From contig NC_092405.1 in the NCBI RefSeq assembly GCF_009017415.1, forward strand, positions 930,001-994,000: 64,000 nt of DNA. The letters run 5' to 3'. The translations under genes were made by a program, and so were the position numbers. Of this stretch, positions 1-64,000 are shown one piece after another (the first letter of the stretch is position 1; each line of letters begins with the position of its first letter). The notes beneath the pieces are model-generated. The model ran no database searches. It saw nothing but the letters and a program-made list of their open reading frames with translations, and had not been told where the DNA came from. The stretch is from Aspergillus flavus (Eukaryota; Ascomycota; Eurotiomycetes; Eurotiales; Aspergillaceae).

Positions 1-1133
1 GGTCAACAACAAGCTGCATATGGCCCTGGGACAGCGAGGAGTGGCTCTCATTGCACCAGCCTGCCACTTCATTGCGTACATCATCAGCTGCATCCATCCC
101 CCGTACCCCGCATTAGTTGTGGCGTACATCTTTGCGGGCATTGCAAATGGACTTCATGAGGCTGCATGGAACACATATATCGGCAGTCTAGATAACCCCA
201 ATGAGCTTCTGGGCCTGCTCCATGGGGTATACGGCCTTGGTGCGGTGATCAGTCCATTAGTGGCGACAAATATGATTACGAAAGCGAAGGTGCCCTGGTA
301 TTACTTTTATTTTTTCATGGTAGGTCCCTACTATTCTCTTTCTAACGAGATGCTGACTGCTCGGGAGATCGGTATATCTGTCATCGAGGCAGTGGTATGC
401 CCTACTGCTTTCTGGCGATTCACAGGTGCCGCCTTCCGACAATCGCACGAGCAATCTGACGAGGAATCGGGCGACGAGGCCAAGAATGGACTTCGAGATG
501 CTCTTTTCACCCGCCCCGCTGCGCGCGTATCTTGGCTCTCTTCCTTTGTCCTACTGTTTTATGTGGGAGTGGAAGTCACGGTCGGCGGCTGGATAGTTAC
601 CATTATGATGGAAGTTCGACATGCGGCGCCATTCCCCAGCGGCATGACAGCGACTGGATTTTGGCTAGGGATAACTGCAGGACGGGTAGTCCTGGGGTTT
701 GTCACAGCGAGACTGGGTGAGAAATTAGCCACAACTGTATGCATTCTGATTCCCCCGTTGTCGCTTAGTTGCTAAGTCCGTTCAGATCTACATCTCTTGT
801 GCAATAGTGTGTGCGTTGATTGTATGGTTGGTTCCCAATTTCTATGTCTCTGCGGTGGTGGTGTCTATCCAGGGTTTCTTCCTCGGTCCACTATTTCCCT
901 GCGTGGTCGCTGTCATAACCAAGCTTCTGCCCAAGCATCTTCATGTGGCAGCGGTTGGCTTCGTGGCTGCATTTGGAGGTGCTGGTGCAGCAGTCCTCCC
1001 ATTTGTGGCCGGAGGAATTGCACAGGGTACAGGAGTTAAGTCCCTCTTGCCGTTTGTCGTTGGCGTTTCGGCCGGGATATTATTACTTTGGCTCGGGTTA
1101 CCACGACAGAAAAAGAGTGGAGCCCAACAATAG
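1..1133 (+). CDS. MFS transporter, C-terminal part (5' end outside window)
   Basis: This is the downstream part of a multi-pass major facilitator superfamily permease that probably acts at the plasma membrane. The frame is already open at base 2, so the start lies upstream of the window. Spliced exons are 2-319, 368-736 and 786-1133. Both introns (48 and 49 bp, GT-AG) fall between codons, and removing the second restores a continuous hydrophobic chain. Visible landmarks are the HEAAWNTYIG and LLHGVYGLG segments, a hydrophilic central loop rich in Glu and Asp between the two helix bundles, and later helices such as FVLLFYVGVEVTVGGW. The pattern resembles fungal FucP/BSC6-like permeases. The substrate cannot be told from sequence. 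A retained-intron reading would end at 775, but the helices continue downstream, so splicing is preferred. Confidence 0.85.
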
Positions 1134-1657
1134 CACGTCAATGCCTCACCAGCTCGGTCTAATGACAACGATAGTCCTCTGATACTTTCACTCCACCCCC
1201 GAACCCCGAGAACTCAATCTGAACATAACCGAGATAAATAGAGCTCATCAGCGCTAGTCCTAGATAGGCAGATAGTAAACTATCCATCAGGTGTTCTCAG
1301 CAGAATATGATGTCATATCTCTTGGAGCAGCTCTCCGTACCTCAACTACAATTATCCGACCGTCGATCCTTCACCAATAATAGAATAGGCACATCGCCTC
1401 TCCACAGGATTTCTTCCGGGGAAACGCAAATATTCAGTGAATCAAAAGGCAACCCCGCGAGGATCAGTTCCCTATGCGGAGAGATGTGGGTCTTGACCAC
1501 GCAACGACGAGAAACCACTGCCTTTGAAGACCTCTCATTTGGGTAATTCTCCGGCCAATGTCTTGGATAGCATGAGCTGGTCGAATATATAAATATCCGA
1601 CTCAGTTCATCAATGACTTACAGGGGTAGTATCACATCATAAATCAGCGCCGTCAAA
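1134..1657. other. Intergenic spacer before GH43 gene
   Basis: It holds the 3' flank of the transporter and the promoter of the next gene. I see no coding exon; the small open frame at 1307-1546 has no recognisable family. Confidence 0.6.
1586..1595 (+). promoter_or_regulatory. TATA box of GH43-like gene
   Basis: TATATAAATA lies about 63 bp before the ATG at 1658. Several other genes here have a TATA at a similar distance. Confidence 0.55.
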
Positions 1658-2810
1658 ATGCAACTCAAACAACTCGTCCTCCCCGCCCTTGCCCTAAGCG
1701 GCTCGGCCTTAGGGTCTCCGACGCCCGCCAAAAGAGCCGATGAAAAGGTCGGCTATCTCTCTGTCTACTGGACAACGGACGACGAGAGTGTCTACTTTGC
1801 ATTAAGCGACAATGATGACCCGCTTGGATTTGCCGCAATTAATGGTGGTAAAGCCGTTGTTTCCCCAACTCTGGGTACCAAGGCTGTTCGCGACACGAGT
1901 ATTATTGCGGGACAGGGCAATAATGCTGGGAAATATTGGATTATTGGAACGGACCTCAATATCGACGATGTAAGTTTCATTACTGAATCTTGATCACTAG
2001 ACGTGCTGACCGACAGACAACTTGGGCCGATGCGGTCCGCACTGGCTCGCGTGCGATCTATGTGTGGGAGAGCTCAGACTTGGTCAACTGGAGCGAGAAT
2101 ACCCTGGTGACTGTTGAGGATGAGACTGCTGGAATGGTGTGGGCTCCAGATGCCATTTGGGATCCCGAACAAGGTTAGTATTCGTATTTTAACTGAAGAT
2201 CAATGGACGAAGCTAATTATCCTAGAACAATACTTCGTTCACTGGGCCTCAAAATTCGTAAGCAACCCCTACTGTCCCACCTGCTTTACCTATAACCCTA
2301 ACTAACATACCCCAGTACTCTCCCGACGACACAGACCACACAGGCAACGCAACCACAGGCAACGTCCTGCGCTACGCATACACCAGCGACTTTAAGACCT
2401 TCACCGAACCCAAAGACTATATCGTGGGAACTACCGACGTGATCGACCTTTGCATCCTGCAGCTCGATAGCAACACTCTTTTGCGGTCATATGTCAACAG
2501 CAGTAGTTCTGATGGTTTGCCTGTGGAGATCAGCACCAACGGCCTTCTCGGTGACTGGTCTGTTCTTGGCAATGTCGCCGACAGCACCAGCTATGAAGCT
2601 CCCTATTTCTTTGCCGATAATGCCGGTGGTGGTAAGGGATACATGATGGCCGATCTTGTCGGTAGCTCTCCCGGTATTTCTGGTTGGACGACGGACGATC
2701 TGAGCAAGGGTGTCTTTACTAAGGATACGTCTCATGATTTGACTTTTATGAGACATGATTCCGTGCTTGGTGTTACTCAAAGCCAGTATGATGCGCTGAA
2801 GGCGATGTAA
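1658..2810 (+). CDS. Secreted glycoside hydrolase family 43-like (arabinanase/arabinosidase type)
   Basis: Predicted extracellular five-bladed beta-propeller glycosidase for plant cell-wall arabinose- or xylose-containing polymers. Exons are 1658-1969, 2017-2173, 2226-2257 and 2316-2810, giving 331 residues. The first 19 or so residues form a signal peptide (LVLPALALSGSALG), followed by a possible Lys-Arg pro-site. GH43 hallmarks are VYWTTDDES in the first blade, VWAPDAIWD in the next, then DVIDLCI and TSYEAPYFF, where the Glu is the likely general acid. Length fits single-domain GH43 proteins. Exon 3 is only 32 bp but carries YFVHWASKF, typical of the fold. Substrate specificity within GH43 is not inferable. 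Start choice: this ATG gives the signal peptide and is preceded by a TATA box. Confidence 0.88.
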
Positions 2811-3232
2811 ACCAGTCCCATTGGAGACATCAAGAGTTTTGAGGGAAGGGAATCATTAGAGTTTCTGTAACAGCTACAGTGAGGCATGTACATACATACC
2901 GCACTTACATACATTAGATCAAGAATTATCATGTCCCATGAATTGTCTACATACTGCGTGTTTCCTGTCCACCGTATACTATAGTTGCATTCGAAGCTTG
3001 AAAGAGTTCTCTAGGCCATAATATGTTAGCCACTGATTTGGCAAAGGCCCTGTAATTCAAACTCGGACTACAGTATTAGAATGACAAAGATGGGAGATTT
3101 TTCCTGAGAAACGGTTTATCTTCCACAGAAGGAATATACTGAGTAGCTGTTAAGTAACCAAGCGTGTTCTCATTGGATAACATCCAACCCATAATACCGC
3201 ATGTACAGAGACCATCTAAGCCCCAGATCTTT
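2811..3232. other. Convergent intergenic spacer
   Basis: This is the tail-to-tail spacer between the GH43-like gene and the LURP-like gene. No coding or RNA signal seen. Confidence 0.5.
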
Positions 3233-4045
3233 CTATGGCGCTAACTCCTTCCCACTACTTCCCAATCCAGGATCTGGATCTGGCCCAGAAGACTTCGGTG
3301 CGGTTCCTTTATAGCCTATACAAAGATTAGCATCAACCACACCAACCATCCAGAAGAATTACATACTACTTTGATATAAAACAGTAGCCAAAACAACCCC
3401 GATAATCGCAACCTGCAGCACAAAATCAGCGAAATCAACACAAAGCCTCTTGAAAAAGGAAGATCAACATACCAAAGAAAGGTCCATCCCCTCCCCAACC
3501 TCCAACTCCCAAGTAGGCCCTTTCCCAGGAATGTAAACCGAGACCATATCTTTCAACTTAACCACCGTAACAAGGGCACCCTTATAATAAACATGTGTCT
3601 TCGATTTAAAGATATCTTGACCCCGCACCTCCAGAATCGTCTCTTCTCCACCCGCCGCAGCATTATTCAAATAGACATCAAACTTATCCTTGAGGGCATG
3701 CCATTGAGGCACGATCGTGGCAATGGGAGAGAAGCTCGTATTCTCCTTGCCACCAGGCAGATGGACAAACCATGTTACGCCGAGCCTTTTGTGGGCGATT
3801 TCAAAAAGAGGTAGACCGGAGGCATCTTGGAAGTATCGTCGTTGACTCATTGATTTGAAGTCCCCGTCGACTGTGAAGAGCTTTTCCGCGAGGGGAGACT
3901 CGTCGGTTGGACATTTTGTGATTGTGAAGTTGCCTCCGGACCAGCTGTTGCTGTGCTGTTTGACTCGGATGGTGGTTGGGTGTGAGGTGATGTATTCTGT
4001 CCGCAGAGCGATGGGCTGTTTGAGGGGGGTGAGAGTGGATGTCAT
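3233..4045 (-). CDS. LURP-one-related / tubby C-terminal-like protein
   Basis: This is a small intracellular beta-barrel protein of the LOR (DUF567) family, whose biochemical role in fungi is unknown. The N-terminal barrel strands include IRVKQHSNSWSGGNFTI, the middle YFQDASGLPLFEI, and the family ends in a buried hydrophobic helix, here MDLSLVAIIGVVLATVLYQS. That helix is produced only after removing a 60-bp intron (3472-3413). A second intron (3366-3316), with a GCTAAT branch motif, would give a 233-residue protein with a Gly/Pro/Ser-rich tail ending at 3233. If it is retained, the protein stops at 3359 with 208 residues. Exons in the longer model are 4045-3473, 3412-3367 and 3315-3233. Family assignment is firm; the exact C-terminus is not. 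Confidence 0.75.
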
Positions 4046-4756
4046 GGTGTCTGATAGGGGGAGGGGATGGGTCAGGAATTATGATTTAAGAAGAAAAGAA
4101 GAATGCTTGGCTCTTCCGGCTACAGCTCACGCTACCACGGTGTGGAGGTGAGCTTACTATAGTTGTCCCACTGTGAAGTGATTCTGATAAGATGAATTCT
4201 AGGGCGATGTGAGGCTCCAGATGACGCCCAAGTGGGGCAGAGAGAAAGACTGTTGGGGTCGAAATACTCTTGATTGGCTGAGACAATATCCAGTGTTTGC
4301 GACGGTGTTTCAGATGATTCTTATCTCATCAGGCCTCGTATTCCAGTATTGATGCAAAAGACCCAACGCTTCTATTAGAGTGAAGTTGGAAAATAAGGGA
4401 CTGGGGTGAAAGATACTCAGAAGAAAGCCACAGTGAATCCTTGCGTTTTGAAGCGTACTAGGTATTTGATAATCACACCTTGATAAAGACACCCAACCCG
4501 AATCATACCAACTCGAATAGTTTCTAGGTTTTAATAGGTTACCAGAGAGTACTCATTGCTGTGTCCTAGGACTAGATGTAAGTATTCCTTACATGCTACC
4601 AAGTCACCACCCCTTATTGTGAGGTGACGAGGAGGTTAACATCACAGGCTTGCAAATAAGACTTATGATGTAACTAGATTCACCCAAAAATCGACTATTG
4701 AGGATACCTGCACATTGTCTAATGCGAGTAGTCACTGTATAGCTGATAATACCTCT
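4046..4756. other. Intergenic spacer
   Basis: This is the upstream region of the LURP-like gene and the 3' side of the NLR-like remnant. No gene or repeat recognised. Confidence 0.5.
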
Positions 4757-7294
4757 TCATAAAGCTGGCTGGTGAAATTCTTGAAGAAGCTTCACCACTG
4801 CCTCGTGGCCATTCCTTGCAGCCCAGGATAGGGGTGTTTGGCCATCTGAATCTCTAGCGTCAATGTCCACTTTTCCTGTGGCGAGAAGAAGCTCCACCAC
4901 TGCCTCATCGCCATTGTTTGCCGCTAACAATAGTAGTGTCATACCCCATGAATCCCTACTGTCGATATCCACTTTTCCTGTGCCAAGTAGAAGCTCCACC
5001 ACTGTCCTATGGCCATTCTTTGCTGCCCAGAATAGTGGTATCCGGCTATTCGAATCCTTAGAGTCAATATCCACTTTTCCTGTGGCGAGAAGAAGCTTTA
5101 CCACTGCCTCGTGACCATTCCGAGAAACCCAGAATAGCGGTGTCCGGCTATATGAATCCCTATAGTCAATACCCACTTTTCCTGTGGCAAGAAGCAGCTC
5201 CACCACTTCCTTGCGGTCATTCCCTGCTACCCAGGATAGTGGTGTCCCGGCCATAGCCTGAAACCTGGGAATTGAATTCCACCGTTTCTCTAGCAAGAAC
5301 GTTGACTATGTTCGCAAGACCCAGACACGACACTATCAAAAGTGTTGTGGCGTCATGAGGAAGATTGCGTCCCAAGTTCGCATAGATCCAGGACCACATT
5401 TGATATACATCAGAGTTCGGGTCACAAATCCTCTGTGCGTGGGTCAATAGCGGGCTCTCTTCTCGCACACAAGTTTGGCGGAAGTGCGCAATCCAGTAAC
5501 GTGATGAATACTCCAAATAGGCTATTTTATCGTAACCCTCTTCAAAGTCACACTCATTAAGTTGGTGTGCAACCACGGTTATATATGAAGTGCATGTATT
5601 TGCAAGAACATAATGGGACTTTTCCGGCAGTATTGAATGCTTCCATCTTGTGTCCTTGGAGATGTTTATATTCACAGTGGAATTTTTATCTCCAACCAAG
5701 AACTCCTTCGCAGTTTGATGAAGAAGGTAAGCTTTTTCATCTACAACAACCACAAAGAATCCGCAGAGGTCCCTCAAAGTCTTTCTAAAGCGGTCTTTCG
5801 GTTCCACGTCATCACGTATAGCTGTAAGACTTTCGTGGCCTGCATTGACCGCTAAGGCGAGAGGTAGCTCTTCCAAGGAGAGAGGCCGCATGGCAGCTGT
5901 GATAATATGAAGAAGAACTCTTGCTTTGTCTTTGTCCGAACTCCGATTTAAGCTCTTTTCGTAGGCGCTGTCAACAGTGGTCGGAAGGTCCTTCATGACC
6001 CGACGAACATTTCCTTTTGTGAAACTCGGGATATTTCAAGCACGTTCAAGGTGAGGCTAACCCACAAATAGGTTCGATTTTCCACTGCGGTCAGCTGTTG
6101 TGCAAGCATATCGCGCTCATCCTTCTCCAATGACAGTTGGTCGCTAATGTCACTTACCCTTCTTGCAATAACAAGGTCTATTTCGCGAGACATAACCTTG
6201 GCCTCTTTGTCGTTCTCGCCACTTAGATGAATGATACACGAGTTTCTTTCCAACTCCCGGAAGCCACGTCCTATAAGTTCATATGGTCTGCTTGTTATGA
6301 AGAACTTTAGCTTGCTGCTCTTATGGGTTCCCAAGTAAAAGTCCTTGACAGCAGAGATGAGTTGGTTCCGGTCACGATCCTGACACTCATCCAATGCGTC
6401 GAGAATGCACATGATCTCTCCAGCCTTCGAATTGGCCGAGGCAGACACTAGTATGCTCCATAGTTCAGAAAAGTATGGAACAAGCTTGTCGCCGTCAGTT
6501 TCCAGTTTATCCAGGACAGCATCTTGCAAAAGCCGAGGCTGTGTAATAAGAAGCTGACGTAATATCACGGAAAGTGCGCTTGTCGCACTCCGTTGATCTA
6601 GAAAGTCCTCTTTGAAGAAGAAATAACAGACTGCTCTCTCCGTGGTATTGAGAAGAAGTTCATCGACCAGATATCTCGTCAAAGCCGACTTGCCGCAACC
6701 GGGATCAGCTGACACCCATAACAGCCCAGGGGATTCGTCATTTGCATTTCGTTGCCAATCTGTGAATTTTGGGTGGCTTGTGAACCATTCACAAGTCCCA
6801 GGAACACGTTTGCTGTTTCTGTCTTTTCGATCCTTGTATGGACAAGTGTAGAGCAGGTTGAAAAGTCTTTTCACCCTCTGATCTCGAGCGGATGTGATTG
6901 TCCATATGTCATGCTCGCGTGAGGTATTCCGAAGGCTTTCAACCCTCCGGGTCAAGTCGGCATGTCCAATAGAAGAAGCATATCGATATAGAGATACTTG
7001 GTATCTCCCAAAGTCCTTTGGCAAGCCATCTCATCTATCCTACTTGAAAAGGTCTCGCAGGAACTGGGAGGCGTGATGTCGGTGTACATAGCAGACCGCA
7101 CGAGCCTGGAACTCTAATATTTTGGAGTAGATAGAGATCAGAGTGTCCTGAAACTTCCCGAGGATAGGAATAACCTCTTTTGATTGAGACTGCGAATACA
7201 GATTTTCCATGACGTGAAGGCTGGCTACCAATCCAGATGTTGATTCTATACCTTTGAGGAGAAGAGCGTGCTGCTCTGCCGCTTGGACGACCAT
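4757..7294 (-). pseudogene. NACHT-ankyrin NLR-like gene, disrupted
   Basis: This is the remnant of a fungal STAND/NLR-type receptor of the non-self-recognition class. Reading from 7294 down there is a DUF7708-like segment (GIESTSGLVASLHVMENLY), a NACHT NTPase with Walker A DPGCGKSAL and Walker B CILDALDE, a winged-helix-like part (MRPLSLEELPLALAV), then about five 34-residue ankyrin repeats (EVVELLLATGKV, TPLFWVSRNGHEAVV). Lesions visible are an in-frame TAG at 7042-7040, a TGA at 7033-7031, a one-base frame change near 6000 inside the NACHT-to-helix region, and further frame changes near 5250-5290 at the start of the ankyrin block. No convincing first exon is present upstream. Sequencing errors could explain some frame breaks, but two stops plus two shifts argue for a dead gene. 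Confidence 0.8.
4800..5210 (-). repeat. Four to five 102-bp ankyrin-coding tandem units
   Basis: The motif CCACTTTTCCTGTG-type core recurs at 4867, 4969, 5071 and 5173, exactly 102 bp apart. Neighbouring units are very similar at DNA level, so the array appears to have expanded or been homogenised recently, even though the host gene is broken. Confidence 0.85.
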
Positions 7295-8410
7295 CTAATT
7301 CAAGTTAGTATCTTAACACTGCGCGGATAGACGAGAGCACTTTTTTGAACTCTACATACATCAAAATGATAATTAGTTTATCAGCAATAGCGGTGGCTAC
7401 GGATATCTTGATATAAATCCATTTAGTTTTTTTATCCAAGTCCCAGTAAGCGCTCCGTGAAAGTTTTTGTATCGCTAAGTTAGGCGTTGGCTGATTTGAT
7501 AAGGAAAATGTATCTGGTATTGTTACTATATATATTTGAAGCGTCTTTGGCACGAAGTGAATTAATTCGTCTCTGCCGGCGGATCCTTTGCTGTAGCCCC
7601 GCACGTTTCGAAATATTGCAACTCTTTGAGGTCTTGGCATAGCCTAACTAAGATTTAACCTAACTTTAAATAGATGATTAACGTCCGTATTAGGCGATAG
7701 TGTGGGGTTTCCGAAGTATCTCAGCGGGACATGCCGCCAAGTACAGTTATATGAACTCCACTCTTGAGTCATGTAGTAATATAGAAATTCAATAAAAATC
7801 AAAAGTACGAATGGATTGAGTTCGGGGAGTTTTGTAGCTTGTCACTGTGCCTCCCTATGCAGTCGGACTATCGTTGGGTCAAAGATTATATGAATGGAAA
7901 AGCGAGGGTCCTGAGTAGAGATAATATCCTAGAGTGAATTGATAACCACTGCATGGTAATATGGAGGTCTCAGACTCCTACTAGATCTGGTATCCTCGCG
8001 GCGAATGGACTGGCCCGGTATACCCCGCCAAGACGCAGCCCCCACAACGCCTGAGCAAAGGCCTCCTTGGCATTATGAAAAGGGTAACCAGAGTATCCTC
8101 ATGACTCGCGTATCATTACTGCGTATATCCGGATTTTACCGGATCAGCCGCGGCTCTAATACCCCTCGGGTACCGACCTCGCCGGGGTGACATTGTGTCA
8201 GCCTTAGCTTCGGCCAAGAACTACTAATCCAAACCACAATAATTCCTGAAGATTAACCTATCGAAGAGGTAGCTATTTGTGCCTAGAGAAGATGGGTTTA
8301 AACCGGAACATTATCTTATTACGGAAGGTTCCTAAGGGCTAACGTACAAAAAAGTGGTCCATCCCTGCTAGGGAAGAAACAAAAATGTCCCAGGAAATAG
8401 TACACTACGA
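7295..8410. other. AT-rich spacer upstream of NLR remnant
   Basis: The expected 5' exon of the NLR-like gene is not recognisable. Open frames at 7305-7640 and 8005-8190 match nothing I know. An inverted repeat, ATCCGG then ATTTTA then CCGGAT, lies around 8127-8144. Confidence 0.45.
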
Positions 8411-9283
8411 TCATGCATGAGCGTAAGCGAGCAGCATACCAATCGCCAAAGTCCATAGTCTCCCCACCGGTAATTGCGCCACAGAGGCTGCATTTTGAGG
8501 CGACGGGGTTGGGCAATTCAGCCCTGTACGGAGCGGGTTGGCACAGGCAGTAGATGTCAAGGCTGCCGAAATACTTGTAGCAGCTGAGGACCCAATCTTG
8601 ACGTTACAAGGACTAGGAGTCGGCACCCAATCCGCAGTGACTGCGCAGGAAGAACCACGCCATGTGGGCTGTTTTGGTGCGTACCAGTTTTGTGTCCGTG
8701 TTGGGCTGCCCCAGACCTGCCCTGATGGAACGTTCAAAAAGTCTTGGACATGTATGGCCTGAGCCAGAGATGCTTCACAGGTACCATCCTCGGTCGCGGC
8801 GGCAAAGTCCGGCTGCGAGGTGCCATTCTTAGTAGAGAAGAAAGACCGGCGGCCGCGTGCACCAAGATATCCAAGCGTTAAATCGGTACTATCCGGTTCG
8901 TGAGAGCAGTTATAGATATCGAGAGCCCAGTTTATCTTGAATGTCCCCTCAATATCAAACTTGCTGGTGCTCCAATAGAGGAAGTATGGATCACTTCTGG
9001 TATAATTAAGCTTAGCTAAATCGAGAGACCCTGAGATAGAGACCCTTTCACTGCTGTTGACATTGACTTCCTCAATAGAATATCGAATTTGCGGATAGAC
9101 GCTTGACAGGAGGCTGGGATTTTGGATGGCGAATATGATTGGGGTCAATGACGATGGGGGGAAGCTCTCATTGCGCGGAAAGATCAAGTCTACCTCCGCA
9201 ACCCCTGGAGTGATAATGGAGGCCCAACTGCAATTAAGCACTAGAGAGAGGACCAGAAGAAGCGAGTCAGAAGGGAAGCCCAT
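8411..9283 (-). CDS. DUF7136 secreted protein, probably GPI-anchored
   Basis: This 290-residue intronless protein begins with a signal peptide (LLLVLSLVLNCSWA). It carries the DUF7136 start VAEVDLIFPRNESFPP and PIIFAIQNPSLLSSVYP, known from many secreted Aspergillus and Penicillium proteins of unknown function. Multiple Asn-x-Ser/Thr sites and paired cysteines fit an extracellular fold. The C-terminus is a Ser/Thr/Ala-rich stretch followed by the hydrophobic tail VGRLWTLAIGMLLAYAHA, which suggests a GPI anchor signal and a place on the cell surface. A TATA-like TTATAAATT on the minus strand lies about 60 bp upstream. The role could be cell wall or host and substrate contact; nothing more specific is visible. 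Confidence 0.85.
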   Translation of the reverse strand: MGFPSDSLLLVLSLVLNCSWASIITPGVAEVDLIFPRNESFPPSSLTPIIFAIQNPSLLSSVYPQIRYSIEEVNVNSSERVSISGSLDLAKLNYTRSDPYFLYWSTSKFDIEGTFKINWALDIYNCSHEPDSTDLTLGYLGARGRRSFFSTKNGTSQPDFAAATEDGTCEASLAQAIHVQDFLNVPSGQVWGSPTRTQNWYAPKQPTWRGSSCAVTADWVPTPSPCNVKIGSSAATSISAALTSTACANPLRTGLNCPTPSPQNAASVAQLPVGRLWTLAIGMLLAYAHA

Positions 9284-10329
9284 GGTAGTCGTAGTTGTGG
9301 GAGAGGTATGTAAGAGGAAGAAGGGGATGGGCCGGAATTTATAAAAATCAGAATAGACGGTGACAAGAGTTCATATGATGCTGGTGGGGTCTTGGCCCTT
9401 GGATGTGGCTTAACTAGAGCGATTCTAATGTTATTTAATGGCACCCCTGACTTTAGCAAGATGCACTAACATGCAGGAACGGTTACATCGTGGGCACAGA
9501 CAGCCAAGCCTAACTTCCGAAAGTTGTGGGGTAAAGAGGGAGGATTCGCAGAAAGATGAATAAATATCAGACTGATTCAACCGAAAACAGCTTTCTCTAT
9601 CCTAGTTTACTCCGACCGATTTATGTTGCTTTGCAGCCTGCCCTGAGCAATGTCTTAAAAACAGTTCAAAAGAATGTTTTTAGTAGTTGAGCTGCAGCTG
9701 GTCCAACAAAAGCTTAATGGTTATAACTAGATATTCTGGTGTCTAGTATCTCCCAATGCTATATGATATACCGATTTTCTTCTTCATTTCATTAACATTA
9801 GTTACATATAATATTTGTAGTATTCCTGGTAGATACCACGATTTCTTTGTTATGAAAGTTGGGCTATTAATGAATCTCTTAATAGCTACGCTCCTGCTAA
9901 TGTAGTTAAGTATCTATACCAGCGGCGTGCGGCAATTCTATGTACCCTCTGCATGTTTTGGTAGGTCAGCATTGTTATCACAGGAGTCTCAAGCTCTTCA
10001 TGGTTTCGTGTTGCGAAGCCCACCACAATTAACCGCTTCCTCACGCCATGCATAGATCTTCCAAACTTGCCAGTCATTTGAAGTTCACATTTAATCTGTT
10101 TTTTCTTTTCTCTCTTTCCTCTCTCTCTCTCTCTCTTTTTTTTGCCACGTGAGGATGCGTTCAAGTGCACAGGTTGGCCCCGGCATTTAAACTACTGTTT
10201 ATTCCCCAACCTTACGCACCAAAAGACGAGCTTCTGATGACGAGTTCCTATAGAGCGTAAATCTTGCCAACAGTCAGCCCAGAGGAAAGCAAGAGTGAAT
10301 ATTCTTTTTCGTTGTTGCATTCTGGCCTA
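9284..10329. other. Intergenic spacer with pyrimidine tract
   Basis: AT-rich and without a supported gene. A TC-repeat and T-rich tract occupies about 10099-10143 on the plus strand; the open frame covering it on the minus strand is low-complexity. Confidence 0.5.
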
Positions 10330-13066
10330 CTAAGGTCGCACGACTGTGAGAAGAAGCTTTGCATATGCAGCTGCAGTGGCCGAGGCGTAGTTCTGCCACA
10401 GGTCATTCTTGTGGCAGTCGGCGTAGTCGCAAATGCCACGGATTACGAGACAAGGGCATATATTCATGACACCGGCGGCCTCCATCTCAAAGCAAAGAAT
10501 ATTATACACAGAAGCGAGGTGGTCTCTCGCGGAAGCACTCTTCATCACCCGATTTCCTGACGCAATTAGCCCGTAATGGATATGTGGATGAGTGGCTCTT
10601 CGAGACACGTTTGATTGCTGTTCACCATCAGCATAGTGATGCTCACGAATACCATTGCGAGTAATGTGTACAGTCCCAGTGTCGAATATAGTATCTTTTT
10701 CCTCGTCGGGGCGTTTATAATCTGGTCGGGTGGCAATGATCTGGTCGACGTATCCTTGAAGCGGTGCTGGAGATAAATCGGGGTTTGAGATCAAGTGGCT
10801 TATCGCAGTAAGGAGAAATCGCGGAGGCCTTTGCAGGGAGCCCGTTGGATGGAATACCCCGTCCTCTCCCTGCTTTCCGAGATCGTATTGTATGACCCCC
10901 GGATGAGTTCCTGTGGGATGGCTCACTACCACATCCCCGAGTCGTAGATCATTCTGTTCTGTGGGTACACCTGCCCCTATACCCACCAGCAGACAAAATC
11001 GGATGGCAGGAAAGCTGCGACGCATATTGGCAATTGCATTTGCGGCAGAATTGGTGCCATACTCCCCTGAGGGCAAGCAGACTGCAACAATATCGTGCTG
11101 ACCCATACGGCCAAATGAATAATGATTGGAGTCCTCGGATGGAACCGGGATGCTCTCATGCGTGCAATCGAACAGGATACGCACGGCCAGGAGCTCTTTG
11201 TGCAAGGCACAAACTATCCCGATGGCGTAGCTCTCTGGAGTCAATAGACATCCGCAATTCTCACATCTCCTTTCCTGCTTTCTCCATTGCGGGCCAGGAT
11301 CGTCTTCCTTGACCCTTTTTGTCCGGGGTTCCAACGCCAAAAGTCCTCCTTGTCTGCATGCCGGTGACCCAAAGTCCTCGGACTTCATCATAGATTCATT
11401 CGAAGTCATATCATTGGCTGGTCGTTTGCGGTGGAGGGTAGAAGCTCGCGCTCTTGTAGTGTAGAGGGAGTCCAGGTAGTTCTGCAAAGGTTTCACAATG
11501 TTCCAGTACACAACACTGCGAACCATGCGCTCGTCTAGTTGAGTCTGGGGATAGATGTTCAGGCAATTGGCGATCACATCCAGAATAGGCTTTTCAACGC
11601 ATATTTCGCGTGAGTTAATTTCTTCACGGTTCAGTGCATTGAAGAGAGAGAGGTTTGAGTCCACACCATCCTCATCCTCTTCATCTTCAGGGTTAATGGT
11701 AATTTTCTTCCCGATTAATAGCTCCCACAACAATACACCAAGTTTCAAAATATACGGATGTCCTTCTCCCGAAAGCTTGAATGAGGCTCCAGTGGACATG
11801 TGGTCCAACGCTCGGGTAATGTAGGGTTTATTGGACAGTGCTCCTTGACCTAGCGGATCTGCCGCCTGCGCTATATATATGTCTTCCACGCCTAGCCCGT
11901 CATGCATCATGGGAGTTCCTAGCAGGCAAAGAATAGATCTGGCTACTGCGATAGCGAGATTGAGTTTATCCTTTTTCAGCAACCGTGTCGCAATTGCACC
12001 ACCCGAACCGTCTCCGCCACCATGAAGAAGCTCCCTCAACCGCAAGGTAGGAGCTATGGCATTGGACTCCATGCGGTCCTCAGTCGATGTGGACCCGTAT
12101 GTCCATGTCCCGTCTTTGCGGACGGATATTCGAAGTCTTGTTTTGTACTTCCAAGAGCGCTTCAAGACGGCACAGATATCGTCCGTATGTTCTCCAGTTT
12201 GTGGGCTGTACTTGCATGGGTCGTCTTTGCTCCATGAAACAATGTTCCACCGGGGTCGGTTCTTGTCACCGCACACAGACATGAGCATCTCAATCTCTGG
12301 CTGCGTAAACCCATTCAGAAGAACCAGAGCCGTATGACAAGCAGCCGTGCACAGATTCGACTGCTGGATCAAGAGGTCGGATACCGTTCTTGCAATGTTG
12401 GAGATAGCCTGAGCCTGGGAAAGTTCCACCGCACCTTCGTTATTCTCGCGTGACCCTGACTCATCCTGGGTGTAGAAAATCTGAGACTGAGACCAAGTAT
12501 CAGGTACTTGGGAGTGATACAAGCGCCTCATGATGGTATTGAATCTTTGTGCTTCGGTGTAGATCGGGCGCAGACGAGCTGCTGCGTCTCCAAATGAGAT
12601 CGCTTGACGGCACATACTAAGATCCGTACAGGTGCTCAAAGCGACAAGCTTGGGAAAGTCACGCGTTGATTCTGTGGATCCTCCTACAGGTATCTGGGTT
12701 ATCTCCCTGAGAACGGTTAGTGAGAAAGGATGCTACTCTACCTCGGCAACTGAGAAATGAATCCCTAACCAAGCTCTCGAACAATAACAAAATATCCTCG
12801 AGGGCCTCCGCCGCTTCGCCTACCTCTTCGTATGGCAGAGTCCTCTCGGCATCGGCAATAGTGAGAACGTCAGCCATTTCGTGAATCTCAAATCTGAGAA
12901 GAGTTACAGCATTCTTGAGAGCCTCAATCCTGCGGCCTTGCGAACTGCTCTTTGAGCATGAACCTACGAGTTCGATGGACGGGCGCGGAGGAAGAGCCCT
13001 GGTAATTATGGGCAAAACCTGGAGAAAGAGCTGGACGCTCTGGGATGATCTGTCAACAAGTCGCAT
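10330..13066 (-). CDS. DUF7580-like / nucleoside phosphorylase (PNP_UDP) fusion protein
   Basis: The 892-residue protein comes from two exons (13066-12742 and 12683-10330). The 58-bp intron with a CACTAAC branch motif is the only simple splice that joins the frames. An alpha-helical N-terminus (about 1-120) precedes a DUF7580-like, kinase-fold-like region (about 220-525) with RLLKKDKLNLAIAVARSILCL, YILKLGVLLWELLIG and a closing VVYWNIVKPLQNYLDSLY. A basic linker containing CENCGC leads to a PNP_UDP domain (about 593-892) showing AIGIVCALHKELLAV, LVGIGAGVP, LCFEMEAAG and RGICDYADCHK. PNP domains of this class are effector modules of fungal NLRs, cleaving or sensing nucleosides. Here no NACHT or NB-ARC domain lies between. 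It shares a 270-bp promoter with the divergent TPR gene. Nucleosidase activity is inferred from the conserved FEMEAAG motif. Confidence 0.85.
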
Positions 13067-13336
13067 TACACAAGCGTCGCAATCAGCTTTCCGATCACTG
13101 TCTTTTCATCTATCACTAAAAAGATTGGAATGCGGATGGACAGGTAGCAGTTGCAACAAGGTAAGTTAGACATTAACAGAGCCGGGGTCATCGTGGAGGC
13201 TCGGAGAGAGCGTGACTGGAGCTATTTATAGATATATGCGGGGAGTCAGCCAACTGTCACGTCAGCAAGTATTAGAAGAGAGATCCACGCGCGGCTATCA
13301 ACCGTACCTTCCTTCTACGAATTTTACTCTACCACC
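13067..13336. promoter_or_regulatory. Shared divergent promoter
   Basis: These 270 bp separate the start codons of the PNP fusion gene (minus) and the zinc-finger/TPR gene (plus). The compact head-to-head arrangement suggests co-expression. No clear TATA box was seen. Confidence 0.5.
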
Positions 13337-16300
13337 ATGGCCTCGACCCAAGATTCTACAATATTTGAAGCTGCATCTAGATGCTGGAATCACTTCAGTG
13401 AACTTTTGGACCTTCATAATAATGACACGGTCAAGCTTCAGCTGTTTGAGGAGTTGCGAGGACGTTTCAGCATATGGGGGTCCTACATTGGGGTCTTCGC
13501 GCCTCCGTTATCCTCACTAGATGCTCGTCTAGATCCACACCCTGATCTAAAAGATATGGTCCTTGAATTATTGGATATGGTCACGAGAAATATCCTGTGG
13601 GGTGATTGTCGTCTTCGTTGCTTAATTGTGGGATTTGATCTGACATGCGACTATAATGACAGCAGAGAAGGGATCGACGCAGACAACAGAGAAAGTCTTA
13701 TTAAATAATGGGAGCCCACCCAGCCCATCGATCGATGAGGAAGGAGTACACGCAATCGAGGCTGCCCTTGATAGGCTTTTAGTTCTGGCTGTGAGAATAC
13801 GACGTAGTTCGCGACGAGTAAATCACAACTCAAGCAATAATACAGGTGGCACAGCGCTTTTATTGTGCACCTCGTTAGTACAGCATCGATACCCTCACGC
13901 AAGCCGGAGTCTCTGTCAACAATTGGCTACATCGATCTGTGCTCGGGGATCGTTCCTACAGTACCTGCGAAAACATAACATGAAGCTTGCACAAGCTCGG
14001 ACTGTCTATGGTGACCAGGACCGGGAGTCTGCAATAGTCAATGCCGCACAGGGGGGCACGAATCTCCCAGGAACACTGGGAAACACCATATCACAAGCTG
14101 CAGCCAACCTGCGCCAGTCGTGCACTGTACCGTCTACTCTGTCTCCTTCGATGGCACTTCGCTTGAGAGCTGCACACAAGAAACCATCTGAGTCCATTAT
14201 CAGCAAAGGCTCGATAGTTCAGGACTCTCCAGTGGACATATTTCAGTACCTTCCCATGCCACGAGCACAAGGAACGCAGAAATACAAACAATGCTCCTTA
14301 TGTGACGAGCCTTTGGATCTTTCTACAATGACGGAGAGACTTTGGCGGTAAATCACCTCTAACTTGCTTGCACGGTCCACTTTTCCAAGCACCAGCTAAT
14401 TTTCCGATTCGACCTTTCTTAGAGCCCATGCTGATCGAGACCTTGAGCCCTATATTTGTATCTCAGAGGAATGCAGGGATCCTCTTCGCTTTTTCGCATA
14501 TCGGCGAGACTGGATGGATCATATGCAAAGTCGGCATACAATTTGGTGGTCAGAACATATTCACACCGAGAGATGGTTCTGCGACCTATCTCACAATGAT
14601 GTCGTGGAGTTTGAAAGTGCATCCCTTCTCCTCACGCACCTGGAATCGGAACATGCTGGCCGGCTCACAAAGTCTCAAATAAATGGAAGAGTGAGGCGAA
14701 ATAGAAGAATAGCAACGAGAAGTCCCTTCGTTTGCCCGTTGTGCGATTCTGTGCCCGTTGACATTAAAGAGCGTCTGAGTGAGAAGCCGTACACCTTGCT
14801 ATGGGAGCATATCTCCCAACACCTGTACTCACTTGCATTTCTTTCCTTATCCTACGTGGAATTGCACCACCAGGTTGAACGGGGAGAAGGGTCAACGGAT
14901 CTCTATGGAAGCAATACATCATCTGAAAGATCCGACCAGAGCGTTGTCACAGCAGATGAAGCCTTAAGGGGTCCGGGTATTGTAGGCGATGATACCCCAT
15001 GCACGGAAGATGATATAGACGGCACGGTGGCTGACAGTGGCGCAACACTCTTGAGAGAGCCTACGCATTTGTTAGAGGCGGAGGATTGGTCTTTTCTGCC
15101 CCTCAAAAATCTCCCAACGAATATTGAATTGCTAGCCGAAGGGCTCCTTGGAGTAGCACATCAGACGCTAGTAAGTGCATGCCCCTGCGTGAAGTAGGCA
15201 CCGAACAGTTGAAATTGGAGACTGAGACACATGTTCACCTTCAGGTTACTTGTGGTCGTTTTCACAACACAAATCATACGCATGAGACGAAGGATGGGAA
15301 ATGCGATCAATGCGAACAGGGCAAGCAGTTGAGTTTTTTCCTGAACCCATACATCGCCTGATAGAAGCCTAGCACCTTAACTAATATGACTAGCTGTCCT
15401 GAGACTACGCTTGCCGAATCCACATTGAGGGGTCAACCACCATGGACCGATTTACTTGCGATAATAGGTCAGCAGCTACTGACGCAAGTCAAGACACTAG
15501 GGCCGGTGGACAAAGACACCATCGTCACTAGGGCTAATCTTGCGACACTTCTTTGGTTCAACGGGAAATATAGAGAAGCCCATAGCTTGCAACGAGACGA
15601 ATTGGAGCTTTGCATGATGGAGTTTGGACAAGAGAATCCTTCTACGTTGACAAGTATCAATAACTTAGCATCCACACTATGGAGTATCGGAGAGTGGAGT
15701 GAGGCAGTCACCCAATTTAAACTAGCTGTGCAGTTGCGCACAGCTCTGCTGGGACCTGAGCATCCCTCTACCCTAACAAGCATGAGCAATTTGGCGGCGA
15801 CATATCAGAGTTTGGGACGGTGGCCGATAGCGAACGAAATCTACCTTAAGTTGTCCGACCTTGATGTGAGAGTCCTCGGCCCACATCATCCCTCCATTCT
15901 GATCCGTATGTCCAACTGGGCGGTGCTCCTCTGGGAGACGAGAAGGTTCAGAGAGGCGGAAGAGCTTGAGACCAGGGTCTTGGAAGCCCGCCGGACTACT
16001 TTAGGCCGAGAGCATCCTGATACACTGGTAAGCGTCAATAACTTGGCGTTGACTTTTCAGAGTCTAGGGAGGTGGCGAGACGCAGAGACCCTGGGTACAG
16101 AAGCAACGATTTCAGCGCAGAATCTTCTAGGCTCTGAACATCCGTTTACGCTGACTAGTATGGGAAATCTCGCTGCCACATTCCGGAACCAGAGCCGGCT
16201 AGATGAAGCTGCGTCTTTGGAGGTACAGATAATGGAGGTACAGAAGAAAGTTCTCGGAAATGAGCATCCAGATACGATTGCCACCAGATGGAATCTGGCT

Positions 16301-16546
16301 CATACCTTGCGGAAGCAACAGCAAACTAAGGAGGCCTTAGAGCTGCTAGAAAGCTGCTTGGAATCCCAGGCTCGACTTCTAGGTGAAGAACATCCTCACA
16401 CCATGGCCATGAGCAGGACCCTTAATAAGTGGAAGGTGAAAAGGGGTTCAGAGTCGGGAAAGGAATTCAAACATCACCGGCCAATTGCCGTTGCTAGGAA
16501 GGTAGCCAAGAAAAGGAAGTTATATGATTCAGGTACTGAAGACTAA
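13337..16546 (+). CDS. C2H2 zinc-finger region fused to NLR-type TPR repeats
   Basis: Five exons (13337-13601, 13663-14347, 14423-15170, 15245-15327, 15394-16546) give 977 residues. All four introns restore frame, and the last one (66 bp, TAACTAAT branch, TAG end) links the two halves. The N-terminus has the GRFSIWGSYIG...SSLDARL pattern seen in fungal C2H2 proteins often annotated as acuF-like. A cysteine/histidine-rich region follows: CSLCDEP, a YICISEECRDPLRFF block, HMQSRH, a WFCDLS segment, and VCPLCDSVP with HISQH. From about residue 600 come about seven 42-residue TPRs of the LGPEHPSTLTSMSNLA type found in fungal NLR sensors. The C-terminus has basic KKRK, a possible nuclear signal. 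A two-gene reading (stop at 15361, new ATG at 15386) is possible. It has no NTPase domain. Confidence 0.78.
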
Positions 16547-17471
16547 TTGGAAAGGTGTTGAAAGATTCATGGCTCGCTGCTTTGAATTGGTGGATGGCCT
16601 ATGGTGCAGTGGGTATCCTTCCAAGTAGTCAGATGTCTAGTGCTATTCAATAGAGCAGCGGCTGTCTGGGTAACTCATCACACTCCCAGGGCTGCCTAGA
16701 AAGGTAATTTGCTTTAGATGAACTACCGCTAGCTCAGTCTTTGCCTGGCCGTCTCAATTAAGGTCCTTTTCCAAATTAAGGTGTTGTCTCGCTCATATTG
16801 TCTATGTAATGCTTGGGTCCCTGGGCCAGGAAGCTTCTCTTGTACATTTTGCCTCTCAATGGTACATTCAAAGCCTCTAGCCTAGTAGCCAGGAGCCTGA
16901 ATGAGGTTTTGGAGCCTATAAACTGTCGCTCTGCCGATACATCTCATAGGGTGCGGGCAGCATCGCAGTGGAGGACTAATAATCAAGCTATCAATTGCAA
17001 CAACGCTCCCAGTTTATCCATACCCTGGCTTACATTACCCAATAAACCCCTAGCCTCAACCTTGATAATAACTGACCCTATCAATAGAAATTAATTTGTA
17101 TATAAAGTGTGGATATAATAAATATAAACTCAGTAATACACTGGATCGTCGACACAGTCATGATGTGTAAATTATATTTCTTGGCCCAATCGACAATGCT
17201 TTCTTATGTGCCGAATTGGAACGGAAGAAGGCGGAAATGCTAGAGCCCACGACCCACAAAAGTGGGTAAAGAAGAAAGGTCCGTTCTCATAACCGCGGGC
17301 CCAAGCGCATCTCTCTGAGACCTTTGATCTATTCTGACATTTCTCCACACGTAATATAAAGACCAATATCCTCGCTACAGGCTCCGCCTTACTGCTTTAA
17401 GCCCTCAAAAGTGTGAGTGTGCATCCTTGATATAATATGACTGCTGTTGCTGACCATGGAAGCAAACAAAA
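16547..17471. other. AT-rich intergenic region
   Basis: No supported gene. The open frame at 16813-17094 shows no family features; the stretch resembles decayed repetitive DNA but no terminal repeats were found. Confidence 0.45.
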
Positions 17472-18704
17472 ATGGATGAATCACTAGCTCCCTATATGCT
17501 GTGGACTGAGAAGGACCGTCTGTAAGCTCTCCACCCCGAGCTGTACTAGATCAAGCGGGAGTGAACTAACCTTCCTTAGCCCAGGTACGCCAGAAATTGC
17601 CCTCGAGCTTCAGGGCCCGGAAAGGCTGTGGCGGAAAACGCCCTACCTGTTTCACGTCACCTTACGTCGTATCGATGAAGACGCTAGACCATGCCTCTTT
17701 GCATGGACCCCGCATATTCAGGGGTTCACGGTTTCCGGCATGATTCTTCTGCACCATACTCCCGAGGGTTTGGAGAATGTTGAGCTTCCTGTAAGCAGAC
17801 TTCCACCGCTTGAGCCGTGGGTGAACAAGCAATCGTCCTTGATTGAACATGCTCCCGGTCGTGCCCAGCAGTGGGTGGATGTCTTCCCAGACCGCTATCT
17901 CTCCCTGTTGAAGTCCGGAGAGAGGTATACATTGCTCTGGCCCGGTGAAAAATACGCTACATGGGAATGGGGTGTAGCCAAAGATCGTGTCTATGACTAT
18001 ATTCCCACCCAAAACGCCAGCCTTGTCCTGCCAGGCAGCCCGGCCCTGACTTTCACTGTTGAAGAAGGAGAGCAACCATCATCTGTTTCTAAGACGCTGC
18101 CAATGGAGATCGCATCTCACACGTAAGAGTTTGTCCTACCTTAAATCTGATATACGCTGAGATTTATGCTAGAGAAGGTGCTCCAGTTCTGACTGCAAAA
18201 GTTGCATGCGCACCAACTGCTCCCTTGAGAGAAGGTAAGGTAACCACGACCGTCTATGTAACCTACCATTACGAGCCTTCTGGTCAGTCCAGACCAATCA
18301 CTCTTCAGATACAGAATCTTTTTTTCCCCAGCGTCTATGAATGGCGGGGTATCTGGGAAGATTGCTCCCCCGATCTCTATGGCTATGGGATATGGGATGA
18401 TCCCGATATACAGATCTCACCCGGCCAGCATAAGAATTTTGCCTGCCTTCACCCTGGGGAGACTTGGTCCTTCACTGGGAATTATGAATTATCCGAAGAA
18501 GTGCAGGTTGGTAGTTCACTGAGATGTCAGTTGGGAGAGACGAAGATCAACTGGTGGGACTGGGGAACTCGGGACGATCATCTGTCTACCAAAATAACCG
18601 TGCCATGTTGGATGGGGCCCGAAATTATAGAGCCGAGTGATAATGATGGACGACCGTTGCTCATAGTGCCGGCGTCAAATCCTGTTGATGTGCAACTTAT
18701 GTAG
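17472..18704 (+). CDS. Uncharacterised fungal protein
   Basis: The three exons 17472-17521, 17580-18122 and 18173-18704 join into a 374-residue protein. The first intron uses the TTCCTTAG acceptor with a GAACTAAC branch site; only that acceptor keeps the frame with LPGTPEIALELQGPERLWRK. I do not recognise the family. It has no signal peptide or membrane helix, and is rich in Trp and aromatic residues and in beta-strand-like segments (YLFHVTLRRID, FTVSGMILLHHT, WSFTGNYEL). It reads as two similar-sized beta-rich halves, each with charged loops and an ArgLeuTrp or GluTrpArgGly-type motif, so an immunoglobulin-like or lectin-like fold is possible but unproven. It probably acts in the cytosol. 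Confidence 0.7.
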
Positions 18705-19445
18705 CTTTGGGATGAATTATTAAATGATACTATAGCACTAAATATGTGTTAGAATTACACAACGGGGAACTGGACCGCCTAGCTAGGAAACAACCTGTCA
18801 CTCTCTGCTTTCAACTCTCCATGGCCTTCAATGCTATGCTGCCATCATTGGAGTTATTTCAGTATTGACGTAGGTCTACTGACGGCCAGGCGAGATGGAT
18901 GGTTACACCGAGTTAGCTTCGTCCCATTAAATATGCAATGGACCTGAACAATGTCCTTTGGTCGCTTCGACACCATTATTAATTTGTGCCATATCATTAT
19001 TTGCGCGTTTAGTGGCCTGTTGTGTCTTAATATACACAACAGCCTTTCCTAAATGGTATACCCTTTGAACAGGACTAATACCCACCCTAGTCATCATTAG
19101 CTCTGTTAGTGCTCCATGGGTTTTGAGGCCGCCGCTTGCGATCAACAAGTGCACGTAGTCCGTGGTGCATTATCGCATAACTCTAGATCGAGACCTAAAT
19201 TTCAATATGTACCAGATAATAAAGACAAAATAACTCTGATCTAAGTATTAAACCGGTATTGATTGTGTAAATAAAAGATATAAACCGTAACATTGAACGC
19301 ATAGTACTTCATGGGACATTTGTTCAAGCCTTGGTCTCATAGCCATCCTTCCACAGCAGTAAAACAATTCGAGTGTTTGAAAAGTAATGCCCTATTCCAT
19401 CTACGATGGCTCCAATCCCCTGGCTTCACGCTCTGTTCTCCTGGG
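18705..19445. other. Intergenic spacer
   Basis: AT-rich 3' flanks of two convergent genes. No coding, RNA or repeat feature supported. Confidence 0.5.
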
Positions 19446-20891
19446 TCAAGGTGAGTTAGCTCCTACAAATACAACTAAAACTGCAACATATGCTGCGACT
19501 GCAGCCAGCACCTCCTGTCCTCGTAGATTCTTTCCAAGGAAGGCCAGCCCTACAGCGAAAAGAATGGTAGCTACACTGGTGGTTGTGAGTGCAGTAGCCT
19601 GATCTTGATGTAAAACCATAATAAGCATGGGAGCGATTAGTGCGACACCGCCACACACCCCCATCAAGAGCCTCTCCAATAATTGCGACCACTGGACCTT
19701 CTGGCCATGTGCGTTCCGAGAAGGTCCAGGTAGGACAACTCTGTGATTTCTATGTCTCTCGTGGTCAGGAAGCTTCAACTAATGACGGCTCGGGATGAGA
19801 TTGTTGTCATTCATCAGGCAAAACCCTAGTATGTCGTTCGTGGTAACCAGAAAAGGGTCTTCCACTCTAGCTGCAGTCGACTGTATAAGCTTTTCCGTCA
19901 TATAGTCGCAATCCTGAACTGCAGCAGCTACATAACGTGTCAGAAGAATATTACTATCCACGAGTAAGATCGACATACTATACTTTCGCAATAATTCCCG
20001 AGCTGTTCCCATTGAGTCGAGTTTTATCTCTTGGGTGTGCACCGCATCTTGCACAACATCTACCAACTGTTTTTGCAAGTCATATAGTACCATCCTTTGA
20101 AGCGAGTTCAAGGCGATATTGTATGACAAGGGCTTTCCGGGCTGGCTACGTTGGTACACAGCTGATATTCCCGCAGCAGCTAAGCGATCATAGAAATTCA
20201 ACTCAGAGAGCTTAGACGTTTTAAATGCTTGCTGTCTTTCCTTAGGGTCCATCTCTGCAGTAAGGTGTGGTGCCAGTGAAAATGGACCCTTGGGCCCGTA
20301 CGGCAGCCGTGGAGAATATAGCCGAGAGTCTGGCTCGTCCTCGGAATTTCTGTTTTCAGTTATTTGATTCATGGTTGTTTTGCGCTCTCTACGCCCTTTA
20401 TGCTTTCTGTGCATGCTAGGCCCTTTGCGCCCTGTGCGTTAGTCTTTGACAGTTCTAGAAGCTGCATCATCGCATGGGGAGTGTTGACCTGCTGGGTCCG
20501 TAGCTTTGGGCTTATCTTCGTCGATCCTGGGGAGCTCGTTATCCGGTGGATTGTCTTCAGATGATTGACCGGTAATTTTAGGCTGCGGGTCGTTTGGCCC
20601 AGATTTAGGCCGCTCATCCTCGGATGAACTGTCGTTTCTTCTATTTTCGCTAGCTTGACTTCGAGTTCGACGGTTGAAGGGAGAAATTTTTGAAGGCGCT
20701 GTAACGCTAGGCAACTCAGATAGCTTGACCTCGCGTTCCGGGGGCGCAAATGTGGACGGAAACTCAGACTCACGCATTCTGAGTGCTTCCAGGTCAACAA
20801 TGCGAGGCATCATAACGAAGAAATCGCGAGCTTCTGAGAAGGGGAACCGGCAGGTTGATGACCGTGACTGAAGAATGTATGGAGAAACCAT
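19446..20891 (-). CDS. DUF6594-like membrane protein, in-frame TAG or unusual intron
   Basis: Exon 1 (20891-20489) encodes a hydrophilic, Ser/Pro/Glu-rich disordered N-terminus. A 57-bp intron with a GACTAAC branch leads to exon 2 (20431-19446). The middle NSLQRMVLYDLQKQLVDVVQDAV is a helical segment of DUF6594 type. The C-terminus has three membrane helices (LLMGVCGGVALIAPMLIMVL, SVATILFAVGLAFLG, VLAAVAAYVAVLVVFVG), as in DUF6594 proteins. A TAG at 19781-19779 interrupts the frame between NLIPSRH and LKLPDHERHR. Either the gene carries a nonsense mutation, or a 69-nt intron (19847-19779, weak donor GTTACC, acceptor CATTAG) is removed in frame. The function of the family is unknown. Confidence 0.65.
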
Positions 20892-22340
20892 TTACAAGAC
20901 TAAACTCCTCTATAATTAGTTAATAGCGGGTCAGGTGGCTATCACGATTCTGATTGATTCCAAAAAAGCAAACATTCTCAGCGCAGCTGAATAATAATAA
21001 TATGTATTTCTGACGCCGTTGAGACCAATTATACTCGGCCACGGAAGACCAGTTTGTGAGTAATGCATTACGGGCTGCAGGATGGTGCGCGGCGGGGACA
21101 GTGTCAACCTTGAGTGTTGGTGCATGGCCAGGATACAGTCTCCTCGACAAAATTCATTTCGCCGAGAAATAGGTTTAAGATGTCCAGAGACCGTTGTTAA
21201 ATCTTCAGATTTTCGTCAGAGAGTATATATGATTGCCTCTAACTGTATGAGCTCCTCTTCAATCTCGATACAGGGTGCGATCTTACCCAGCCATCTACGG
21301 GAGCGCCTCCGCTGTCACCACATTTCCTCTGCTTTGAGCAGGCTAGACGGGTCTAGACCACTGTCAATAGAAATGATCCCGAAGCATATGCGGAATACGG
21401 ATGAGATAATTCCACCTTCTTCGTGATTACTAATAAGTTGCATAAACGAGCATACACTGGACTTTCCTAATCGAGTCATATTATGACCACGTTCCATTGT
21501 CCGAGCCCTAACAACCACTCTGTCGCTATGTGACATCTCACTAGCTCTTCATTGACAAATGATGTTAAACTACGCACTACCATATGTCACTTATCTCATG
21601 GATTCATATATCACAATCTACGGTGTTCAAGTTAGTACTATAGCGAATGGCGCGCTGTTCTTTTATTTGGAAGTTGAGAAACTATTATTATCGCAGCCGG
21701 CCCCACCCGTCTGAATCCAGTTGAGTTCGCCAATCTTGCATACTGTGGAGTCTGAGGATCTATGATACAATCCGCAGCAGGTCATTAACTACATCATAAA
21801 TAGCTGACATTACTAGCTATAGTAAACTTAATCTCTCTGTCCTAGTAACCATTCATACCAATCTCCAACTTTTTAGCAACATTCAAGCAACCCCAAACCC
21901 TAATAGCTATCAGTACATGATCACACCCACCGTGCTGGAAGCCCGCTGCAGGCACTTGCTAGGAACATTAGAATTAGGCTTGGTTGATGTAGCAGACTTT
22001 CGTAACCATACATTATTGAATGAGTGACAGCTAGAGTAGTCCGCGAGTCGGTTCCAGGTTCGAAATATAGGACCCGCCCTCAACCCGATTAAAAGGGCTG
22101 TTTATATATTCAAACGAGAAAGATATAGTATTTCTTACAGTAATACAATTACTATATTCTTTCTCAAAAGCTTCTACCATTAATTTCTTAGCGGTATAAA
22201 AGGAGATTTCTAAGTTGCTTATCAGTGAGTAGTCCATATAAATAGAGTAAGAACTCAGTATACTACGACCGTGGATTTGGTTGCCCAAGAGGCCCCTAAA
22301 CTTATATCCCCTGTCAATATATATACATCTTTACATGTGC
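20892..22340. other. Spacer with an unresolved minus-strand coding-like stretch
   Basis: Minus-strand translation of about 21536-21315 (DPSSLLKAEEMW) continues beyond a stop as RRSRRWLGKIAPCIEIEEELIQLE, which looks like real but broken protein. I cannot name the family. The remainder to 22340 is AT-rich with nothing recognised. Confidence 0.4.
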
Positions 22341-23512
22341 TTATCTTTTCTTCAAAGCCATCTGAAACATGTCCTCAGTATGCTCCCAAACCTTCCTCCC
22401 AACACCACTAGCATGGTACTCATCAAGAAGCTTCCTATTTCCAACCTCAGCCCCATCCCAGCTCAACAAATAAGCCCCACGCCTATTCTCCGGGACATCA
22501 ATATTACTTTGTCCCCTAGCCAACGAACCCGAAGGAAAAGGTCCACTTGTCGCAACATAAAGATGCCTCTCCCCACACTCCTGCTCAGCAACCATCCACG
22601 GCCGGCCTAGAAACATCACAGCCCTAACAAGGCGACTTACAATCGGACCCGCCTCCCGAGAGATGCCCGATTTCACGATCCCGGGGTACGTATGTATGAA
22701 CGTTGTAGATGGATATCGGGACGCGAGCTCTTCCACCATTAAGGAAGACATTGTAGTCACGTGCACATCGCAGCTATTGAGGTTGTAGTTTGTCTTGAGA
22801 TCAAGATTGTTCAAGTCGATTTTTGTTTCGTGGCCTGCGCCTAGGACGGTTATGACACGGGAAAGAGCATTTTCAGACTTCTTGTTACTAGCAGCTTGAG
22901 TTAATTGAGGTATTAGGTTGTTGATGAAACGCATTCTGGCGTAGTAGTGGAGGCTGAACTTTTTATCTAGACCTTCGCAGGTCTCTAAAAGAGTATTAGG
23001 TATCTGGTTCCACCCAAAAAGCAGGTTGAAAACAGGTTTCATGATCTGTTGATACTGGAAGTGAAACAAACTTACCATCTCTCCCTTTCATAGTAAAAAT
23101 ACCACAGCTCAAAAACAAAAGATTAATCCGACTTTCCTTCTTTTGAATCACCTCACACGCCGAGTCCACACCACGTAAGAGCGACGCATCTGTCCTAATG
23201 AACTGGAACTTGCCGTGTGGATTTATCAGGCTCAATTCCTGGATAACCTGCTTTGCTTGCGCCTCATTACGCCCGACAAGATAGACGGTCGGGGAAACAG
23301 TGTAGCGAGCGAATTCACGGACTGTGTATAGACCAATTCCACTTGTTCCGCCCACTAAAGCGCATTTGATAAGAGGATATCGATGAGGAATGCCATTTAT
23401 CACACGAACGGTAAAGAAAACAGTTTTTAAACATACCAAATACAGCAACAAGCCCAGAGCCCAGGCTCTTTAGGGATGCATTATGGGCACGCACAGTTGC
23501 AAGAGATACCAT
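22341..23512 (-). CDS. Short-chain dehydrogenase/reductase
   Basis: Three exons (23512-23437, 23354-23076, 22984-22341) encode 332 residues. The 82- and 91-bp introns restore GLVAVFVGGTSGIGLYTVREFARY, a Rossmann nucleotide-binding glycine motif, and later RDETCEGLDKKFSLHYYARMRFINNLIP. The family reduces or oxidises carbonyl/hydroxyl groups with NAD(P)H. Fungal relatives sit in secondary-metabolite clusters. The usual YxxxK catalytic pair is YxxxR here (YARMR), and the NAG-type motif reads SCG. Several fungal SDRs of this subfamily show this, so activity is uncertain. It is divergent from the MDR gene at 24505, with a 1-kb intergenic region between them. Confidence 0.85.
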
Positions 23513-24504
23513 GTCATGTATCTAATATCCTGGTTATATATTTCCTTTTACCTCCGGGGTCACTGGTGTAGCTCAAGTTCAATTCAATAGTCCTCGCGTC
23601 AAACGAGTGCTTCAAGTCCTGAGATGGTGCTTGTTCTGTGATTTGGGATCCAGAACTCAGAAATTGTAGTCGTAAAATAATACTTTGAGAAGAACGATTG
23701 TTACTCTGGTCTATGTCCGCCACTATCGTATATCTGAGGCAGAGTTCGGGAACGGTCAGTCGGGGCCATTCAGAGAATGGCTGCCGATATTCCAGAATGC
23801 AGACCCACATTAAGCCGGAAGCAATACTGATTCCCTTCAGCTTAGCTCCTCGGATGGTTCAATCGTGCCGTTCGCCCGCGACGAAAAGCTTGTAAGTAAT
23901 TGAGAAATAAGTTGTGGGGCACTGGGGCCAAGGGAAGTGGATACCAGATCGCCGTCGGATAGTTTATTGCCCCGATTACGAGTAGAGTTTAATTAAACTC
24001 ATAATGGGGACGTGGGGCTGACTCGCACTGGGAAAGGTGTGCCACCGTGACTATTCTCGATACAGCTCTGTGATAGTATATTCAACGTCATCGCGAGCAC
24101 GGCCTACTTGTAATATCATTTCTGAGGGCACCACTGTTACTCAACGCCCGACAGTTGAAAGATTTGTTTTTTGCTTGTACTCATGCACTTAGCTACAATC
24201 ATTAGATAATAAATATCGCATCAAGAGGTAAATACTTGTGTGTGTTGTTGCTGTGTCAGTCAACCAACCCTTGCCAGGACAAATTTAGTTTAACACAGAC
24301 TCAACGCATGATCTTCAAAGCCACAAAGCATCTCGTTATGAATACGAACCTGGGATTGGCCCATTCGTAATAGATGAAAGCGGGGTTTAACTTGTCGCCA
24401 CGTCAGCTCAATGGTTACCTTCAATCCAAGGCTATTAGACCAGAGAATTGCACCCCAATACTGTGCTAACAACGCCGAAGAAACTCATAACAAACTCAGT
24501 GAAA
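23513..24504. promoter_or_regulatory. Divergent intergenic region between SDR and MDR genes
   Basis: This is a head-to-head promoter region of about 1 kb. No coding exon is supported. Specific operators were not identified. Confidence 0.4.
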
Positions 24505-25524
24505 ATGAAGGCATGGCTATACAGCTCCACCAAGGGAGGCCTCGAGAAGAATCTCGTCTTCTCCCCTGACGCCCGAACCCCAGGATCCCCACAAGGCGAC
24601 CAGCTCCTCATTCGGGTGATCTCCACATCCATCAACCCAGCCGACTACAAGGCCCCCGCCATGAGCACCGTCTGCGGGAAAGTCCTAATCGCAACCACAC
24701 CGGCCAGTCCCGGGATGGACTTCTGCGGGCGGGTCATCGCTGTGGGGTCCGATCCTGCTGCACGGCAGTTTACTCCAGGTCAGCTCGTCTTGGGCTGTCT
24801 AGGCATGCCACGGCAATTTGGGACTCTGGGAGAATTCATACTCGCAAGTGCCAACAATACTGCTCCATTGCCGTTAGGCGTGGATCCAGATGCGGCTGCT
24901 ACAATTGGGGTTGCGGGGCGGTCATCGTACCAATCCATCGTGCCCTATATATCCACTCCAGGTAGCAGGGTGTTCATAAACGGCGGGTCTGGGGGATGTG
25001 GGGTTTATGGGATCCAGATTGCGAAGTTGTTAGGGTGTCATGTTACGGTGACTTGTTCTACACGCAACGTGCAGTTCTGTCGCGACCTTGGTGCTGATGA
25101 GGTGATCGATTATACGGCTCAGGATGTTTTGGAGGTGCTCAAGTCGCAGGGACAAGTGTTTGATCATGTTGTTGATCATATTGGGTCGCCTGAGGGTCTC
25201 TATCAGGAATGCCACTCTTTCTTGAAACCTGGGAAGGTGTTCGTCCAGGTTGGGGCGTCATCAATGCTCACGTTCGCTCACCGGCTAATCCGCCCCTCGT
25301 TGCTCGGTGGTGGAAAGAGGAAATACGTGGCCTTGCTGATGAAGAGCCATAATGACGAGTTTGTCCAGATTGCGAACTGGATCCGAGAGGGAAAGATCCG
25401 GGTTGAGTTTGATGCAGTATATGAATTTGAGGACACCGTCAGAGCATTTGAGCGACTACGTTCGGGGAGGACAAGAGGGAAGATTGTCATCCATGTCACA
25501 AGCCCTGACAGTGAGGCTGCCTAA
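24505..25524 (+). CDS. MDR-family NADPH oxidoreductase (zinc-free, quinone/enoyl reductase-like)
   Basis: This is a 339-residue intronless medium-chain dehydrogenase/reductase. The N-terminal GroES-like fold contains INPADYKAP and PGMDFCGRVIAVG. The Rossmann part has FINGGSGGCGVYGIQIAKLLGC, typical of NADPH-binding quinone oxidoreductases and enoyl reductases. The cysteine cluster of zinc alcohol dehydrogenases is absent, so it should reduce an activated double bond or quinone rather than an alcohol. I chose the ATG at 24505; an upstream extension would need a TTG start. The neighbours (SDR, Old Yellow Enzyme) suggest a shared tailoring or detoxification role. Confidence 0.88.
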   Translation: MKAWLYSSTKGGLEKNLVFSPDARTPGSPQGDQLLIRVISTSINPADYKAPAMSTVCGKVLIATTPASPGMDFCGRVIAVGSDPAARQFTPGQLVLGCLGMPRQFGTLGEFILASANNTAPLPLGVDPDAAATIGVAGRSSYQSIVPYISTPGSRVFINGGSGGCGVYGIQIAKLLGCHVTVTCSTRNVQFCRDLGADEVIDYTAQDVLEVLKSQGQVFDHVVDHIGSPEGLYQECHSFLKPGKVFVQVGASSMLTFAHRLIRPSLLGGGKRKYVALLMKSHNDEFVQIANWIREGKIRVEFDAVYEFEDTVRAFERLRSGRTRGKIVIHVTSPDSEAA

Positions 25525-25777
25525 GCATCGACATGATCTGTTGTAATGGTGTTCCGTTTTAAGTTACATTCGTCTTAATCATAGTCTATTTCACAAATTG
25601 ATCAACTCATAGTACTGAAGACCATGTGGGCATGCGTATTCAATGAAAGGATAAAATGCAAGAAACAGCAGTCAAACAGAAACATATAAGGAAAGCTAAT
25701 AAGTAAATTAGGAATATTCTACACCCATATTCCAACCGCATTTGTCGGCAGCAGCAATGGCTCGGGTATGTCCTCGA

Positions 25778-27495
25778 TCACGGCGCATGGGTAGCATACC
25801 CGGTAGCCATACGTTTAATCTGTCCAGCGTAAAATTGCTGCATACAGTCAGAAGGATGCCTGGCACAATCCGTCAGGGCAGGGGTTCAACATGTGACATA
25901 CCGTTTCCGCACCTCCACCCAAGACACGGATCTGAAAGATTCTCGCCCATAGAGGGGTTGGTACCTTTCCCAGAATGACCTTTGCCTCATCATCTGTATA
26001 TTTATCATCCATGATCAGTTCGGGGAAGTTTGGGCAAACAACTGCTGGGCGCCCGATGCCGACGATATCACACGCTCCGCCTTTTAAGGCGGCCTGAATA
26101 CCTTGCCGACTACGGAAGCCTCCAGTGAGCATGAGGATGAGACCTGGGAAGCGTCTCCTCGTTTCCTTAGCAAAGTCAAAGAAGAAGGCTTCTCTTGCTG
26201 CTGTACGCTGGACAGTCTCGGATGCAATCTCTTCTTTCAGCCCACGGCCCATCATCTATAGCAGCAGATAGTTTTAGCTTGTCATGTTCCAAAAGTAGGA
26301 TGACCGTTTTCGATGGCAGAGTTTATTAACAAACGTGGCCAGTAACCCCAGTAGGAAATTAGGGAAAGAGAGAGCTAACATACTGTTGGGTCCTCATATG
26401 TCCCACCTGATACCTCAAGGAAGTCTATTCCAGACTCCGCAAAGAGACCAATCTGTTTCATAGTGTCCTCAAAGTCCGACGCGCTATGGTCCGCAGAGTT
26501 GAGCTTGAGTCCGATGCAGAAATTCTCTGGCACCACGGCGCGGGTTTCTTTGATGATTTCAAGAACGATACGAGCGCGCGCTTCAGGACTACCGCCGTAC
26601 TTATCATGACGTATATTACTCTGCGAGGTGTTTAGTCAGCTGAGCTAGGTAAATGCGGACAGTTTCTCGGTGTATAGATGGTAAAGAAAGCTTACCTTCG
26701 GGGACAAGAATTGTGCTATTATTTAAACCGCAGTTAGACAATGTACCAACTTCAGGTGGAGGATAATCTCAAGGATCGATGGACTCACACAAAAGATAAC
26801 CATGAGCAGCATGGAGCTCAACCCCAGCAAAACCGCATTCCGCTAAGAACCGGGCAGAATTCACAAATTGCTGCACTACCTGTTTAATATCCGAAACGGT
26901 CATTTCTTTAGGAACACCAAAAGCAATGTTTCTGATGATGGTGGCCGCACAGCCTTCCCCAATCTTCAGCGGAACTGGGCTAGGTGCGATTGGCGTCCCA
27001 AAGATGCCTCTTTCCCCTGCCCCTCTCGGGGACTGGCGACCAGGATGGCAAATCTGAGCGATAGCTGGCGTACCCTGCTCCTGGCAGGAGGCGGCGTATT
27101 GCTTCCATGCATTTAATTGATCCTCTCTCGGTGCGGATTCACGAGTTGCAAGGTCATAATAATTTCCAAGATTACGTGGATCAACCTGAATATTTCCTGC
27201 TGGGAGTGTCAGCTTTCAATCTGCATATATCGAAGAGCCTTTTGTCTCGGTTTACCGGTCAGGAGGGCACCCCATCTGCCTTTACCCCATTCGCCGTAAG
27301 CCCGTGTGAACTTCTGGTCAGGCACGCGGGTCTTATCTGCCATAGCCTCAGCCATAGCGGCCTACATAACGGGCATGAGTTCATGTTTGTACACATTCAG
27401 GACTTCATGGGACATTTCGCCTTTACCTTTACTAGTCGATTCTGCAGTACCAACCCACATGGTAGCTTGATTGGTTCATTGATAACCGACGTCAT
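25778..27495 (-). CDS. Old Yellow Enzyme-like NADH:flavin oxidoreductase
   Basis: Seven exons (27495-27427, 27361-27256, 27196-26789, 26715-26696, 26620-26384, 26255-25902, 25837-25778) give 417 residues. Splicing was confirmed by unbroken family motifs: NRLVKAAMAEAMAD, LLTGNIQVDPRNLG, AIAQICHPGRQSPRG, the active-site helix GVELHAAHGYLLSQFLSP, HDKYGGSPEAR, and LMLTGGFRSRQG with GIGRP for the FMN phosphate. Exon 4 is just 20 bp. The enzyme is an FMN-dependent TIM barrel that reduces activated alkenes such as enones. The paired His-His in HAAH suits oxyanion binding. It lies convergent to the MDR gene with about 250 bp between their ends. The intron at 26383-26256 is long (128 bp) and is the least certain junction. 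Confidence 0.9.
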
Positions 27496-29231
27496 CCTTC
27501 AGAACTGGTTGAATCTAGGATCACGACCGCGTTGTTGTCTGTTTTTTCCCTCGCATCGCACGAGAGCCGAATTTTCATCGCTCTTTGTTGTTGCTACATT
27601 TTAAATATGGGCGAAATACATGGTCGTATTGTTCGCTGACCAATGGGTAGGATACAACATGCCGAGGTCTCTTGTCTGGGTTCAGATTTTCCCTTGAGAT
27701 GTGTAGTCGGGCTCGGTACAACATTTCCTCCGCCAAGTGCTCATCTCAAGGCACGCCTATCAAACCATTAAGGCTCCTACTTCAAGTTTCATGAGTAATA
27801 CATAATCGATAGGTGATTTGTAACACCAAGCAAAACGTGGTGAGCCGAAGGTGATGCCGGTTGCATGACATTCAATGTACTTTAAAGGTCGTGCCGAGAG
27901 ATGCTAATGTTCATTTAGTTAGGCTTGCGAGGAGTGGAGCAACAAGTACCCACAATATGATCCACTAGTGGGATTTGGTGGAATTATTTCCCCGACGCTA
28001 AAGCATCAGTCGCCAAGCATATTGAGCCTAAGGTGGACCCTAACGGGTAAGCCAAAAGCTTGCCAACAGAAACCAGGGGATTCAGTGTAAGATCGATAAA
28101 GACCATGTGTATCATTCTCTAGAGGACAAATTAGTAGATCGGCTCCGATAGAGTACTCAGGGGCTCTCATGTTAGGGCTATTAACGGTACCAACAATATC
28201 TGGATGGAAATGATTTGAGCTGGAAACATCGTGTAGGTCAACCGTGAATCTCTTGTTTCTGGTGTCTTTCTTTGTCACTCATGTGTGGAAGCGGTTCGAC
28301 AATAATATGCTTTGTTACTCTGTTGGTATTTGTTATGTCAGTGTGTTAAGTTGGGCCTTGGTGATATCGGTAGGGTTTAAAAATTTGGTTACATATTTGG
28401 CGAAGTGATCAACACATAAGGTGAAATGGGAGCCGGAGAAGAAGGGAAATAAAATACAAAGGAGGAAGAGGAATAACATGAAACTAAAGTCAATCCTAGG
28501 CAAAGCGTTAAATGTTAAATAGCAATTGCGTGGAGATGCATAGACTGATTCAGAGACGAGCGGAATATGACCGAAATATAGTTTATTTCCACCTCAAGGC
28601 AATTGTGTGGTATTCTATCCGAAACCTGTGTTTACCAATCTATGGCATCATGTGTATATTCTTAGAATGTATTGATTCGGAAATCTCTTGTTTCTCCAAG
28701 TGACAGAATTGGAGGTAGAACGAGAAACAACTGCGACTAGGTACAAGTCAAGGGCGAATTGAATTATTCGCAAGAGGTTCAAGGCCAGGAGCACATATTG
28801 TGCTCTCCATTTTTCAGCGACTTAGAAGGCCTTCTCTAAGTTATACTAAACGAGCTGAGAGGCTGGTTTGCTCGAAAATAGCCAATTTGAAAGTCCTATA
28901 CCCACGAGGCCTAGAATTGCTCGCGTAGGCTTGATTTCGGCATATCACCTGGACGACCTGGGGTAAGGTGTACTCAGTTCAGTGGAGTAAGAGAAAACAA
29001 ACAACCGGATACTTCGATTTCTAATCTCTACCCAAAGTAACATCTGCATTAGTGGAGCACGATGTACCGGAGGTTTTACGGGTTGCCGAGCCTCCGAACT
29101 ACATTTAAATGGGGTGTGGTTTGGCTATAAGAGTATCGTTATTGTTTATATCCCTATCACCTTTATCTCTTTTATCTCTCAACAAGGCCGCTCTTTTCCA
29201 GTGACAAGTCCTAGTACATAAGTGGCATACC
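27496..29231. other. Long intergenic region
   Basis: It holds the promoter of the Old Yellow Enzyme gene and, near 29127, a TATAAG element before the hydrolase. The minus open frame at 28006-28278 is unmatched. No other feature. Confidence 0.45.
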
Positions 29232-30146
29232 ATGCCACGAAGGGAAGATGTCAAGATCCCAGCCACACAAATAACAGACCTGATGATCGCCGTCAGCTGT
29301 CTTCTTCCGGAAAAATGTTATCCACCCCCTCCGGTTATCATCATGGGTCATGGATTCGGGGCAGTTAAAGCAGGGGGACTCTTTCCATTCGCAGAGAGAT
29401 TTGCGGAAGCCGGGTATGCGGCTGTCACATTTGATTATCTCTTCTTTGGAGAAAGTGATGGTTTACCAAGAAATCTACTCTCAATCTCTCGGGAGCTACA
29501 GGATTTCCGAGATGTCATCGCGTGGGTCAGAAGACAAACGGATAAATGGGATACCAATCGTGTTATCGCCTGGGGAGCCAGCTTTGGGGGTATGCATGTT
29601 ACAACGCTAATGGCTGAAGATCATGACCTTGTTGCCGGTATTATGCAAGGACCATGTGTCGATGGCCTAGCAGCGTCTAGGCAGGTACCTGTGTTCAAAA
29701 CCTTGCGGATGCTACCTTTGTCTCTGTTTGACTGGATGCTCTCTCTATTCTCGTCTAAGGCAATATATATCCCTCTAGTCGGTGACGGGAAGCATGGATC
29801 CTCATTGGCTATGATGTCCGGATCTGAGGCAATGGCTGGATGGAAGAGACTCACTACAGACCTTGGAGCGGACTTTGTGAATAAAGTCACAGCCCGCACA
29901 ATTCTTACGATTCCCTTTTCCCGTCCTATAAAGAAAGTTCATCGCAGCAGAAAGCCACTCCTGGTGGTCGTTACGACGTGGGATAATGAAGCGCCTTTGC
30001 ACAAGGCTAAGCAAGCAGTACGGCTGGCACCTCTTGGAGAGGGATTTAGGGTTCCTGGAGGGCATTTTGATCTGTATGCAGGAGGTGTTGCCTTTGAAGA
30101 CAACATTAGACGGCAATTACAGTTCCTCCAGAAGGTCTTGGCATAG
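29232..30146 (+). CDS. Alpha/beta hydrolase (polyketide transferase/thiohydrolase-like)
   Basis: This is a 304-residue intronless alpha/beta hydrolase. The oxyanion region is VIIMGHGFGAVKAG, the nucleophile elbow GASFGG (Ser117), and the catalytic His lies in VPGGHFDLY (about His278). The overall pattern, with FDYLFFGESDGLPRNLLS, is that of fungal hydrolases found in polyketide clusters, some of which transfer or release acyl chains from a synthase. No such synthase is in this window, so a stand-alone ester or thioester hydrolase role is equally likely. It has no signal peptide, so it is probably cytosolic. Confidence 0.85.
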   Translation: MPRREDVKIPATQITDLMIAVSCLLPEKCYPPPPVIIMGHGFGAVKAGGLFPFAERFAEAGYAAVTFDYLFFGESDGLPRNLLSISRELQDFRDVIAWVRRQTDKWDTNRVIAWGASFGGMHVTTLMAEDHDLVAGIMQGPCVDGLAASRQVPVFKTLRMLPLSLFDWMLSLFSSKAIYIPLVGDGKHGSSLAMMSGSEAMAGWKRLTTDLGADFVNKVTARTILTIPFSRPIKKVHRSRKPLLVVVTTWDNEAPLHKAKQAVRLAPLGEGFRVPGGHFDLYAGGVAFEDNIRRQLQFLQKVLA

Positions 30147-30756
30147 TGTTAATACTTCTAGCATATTATGCGGAGTTTCATTTTGAAGTTTTATTTGAAT
30201 ATGGTTTGGTGATCGTGGGATTTCTGGATCGGGGCAGAAGACCGCAACTGCATTGAAAAAAGACGCCACGGGATAGATCTTACCCTAATTTTATTCCACG
30301 CGGCTGTACCCCGTCAAGACCTCCATAATACCTCCCACGAGTCGAGCTCAGTCAGTTCCAAATGTTCTGCTGTCTCTGCCAGAAAATACTCAACCTGGAA
30401 AAATTGGCTCTTGCGCCGGTCGTCCGATTGGGCATTGGCTGCGCCCCCACTGGCCATCAGGGTCCAGAATAGAAACAGTTGCGAGTCTATCGAGTCGGGG
30501 AAACTCACACTCCCGATTAATGGCTCTGCCAAGATCTATCAGATCCACCCATTGATTCTTCCCTGCGGGGGAATAGATGCCTTTAATGATCATCTAGTGT
30601 TATATACCTGAGCTCCCACGGTCGCATAGAGTTACTACGTGTTGTTTCCCCAGAACTTCCCACTCCTAACCTAACATTGCGCATACGATAACAAAGGCCG
30701 CCAACCCACACCCGATTTATTAACTATCTGGCCGGGCGACCAAGCCAAAATTCAAG
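30147..30756. other. Spacer containing a transcription-factor-like remnant
   Basis: Apart from the remnant described separately, this holds the 3' flank of the hydrolase and the promoter of the next MDR gene. Confidence 0.4.
30314..30593 (-). pseudogene. Possible C-terminal fragment of a fungal transcription factor
   Basis: Two overlapping minus-strand frames give WVDLIDLGRAINRECEFP and then DSIDSQLFLFWTLMASGGAANA, a pattern like the end of the fungal-specific transcription factor middle region (LFLWLLFVGG type). A frame change is needed near 30500, and there is no upstream zinc cluster, so at most this is a fragment. Confidence 0.3.
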
Positions 30757-31857
30757 ATGTCTGCTACAATCCCAGACTCGATGCAAGCACTGGTGGGAAA
30801 CCGACTAGCGACCGCACGACTGGCTAACTACGCCTTGGGGAAGCCCTGCGGAGACGGAGTGAAGGTCCAAACAGTTCCCACTCCAACCATATCAGACACG
30901 GAAATCCTCGTTCGCGTCAAGGCGGTCGCGCTGAATCCCACAGACTTCAAACATGTTGATTTCCTCGCTCCGAAAGGCGCCATCATCGGCTGCGACTTTG
31001 CCGGGACGGTGGCCAAGGTGGGATCCAAAGCACCCGGCAACTGGAAGGTCGGGGACCGGGCAGCAGGTTGGGTGCACGGTGGCTTATACTATGACCGTGG
31101 TTCGTTCGCCGAGTTTCTCAAGGTCCCAGGGGACCTAGCTTGGAAGGTTCCGTCCTCCGTGAGCGACGAAGCAGCAAGTACCTATGGGGTATCTGCTGTC
31201 ACCGCGATGCTGGCTCTCAATGCTCGCCTGGACGTTCCTTGGGCTGATGGTGGCCCAGAAGGAGGACAACGTGACTCGCCTGTGTTTATTTATGCGGGTG
31301 CAACGAGCGCCGGTCTCTACGCCATTCAAGTGGCTAAACTAGCCGGCTTGAAGGTCGTAACCACGGCCTCTCCACGGTCGCATGACTTGGTTAAGCAATA
31401 CGGGGCGGACGACGTGTTTGACTACCGATCGCCAACCGCAGCAGACGAGATTATCCGGGCATACCCACAGATAAACCGAGCCTTGGACTGTTTTTCCGAA
31501 GGCGGGTCAACGGACTTTTGCATTAAGGTTGTGCAGAAAGCGAAGGGCAAGGTAGTCACTTTGCTAGACAGAGGGAAGACAACAGACGATGGGGTGGAAG
31601 TGGACTTTCTCCTTGGTTATGGAGCCTTTAATCTTCCATACCAGTGGATGCCTCCTGTCGGACCTCGATTTTCGGCCAACCCATCCGACAACGCAGCTCT
31701 CCGTCGGTTTTATGCATCATTGCACGACATCTGTGATCAACTGCGACCACCTCCTCTTAAGAGCATAGAGGGCGGTCTGCATAATCTCCCTAAAGGTCTG
31801 GATCTCCTTCGCAAGGGACAGGTTGCTGGTACCAAACTGGTCGCTCGTCTTGAATAA
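30757..31857 (+). CDS. MDR trans-acting enoyl reductase-like oxidoreductase
   Basis: This is a 366-residue intronless protein of the zinc-free MDR group that includes trans-acting enoyl reductases of fungal PKS systems. Family features are VALNPTDFKHVDFLAPKGA, IGCDFAGTVAKVG, the NADPH motif FIYAGATSAGLYAIQVAKLAG, SEGGSTDFCIK, and the C-terminal block RRFYASLHDICDQL with GLHNLPKGLDLL. It should use NADPH to reduce an enoyl or enone double bond. It is second of three same-strand genes (hydrolase, MDR, haloperoxidase-like). Without a partner megasynthase here, it may serve a distant cluster or a small-molecule reductive pathway. Confidence 0.87.
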   Translation: MSATIPDSMQALVGNRLATARLANYALGKPCGDGVKVQTVPTPTISDTEILVRVKAVALNPTDFKHVDFLAPKGAIIGCDFAGTVAKVGSKAPGNWKVGDRAAGWVHGGLYYDRGSFAEFLKVPGDLAWKVPSSVSDEAASTYGVSAVTAMLALNARLDVPWADGGPEGGQRDSPVFIYAGATSAGLYAIQVAKLAGLKVVTTASPRSHDLVKQYGADDVFDYRSPTAADEIIRAYPQINRALDCFSEGGSTDFCIKVVQKAKGKVVTLLDRGKTTDDGVEVDFLLGYGAFNLPYQWMPPVGPRFSANPSDNAALRRFYASLHDICDQLRPPPLKSIEGGLHNLPKGLDLLRKGQVAGTKLVARLE

Positions 31858-32535
31858 CTTCTATTTGCATAGTGCACGTCACTGTGTTATATAAGCATGA
31901 TTTTTGTATTTATATGATTTGACGTTTGTTAAGCGATAGTGTAAGCAAATTTTAAATGTCGCGAAAGCATGTGTACGTCTTAATTTTAACCATATGGCTA
32001 CTTATTTAGATGCTTCTTGAGTCATCCTTATCTATTTGAAGGTGTGATCACTATGCTCAAAGTAACACAGCTTAAGAGACACTTTTCTACAGAATTCCCC
32101 TGGGCCTTGACACACATTGCATCTCTCCAATCAATGGGATTCTCCAAATTTTGAAGAGAGCTCTGGCTCCCCTTAAAGTGGATCTCCATGCCAGTCGCCA
32201 CCCCGATCCATCAGTGAAAGGCAAAACGGATGGATTGTTGATCCGCAGTCCGCCTCCCTGCGAACTTTATCTAAGAAGCTTAAAATATGGATCCTATAAT
32301 TGTCATGGTGGAAGGCTACGTCATGACATTGGTATTTGCTGGAAAGACGGATAAAGTTCATGGCAGATCCGGTCGAGAACAATGTCTGACGTACCGAGTT
32401 ACAACCACCAGGGTTACTATTTAACCTCTTTCCTACTCGCAACCTCCCCAGCACCATTCCAATTGCAACCTGTGGAACATTGCAGTATACCTTAAGTCTT
32501 TTACCAACTTACCTCACCACACTATATCGAACACC
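31858..32535. other. Intergenic spacer
   Basis: 3' flank of the MDR gene and promoter of the haloperoxidase-like gene. Nothing else supported. Confidence 0.5.
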
Positions 32536-33366
32536 ATGCCATACCTCAAACTTCGAGACGGAGCTGAGCTTTTCTACAAGGATTGGGGCAATCCAGATGG
32601 AGAGATCGTCACCTTCTCCCATGGCTGGCCACTCAGCAGCGACAATTGGGAGAATCAGATGTTTTTCCTGGCCGAGCGTGGCTACCGAGTCATTGCACAC
32701 GACCGACGGGGTCATGGCCGGTCTACCCAGACTTGGAACGGTAACAACATGGATACATTTGTGGACGACCTGAAGGAACTCTTTGAGCACCTTGACATTA
32801 AAGATGCCATGATGGTCGGACACTCCCACGGTGGAGGAGAAGTGACACATTTTCTCGGCAAGCATGGAACAAGCCGCGTCAAGAAAGCTGTGCTCGTCGG
32901 AGCTGTGCCACCCCTTATGCTCAAGTCCGCGGCAAACCCAGAGGGAACCGACCAATCTGTCTTTGACTCCTTTCGACAGGCAATGCGCAAAGATCGAGCG
33001 CAATTCTTCCTAGACGTTCCCAGCGGACCATTCTTCAACTTCAACCGGGATGGGGTCCAGAAAAGCGAGGGACAAATTCGGAGCTGGTGGCAGCAAGGCA
33101 TGAACACAAGCTTTAAGACGGCGTATGATGCAATCAAGGACTTTTCGGAGACGGACTTCACAGAAGATCTAAAGAAAATCGATATTCCAGTCCTGGTTCT
33201 TCACGGCGATGATGACCAGGTAGTTCCCATTGAAGCATCTGGACACAAATCTGTCAAGCTTTTACGACACGGAAAGCTGAAGGTCTACCCTGGAGGGTCT
33301 CACGCCATCCACAACATTAACATCGAGGAGGTTAACAAAGATCTGCTCGACTTCCTGCAGTCTTGA
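32536..33366 (+). CDS. Cofactor-free haloperoxidase-like alpha/beta hydrolase
   Basis: This is a 276-residue intronless protein of the bacterial-type non-heme chloroperoxidase/esterase family. The triad is clear: Ser97 in GHSHGG, Asp227 in HGDDDQVVP and His256 in GGSHAIH. The start LRDGAELFYKDWGNPDG and the HDRRGHGRSTQ segment are characteristic. These enzymes hydrolyse small esters and can do perhydrolysis leading to halogenation in vitro. The family is best known in bacteria; its lack of introns is compatible with old lateral transfer, though other genes here are intronless too. His follows Ser in the elbow where bacterial members usually have Thr. Confidence 0.9.
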   Translation: MPYLKLRDGAELFYKDWGNPDGEIVTFSHGWPLSSDNWENQMFFLAERGYRVIAHDRRGHGRSTQTWNGNNMDTFVDDLKELFEHLDIKDAMMVGHSHGGGEVTHFLGKHGTSRVKKAVLVGAVPPLMLKSAANPEGTDQSVFDSFRQAMRKDRAQFFLDVPSGPFFNFNRDGVQKSEGQIRSWWQQGMNTSFKTAYDAIKDFSETDFTEDLKKIDIPVLVLHGDDDQVVPIEASGHKSVKLLRHGKLKVYPGGSHAIHNINIEEVNKDLLDFLQS

Positions 33367-34314
33367 AGGAGCAATTGATTGTACTTGGCGCTTTTGTGCT
33401 GCGATCTCTAGAAAGGCTTCCTTCATTTGTACCGAATTGTGTGAATTGTCCATAGCTCAGTTTAAGAGATACAGCAATGCAGCCTGCAGAGTTTCATGAT
33501 GCCCTATACTTCCTTAACTCATACGACGCATCGTGGGTATCTTCAGTTACAACGACGTCTGTAAGGGGAGAATATGTCATCAGTCCATGGATTACGAACG
33601 CTGAATATCGGCTCCTAGTTTGTATATTCAGTTGTTCGACTCTAATCAGCCTAATATGAGCCATTCACTTGTCAGTAGCGGCTTTGGCCAACAGGACAGC
33701 GGTTTACATAGTTGCCTACCCTCGACTTTCTGGGGCATTTTTTATTTCCGTTATACAGCTTAGTTAATAAAAGAAGATCTCCAGTAAATTAGGCACACGT
33801 TGGTCTTGATTATATAGTCTTGACAGCATTCGTGAACCATGGTAGTGTGCAATGTCATATCCATATCAGCCAGCCACTTCCGGTCGAACACCGTTTGCAG
33901 ATTTATTCATAGTATACGTCTCTCTATAGAGTACAGTATGAACTGGGAAATTTTGCCTCCACGCTGATAAAAGCCAATCATGTTTCACAATAATCTAGGG
34001 TTGCTTTTAAGTACGAAATAACCTGGGGATCTCGAGGAGATACATTTTCCGGAATAGGTAGAGTCCTCGGTCCACCATGCAACAGTAGCAATAAAATGGA
34101 TAATGTATCTATCTATAGGTGTACCATAAAAAGGTCATTGATCTGATCACTTAAGTGGGATTGCCAGGTTCAGCCTTATTTAACTTCACTTTATAAGAAT
34201 AATCATCAAGCAAACATGAATATGTCCCTACCACCACGGTTTTCAGAGGTATTAACCCAAGTGCAGGGATATTGAAATCCCTCAGTATATTAACACAGAC
34301 CTACCATCCTATTC
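33367..34314. other. Intergenic spacer
   Basis: AT-rich; the small frame at 33477-33659 is not supported. No RNA or repeat seen. Confidence 0.5.
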
Positions 34315-35191
34315 ATGATGAGGGCTCTCTCGTTTCTTCCCCTTCTTTCCCTCGCCTACGCGCAAGGCCAGGATCCATTAACTACCGGAAACCAGGCTCT
34401 CAATAACCCCTTCGGAGAAGCGGAATACAACGAACTGTGTGCCAATCCTCGCGATGCGGAAGTGGAGTTGGGCCCTGGATTGTTTTTCCGATACTATTAT
34501 GACACGTATCCCCGACAGTGAAACAATAAAGTTGAAGGTACCTCGTCCATTGCAGCCTGTGCCTTGGCATGCAGTGAGATAGAAGGATGCAGGGGAACCT
34601 TTTGGAAAAAGAGAGATGCCACTTGCTGGTGGAGCGACTATGATCATGTTGCGGATCTTAATACTGGAACCGCCGATGTATGCACCAATGCCCCAGGACA
34701 TGTGTACTTGGTTGGTCGAAGAGAGTCGCTCGAATCGTGTAATAAGGCAAAGCAAGAATGTCTTGAGAGGGAAGAAGGTCTTGAGAAGGAGATTACCAGA
34801 TTGAAAGGCGAGGTTGATACATTGAGGAGTATGTCATCCTATTCATGAATGATCCAGAAGCTATCAGGGATGATAGGGACGCGGGGCAAGATGCTTATAT
34901 ATCCACAGAAGCGTATGTCTATCCCTACGCAGGTGGTCCATATATACTTACACAATTTTAGAGCCAGCATCAACTCGAGGAAAACACTTAAACCTGGGCG
35001 GAATAGTCAGGAATACTATTGAAGAGTGTGCTGAGCTTTGTATCTTGAACAGTAACTGCGATCACGCGATGTATTCAAAAAAAAAAGGAGACAAGATTTG
35101 CGCTACGTACAGCAAAACTACGAAACAAGGGCTCAGCTACAAGGAGGATTGGGACATGTTGGCCTCTCCTTGGGATTTCTATCCATCTTAG
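34315..35191 (+). pseudogene. Secreted PAN/Apple-like cysteine-rich protein with in-frame TGA
   Basis: The reading frame 34315-34828 plus 34962-35191 encodes a signal peptide (ALSFLPLLSLAYA) and two PAN/Apple-like modules: SSIAACALACSEIEGCRGTFW with a CWWSDYD end, and NTIEECAELCILNSNCDHAMY. A Glu/Lys-rich coiled-coil-like linker (CLEREEGLEKEITRLKGEVDTL) joins them. A TGA at 34519-34521 interrupts the first module between DTYPRQ and NNKVEGT; the frame is otherwise continuous, so a Trp or Arg codon was probably lost. No canonical intron removes it without breaking frame. A run of ten A at 35077-35086 codes for three lysines and is prone to slippage. Such proteins bind carbohydrate or protein at the surface. 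Confidence 0.65.
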
Positions 35192-36918
35192 TTAAGGAAT
35201 CTTGGACCAGAGGCCATTCGACTGACTTTGTCTCTGATGGGCGTGTAAGCTCCGGCCATGGACCTGGGTCTTTGACTAGTGACTATTCTGTTCGCAAGTA
35301 AAATCGAGAAGGATCAAAGCTATTGTACTTATCTACGTAATAGGCATTGTTTAAATTCTTGGTTCACTTTTAATATGGTCAGGGAGCCGAAATACAGAAT
35401 GAAAAAATCTTACTGGTTCTCTTACCTTGATTTCGTCGATTATTACGCTTGCATACCGCATATAATCTCGGCCTTTTTCCCGAGTGCCCGCGAGGTCAAC
35501 ACACCATGTTAGAGAGTTATCAAACGATCTTGGCATTCTTTACAAACCCTTCAAATCCGCTTGATGACGGTCTTTGTAATCAGGAAAGGGTACGATCCTC
35601 CGGACTCCGCAGACAGGCGTCGTCGTGAGTAAATTTTGGTGTCCTTGCTAAACAGAATAAATTCCATACAACTTCTACTAGGCTCGAGGACGTAGATCCC
35701 AGGCGGTCTCGTCAGAATACCACTGGCCACCGCGCTGACACTTGTGTCTCATAGGATTATCTAAACCTTGAACAATTCTTAAGGACCTAGATACAGGGCT
35801 TTTTCGTTGGATCATATATCAAAAAGCGAAGGGTCTCTCATAAATGGATAGGCGTATTAGAATTCGAGAGCCATGGGCGTAGTTTCAGGTTTAACATTGC
35901 GAAGCTAAACTGGAGTGGCCCTAATATTATTCTCTTTTTTCATCCAGTAGTGCCAACATATAATAGGATCCTGTATCATCTTCATATGCCTACTAGACAG
36001 GGAGCGAGTTGTAAATAGGATTGCCGATCAACAGGAAAGCATGACAATACTACACTATCGCCATGGCTTATGATATTGAAGAGATTTTTCAAAAATTGTC
36101 AAAATGGGAAGATTAGTTAGTTCTTGAAAGACATTGTAGGGAAATGTATCGTTTTAGGCTTGAGTGGGTAACATTTAATTGGTAAAATCGGGAGATGGGG
36201 CTTATATTCCCACATATCAACCTATTTGAAACCGGTTTACTTATTCTATCCAGCTTCGTCAACAATTCCCTGTCAAGCAGTTATGATTGGATAAGAGAAT
36301 AATTTGTAGGAGCGTATTAGGGGTTAAAAAGAGGCCTAGTTTTACTCAAGGTGTAAGGACACTTCGAGTGCATCTGCATGGCCGCCCACGCTTTGCTCCA
36401 GGATAAGGTTCAATAGTTCGCGCGCTCATAATCTGTAAACGAACCGCTAAACAGAGATCGACACGATCTTTCCGCACGTGGACTAGACTCTCGATAGGAC
36501 GGAGCAGATCGCTTCCTCAAGCTCTACTGCGGGATTCAATAATCCACAGTTCAGCTGCACCGGAAACTCCGCCTTTTACTCGGTGACCACCATATTTGAG
36601 TTATCATAACACAACTATTAAGTCTGGTGGGCCTGTCTGCTTGGTACCGTAGGAAGGGCCACTGTTACCATGCCCATGCGACCGAAACTTATGAGTGGCT
36701 GCCTCCTGGTTATATTCGGCTACCAAACTGATCTTGGCTAGGGGTGTGGAACTGAGGGTCCGTGACAGATATAAAATCCACATCTTCCTGCAAACAATGT
36801 TTACGAACATTCTCCCACAACACCCTAATAAGTAAGGACCCTCGACGCTTGATTATTGTCGACAGGGATTTTCTCTCTCTATTTTTTTGTTTTTTTGTCT
36901 TCTGCTTCCTTTTTCAAC
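35192..36918. other. Intergenic region
   Basis: Large AT-rich stretch with no supported gene. Small frames at 35279-35512 and 36604-36810 match nothing. The hydrophobin promoter occupies the right end. Confidence 0.45.
36770..36776 (+). promoter_or_regulatory. TATA box of hydrophobin gene
   Basis: TATAAAA lies 143 bp before the start codon. A long pyrimidine-rich leader (TTTTTTTGTTTTTTTG-type) follows, as is common in highly expressed fungal genes. Confidence 0.5.
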
Positions 36919-37292
36919 ATGAAGGTTTCTACCTTGTTGACCACCCTTTGCGTACTGGGTGTTGCTAGTTCGGCGGATCCAACCGCACAATGCGATAACG
37001 GACCCGTTCAATGCTGCGCAACGGTCGGTTTACCGACTGACAGTGTAGTCTCACCTTTACTTGGCTTGCTCGGAGTAGTTGTTCCAGACATGAGCACTCC
37101 AGTTGGATTGACCTGTATGTCTCGATATTCTCCTTTGCACCTTCGAAAACTAATAAGTCACCTTTTCAAGGCAATCCTATTGTCCAGGGTGGATCTTGCC
37201 CAGGCCACCCCGTTTGCTGTACAGGAAATGTAGGCCATGCTTCTGCAACACATTGTTCCAGCTACCTAATGTCCATCGGAAATGATTACTGA
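36919..37292 (+). CDS. Hydrophobin (class I spacing)
   Basis: Exons 36919-37114 and 37171-37292, separated by a 56-bp intron with an ACTAATAAG branch, give 105 residues. A signal peptide (VSTLLTTLCVLGVASS) is followed by eight cysteines in the hydrophobin order: Cys, six residues, CysCys, 32 residues, Cys, eight residues, Cys, five residues, CysCys, eleven residues, Cys. The intron splits the fourth cysteine codon. Hydrophobins self-assemble at air-water interfaces and coat spores and hyphae. The mature part is short, and the 32-residue loop is rich in Val and Leu (SVVSPLLGLLGVVVPD). The long inter-cysteine loop favours class I. The unspliced frame would lose the last four cysteines, which supports the intron. 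Confidence 0.9.
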
Positions 37293-38069
37293 CACGAGTA
37301 CAGAATTTCAATGGTCTCCTAGCCCTTGGCTGTACACCCGTCACGTTATCTACATGAAAACAGTAAAAAGAAAGCAAAGGCAGGCACGTTTCAGTTAGTA
37401 TTTCGATCTGGTTGGGGGAGAGGGAGGCCAAAATGTCTCGGACGAAAATTGATTACAAGTGTACGTTGAGCAGAAATGTTCAAGGTGGTGATGACCGTAT
37501 AGAAACATGTCTTATGATGCGATGTGGCCTCGCGAGCGGTTGTTGATTTGTTATTACTTCAATCTCAGGCAACCAGGTAGCAGATGTCCAGCTAATGGCA
37601 TTAGACGATTATCTACAAGTGGTCTTAGTGTCTTGTATCTTGTATTACAGGAGACTACAACTAGGAAATCCTTGGTCATGCCTAGAGTTATTAACGGGTT
37701 ACGGCTCAGGTTCAAGATATAAGACCCGGCCCGAGCCCGCGCAGATTTAGGTTCCCCGCGCTGGAGCTAAATAGGTATAGCATTACTTAGGCCTAGTGTA
37801 CACCCCTAGACTAATTTTGCAAGCTCTAATCTGTATATAAATGTAAAAGCAATTCTAGAAAATCTATGGTTTTAACCAGGTGATAACAACAAAAAGCCGA
37901 TGGCTTCCTCCGCAATCGGGTCGGGTTTTGCGGGGAACCCGAACAACTCTAGCTACAACTATTAAGCACCCCGTTCCTCTTACTTCTTTCGTCTCAGAAA
38001 ACACTCGCTCATGGTCCGAAACAGAAGTCCAATTAGGACCCCCGGCTGATATGAAGCGCCGGAGCAATG
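37293..38069. other. Convergent intergenic spacer
   Basis: No supported gene. Small frames at 37507-37722 and 37864-38092 look incidental. Confidence 0.5.
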
Positions 38070-38942
38070 TCAATCTTCTCTCAAGCTTTTAAACAATTGA
38101 TGCCAAAACCCTGAAATATCTTCTGCAACAACATAATCACACTCATTTATCCGTTCTCTCAACTCGTCAAGAAGATCCCTACGTGCCTGCAGACCCCACG
38201 AAGATGTCCTCCAGGGAGCTGCTCTCAAATCCCGCACCAAAGCTATCACCGCCCCAAACAACATTGCAAAGCTATCCAAGGACCATGCAACTGTATTACG
38301 CCAAGGGCAGTCATAGATATAGAAACCGGCTCCACCGTACCGGACATCATCTGGTTCCCAAAGCCATACATCACCGTATTCTGCGTCTACCATTACCATA
38401 CAGTCGTTGACATTTCCGATGTGGAAATAGATGTCACTGCACTGGGCTCGCGAACAAGGTGTCTCATGCATTTCAAGTTCATTGTCGTCGGTAAGGATGT
38501 AGTGTTTCGGACTACTCTTGGCTCCTTGGCTTAAATGCAGAGATTCGAAAGCTATGCCCTGTAGCTTGAAGGCAGGGAAGCCAACATTCAAAAGAAAGTC
38601 TCGAGTACGATCATGCACCAGGCCGTCAATATCGGATTCTGTAGGCTGCCATAGTGTGTTTGCTCCAAAGCAAGCTTCCAGCCAGGCTCGGCTTGGGGCT
38701 GCAGCAGTAATTAAATTGCTCTATATTGATATATGTTGGTCAACATGTTCCATCCATGGTCCACGTTCGGGGTTGGAGAACCATACTAATATTGATTGGA
38801 AAATCTTGCTTCGGCAGTACGGATCACAAAAGACAATATAGGCGGATCTGCATGACTGTGCGAAGTTATAGGCATCTGTTGTCGTATTTAGACCCTGGTA
38901 AATGAGTAAGACAATCTCGGGGGGGATATGTAGAAGCCCCAT
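38070..38942 (-). CDS. F-box protein with SMI1/KNR4-like region
   Basis: Exons 38942-38787 and 38720-38070 (66-bp intron) give 268 residues. The N-terminus LLHIPPEIVLLIYQGLNTTTDAYNFAQSCR is an F-box, which would recruit a target to an SCF ubiquitin ligase. The C-terminal part has DIYFHIGNVNDCMVMVDAEYGDVWLWEPDD and TVAWSLDSFAMLFGAVI, the pattern of SUKH/SMI1-KNR4-type domains, known as binding modules in bacterial immunity proteins and in fungal cell-wall signalling. The combination occurs in expanded fungal F-box families. The target is unknown. The SUKH assignment is by pattern only and less certain than the F-box. Confidence 0.75.
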
Positions 38943-39476
38943 TCTTTATCGCCGAGTACCCTGCGTTCCAGCTGATGTATCGCAAGGAATGTATGTTAGA
39001 AGCCCAGTTGAGTCATGCCAAGAAATCAGGGCTAACCAGTTCTAGGACTGGCTCTGGTTCAGAATACAAAAACGAAAAAAACCAAAGTCAGGAGAATAAA
39101 AGGGTCTGTTGTTGGGGGTTAAAACCTAGATTCATAGCCTTAAGGGAGAGTAACCGTGTTGATCAAAAAAGATAATATTTCCATAATGTCGAGGAGTAAC
39201 GACCAACAAGCTCCATGTGGGAATATATAACCGAAGGGGTGACGGGTATCCTTCCCTAGAAACTTAAAGTTTGACAGAATGTGACAAGTTTCTTCCAGAC
39301 AACAAACAAGTCACTCTTCATATACCCTACTCTGCCTATCTGTCATCAAATTCAAGTCTAGATATCCCCGGTTGTTGTCGTCTACATTGTGTTGTGACTT
39401 CCCATGCATCGCCTATTACTAGAGCAATTCAGTCTGTGCCTCTTGATGACATTAGGATTTCGAACTGCCAAGAGTT
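38943..39476. other. Intergenic spacer before tRNA-Phe
   Basis: No gene supported. It includes the upstream region of the tRNA. Confidence 0.5.
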
Positions 39477-39578
39477 GCGGGGATAGCTCAGTTGGGAGAG
39501 CGTTAGACTGAAGTTTACTTCGATCAGATAGCCCTTATGGGTATCTAAAGGTCGCCGGTTCGATCCCGGCTCACCGCA
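39477..39578 (+). tRNA. tRNA-Phe (GAA) with intron
   Basis: The cloverleaf is complete: acceptor GCGGGGA/TCACCGC, D-arm TAGCTCAGTTGGGAGAGC, anticodon stem TTAGA/TCTAA, T-arm GCCGG-TTCGATC-CCGGC and discriminator A. The anticodon GAA is at 39510-39512. A 29-nt intron (39514-39542) sits at the canonical place after position 37, and its ACTTC can pair with the anticodon GAAGT. The acceptor stem has one G-A mismatch (39481/39573), where GCGGTGA would be expected, so the gene may be a slightly damaged copy. Confidence 0.88.
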
Positions 39579-42352
39579 TCATTTTTTGCATTTGGATAAT
39601 TCCCTACCCCTAGATAGGCACGCAACATTTGCAGTTGTCAAGGCAGTTTATTCCCCGGCCGTGCGGGAGCAGATCATGAGGTTTAGCCCAGGAGTTGACT
39701 GATGCAAAGAGAATACTTTGGGGGTTGCGATGGGTTATTCTTGTCAGCATCGTATCATATCGTCGGCAGTTCAAACTATTACCTCGCAGTGCTCTTCAGG
39801 TATTAAAATTGGCCCATGCGCTTTTTTAACTTTGTCAAGGATGCAGGTAACCCTTGTCTCTGCCTTATTTATTCTAATTGTAGTATATGTTCCACGCTTC
39901 TTCTTCCAACGGTCTGTGTACCCGTTAGCTATCTTGGATAGGTCTAGTATCAATGTAGAAGGCACCCGATTGAAGGTGGTGTCAAAGGAATGTTGGAAGC
40001 GCATTTGACCGAGGGTTAACTTCAGCGTCGAACACCACTACGTGATCATACGTTGTTGGGTTAGAGTCGGCGGTTCCATATATCTCTTTTTTATTTTTCT
40101 ACCTTATCGTTAGTTTATCTTCTTGGGTACGGAGTAATTAAAGTCCATTTTGTGCCATATAAGTTCAGGCGAAAGTTGTTTTTTATTTTGTTCTAAGCTT
40201 CTAAGGACACAAATTTCTTAGGCAGTCTAGAACCGGAGAAGGGGGCTATATGCTGTAGCTAATGTAGATCTATCTTATTGATAGTCCAGCTATTTATACT
40301 TCTTTCTATATACCAGTCCGGTAATAGATCCATCTTATATCAGCTTGTAACGTGGGTCTACTCAATACCAATAGAAGTAATCTATTTCCGGTTTCCTGGC
40401 TGCAGCAGGAAAGGCCTATCAGCCAACTCAGCTCGGATAACTATTTTAGTCGTAGACATTAAGTCCATTGTAAAGCCAGTTTACCAAAATTAGTCATTTA
40501 AAAGCCAACGGATATAGACTCCGTTGTCGCCGTTCGGCCATCGGGTTGTCCATGCACAAGGGGCTGGGTATACTATACAGTCATCCTGCAGCGTCGTCAG
40601 CGGATCTGTGACAGTCTCCATCAGTTGATTTCTTGATCACTTTCTGGTCTGTACCACTGCCCAAGAGCCTAACTGCTGACTATTGAACTCCTAAGCCGCT
40701 ATACCGAACTGCCTAGGTACTAGGGGCAGAGATTCCTCTGGATGAGTATCCACGGGCCGGTTTAGCAAAAGCTCCGTCAGCAGCGAGAGGGGCGGATGCG
40801 ACCGGAACTATCCTGCAGGTCTTGTGAAATACAATAGACACAGGGAATTGGGAGAGTCCCCGTAATCGAACAAATGAACATAGGAATACAGGTGAAAGTC
40901 CTGATACCTTGAGGAACGTTATACGTTTCCCTGAAATGTACGTAACATGTACACCTCTAGTAAGAAGAAGAGAGCAGTATACATTGCGAACAGGTTGAGT
41001 GAGGCGAGATAAAAGATAAGCTTGATAGTTGTGGCACGGCATTAAGTATGCGCGTGGTAAACTAAAACAATAATAGCCAGGGCTGCATATCAAGTATAAT
41101 GCGATATAAATAATATCTGGCTGCTGTACAATTATATTCAATCTTCTCTCTAGTTATGCATGGTATCGACATTTTCGCCTAAGCCAACTATAGTAACTGT
41201 GAGATGTCTATACCAAGTGTCTCTATGACTGAGATCGATGCGCGCCAGTTATATTTATATCTATGTACCTGATTCTAAGCATCATCCAGCGCTGCAGCTA
41301 CAGTTTTGGTCTGTGTGGTTGTGTCGCAGTTCTTTCCAATAGTGGTCACCCAGCACTTAAAGTGACACTTCTGCTTACCCTTATCCGACTACCGACTTCT
41401 CACCTTCTCCGAGGGGAGTATAAAAGTTCGCAGAACTATCCCTCTAAACCCAACCCACTACGGCCGCAACGGCCGAGGTTGCGCTTGATGCTACTAGAAT
41501 TATATGCTGTGCCTTTAAGGCCGCCTCTGATTATTTTGAAGACGATCCTCCTTAGTGCCGCATTTGTTAAGTCAACTAAGTCAACTTGGCGAATTGAGTT
41601 GGTTAGGCCTATAGGTACCTATTAACTGAAGGAGACAACCCACACTTCACACATGAGAATGAGCCCAGTGCGTAACAGAATATAACTTGAATTTGCATCC
41701 CACAAACTAACATAGGTGCTAATTGAATTGAATGAACAATATGACATATGCCCCGCCAAAAGTGTAGTAGTAGGGAGATGAAATAAGACTTGACGCTGGC
41801 CGACTTAGGGCAAAGAGCCCCCGTGGCCCATCACGAGGGCTGAGGCGTTGCAGAATGATGATAAGCATTGGAAGTTGATCCACTACTCGAAACAAATTTA
41901 ACTAGATAAGGTGTTCGGACTTAGGCCTCCGATGGACTTGGTACAACGCTGATATTGTCATTGTTTCAGCCAAGGCGGCCTGCCGGGCCGCACTCCACTA
42001 AGTCTTATGTAAATTCGATGGATTTATAATGCTTGATAATAGTGCTCGGCCTTCGGGCTTCTACAACTCCTCCGAGACAGAGTCACTGGGTTTGTAATAC
42101 TCTCTGCTCCTTAACATATTCGGTTTCAAATCAGTGAAAGAATATGACAATTATTCGGGAATCATTATGCGCGGTTGAAGTGAACCTACCCAGGTTCATC
42201 TTCTTAAAGGGGTCGTCAGACGCTTGTATAATAACCTTGTCAGTGGATAATTTTTTTAGAGAATTAATAAATACTGTCCAAGGATAACAAAGAAGTATCT
42301 CTTAATCTACATTCATACTCCTCATTCCAACAGCAAACCCCCGAAAGCAGAC
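39579..42352. other. AT-rich gene-free region, probably repeat-derived
   Basis: About 2.8 kb without a supported gene. Open frames (39718-40008, 40278-40493, 40713-41141, 41263-41625) match nothing. It has abrupt GC-rich islets at 41461-41475 (CGGCCGCAACGGCCG) and a hairpin at 41975-41991 (GCGGCC, TGCCG, GGCCGC). It lies directly after a tRNA gene, a common insertion zone for mobile elements, but no terminal repeats or element proteins were identified. Confidence 0.4.
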
Positions 42353-42946
42353 ATGACGAAGATCGCCCTAATCAAAGGCAGTACCCGAAACCCATCAGTG
42401 GGCAGCGCTATCGCGGGTTGGATCCACAACATACTGAAGCCAAAAACCACGGACACTCTCCAAATTGAACGACTCGATATCGCTGACTTCAATCTCCCGG
42501 TCTACGATGAACCCGTCATACCTGCGATGGTCCCCGCCGTAAAGCAATTCACTAAGGAGCACTCGAAGAAATGGAGTGCAGCCATTGCTTCCTTCCAGGG
42601 ATACATCTTCGTCATACCTGAGTATAACCTTGGGCTTGCCGGTGGAACGAAGAATGCAATCGATTATCTGTACAGCGAGTGGCCTGGAAAGCCCGTTGGG
42701 ATCATCAGTTATGGCGCCAAGGGTGGGAGCAACGCCTCCCAGCAGCTTAGTGAGAGTTTACGGGTGGTTATGAAGATGGAGGTGATGCCTACTAAAGTGT
42801 TACTGCCCTTCGCTCCGGGGTCGGATGTGCTTTCTGCCTCAAATGAGGGTACTTTGGGAGAGGATTCGCGCAAGTCTTGGGAAGCTGATGGGAAGAAGGA
42901 GCAGGTGCTTCAGGTGTGGGAGGAGTTGAAGAATGCCCTGGAGTAG
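42353..42946 (+). CDS. NADPH-dependent FMN reductase-like flavoprotein
   Basis: This is a 197-residue intronless flavodoxin-fold protein. The phosphate-binding loop is [11 protein letters not shown], and [20 protein letters not shown] contains the PEYN flavin-contact motif of NADPH-dependent FMN reductases and related azo- or chromate-reductase proteins. It should pass electrons from NAD(P)H to flavin or quinones in the cytosol. It lies 353 bp from the convergent lipase. It could supply reduced flavin or act in redox detoxification. Confidence 0.9.
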
Positions 42947-43299
42947 CCTAAGGAGGAGAAATAGTTGACAAGGTATTCTAGGCCGATACATTCAGGCCTT
43001 TCCTTGTACACAGTCACTCTTGAGCTTTTTCTACGCTATTGGGTAGTCTAATCTTTGGTCTGTCTTGCTTTGTCTTTTTCACAGGCCAACTAATTCCCAT
43101 GCGCTCGTCCCCTCGTTCGTGGCTTTGCATTTCATGTTGATTCGATAACCTTTTTGGTAGACTACATAGAACTGTTTTTACTCTATCTATACAGTTTAAT
43201 GTCTATAATATTAAGCCACTTTACTATAAGTACTTTCAAGAAGGAAGAAGAAGCCAAAGTCGCACCTATTAATGTCCCCACTCCTAGTCAACCCTACCG
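42947..43299. other. Convergent spacer
   Basis: 3' flanks of the FMN reductase and lipase genes. Nothing further seen. Confidence 0.5.
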
Positions 43300-44418
43300 C
43301 TAAGCTACATATTTTACCTCAGGATAGTCACTCGACGGCCCATCCAAGAGCTTACTCTTCTCCCCAGTAATAAAAAATGTAGCCGACGCAACAATATACT
43401 CCGTCAAAATAGCCCTAACCCGCAACCCAGAAAGCGAACCTAAGAGCTCCTCCGTGCCCTGCTTCACCTTCACGGGCCACCCACCAACATCCCGAATCAA
43501 CGGGAAGTCCGTGAAGGTGAGATGCAGGGAACCAGCCAGCTGAAGCTCTCGCCTGAATCCCCGAAGATGAGGCCAGATCTTTCCCCAGCTATTGTTATCC
43601 AGTTGTGTAATGTTCGCGTGTCCAAAATTGATAAAAGGCCGGTCGAGACCCTCTTCGACTACGGGGCCCCAGAGCGCTCCGTCGAAGTTCAGCCCACCCG
43701 CAAAGCGGGGTTCGTTCAGCATCGCGGCTGCGGCTGTCGCGCCACCGAATGAGTGGCCCACTATAGCGACTCTGTCGAGTTCGAGGGTGTCTGTGAAAGA
43801 GGATGGTATAAGGTGCGGGTTGTCGTGTATTTGGTCCAGGGTGAAGATGACATCTTGGACGCGGGTATTTAAGGTGACAGGATCGGTTGCAGAGACGTTG
43901 ACACCGTATATAACGCTGCCGTCGGGGAAATCCACACTCGAGGTGTCATAGGGATGGTCCACGGAGACTACCACGAAGCCTGTGCTGGCTACGGACTCGA
44001 GGATTAAAGAGTAGTACAATCGGGACGCTCCTAAGCCTGGGGAGAAGATTATGACAGGGTATTGTTTGTCGCTAGGCGATGTGTCATTGGAGGCGAACCC
44101 GGACTCAATCCGGAAACCTTTTATTGTTGTCCCGTTGGGCATCCCGTAGGATCGAAACAGCTGGTCTGTTACTGCTTCTGTATGAGGAGGAAGATATGGT
44201 TCGAACTTGGTATGTCCGCAATTGACAGGCACGTATGAAGTTGCCATGATCGCTCGCTTGTCATGGGTAGGGCTGAAGGGATCGACGCGCGAGGTATCGA
44301 GTAGTTTCGCGTGTGTTGTCTGCACCCTGCATGGCCCGGATGGTCCAGGCAGGTGGGTTGCTGCTTGGACCGCTTGAGCTAGGGCTGCACAGAGGAGTAT
44401 AATGGTAGAATAGGCCAT
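43300..44418 (-). CDS. Secreted PAF-acetylhydrolase-like lipase/esterase
   Basis: This is a 372-residue intronless alpha/beta hydrolase of the platelet-activating-factor acetylhydrolase type. I start at the ATG at 44418 because it gives a proper signal peptide (MAYSTIILLCAALAQAVQA) and a TATATAAG element lies about 63 bp upstream; an in-frame ATG at 44469 would add 17 residues. Features are VIIFSPGLGASRLYYSLILES, the VVVSVDHPYDTS strand, nucleophile GHSFGGATAAAAML, LNFDGALWGP (likely Asp) and SLHLTFTDFPLI (likely His). Several Asn-x-Ser/Thr sites fit secretion. It should hydrolyse short acyl esters of lipids or similar substrates outside the cell. Confidence 0.87.
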   Translation of the reverse strand: MAYSTIILLCAALAQAVQAATHLPGPSGPCRVQTTHAKLLDTSRVDPFSPTHDKRAIMATSYVPVNCGHTKFEPYLPPHTEAVTDQLFRSYGMPNGTTIKGFRIESGFASNDTSPSDKQYPVIIFSPGLGASRLYYSLILESVASTGFVVVSVDHPYDTSSVDFPDGSVIYGVNVSATDPVTLNTRVQDVIFTLDQIHDNPHLIPSSFTDTLELDRVAIVGHSFGGATAAAAMLNEPRFAGGLNFDGALWGPVVEEGLDRPFINFGHANITQLDNNSWGKIWPHLRGFRRELQLAGSLHLTFTDFPLIRDVGGWPVKVKQGTEELLGSLSGLRVRAILTEYIVASATFFITGEKSKLLDGPSSDYPEVKYVA

Positions 44419-46286
44419 GGCTGAAAATTGGGTAATTGAAGAAGTACCACGGCAATGCTGGTTAGACATTCTTGTCGGTCTTATATAAGGAGATGTCTGC
44501 CTGATACGTTACTAAGCAACAAATACTCAGCCACGAGAGGATTTGGGGGCGAAAATGAATGATTTCTCTACGCTTCACAGAGAAAACCTGCCAAGTGCTG
44601 ACATAATTCATTGTTCTGCTCCGCCACGATGGGGGGCCTTTCTATATATCAGAATATCTTCGGTGAAGACCCAATAGTCCTGCGCGGCGGGAGGGAACGC
44701 GGCCGCTATATTGAGTATAGCTCGCCATGAGAAGTTTTGTATCCTCTTTTATAAAGAATAATGTACCTATTCTCTTACAGATCATTGCTAGATATTAGCT
44801 TCGGTTATCTTCTTCTCGCTGATTTGTTCTACATTATCGCGCAGATACTAACCCTAATACGGTTGAGCCGTACCGCGAACATCCGCTACATCTCGATATG
44901 TACTGTGCGATCAAGAGGCGGAAATTGGTACGTTAGCAGGATGATGGCATAATATGTCACTGATGTTATTCATAAATAATCAGTTATTCAATTTCAACCG
45001 TTGGTCGGGGGTTCACACAACCAAACGAGCATGTGTATACGGAAAGAGGATGTGAGCGGTCACCTGCATCTCGCGTGATGGTGGCTGCAGCAAGGCTAAA
45101 AGGATCCGACCTATGCAATCATCATTCAGCGCTCACAAAATGGCAGCGTGAAATGAAACGCCGCCGTCTCGTACGAGCAAGGTCTTAGCTGACCGACCTT
45201 TATTATGCGATCAAAATAACCCCCTGTCCAGATTGTACTGTCGTCCAAGCCACGTGCATTCGAAGTTACCGCAGTAAAGGTTGTTTATGCTTGATTTCGG
45301 ACGTTAAGGTATTGGTCACTTCGTATTACCGAAGCAAGTGAATACACGAAGGTAAAAACAAGACATAGACCCTATGGTCTTCATACAGTATACCGACGTC
45401 GTTCAAAGAGCCGACCCGACAACGTAATATTACAGGTGCACCTAGGCTGGGTTGCTTGCTTCTTCAAGTCTCGCACCCGATACACTCCTCGGCTTCTCTA
45501 CTATAGGATAGTTCTTTTTGTCGTATACGTGGACGGATGAAAGCCCGTGTTCTCATTCGCTTACGTCTCAAAGACGTTTCGGAAGGTAGCGGATATGCAG
45601 TCTAACACAGAATCCAGGGGTGCCTAACCAGGGCTAGACTAGTAGACCATGCTTTTATCAAATAACCGTTGATCATTACAGATGTGCCAATTCTATCATT
45701 GGCCAGATCCGGAGCTAAGCACTCCCCCTATATTAATACGAGGACCATGCCGAGACGGCAAACGATAGTGTAATGCTTGTTTGCTTTTTTATTTCTCCCA
45801 ACATGGAGAACCGAGGGTTGTTTGTGAGCCCTAGGCTAGGAACAACTCTGCAATCAGGACAGATAGAAAACCAAACATGGGCGGTTCTGTATCTGCCATT
45901 CAAACCTGTACGGATGCCTCATAGTAAGAAGTATGACTCGGTGTTGTAGAGCTGTACGGTTACGTAAATTGCCAGATATCTGTCTCTTTTCAGCCAGCTT
46001 ATGCTGCGCGATTTTCGGAGTCGGCGCTGAGCTGCGATGTAACCTGAGTCATCAGGCGTCCAGGTCTCGGACATCTGGAAATGGAAAGGGAACAATGATC
46101 ACGACTGCGCTGGTTGACATTAAGGGTTCTCTTCCGGTATGAATATGTCGAGAAATCCGTGAGAAGCTTTCATTCATCTCATCAAGCTTCCAACTTCTTG
46201 ACTTGGATCCCCCAGCGCCGTGTTCTGGGAAATCTCTTACTCGCTTCTTTGCTGCTTTCAAATCATCAAATTCAGCTACCGCAACC
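44419..46286. other. Long intergenic region
   Basis: 1.9 kb. TATATAAG at 44482-44489 probably belongs to the lipase. Frames at 44761-44952, 45933-46142 and antisense 46052-46372 are not supported. Confidence 0.45.
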
Positions 46287-46424
46287 ATGGTCAAGTTCAC
46301 AATTCTCCCTCTCGCAGGCATCGCCGCTCTGGCCTCCTTAGCCGCCGCGAACAACTGCAAGACCGGCCTCAATTACTGCGGCTATAATCTCCTTGGTACT
46401 GGTACGAACACTGGCCGTGCCTGA
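46287..46424 (+). pseudogene. Truncated small secreted cysteine-containing protein
   Basis: The 45-residue product has a signal peptide (VKFTILPLAGIAALASLAAA) and then NNCKTGLNYCGYNLL, the conserved start of a family of small secreted fungal proteins that normally continues for 50 or more residues with further cysteines. Here the sequence turns into LGTGTNTGRA and stops. A donor-like GTACTG follows the conserved part, but no matching second exon appears in the next 200 bp. It is likely a broken gene; a real 45-residue secreted peptide cannot be excluded. Confidence 0.5.
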
Positions 46425-47205
46425 ATTCAACATTGGTTCTATGTATAACTATATACCAGCGTTAACCCACAATATCACGTTTGATATTTTCAATTCTCAT
46501 CAATATCATACTAAAGATTCTCTTATTCTTAGAAGGTTACAGATGGCTCTAATATGGACCAAAATATGTACCTACTTGACTATATAATCTTATTGCGTGA
46601 AATAAGCAAGTAAATACGACCAAGTCTCTGACCATCCGATGATCGGGCTGGCTATTTGGGCTTGGGTGGTTGTCATGGCTGTACAAACTATTCTCACTAA
46701 GGTCTCAATAATTTATAAGATATTTTAAAAACAAGGTTCCAGACTTTAATGAACCGGTTTATTTAAGAGCTGTATAAGTTACTACAGGTCTGATACATTG
46801 TGTGTCCTACCGTCCTCCTTGGCGGCGTTAGGACGTTCGGCTATATCTATTTTGTAAGTTGTTCCTCGCACCCATGCAAACTAGTGGCTTTGTGTCAGAA
46901 GAGTAAATCTATGCCCTTCGAGGTAATTCCCCTCAGGAAGCAATAAGTGGATCAACCCCATGATTTACTCCGCGTCGCACAGGTGCGACAAAGGTCATGT
47001 CGGGGCGAGTGTGCGAGTCGCACTCCCAAGCGCGGGAACGACCGGATCTCCGGACATTGGAAACCTCAATGAGCAAGAAGGACACTATATAATACCGAGT
47101 AAAACCGAGTATGATTGTTGCACGGCATTATTTTGAGAATACATTTCACGACCATTCCCGTATCCCCTATTATTGTTTCTCTTCACACAGCCAAGCTACA
47201 ACAAC
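46425..47205. other. BVMO promoter region
   Basis: This spacer includes palindromic motifs at 46974-47053 and TATATAAT at 47086-47093, all upstream of the monooxygenase start. No coding exon. Confidence 0.5.
46974..47053 (+). promoter_or_regulatory. Cluster of palindromes, candidate transcription factor sites
   Basis: GTCGCAC-AG-GTGCGAC at 46974-46989, GTGCGA-G-TCGCAC at 47011-47023 and CCGGA-TC-TCCGG at 47042-47053 occur within 80 bp, plus TCG-GGG-CGA in between. They are 150-230 bp before the monooxygenase ATG and GC-rich against an AT-rich background. The half-sites resemble zinc-cluster sites (TCG/CGA, CCG/CGG). The binding factor is unknown. Confidence 0.55.
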
Positions 47206-48837
47206 ATGAACGGCACACAAGCTTCCAACGGCGTGTTACACCTCGATGCGCTGATTATTGGCTCGGGCTTCTCCGGGATATACCTCTTGCACAAGCTACG
47301 CGATGAGCTGAAACTGAAGGTCAAGATTTTTGAAGCCGAGTCGGATATTGGTGGAACGTGGAATAATAACCGCTATCCCGGGGCACGAGTGGACTGTCCG
47401 GTTCCATTTTATGCGTATTCATTGCCTGAGGTATGGCAGTCGTGGAATTGGACGGAGTTGTACCCCAATCAGAAGGAGATCAAGTCCTACTTCGACCATG
47501 TTGATCGCGTGCTGGATGTAAGGAAAGATTGTCTGTTTCACTCGAGGGTCAACGAGGGCACGTTTGATGAGGCGACTGGTCGATGGACGGTCTGGACGAC
47601 GGATGGGAAGGTGGCGACGGCGAAGTATCTGCTTGTGGCTGTAGGCTTTGCATCCAAGTCGTATCTGCCCGACTGGAAAGGGCTCGACTCGTTTAAGGGG
47701 ACGATTTACCACTCGGCCCATTGGCCGGAAGCAGAGGAGATCAGTGTGAAAGGGAAGAAGGTGGCTGTCATCGGCACAGGCTCGACAGGCATCCAGATCT
47801 TCCAAGAGTGGGCCAGAGAAGCCGAGGAAGCGTTTCTCTTCCAAAGGACCCCGAATCTCTGTCTCCCGATGAGACAACAGGAGTTGCATGCTGGCTATCA
47901 GGTGAAAGATAAGGGGGAATATGCAGACTACTTGGCGGAGTGTGCGTTAACCTTTGGTGGATTGGAGTATCAGCAAACACCAAAGAATACATTTGATGCG
48001 TCTGAAGAGGAGAGAGAGGCGTTTTGGGAGGATCTCTACCAAATGGGTGGGTTCAGGTTCTGGCAAAATAACTATCAGGATCTCTTGACTAGCCTTGACG
48101 CCAATCGCGAGGCATACAATTTCTGGGCGCGAAAGACCCGTGCGAGAATTCAGGATCCGAAGAAGCGAGACCTGCTTGCTCCGCTAGAGCCCCCGTACCC
48201 GTTCGGAACGAAGAGGCCGTCCCTTGAACAGGACTTCTACGAGCAGTTCAACAAATCGAATGTCCATATCGTTGACACAAAAAGCCAGCCCATTGTTGGT
48301 GTGACACCTACCGGCATTGTCACCGCTGATGAAAAGGTTCACGAAGTCGATATTATTGCTGTGGCAACGGGCTTCGATGCAGTGACTGGTGGCTTACTGC
48401 GCCTGGGTCTCAAAGACGTGAACGGTGTCGGTCTCGACGAACGCTGGAAGGACGGCATGTCCACCTATCTCGGCATGGCCATTAGCGGGTTCCCAAACAT
48501 GTTCCTCCCATACAGCCTCCAGGCACCCACTGCTTTCGCCAATGGACCGACTTTAATTGAACTGCAGGGGGACTGGATCACATCCCTGATCCGCAAGATG
48601 GAGATGGAAAACGTTCAAAGTGTCACGGCTACCCCTCATGCAGAGAGTGCGTGGAATGACGAGGTTAATATGATTGCCAACAAGACGCTTTTGCCATTGA
48701 CTGATTCGTGGTACATGGGATCCAACATTCCGGGCAAGCCTGTTCAATCATTGAACTATCTTGGTGGTCTTCCAACCTATCGAGAGAGGTGTGCGAAAGT
48801 TCTTGATGAGGATTTCTTTGGTTTTGCGAAAGCATGA
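47206..48837 (+). CDS. Flavin-containing Baeyer-Villiger-type monooxygenase
   Basis: This is a 543-residue intronless class B flavoprotein monooxygenase. The FAD motif is IIGSGFSGIYLLHKL, then EAESDIGGTWNNNRYPGARVD, the Baeyer-Villiger fingerprint FKGTIYHSAHWP, the NADPH motif VIGTGSTGIQIFQEW, and later VATGFDAVTGGLLRLGL. The length fits cyclohexanone-type enzymes. It should insert an oxygen next to a ketone using NADPH and O2, giving an ester or lactone. The start ATG follows a TATA and is preceded only by a TTG extension. The nearby alcohol dehydrogenase and esterases would complete an alcohol-ketone-ester-acid route. Confidence 0.93.
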   Translation: MNGTQASNGVLHLDALIIGSGFSGIYLLHKLRDELKLKVKIFEAESDIGGTWNNNRYPGARVDCPVPFYAYSLPEVWQSWNWTELYPNQKEIKSYFDHVDRVLDVRKDCLFHSRVNEGTFDEATGRWTVWTTDGKVATAKYLLVAVGFASKSYLPDWKGLDSFKGTIYHSAHWPEAEEISVKGKKVAVIGTGSTGIQIFQEWAREAEEAFLFQRTPNLCLPMRQQELHAGYQVKDKGEYADYLAECALTFGGLEYQQTPKNTFDASEEEREAFWEDLYQMGGFRFWQNNYQDLLTSLDANREAYNFWARKTRARIQDPKKRDLLAPLEPPYPFGTKRPSLEQDFYEQFNKSNVHIVDTKSQPIVGVTPTGIVTADEKVHEVDIIAVATGFDAVTGGLLRLGLKDVNGVGLDERWKDGMSTYLGMAISGFPNMFLPYSLQAPTAFANGPTLIELQGDWITSLIRKMEMENVQSVTATPHAESAWNDEVNMIANKTLLPLTDSWYMGSNIPGKPVQSLNYLGGLPTYRERCAKVLDEDFFGFAKA

Positions 48838-49108
48838 TGTCTCTTTATTCCGGAGTATAATTGCCTTTTCAAGTACATGTATATATGATATCTCCTATCC
48901 AATGTTTAACTTTTACTGATATTCCGATTGGACCACCCAGCTACCAAGCAAAACATTTTAATTTACGTCTGTATTCACTTCTGTCATGTGATAACTTCGT
49001 CCATCGAAGGACCTCTGTGTATAAACTGAAACGCGCCAATATCCGTGATACGTACCACATCGCGCCTCTCAAATGACGTAAGACAGATAAAAAGCCGAAA
49101 ACCTCATG
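48838..49108. other. Convergent spacer
   Basis: 271 bp between the ends of the monooxygenase and bZIP genes. No extra feature. Confidence 0.5.
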
Positions 49109-50467
49109 TCAAGGACTAAATGGACAGTACGGGGGGTCGGTTTCAGGAGGAAGCGTGAGAAACGAAGGCGATGTCACATTCTCGGATGCCATGTCTTCCT
49201 CTAGGGAGGGAAATAAAGAGAAGAAAGACTTGCACATCTTCCATTTCGAAAGGTCTACCAAATGCCGACTGAAGGCCTCAGAGAATGAATACAGTCCATT
49301 CTCAGGGTTAATCTCATAGGCAATACTGATTGAATGGGGCCATGATAATCGGAAGCAGGAGACAAAGTACTTGAAGAATCTATCTGTAAGTATCTCGCAA
49401 TTTGAAAACACGAGGCGTTCGCGGAAGCCAGGCCTAGGTTTTCCAGACCCAGTTAGTTCTTTGAACAGTAATTATGGAGTCGAAGACAGGGGTTATATAT
49501 GTACCAAGCGAAGTAGTCTACAGTGGCGTTGTGCGGAAGGTGAAGCTGTGAAGGCCTTTGTGGGTAATTAGCATAAAATGTATTCAACGACGATCTGGTG
49601 AGTACCAACCTCGGTCGATACCACGGCGGAACCCCTTTAAAGTTATTTTGATACATCATTGCCTGGAAGAAGGTCAATATCCAAGTATATCACTTGTCCA
49701 GTAGCTCATACCACGAGCATCTTGAGGATAGTGCTGAGCATTGTCAGACGTGTTAGGACCCCCCCCTGTATGAAGATCCGCTCATCAATTTGGCTAATAA
49801 TTTTCCACAGCGGGCATGAATACGCCCTGTCCTCTAGAAAGTGCCAGCCTTCAAGGACACCGCGGATCATGGCGTCTTCATTTAGTTTGTCATCGGAGCA
49901 AATGTCTAGGATGCTCAACCCTGACAATTGCGCTAAAAGTTCGTCGGAGAATTCAAGTATCATGCAACTGCTGCTATCCTGGAGCGATGGAGAAATGGTT
50001 GGCCAGGTGGTCGAGTGTCCGTTCCCCCAAGTCCTTAGGGTTTGTCTGAAAGGGGCGACTGGTTCTGGATCGAAAGGAGCAGCAGATGGTCGAGAGGCCA
50101 ACATGGAGCATGGCTCATCCTGTAAGGACGAATGGAGATCAGATGGGGGCAGTGGGCAACTCCCGATGGATTCTTCTGGAGACATGGCCATGGACTGTAA
50201 CCCTGGATCGAGTCTGTCAGAGTTAGAAGACGTTCATCTTCGGCCAAGGGAAAGGCCACAGTACCTAGTCTGAGATTGCAATAAACGATATAGTGCAGCA
50301 ACTTCGCTGTGGAGATTCTTTAGGCTCTCTTTTTCTTTTTCCTGTTTTTGTCGTTTGGATACTCTGTCCTTGTAACGTTTGCGCTCTCGTTGCGCCGGGG
50401 TCAAGACACGACCGGAGCTCCACGGTTTTGTCGGGATCGACCGATCTGACGATATTCGTGTAGTCAT
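49109..50467 (-). CDS. bZIP transcription factor with DUF3425 domain
   Basis: Five exons (50467-50265, 50213-49712, 49662-49610, 49555-49505, 49433-49109) encode 377 residues; all four introns (49-71 bp) restore frame. The N-terminus has a basic region and leucine-zipper-like helix (QRERKRYKDRVSKRQ, then LKNLHSEVAALYRLL), for DNA binding. The middle is Ser/Pro-rich. The C-terminal DUF3425 domain shows NFKGVPPWYRPRPSQLHLPH, DYFAWPGFRERLVFSN and FFKYFVSCFRLSWPHS. Such proteins are nuclear regulators, several of them linked to metabolite or stress genes. It sits tail-to-tail with the monooxygenase and head-to-head with the alcohol dehydrogenase, so it is a candidate local regulator. Confidence 0.88.
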
Positions 50468-50937
50468 TGGAATTAAGCTGCCTTCAACTGTTGGCTAATC
50501 GTGAGATATTTCTGACATGTACAGGATGTCGCAAAGGCACGAGTGATAGAGGGCCTGGGACGTCAGAGATCGGGGACTACAGACATTCTAACACCCCGCA
50601 CTTGATCCCCATCTTTCCGAAGGTTTGTTTTGCCCCGGCTAGGACGCTTTGGGATAGCCCGAGGTACTGAAAGTCGAATTGTGGCTCTCTTAAATTTCAA
50701 AAGAGTGTGGATTGTCCGCTGGATCCGGTGGAGCCGGTGCGAATTACGTACAAACCGGGATGATTGGTTCTTGGGTAGATCGATGGATCAACGTCTGGGG
50801 TGTGCGAATCGCGCAGTTTTGAGGAAATGATCGGCAGTAATAAACCTCCCTCCCGAGGATATAGTATATATAAAATACACCTTCAGTGACATAGCACAAG
50901 GAAATCACAGCAATCTCAGCAAATTGTCACAATCATC
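50468..50937. promoter_or_regulatory. Divergent promoter between bZIP and alcohol dehydrogenase
   Basis: 470 bp head-to-head region. TATATATAAAA at 50865-50875 lies 63 bp before the dehydrogenase ATG. Confidence 0.5.
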
Positions 50938-52226
50938 ATGTCGTCTTCAGTCGAAATTCCCAAACAGCACAAGGCGGCAGTATATGACAAGCCTGGATTT
51001 GTCTCAACGAGTGTGAAACTGGTTGAAACGCCGGAGCCGGGATTCGGCCAGGTTCTAATTAATATGTGAGTACTGCTAATGTTAGGTTGGTTGGCCGCGT
51101 GTATGAGACCACTAATCTGTAGATGAAACAGGACTCATTCCGGTGTCTGCCACTCCGATCTAGGTGTTATGACAAATTCTGTGAGTACATGCATCTTATA
51201 TGATCCACCGGAATGCATCTGACACATTGTCGAACTGCAGTGGAAGCCGCTGCCGTTCCCAACTCAGGAAGGGCAGATTGGAGGCCACGAAGGTGTTGGC
51301 GTGGTCGTGAAACTTGGACCTGGATGCGATAATTCACAAGTCAAAGTAGGGGACCGTGTTGGAGTCAAATGGGTTGCCGCTGTCTGTGGAACATGCTGTG
51401 CGTTGACCCCATAATTACACCAACCTAGAAACTAAGTACTGACAGAAAACCCCAAGTGCCTTGCCTTTCCGGGTCTGACGGCCTTTGCCTGAATGGAAAG
51501 ATATCAGGCTACTATACCCCTGGTACCTTTCAGCAGTACGTGCTAGGACCCATCGATTATGTGACACCAATTCCAGATGGTGTCCCGTCGGAACTAGCGG
51601 CACCTATGCTTTGCGCGGGCTTAACGGTGTATGCGGCCCTCAAACGCAGCAGGGCGCAAGCTGGTGACTTCGTCGTGATTTCAGGAGCGGGAGGTGGTCT
51701 TGGACATCTCGCCACACAGATCGGTAGTCGTGGCCTTGGGCTTCGCGTAATTGGAGTCGATCACGGCAGCAAAGCCGACTTGGTGAAAGAGAACGGTGCA
51801 GAAGCTTTCGTGGACATAACCCAGTTTCCGAAGGACGATAATGGCGCCGCGATTGCAGAGCATGTCAAATCTCTGACCAACGGTCATGGTGCCCATGCGG
51901 TCATTGTTTGCACGGCTTCCAATATTGCCTATGCGCAAGCAATTCCGATGCTCCGCTTTAATGGCTCCCTGATCTGTGTAGGCATTCCTGAGGGCGACTT
52001 GGTGCCCATTGCCACAGCCAGCCCGGGGCTTCTCGCGTTTAAGCAGATTTCAATCGAGGGGTCCGGGGTTGGAAATCGACGAGACGCCCTTGATGTTTTG
52101 GACTTTGTTGCCCGCGGTATCATCAAGCCTCATGTGCGAATGGAGAAACTGGAGAATCTGACAAGCATTTTTGAGGAGATGCACTGTGGTAAACTCAACG
52201 GACGAGTGGTTATAGACCTATCTTAA
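50938..52226 (+). CDS. Zinc-dependent alcohol dehydrogenase (yeast ADH-like)
   Basis: Four exons (50938-51065, 51132-51180, 51241-51397, 51457-52226) give 367 residues. Catalytic zinc ligands lie in SGVCHSDLG and GGHEGVGVVV. The structural zinc cluster reads CGTCLPCLSGSDGLC, but only when the third intron (51398-51456) ends at CCCCAAG, which fixes that junction. The Rossmann motif is ISGAGGGLGHLATQIG. It interconverts alcohols and aldehydes or ketones with NAD(H) in the cytosol. It is divergent from the bZIP gene and near the monooxygenase, so it may supply the ketone substrate. VSGYYTPG-type signature SGYYTPGTFQQYV is strongly conserved. Confidence 0.92.
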
Positions 52227-52502
52227 GACCTCTGAATGGATAGATGCCCTGTGGCCACAACCTTGTCCTGTTCACATCCTCTGGTAGCTGCTAGGTTTTA
52301 TTTACTCACTCAGATCCAATACCGTTTGCATGAATTATCAGCACAATGCAGTCTATCAGGGTTAGCAGGTTAAGTTAAACCCCGGCTTATCCGAGTGGTC
52401 CTCCTGTTGTATAGATATGATAACTTAGAAAACAGAAAAAGCATTATTCCAAGCTCATATTGTTGACTGCCATCCATACAAACAGCAAGTTACCTCTATA
52501 AA

Positions 52503-54088
52503 CTAGTAAGTATACTTATATCTCGGATGCCTATCCCCCAACTTATCCAACTGCTCCTCATACGGCAAATCCTCTACGCCCCTTAACAATCCCACCGGAT
52601 CAGTGTTTTTCCTGCGATTCAACATCCGCAACAACCCAACCTGCGTCACCACAAGTGCCATGGCAATCACCGTCAAGGAGAGATTAAACCGGGATCCCAG
52701 CTCATAGTATGGCGCAGACTTCTGGGGGTAGATCCATGTGCTCATGATGCCCCCGCAATTCGTCGCAATAAACGCCATAGCCACGGCAGTTGCGCGTCGT
52801 ACATGGCCGGCCGTGTTATTGGGCACCCAGCTAATTAGACACGGTGCGCATGCGTACACGCCAGTCAGAAGGAGTACCAGGGCAGCGTAGCGAACGCCAG
52901 TACTGCGGCCATTGATGGCCAGTGCTGCGCCGATCAAGGCAATGCCGCTGGTAATGAAGGCACCGATGCCGCGCTGATGATAGCGGTCGGAGAAGTAGGC
53001 TGTTATCATGGTCACGACGAATCCGCAGGCGTATGGTGGTACGGTCATAAGCTGGGTCTTGGTGGAGCTGTACCCGAGGGCCTGCACGATTGACGGGGAG
53101 AAGTATGCGAGGCCGAAGAGACATGCGCCGTTGCAAAAGAGGATGAGACATGCGATCCATACATGAAGGTCCTTTAGGACGGAGAAAACTTCTTTGAAAG
53201 AGACCTTGGTTTCTGTCTCGAACTTGTTGCCGTCTTGTTGCAGTCGGGCGATGCATCGTTCCGTGTGCTCAGATCGGAATGTGATCACTTTTTCTGGGCC
53301 GTTTGGTAGCACTAGGAATGAAAAGAGGCCGAAGCAAACAGTAAATAGGCCTTCTAGTAAGAAAATCCACTGCCATCCTTTCATTCCCCGCAGGCCGCTC
53401 ATCTGCTGGATGGCGGCGGCTAATAGACCCGAGAAGGCACCGCTCAGGGAGGCTGCGGAGAAGAAGAGCGCGATGCGAACCTGCAGCTCGTGGCGGCGGT
53501 AGAAGTTCGACAGAAATAGCACAATACCAGGAAAAAGGCCTCCTTCGAGAAGGCCCAGAAAGAATCGGCAGGCGAGGAAGCCGGAATAGTTGTGCACTTG
53601 AGATTGAAGTGTTGTGACCATACCCCAGAGGGTGCACAGTGTGGGCAGAAGGAGACGAGGTCCTATGATCTTCAGCAGGAGATTGGATGGGAGTTCGGAA
53701 ACCACGTAGGGAACATATGTCACGGTAATGGCTGAGCAGTTAGTATGGAACGGGCGAAACTATCTGGAAGTATGTACCTGTTTTATATTGTAGATCAGTC
53801 AAATTCAAGTCTTTTTCCAAGCCAGCCTTGATTTCCATGGTTAGCAGAATATTGTATGTAAAGCTGATTGAATGAACCCACCACTCGTGCATTTCCAACA
53901 TTTGCACGGTCCAGCCAAGCCAGAAGATACAACATAAGCGTCATTGGCATCAGTATCAGGTCCAGTCTTAGAACTGTTTGTCGGTCGAGTTTCAGCGTTC
54001 GCTCATCCATCGGGGCCTCTTCCTCAATGACATCCTTTTTAGCCTCTGGGTCCCCGGCTGGGTCGGGGAACGATTTTGTGTCGGCCAT
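52503..54088 (-). CDS. MFS transporter, anion:cation symporter (allantoate/nicotinate permease-like)
   Basis: Exons 54088-53882, 53826-53778 and 53731-52503 give 494 residues with about twelve helices. The 49-bp middle exon encodes GLEKDLNLTDLQYKT, the first extracellular loop typical of this family. Other landmarks are LLAWLDRANVGNAR, YVPYVVSELPSNLLLK, RFFLGLLEGGLFPGIVLFLSNFYRR and WVPNNTAGHVRRATAVAM. Members import organic anions such as allantoate, nicotinate, pantothenate or phthalate. It is convergent with the alcohol dehydrogenase. It could take up the substrate of the neighbouring enzymes. The first donor could be placed three bases earlier without changing frame. Confidence 0.9.
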
Positions 54089-55510
54089 TATGACTATGAA
54101 ACTGGCTTTTGCGGAAATAATCTCTTAGAAAATTTCAATGCATGCAGTCGCCGCCCTTTATACCGTGGTCTCAACGCAAAGGATGTGCCCTTGCAGAAGA
54201 CCCAGAACTGCCGAAACGCTGGCCGAAGCAGCTGTGAATACGGGATGTGGTTCCTGTCTTGTGGGGGACGACCAATGACATTTGCATAATTGATTCCAAG
54301 ACCTCTAGTCAATTGAGCCAAGATGATATCCCTCAATATCTCCATTCTTTTTCCTGCTTTTAAAAATGCGGGGGCGGGGCGCTAAACGAGGTTTGCGGAG
54401 AGACGCTCGCATCCTTAACCTCGGCTGGGGGACGCAGTGTCTAGACTGTTTGTCCTTCTCTCACGATCCACAAGAGGTCGATTAGCATTTGGCTACATAA
54501 TTCTTCGATTCTTCTGAGCACCGATTAGGTCTAGGATTCAACGAGATATTTTCGGCAATTTGTTTCGGCTGTGTATGAGATTGAGAGACAATCCGATCAA
54601 CCTGGTCAGTCAGGTCGGGTGCAAATACACAAAATGTCGCTGTCAGGCACCAAAGTGACCTTTATTTGAGCTGAAGTGTAATTAGGGAGATGAAGCATAT
54701 GGCGTGTCCATAGCTCTCGAGGAAGGAACTCGGTCGATATATCATTTAAACATAAGCTAGGGCTTAAATAGATATCTCACGTGCTAGTCAGAGCCCTTAA
54801 AACAAATATCGCCGTCTTGACCAATTTTACGACGCAATCACACTGCCACGTATATATTTCCCGTACTCCGTAATAAACAATGAATGTTCTGGGGTGTGAA
54901 GAAATCCCCGCACACGGCTTTCCTAATTCGGCCTAGCACCTGCGCTCCACGATCTGCAGGTATAAATCTATTAAATGATCCTTCTATTCTTAGTAGGTCA
55001 AGTCTTCGAGCGATGGATTACGCTTACCATTTCATGTGTCTAATTGTATAATTTATCTTGCAGCGCACTATACAATGCACACAGGCATTTATGCCTTCTG
55101 ATATGTATGAAGTTGCAGTTGAAGTGAAGGAAAAGGTATACGATGATCATAGCTTCGATGACGTGCTCGACTGAATGTTAGTATTGTATCCATTGCATCA
55201 ATTGCATGGAAAATTCCTAATATGACGTGACTAATCATCTAATGCTTTCTTTGTCTGTCAATTTCCATTGTCTTGATTCCTAAGTCGCAGTCTTAATGGG
55301 ATTGATAATCGAATAGGAGGAGTCGGAATTAATTCCGGGCAGGGATTCTGCCGCAGCCCCGCCTTACAGGCAGTATAAATACAGTTATACAGACGGGCAT
55401 CAGTTGAGAACTATATTGTCTCCAGTTTTGCAGTGCAGATCACCGTGTGCAATTGAGAATTATTAACTTTACGACTCTGCTCCTTCCCTCTCCCAAATTA
55501 AACATTCACA
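54089..55510. other. Divergent intergenic region between MFS and GST genes
   Basis: 1.4 kb. A perfect 12-bp palindrome GGAATTAATTCC lies at 55325-55336, and TATAAAT at 55374-55380, both before the GST gene. No gene seen. Confidence 0.5.
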
Positions 55511-56265
55511 ATGGTCCTCAAACTTTACGGATTCCCTCTTTCCACTTGTACTCGTCGAGTACGCACCGTCCTCGCAGAAAAGGGTGTCGAGGCCGAATTC
55601 CACTCAGTCGACCTGGCCAAGGGCGAACAAAAATCAGAGTCCTACCTGAATGACCTGCACCCATTCGGCAAAGTTCCCGTTCTCCAAGACACTGAGACGG
55701 GTGTTCAGATTTTCGGTTCGTAGTTCCTCACCAGGTATCTAATTCAGAACAACACGCTAAGATCAGCCCAATAGAAAGCAGAGCCATCAACCAGTACCTT
55801 TCCAGCAAGTACGCCGGGCAAGGAACCACACTCTCCCCTCCCGAGTCCGATCTGAAAGCCTGGGCTCTGTACCAACAGGCACGTATACACCCCGTCGCAT
55901 ACACGAATCACACTAACAGGATGCAGGCTCTCTCTATTGAACAATCCTACTTCGACCCGATCGTTTCCCAGATCGCTTTCGAGAAAGTCTTCAAAGTCCG
56001 CAAGGGTCTCGGTGAGACCGACGAGGCTCGCGTCCAGGTCCTCTTTTCGCAGCTCACGCCCGTCCTCGAGGGCTATGAGCGCGTTCTTTCCAGGCACAAG
56101 TACCTTGCGGGTGACCAGGTGACACTTGCGGATTTGGCCCATCTGCCGTATGGGGTGTTTGTGGAGCAGTTCGGTTTCGCTGATCTTCTGCCAAAGTATC
56201 CCCATGTTCAGAAGTGGTGGGAGGAGCTGAAGGCGAGGGAGAGCTGGAAGAAGGTTACTGCTTAG
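55511..56265 (+). CDS. Glutathione S-transferase
   Basis: Three exons (55511-55715, 55775-55878, 55927-56265) encode 215 residues. The thioredoxin-like N-terminal domain starts LKLYGFPLSTCTRRVRTVL and has FGKVPVLQD with the following ESRAINQYL (glutathione-binding Glu-Ser). The C-terminal helical domain has LAGDQVTLADLAHLPYGVF with the conserved Asp. The protein conjugates glutathione to electrophiles in the cytosol. The second intron (55879-55926, 48 nt) needs a GC donor (GCACGT) and CAG acceptor to give ALYQQALSIEQSYFDP; no GT site does so. Phi/Ure2-like fungal class. Confidence 0.9.
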
Positions 56266-56735
56266 ATTTATACCTCTGACCAAAATCTGGATTGGGTTCC
56301 CGCATTCTGACAACGGTGATGTCAATCTTCAGAACGATTTAGAAGGAAATACTAGTTAACATGATACCTTCAACGAGTTATATTAGATAAACGTCGCGGC
56401 CTATCTACAAATGATTGCAACTATGAGTCTATTCGCCAGTCGCCCTCAAGTTATACTTGACATAGGAGGGTTTTATAATAAACACTCGAAACATAAAATT
56501 GAATATAATTATCTAGGTTATATCAAACATCTTAATTATCCGCGAGAATACCTATCCATCTATCATACTCGCAAGCATTGGTCAAAGCTTCCATCTAAAC
56601 GTAGCGGCCATCCTGCTGAAGGGTGTTTGTCCAATGCAGGTACGACAACTCCAACCTGGGTTGAACACTCTCATGTGGATCAACATCATCACTGGGCAAG
56701 ATGATGTTGCCATCACGATATCTTCTTACTTCGCC
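56266..56735. other. Convergent spacer
   Basis: No feature supported; the frame at 56411-56704 is incidental. Confidence 0.5.
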
Positions 56736-57736
56736 TTACCGTACTTGTCGATCACCAACGATAGGTAGTAGCCTATCCAAGTCACCATTTACCCCATTTG
56801 CTTTCAAAACAGGGGCATTGAACGCCTTTGCTATCTCAATCGGGCTCATAGTGATTGGCCGACGAATCTTCCACCATTCATAGAACGTCGATACCACTAC
56901 AACTAGACATACGCCCATAACAGCCGCGCCCGGAGCCAAGGAACCAGAATGAACCTGGAATACCGATACATCCTGCAGCTTGACAACATTTACTGTGTGG
57001 TTTTGCTGGATCACTTTTTCTCCGTGTTGAAGGAGACGTAGAGGCCGGCTGGAGTTATTCGGGACCGAGAGCGCAGTACGGAACATAAGATTTTGAAGTT
57101 CAGCGACCACGTGAAGGATTGGATCTTTTAACGTATCTTACGTATCTTGACAGCTGACAAGCTTGTCTGCCCATGTGAGATGTTCTTGTGCGAGCATACC
57201 GGATGTTTCCAGCGTCCAGGCATGATTATCTGCATTCCAACGGTCTTTGACTTCAGCAGGTCATTTGCTACTAGGTAGAGACCACCAATGGTCCTTTTGG
57301 TAGTTATGTCTCCTTGTTCGTTTGTATCGTAGATGACTGCGATGGTTTCGGGGGATCTACCCAAGTCTTCCAACGATGAGGAGGACTCAATAGCACCATC
57401 TACAATTTTGATCGGATAAAACAGCGTAGCCCGATGGAATTCGCACCGATTCACTTGCAACTGACTGTTACAGTCTTTCTGGTCTTTATAAGTTGCAGTG
57501 AAATTGAAGCTGGATGGTCGACGCAAAGGATCGAACGTGAAATTTGTCGAAAACATGAGCCTTTGAGCGTCCCCCATTCCCACCACAGTTCCGTTGTACA
57601 GTAATTTGAAGGAAGTAGTTTCCTCGTTCCCTGACTCGTCAGTATGCAGCCAAGCCCTAAATCCGCAAGTCACAATCATTCCAGTGCTACTGAAATCTGT
57701 AAGGAGTACGGCGGTTCTTACCTCTAATTGAATCAA
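56736..57736 (-). pseudogene. Fungal multi-pass membrane protein remnant (first copy)
   Basis: Minus-strand frames give NFTFDPLRRPSSFNFTATY and, after a break, LTWADKLVSCQDT, TLKDPILHVVAELQNLMFRTALSVPN, a membrane helix GAAVMGVCLVVVVSTFYEWW and RRPITMSPIEIAKAFNAP. This is the conserved C-terminal part of a large family of fungal membrane proteins of unknown function. The frame is broken: a TAA interrupts CQDT and DTLKDP inside a small GATACGTAAGATACGTTA-type duplication near 57130, and the upstream part is in another frame. The N-terminal membrane exons are not recognisable. Function unknown. Confidence 0.55.
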
Positions 57737-58321
57737 GGGGTTCGCTAATCACAGCTACAACAACAAGTACTGGAATACCCTTTCATATGCAATGATATTT
57801 TGGCTACCAGCCTGATATAATACACTTTTATTGGGACCGTTTTGTACAGTTTTTGCGAGAGCCGTCGCTCTTTTCTATATGTTTATTATTCGACTATAAA
57901 TCTGCTTTGCATTATGGTTACATAGAATCTCGAACATGTGTGCCTATAGATTCGCTCTATCCTAGGGAGAGGGTCAGTATCATGATTAGGTTCATCCAGA
58001 TAAAATATATGTTGGGGATATGGTAGTCAAGGCGCGACCTTGATGTCATTGGCATTTTGGTCGAGTGGAATTGAGAATATATATCTGGGTTTCCGCTCTA
58101 CCATATATCTGGATTAAATACTCGGCCCCCACCAAAATACTAGATTTGAGACATTTTGAACTAAGCTATGTTATGATAATCTTGTTATATACTATAATTG
58201 CGAGGCTATGCGTCACATTCGAGCTCATTGTTGGCGAGATATTCTTAATTCGATGTCCTAGTGGTATGGGGAAGAAGTTTTTCCTTATATTGTCAATTAG
58301 TAAACAAAAAAATCAACCAAA
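57737..58321. other. Spacer before tRNA-Leu
   Basis: AT-rich; no coding feature supported. Confidence 0.5.
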
Positions 58322-58457
58322 GGCGAGATGGCCGAGCGGTCTAAGGCGGTTAGTACCACTATTATCACTTTCTAATCAAACAAATAACTAATAATCTCTC
58401 AGCTGGAGTAAGGTTCCAGTCTCGAAAGGGGCGTGGGTTCAAATCCCACTCTCGTCA
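58322..58457 (+). tRNA. tRNA-Leu (AAG) with non-canonical 54-nt insert
   Basis: Removing 58349-58402 leaves an 82-nt class II tRNA: acceptor GGCGAGA/TCTCGTC (one G-T pair), D-arm TGGCCGAGCGGTCTAAGGC, anticodon arm CTGGAGTAAGGTTCCAG with T33, anticodon AAG (58410-58412) and G37, variable arm TCTCGAAAGGGG, T-arm GTGGG-TTCAAAT-CCCAC and discriminator A. The insert lies between positions 26 and 27, not at the usual 37/38 site. It starts GTTAGT, has ACTAAT about 14 nt before its end, and ends CTCTCAG, just like a fungal spliceosomal intron. A run of T follows the gene, as expected for Pol III termination. G at position 32 is unusual for this tRNA. Confidence 0.85.
58349..58402 (+). other. Intron-like insert in tRNA-Leu
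   Basis: 54 nt, AT-rich, with GT...ACTAAT...CAG signals. It separates the D-arm from the anticodon arm. Confidence 0.7.
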
Positions 58458-59882
58458 ACATCTTTTTTGCTTTTTATTTCCTTTACTACTGTTCTTTACC
58501 TCTTCAGAGCTTGCCTGTACTGCTTCCTTTTCTCTCTTCCTTTCTATTCACCCTTTTTTGTATACCGCTCGAAATCCTTTCGTCCCTCCGCAGTTAAAGC
58601 CCGAATACTACCCGCCTCAGCCGGCGCCATAACCTACTACTAACAATGTGCACTCATCATCCTGCCCATCGCCTGTTCATGCTTGGCCTCAACGAAGTAG
58701 CTGATAGCATAATAATGCCTTGAATTGAAGCGGCATGCCTGGCTTCATAATTAGAACCGGTATAGAAGAATAGATGGTTTCCTCCCTACCTTTCCTTACA
58801 TTTATATTAAAGTTCCTTGATAGCTCACTAGTTTATTCCGGGTGGCCTACTTACTGGAGTCAAGCTGTGTACAAGTTGCACGCGATAAAGAAGATACGTA
58901 TCTTATGTAGGTGAGACTAGTATTCAACGTGTGCTTGATATGCTTATAGTATCCCCCGCCGTACACCATACCAGCAATTGGCCCATGGGACAGCCTCTAA
59001 ACTCCACCTACTTACGTATTTTGAACGGCTCGCCAGTCACACCTGCAACTGGAAATGATGCTAACTATAATACATAAATAAAAGGAGGGGGGGGGGGGGG
59101 AAATCACACAACAGCTGGCCGCGAATAAAGATTGGGCGGAGTGTCTTTGTATGGTTGCCCTTGGCACCTCTGCCTTAAGGCAGAGAACCTGCACCTTGGG
59201 CCTTTCAGTAGGCTGACTGTTGTGACGGGCAGGGATAAATATATTTTCGCGCAGGTTTTGTGGCTATAACATGTGGCTAAGGGTGCCGGTGTCTTGAATG
59301 ACTCTAATCGCCGACTGATTACTATTAAAGAGCGGATATTAAGGGTTATACACAGCTGGCTGATAGAATTCGCAGGTCGCGCAAGCCCTATTATGCACCA
59401 CTCCACATTAAGTCAGCGTCGCTGCGGCACCAACCCGATGTCAGCTGTAGTAATTAATAACTAGCCTGGTGGAGGAACTAGTGATTGCCTAGGTGAGGAT
59501 GGTGAGTGTGCAGTAGGCAGAGTGAGAAGCCATGGGAAAATTAGTTCAGCTCATGCAACTGTCGCCTAACAGGCGGGAGTACTTGAAAACTCAGGCGATT
59601 GGCTATGGGGAGAGAACTGCACGTTGAGTCCTCTGGCCTTTCGTATATGGCGCTCTGCTCGCCGCCTTATTGGAAACAGTCAGATGCATGAGCTGGATGC
59701 TTTGTTTTTCCGCGCAACATACCCCGGACTATCCATAAGATAGCCAATTAACTACCTACTTAATTATTCAACTAGTATTTGCCTTCTTGAGAATCAGTTA
59801 TTTCCCTCTTCTTCCCGCTCCACTGCTTTGATTAGTCGTATATAGCCTGAAACCTACCCACAATCCAAACTCTCGCTAAATC
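58458..59882. other. Intergenic region with poly-G tract
   Basis: It starts with the T-rich terminator of the tRNA. A run of 14 G lies at 59087-59100. No gene supported. Confidence 0.5.
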
Positions 59883-61993
59883 ATGGCGGTGTTTCCGTTT
59901 AACTTAAAATGTTCCGCTGTCTTTCTAATGATATCATCGTTCCTGGCTGCTGTCGCCTTTGCTATTGGCTATGACATGTTTTATATCAGAGTCTAAATGG
60001 GAGACCTGTGCTGAATGCCCAACCACTCGCTTCGTTGAAATCCTCTTTACACGTATCGGACCAGCAACTTTATATTTCTCTCGGCACTTTCTTTGCCTTC
60101 CTGGCGAAAAGTTCTCTGGGGGTTTTGGTCTCGACGAGCTTTGAGCAACTTGCGTGGAAGTCTATTAAAGGCTAACAGACTCGAATCGATATCATCGACA
60201 ATCTATTGTCAGTTCTCAAGAATGGCTTCACAGTTGCCAATCTACGATTATGGAGGCATTCTCCGATCAGCGTGACCCTTGCTGGAATCTGTTGGCTTCT
60301 TCCTGTAGCCTCAATCATATCGCCCGCTACGTCAAGCGTGCAATTGGCTCCCTTCAACGTGTATGCGTTGAAACACATCCCTCGTGTTGATTTTACAAGC
60401 GCGAATTTTGCAAGTTTCATTTCCAGCTTAGCCATAAATCCAAGGGGGCCGAACTTTTGGTCTACTCTCTACAACAGCCATACTGCAGAAACTCAAAGGG
60501 TGGTCAATAGTGTTGCAACACAAGGTACCATCTTGCCAATAGATCCTCCAGCTGTCAACTCATCGTGGTCAGTAGGATTTTATCGTCCTGCTATTGTCTG
60601 CGACAAAGTAAACCAGGCCCTTGCTACTCATATCACCCAAAATGTTGCGCAAGCTATAAACAGATCCAAGGTGTTGGAAGCAGATATGCTGCGTTTTAAG
60701 AGGTACGAATATCTTTCTTGGGCACCAGAGATAGATAAGTTGGTGGATTCTGTTCCTTTTATCAAAAGAATGGGAGTGATATGTTCACCCAACGGTCGAA
60801 TCAGCTTGGCCCTAAGCCCAGGGACGCGAGGATAATGTCACGGTGCCTTCGACTGCATCAAAGCCTCTAGTTGACGGTTCACCGCTATCTCTGTTTGTTG
60901 CCACCTTTCCGCGTGCCACCGAATATACCGAATTTGACGAGGCTCTGAAGAACATGGACAAAGCTGTACAAAATTCAACGATTCTTCATTGTATGCTCCA
61001 CAACGCGTCATACCAGGCCAGTATTACCTTCGTCGATGGTGAGCAGACAGTTCATGTGACAGACCAAACAGTTCTCAATCCTATTGTTTACACGATCGGT
61101 GTTATCAACCACGACAATGGTAAACCAACTTCAAATACTTCATTCGTGCGCAACGCTCAAGTCATGGAGTCTTTTTCTTATTAGTCTATAATGGACGCAT
61201 TTGGCGGTCTTTTATTTGGGTTGATTACTAGCAGGATTAGTTTCATAGAAAAACTCGACGTCAGCGTCACATTGTCATATACAGAAAAGCCAAACACCAA
61301 TATCATATCAACGACATTGATGGAAACAGAAGAGATGAGGTTTATCGACTCCCTCACGAGCCCAGAGTCCGACAATCCATTCCCCAAGTACTGGCGGGAA
61401 CAATCCGTCAGCTCGTCAAATCATTCTTCTCCTCCACTGTCGAAAGCTCTTGAAGATCTTTTCCGGAATATCACGCTGTCACTCATGAGCTCCAATATAT
61501 TCCAGTATGTATTCTTGATCGGGACCCTACACTCTTCAGCGTACTAAACATCTATAATAGGCCCAACTACACCGTGAAAGCAGTGCCAGAAACGAATGTG
61601 ACTATTACATCTTACCACAGCATCTACATCTACAACCGACCGATTCTCTGGGCTGCCTACGGCACCGCTCGCGGCGCCACAGCGCTTAGTTCCATTGCAG
61701 GAGTCTTGGTGTATTTCTCCAATGGTGGCTCCTATGGCACTAAGTTTTCAACGGTGTTTAGGGTCACCCAGGGCGCCAAGGTATCGACAAACCTCAGCAT
61801 GAAAGACTACAGCGGCTTCGACCCGCTTCCTGATCACATTGCAAAAGCAAAAATGACACTCGGCTATAACCCGGACTATCCTGTCAGGGTGTCATCCACA
61901 GCCCCACTGGACCAGCCTCATCAACGTCCAACGGATTCTAGTCAACTGCTCGATACTACGACCGGGGATTCGAATAAGAGCTCTGGACCCTAG
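59883..61993 (+). pseudogene. Fungal multi-pass membrane protein, multiply disrupted (second copy)
   Basis: The frames assemble to a recognisable protein: a signal/membrane start (MISSFLAAVAFAIGYDMFY), SLNGRPVLNAQPLASLKSSL, LYISLGTFFAFLAKSSLGVL, a long N-glycosylated lumenal part, and, after a 56-bp intron (61505-61560), ILWAAYGTARGATALSSIAGVLVYF with a cytosolic tail. It belongs to the same or a related family as the copy at 56736-57736. Lesions are a one-base shift near 59985, a TAA near 60171 between SIKG and QTRIDIID, a shift near 60830, and a TAG at 61182-61184 between MESFSY and SIMDAFGG, where relatives usually have Gln. The number of lesions argues against expression of a full protein. 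Confidence 0.65.
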
Positions 61994-64000
61994 TACCCTA
62001 GACTCTACTCTTCAGTGGGTATCCGTGCATTCTAATTTGTCTATCTACTATTACCGCGTGCTTCCATCACCCACAATGCATAGTAATTGACTCGGCTCCT
62101 CCAATCTAGTCTACATTCTACATCTATTGCTACCAGTCTAGCACACGACGCGTCCTGTAATCATAGGAATAATATACGACCTTATAATATACTTCTTATT
62201 GCTTTGCAACCCCTGGAGACCTTTCTCCTTCTTCTACTCTAATCTTGCTGATTTCTGTATAGCACCCCCTCCCTATATCTTATGTCAACCAAAATGGCCA
62301 CGGCCTCGGAATCTAACGAGAAATCGTATCCCTGGGTATCTGGCTAGAATTAGCAAAGAAAAATCTGAGCGGGATAGTGAAGGAGATATCCATCCCCACC
62401 GAGAACCTGGGAAAGAGGTTATATAAACTTGCATTGTACGTATGTGGATCCGCTGCAGGTGCGCGGAAGAAAGTTTCAGTGGTGCATATATATGAACAAT
62501 ACAAGAAGAGTCTTAGACTCATTCACACCGGTCACTGCAGACTGTTAATCAGACCGCAAAGTCGGCCGATGACGAGCTTTCGGGGCAGTAATAGCTGGCA
62601 GCCGAGCCGAGCTGTGGATAGTTTTGTAAGATGCAAAGACATTGGAGATGACGGTGCGCGAGGAAGGTTCAACCACGGTCAAGCGCTGTGCCGTGGTTCT
62701 AGAGTTCAGAATAGTTCACCAAAGCATGGTACCGGACACTGAGCTGAGCCGAATGAATCAAATTCTTTAAACCAATCAGTAGATCCAAGTTTCCTAGACA
62801 TGGATAATGAGAGTAGTTCTAAAGTTTCTAAAGAATCCCCCGGGTAAGGGAGAGTAAATATGGATATATCTCATTCTTGACTAACTAGTAGTAAGTCTAC
62901 ATCCTTGTAGATGCAATACTCGATCCCGGTGTTTCCGATATATGGTCAAGTGCTAGCATTTGATTGACTTACGCCGGTAGCCTAATTTCGGTACTGATAC
63001 AAACATTGAATATTGATAACTGAAAAGCTACATCTATAATGACCAAAATATCTACCACTTTACAAGATTGGTGCAGAATCAACTAGTATAAATTTTTATA
63101 ATCCATGACGAATCTATGATATCTTCCGAATGCCTATCATTATTCATAGACTTCGAGCACATTTTCTCTGCATTCGGAGGCAAACCAGCAAGAGAGTAAT
63201 ATACACTATCAAATCCACTGCCATTCCATTGATATAGACGTTTTGGTTCTGATTATAATCGTTTCTGTGGAACATGCGGAGCATCAAGTGCCACAATAAG
63301 TTGTCATCGAGCTTCACGGCGCTAGGCGATTCACACGATAGCCCATAAACCAACAGAAAGGTGTCTTCCGAAGGATACGACTTAACAGGGCCAAATTCAT
63401 ATCTACACTCTCCAATTTTGAGCTATGCTTAAACAGACACTAACGTATTGGAAGGGGAGAAAGCAGCAGAGGGACAGGAAAGAAGAGGTCGAAAGCAGAG
63501 ATAGATTTCTGCCTTGCAACCAGTTGTAATGTTGGAGCTACCGCTAACAGACGGATAGTGATGACGTATTGGACCTTATATTGCTTTGATTGTGGTGAAC
63601 CCGCTGAAGTGGATTGTCTAGATTATTTTAACAATGATAGGCGAGAGTTACAACCCTAGCTTGGAGTGGAGAATTGCCGAATGCAGCGGTATGTAACCCG
63701 AGCCCCACTTCCCCAAGAACTGTCAGAATTCTTAGCATTTGTTCGGCGTCAAGCGGCAGAATATTCCATGGCTCTGGAATATTATTCCGTTGGCAGCTGC
63801 CGGATGTAACTCCGAGCTACTACACCTAAGACAGCAGGACCCAACAATGTAGTCATACATTCAGGCAGGCCGACGTCAATATTTCGCGTACATCATGACT
63901 CAGCTCTCCTAATCTTGTTAACGAATACGCCACATATCATATAGCCTACCGGGGCGAGAAAGTGTCCGGGAAGAAAACCTTTCTTATTGGTATCGAAGTA
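61994..64000. other. Gene-free right end of window
   Basis: Two kilobases without a supported gene. Frames at 62199-62426, 62377-62742 and antisense 63144-63353 match nothing. A gene could begin beyond the window. Confidence 0.45.

Follow-up and report, generated by a model that had tools for sequence, protein, structure and literature searches.

The splicing of tRNAs and the splicing of mRNAs are treated as separate systems. In the available part of a 2026 review, tRNA splicing is placed among the processes that do not use the spliceosome, a classification that counts against the spliceosomal reading proposed below (PMC13149111), and human TSEN, according to the accessible text of one study, reaches the canonical 37/38 intron site by gripping the mature tRNA body together with the anticodon-intron pair (PMC10539383). 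Introns of the mRNA type are also found in small structured RNAs. U6, a Pol III transcript, is described in the available portion of one paper as carrying such an intron in fission yeast (PMC10484740), and according to a 2017 study of U3, in the part available, frequent introns were known in no small structured RNAs other than U3 and U6; those of fungal U3 have signals of this kind and average 92 nt (PMC5832005). A 2015 review, as far as its available text goes, knew of neither a translocatable intron nor a split tRNA among class II tRNAs, such as those for leucine and serine (PMC4390854).

The same isoacceptor, tRNA-Leu(AAG), is listed for A. niger, in the part of the source available, with two genes, 111 and 112 nt long, that have an intron of 27 nt (PMC6108506 Table 1). 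In the open-licence literature, represented mostly by titles and the openings of abstracts, we found no spliceosomal intron in a tRNA gene, and when six tRNA sequence strings were searched as literature text, a generic D-arm string alone occurred, in five papers. A tRNA family that depended on the spliceosome would cross the line between the two splicing systems.

A split tRNA-Leu(AAG) gene in nine copies

A class II tRNA-Leu(AAG) gene, in which an insert of 54 nt separates tRNA position 26 from position 27, lies at 58322-58457 on the forward strand of the window, the whole 64,000-nt stretch of Aspergillus flavus DNA that was analysed. The first-pass annotation had placed the gene and its insert here, and its coordinates proved right. 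With the exons joined, ARAGORN returns Leu(AAG), 82 nt long with paired arms, and draws the complete cloverleaf. Exon 1 (58322-58348, 27 nt), delimited by ARAGORN on the joined exons and by comparison of the nine copies described below, comprises the 5′ strand of the acceptor stem, the D arm and base 26, and includes the A box TGGCCGAGCGG (58329-58339), an internal Pol III promoter element whose string is common to all nine copies. Exon 2 (58403-58457, 55 nt), delimited by ARAGORN on the joined exons, comprises the anticodon arm (CTGGA-GTAAGGT-TCCAG, with the anticodon AAG at 58410-58412), the variable arm, the T arm, the 3′ strand of the acceptor stem and the discriminator A, and includes the B box GGTTCAAATCC (58436-58446). 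Both boxes were recognised by their resemblance to what we take to be the standard motifs. Beyond the gene lies a T-run resembling a Pol III terminator (58463-58468), located by comparison of the copies. The anticodon loop of the joined tRNA is uninterrupted, the insert being at 26/27 and not at 37/38. The register of the cut is ambiguous by one base, as a G precedes the cut and a G ends the insert, and the same tRNA results either way.

The Rfam tRNA model matches exactly 58322-58457 at 40.2 bits (cut-off 29) and accommodates the insert only by forcing it into a false anticodon arm. ARAGORN run without introns called no tRNA anywhere in the window; the tRNA-Phe(GAA) gene at 39477-39578 was likewise missed. 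In intron mode, the program read the window copy as it stands as Glu(CTC).

A search of the genome (37.7 Mb in 8 contigs) with the window gene and its flanks as query returned nine matches, distributed over contigs 1, 2, 4 (five copies), 6 and 8, and every one carries the insert at the identical place. The exons of the nine copies are identical except for a single T/C difference in the D loop of exon 1, with exon 2 the same throughout. An A box, a B box and a T-run terminator are present in each copy, the T-run, of at least five bases, starting 3-6 nt beyond the tRNA end. The 50 bases upstream are on average 55% alike in gapped alignment, against 52% for shuffled insert middles; as the flanks are thus hardly more alike than shuffled sequence, these are dispersed genes and not copies that brought their flanks along. 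Four of the genes lie within ~37 kb of contig 4 (988300-1025578), in both orientations, and the others are scattered. To judge by their sequences, all nine copies look functional.

The earlier suggestion that standard callers may miss the gene was borne out across the family. ARAGORN called none of the nine copies without introns and, in intron mode, named seven of them Glu(CTC) and two Arg(TCT), whereas on the joined exons it returned Leu(AAG) for all nine. Counts of tRNAs in such genomes may therefore miss the AAG leucine tRNA through this fault of the callers, and the Glu(CTC) and Arg(TCT) names may stand for the nine copies in public annotations. That the genes really encode Glu(CTC) or Arg(TCT) tRNAs with an intron in the anticodon loop, as the intron-mode calls would have it, is barely conceivable. 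In the window copy such a tRNA needs an intron at 32/33, has a weak anticodon stem and must hold perfect class II anticodon and variable arms within its variable region, whereas Glu and Arg tRNAs belong to class I; moreover, the call shifts between copies of one gene. We rejected this identity on the joined-exon result together with the copy dependence of the intron-mode calls.

An intact AAG gene elsewhere, named by the first-pass annotation as a possible source of all the mature tRNA, was sought by two genome searches, one with the joined tRNA and one with a class II pattern, and no AAG gene lacking the insert was found. The joined 82-nt query gave nine exon 1 and nine exon 2 matches, all broken at position 27; the nine candidates inspected closely did not include the Leu(CAG) genes, so this search is blind to diverged copies. 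The class II pattern, with AAG at its normal distance from the D arm, covers genes without introns and genes with a 37/38 intron and had no match in the genome, leaving a diverged AAG gene outside these patterns possible. An A-box pattern occurred at 27 places, which on reading by eye comprised the nine AAG genes, four Leu(CAG) genes, one Leu(TAA) gene and 13 others, mostly Ser or Ser-like; a B-box pattern occurred at 419 places. A genome search with the Rfam tRNA model, in which 63 of 1246 candidates were scored, is a sample and not a census. Among the 486 leucine codons of 11 genes predicted in the window, 207 are CTT or CTC, and the tRNA-Leu(AAG) family is apparently their only decoder.

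These results bear on the proposal that the copies are dead and that CUU and CUC are read by another tRNA. According to the available text of one review, a eukaryotic tRNA gene with a short insertion in its D or T arm is usually regarded as a pseudogene (PMC4090602). Against this stand the nine dispersed copies, with exons identical bar one D-loop T/C, upstream flanks that are unlike one another and terminators that are kept, as well as the failure of both searches to find another AAG gene for the many CTT and CTC codons of the window genes. We consider dead copies very unlikely, and a lone insertion into a single dead copy was ruled out by the presence of nine genes that all bear the insert. 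Three class II-like or Ser-like tRNA remnants in the same genome (L062, L064 and L052, at C6:3484205, C7:1348891 and C3:3613779), with arms that are odd or lost by eye, are probably pseudogenes.

Patterns for an insert at the 26/27 site, which cover that site and not tRNA inserts at large, pointed back to the same family. The class II version gave 15 matches (13 when read backwards), of which nine are the AAG genes and six are not tRNA-like by eye; among the 4 matches of the class I version (14 backwards), none is tRNA-like by eye. The possibility, also raised earlier, that the 54 nt recur as a mobile repeat received no support. The nine places that matched the gene plus flanks all belong to the tRNA-Leu(AAG) family, with no sign of a mobile intron or introner within the reach of a query in which the insert middle is diverged and of a search that skips very common words. 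Exact scans of viral and prokaryote collections gave 0 matches, as expected of fungal DNA.

Splice-like signals in the insert, compared with introns of the same genome

The insert of the window copy (58349-58402, GTTAGT...ACTAATAATCTCTCAG) is read here as a putative intron of the spliceosomal type. It opens with GTTAGT (58349-58354), which resembles a 5′ splice site and is invariant in the nine copies. Toward its end, ACTAAT (58387-58392) resembles a branch site and fits the fungal consensus RCTRAY, with the presumed branch A at 58391, and is followed by a pyrimidine stretch and a 3′ splice-site-like end, TCTCTCAG (58395-58402; TTTCTCAG in two of the nine copies). Across the family the inserts are 51-57 nt long, open with GTTAGTAC and close with ACTAATAAT(C/T)TCTCAG. 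GT-AG ends, ACTAAT and the CAG end are common to all nine, and in all nine the presumed branch A lies 11 nt before the last base of the insert. Conservation is confined almost wholly to these ends: variable alignment columns number 1 of 24 at the insert ends and 28 of 34 in the middle (Fisher p 2e-9, for columns of related sequences that are not fully independent).

The first-pass annotation had likened these signals to those of protein-gene introns, and the likeness holds. The pattern GTNNGT...RCTRAY...YAG, with the branch A 6-36 nt before the end, was matched by 9/9 inserts and by 1 in 1,800,000 mononucleotide shuffles of them; it is a published fungal consensus but was picked with the insert already known. 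RCTRAY and the 6-36 nt range derive from fungal U3 introns, for which the donor consensus is GTRWGT, fitted in full by 88 of 136 fungal U3 donors and missed by one mismatch in nearly all others (PMC5832005). The GTTAGT of all nine inserts departs from this donor consensus at one position, the T at +3. The AAT between the branch motif and the pyrimidine stretch is likewise invariant in the nine copies.

Protein-gene introns of the window supply a comparison set. The GH43-like gene at 1658-2810 has three introns, and its spliced protein was compared with five homologs. With two of these, from A. pseudonomiae (88%) and from A. bertholletiae (87%), it aligns gap-free over 331 residues; the remaining alignments contain between 2 and 15 gap positions. 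Its second intron (2174-2225, forward strand, 52 nt, GTTAGT...GCTAAT...TAG), supported by this homology, has the same donor as the tRNA insert, a like branch site and a like length. A glutathione transferase gene (55511-56265) has an intron that opens with GTTCGT and is supported by alignment to solved structures. Of two ab initio runs, one had predicted a single intron and the other seven, of which three were confirmed by homology; the glutathione transferase intron came from a lower-scoring model of this second run. In this small sample of four homology-supported introns, lengths are 47-59 nt, against 51-57 nt for the tRNA inserts, and two of the four have T at +3. The strict pattern is matched by two of the four, one of the others having the donor GTAAGC and one lacking RCTRAY; the tRNA inserts thus fit the consensus better than some real mRNA introns. 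A protein encoded in the window shares 91% identity with a protein of A. pseudotamarii; A. pseudotamarii and A. pseudonomiae both belong to section Flavi.

Counts of donor motifs in 224 kb depended on the control. Against reversed sequence there was no excess, whereas against a Markov control both GTTNGT (32 vs 11.5) and GTRNGT (39 vs 19) were in excess. About 13-14 places with GTTAGT were listed in the 224 kb, of which nine are the tRNA-Leu(AAG) genes themselves.

Introns of the ordinary tRNA type are present in the same genome and look different. The tRNA-Phe(GAA) gene of the window (39477-39578, forward strand), found with the Rfam tRNA model and with its anticodon read by eye, has a 29-nt intron at 37/38 (39514-39542) without GT-AG ends. 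Four Leu(CAG) genes (L046-L049) lie within ~7 kb of contig 3 (320-327 kb) and have introns of 31 or 33 nt at 37/38, which, unlike the AAG inserts, differ at a few sites along their whole length. The Phe intron and the three distinct Leu(CAG) introns begin with TT or TA and end with TT or GT, with no GT-AG among them.

Possible pairing within the insert and candidate splicing enzymes

In each of the nine copies GTTAGT (58349-58354) can form 6 bp with ACTAAT (58387-58392), and a consensus fold includes the helix; its pairs are invariant, with no compensating change and no covariation (one of the nine rows is five bases short). In the isolated insert the helix is weak, at -0.84 kcal/mol, with 47 of 200 shuffles as good, and it does not form when the full precursor of the window copy is folded at lowest energy. 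This complementarity may follow simply from what U1 and U2 require of the two motifs. The helix, as modelled, could also hide both signals or serve an enzyme that reads structure. We scored bulge-helix-bulge motifs as well: the AAG genes scored 8-10 in two registers, three ordinary introns scored 9, 10 and 11, and 500 shuffles of one copy had a mean of 7.0 and a 95th percentile of 10.

The main rival reading is that the tRNA splicing endonuclease (Sen), with tRNA ligase, removes the insert at an unusual site, guided by a structure such as the GTTAGT-ACTAAT hairpin or a relaxed bulge-helix-bulge. In every copy the 6-bp helix could bring together the two motifs that are conserved best, and the non-canonical tRNA introns of nucleomorphs and of the red alga C. 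merolae are credited to the endonuclease in the available text of a review (PMC4090602). Yet 26/27 is far from the 37/38 site served by human TSEN; no bulge-helix-bulge stands out, the scores of 8-10 falling within the shuffle range, though the ordinary introns score no clearly better; and this reading offers no explanation for the GT-AG ends, the branch motif or the distances between them. Endonuclease cleavage at 26/27 stays as a rival, albeit an unlikely one. The first-pass annotation had offered it beside a spliceosomal intron and a dead copy. The dead copy became very unlikely once nine dispersed genes with intact exons were found, and the spliceosomal option is the one that the sequence signals and their conservation favour.

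A further cleavage-and-ligation route, for instance by an Ire1-like nuclease acting with tRNA ligase, appears distinctly improbable. No loop of the kind that we take to be typical of Ire1 substrates is apparent at the cut sites of the insert, and such a route, too, would leave the GT-AG ends and the branch motif unexplained. Its precedent is the splicing of HAC1/XBP1 mRNA by Ire1 and a ligase without the spliceosome, as described in the available part of a review (PMC13149111).

A candidate spliceosomal intron among known systems

The nine genes are probably live Pol III tRNA-Leu(AAG) genes that each contain, at 26/27, a spliceosomal intron of the U2 type, 51-57 nt long. This reading is favoured because the insert has splice-type signals and because conservation tracks those signals. 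It is supported by the pattern fit in nine of nine copies, the constant 11-nt distance from branch to end and the length of 51-57 nt; by the mRNA introns of the window, which are similar in length and of which one has the same GTTAGT donor; and by the ordinary 37/38 introns of Leu(CAG) and Phe, which do without GT-AG ends. Further support comes from the functional look of the nine copies, none of which is without the insert, from the absence of the donor-branch helix from the lowest-energy precursor fold, and from the precedent of the intron in U6, a Pol III transcript, in fission yeast and of the fungal U3 introns. We infer from the sequences that the insert is spliced, that the spliceosome is the agent and that CUU/CUC decoding depends on this splicing.

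Three features of the insert count against the spliceosomal reading. The off-consensus T at +3 is invariant in nine copies, whereas variants should be tolerated if nothing but the spliceosome read the donor; the invariant AAT after the branch motif exceeds the needs of a splice signal; and the predicted 6-bp donor-branch helix leaves room for a structure-based enzyme.

According to the spliceosomal reading, Pol III, directed by the A and B boxes, would transcribe the tRNA-Leu(AAG) gene as far as the T-run. U1 would pair with GTTAGT and U2 with ACTAAT, and the spliceosome would cut at the GT and at the CAG 11 nt past the branch A, releasing a lariat. The 27-nt and 55-nt exons would then be joined, the tRNA would fold and its ends would be trimmed as usual, while the ordinary 37/38 introns of Leu(CAG) and Phe in the same genome would be left to the tRNA endonuclease. 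On balance it seems likely that the tRNA-Leu(AAG) family, the only CUU/CUC decoder found, is made only via the spliceosome, so that translation would hang on pre-mRNA splicing and two tRNA-splicing machineries would work beside each other on sister leucine tRNAs. If so, a Pol III transcript that is short and folded and has a first exon of 27 nt is within the reach of the spliceosome, and the decoding of two leucine codons is tied to splicing.

The nearest systems each share part of this arrangement. The introns of nucleomorphs and Cyanidioschyzon are, like the insert described here, eukaryotic tRNA inserts outside 37/38; they differ in that the endonuclease is credited with their removal, that a bulge-helix-bulge is present in C. 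merolae, that the Guillardia inserts are 3-24 nt long and that GT-AG or branch signals are not described in the available text (PMC4090602). The tRNA-Leu(AAG) of A. niger is the same isoacceptor from the same genus and bears an intron, of 27 nt in the available record (PMC6108506) as opposed to 51-57 nt here. An intron of 27 nt is taken to be too short for a spliceosomal mechanism and counts against the spliceosomal reading; set beside it, the insert may be a lineage novelty that arose by gain or replacement. The canonical tRNA introns of the same genome, those of Leu(CAG) and Phe, likewise interrupt nuclear tRNA genes, and Leu(CAG) has the same D-arm sequence, but they lie at 37/38 without GT-AG ends, whereas the Leu(AAG) insert, located at 26/27, has both GT-AG ends and a branch motif. 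The fungal U6 and U3 introns resemble the insert in their signals, with GT-AG ends (and RCTRAY in U3) in structured non-coding RNAs, of which U6 is a Pol III transcript. Here, by contrast, the host RNA is a tRNA, the inserts are 51-57 nt long against an average of 92 nt in U3, and the donor has T at +3.
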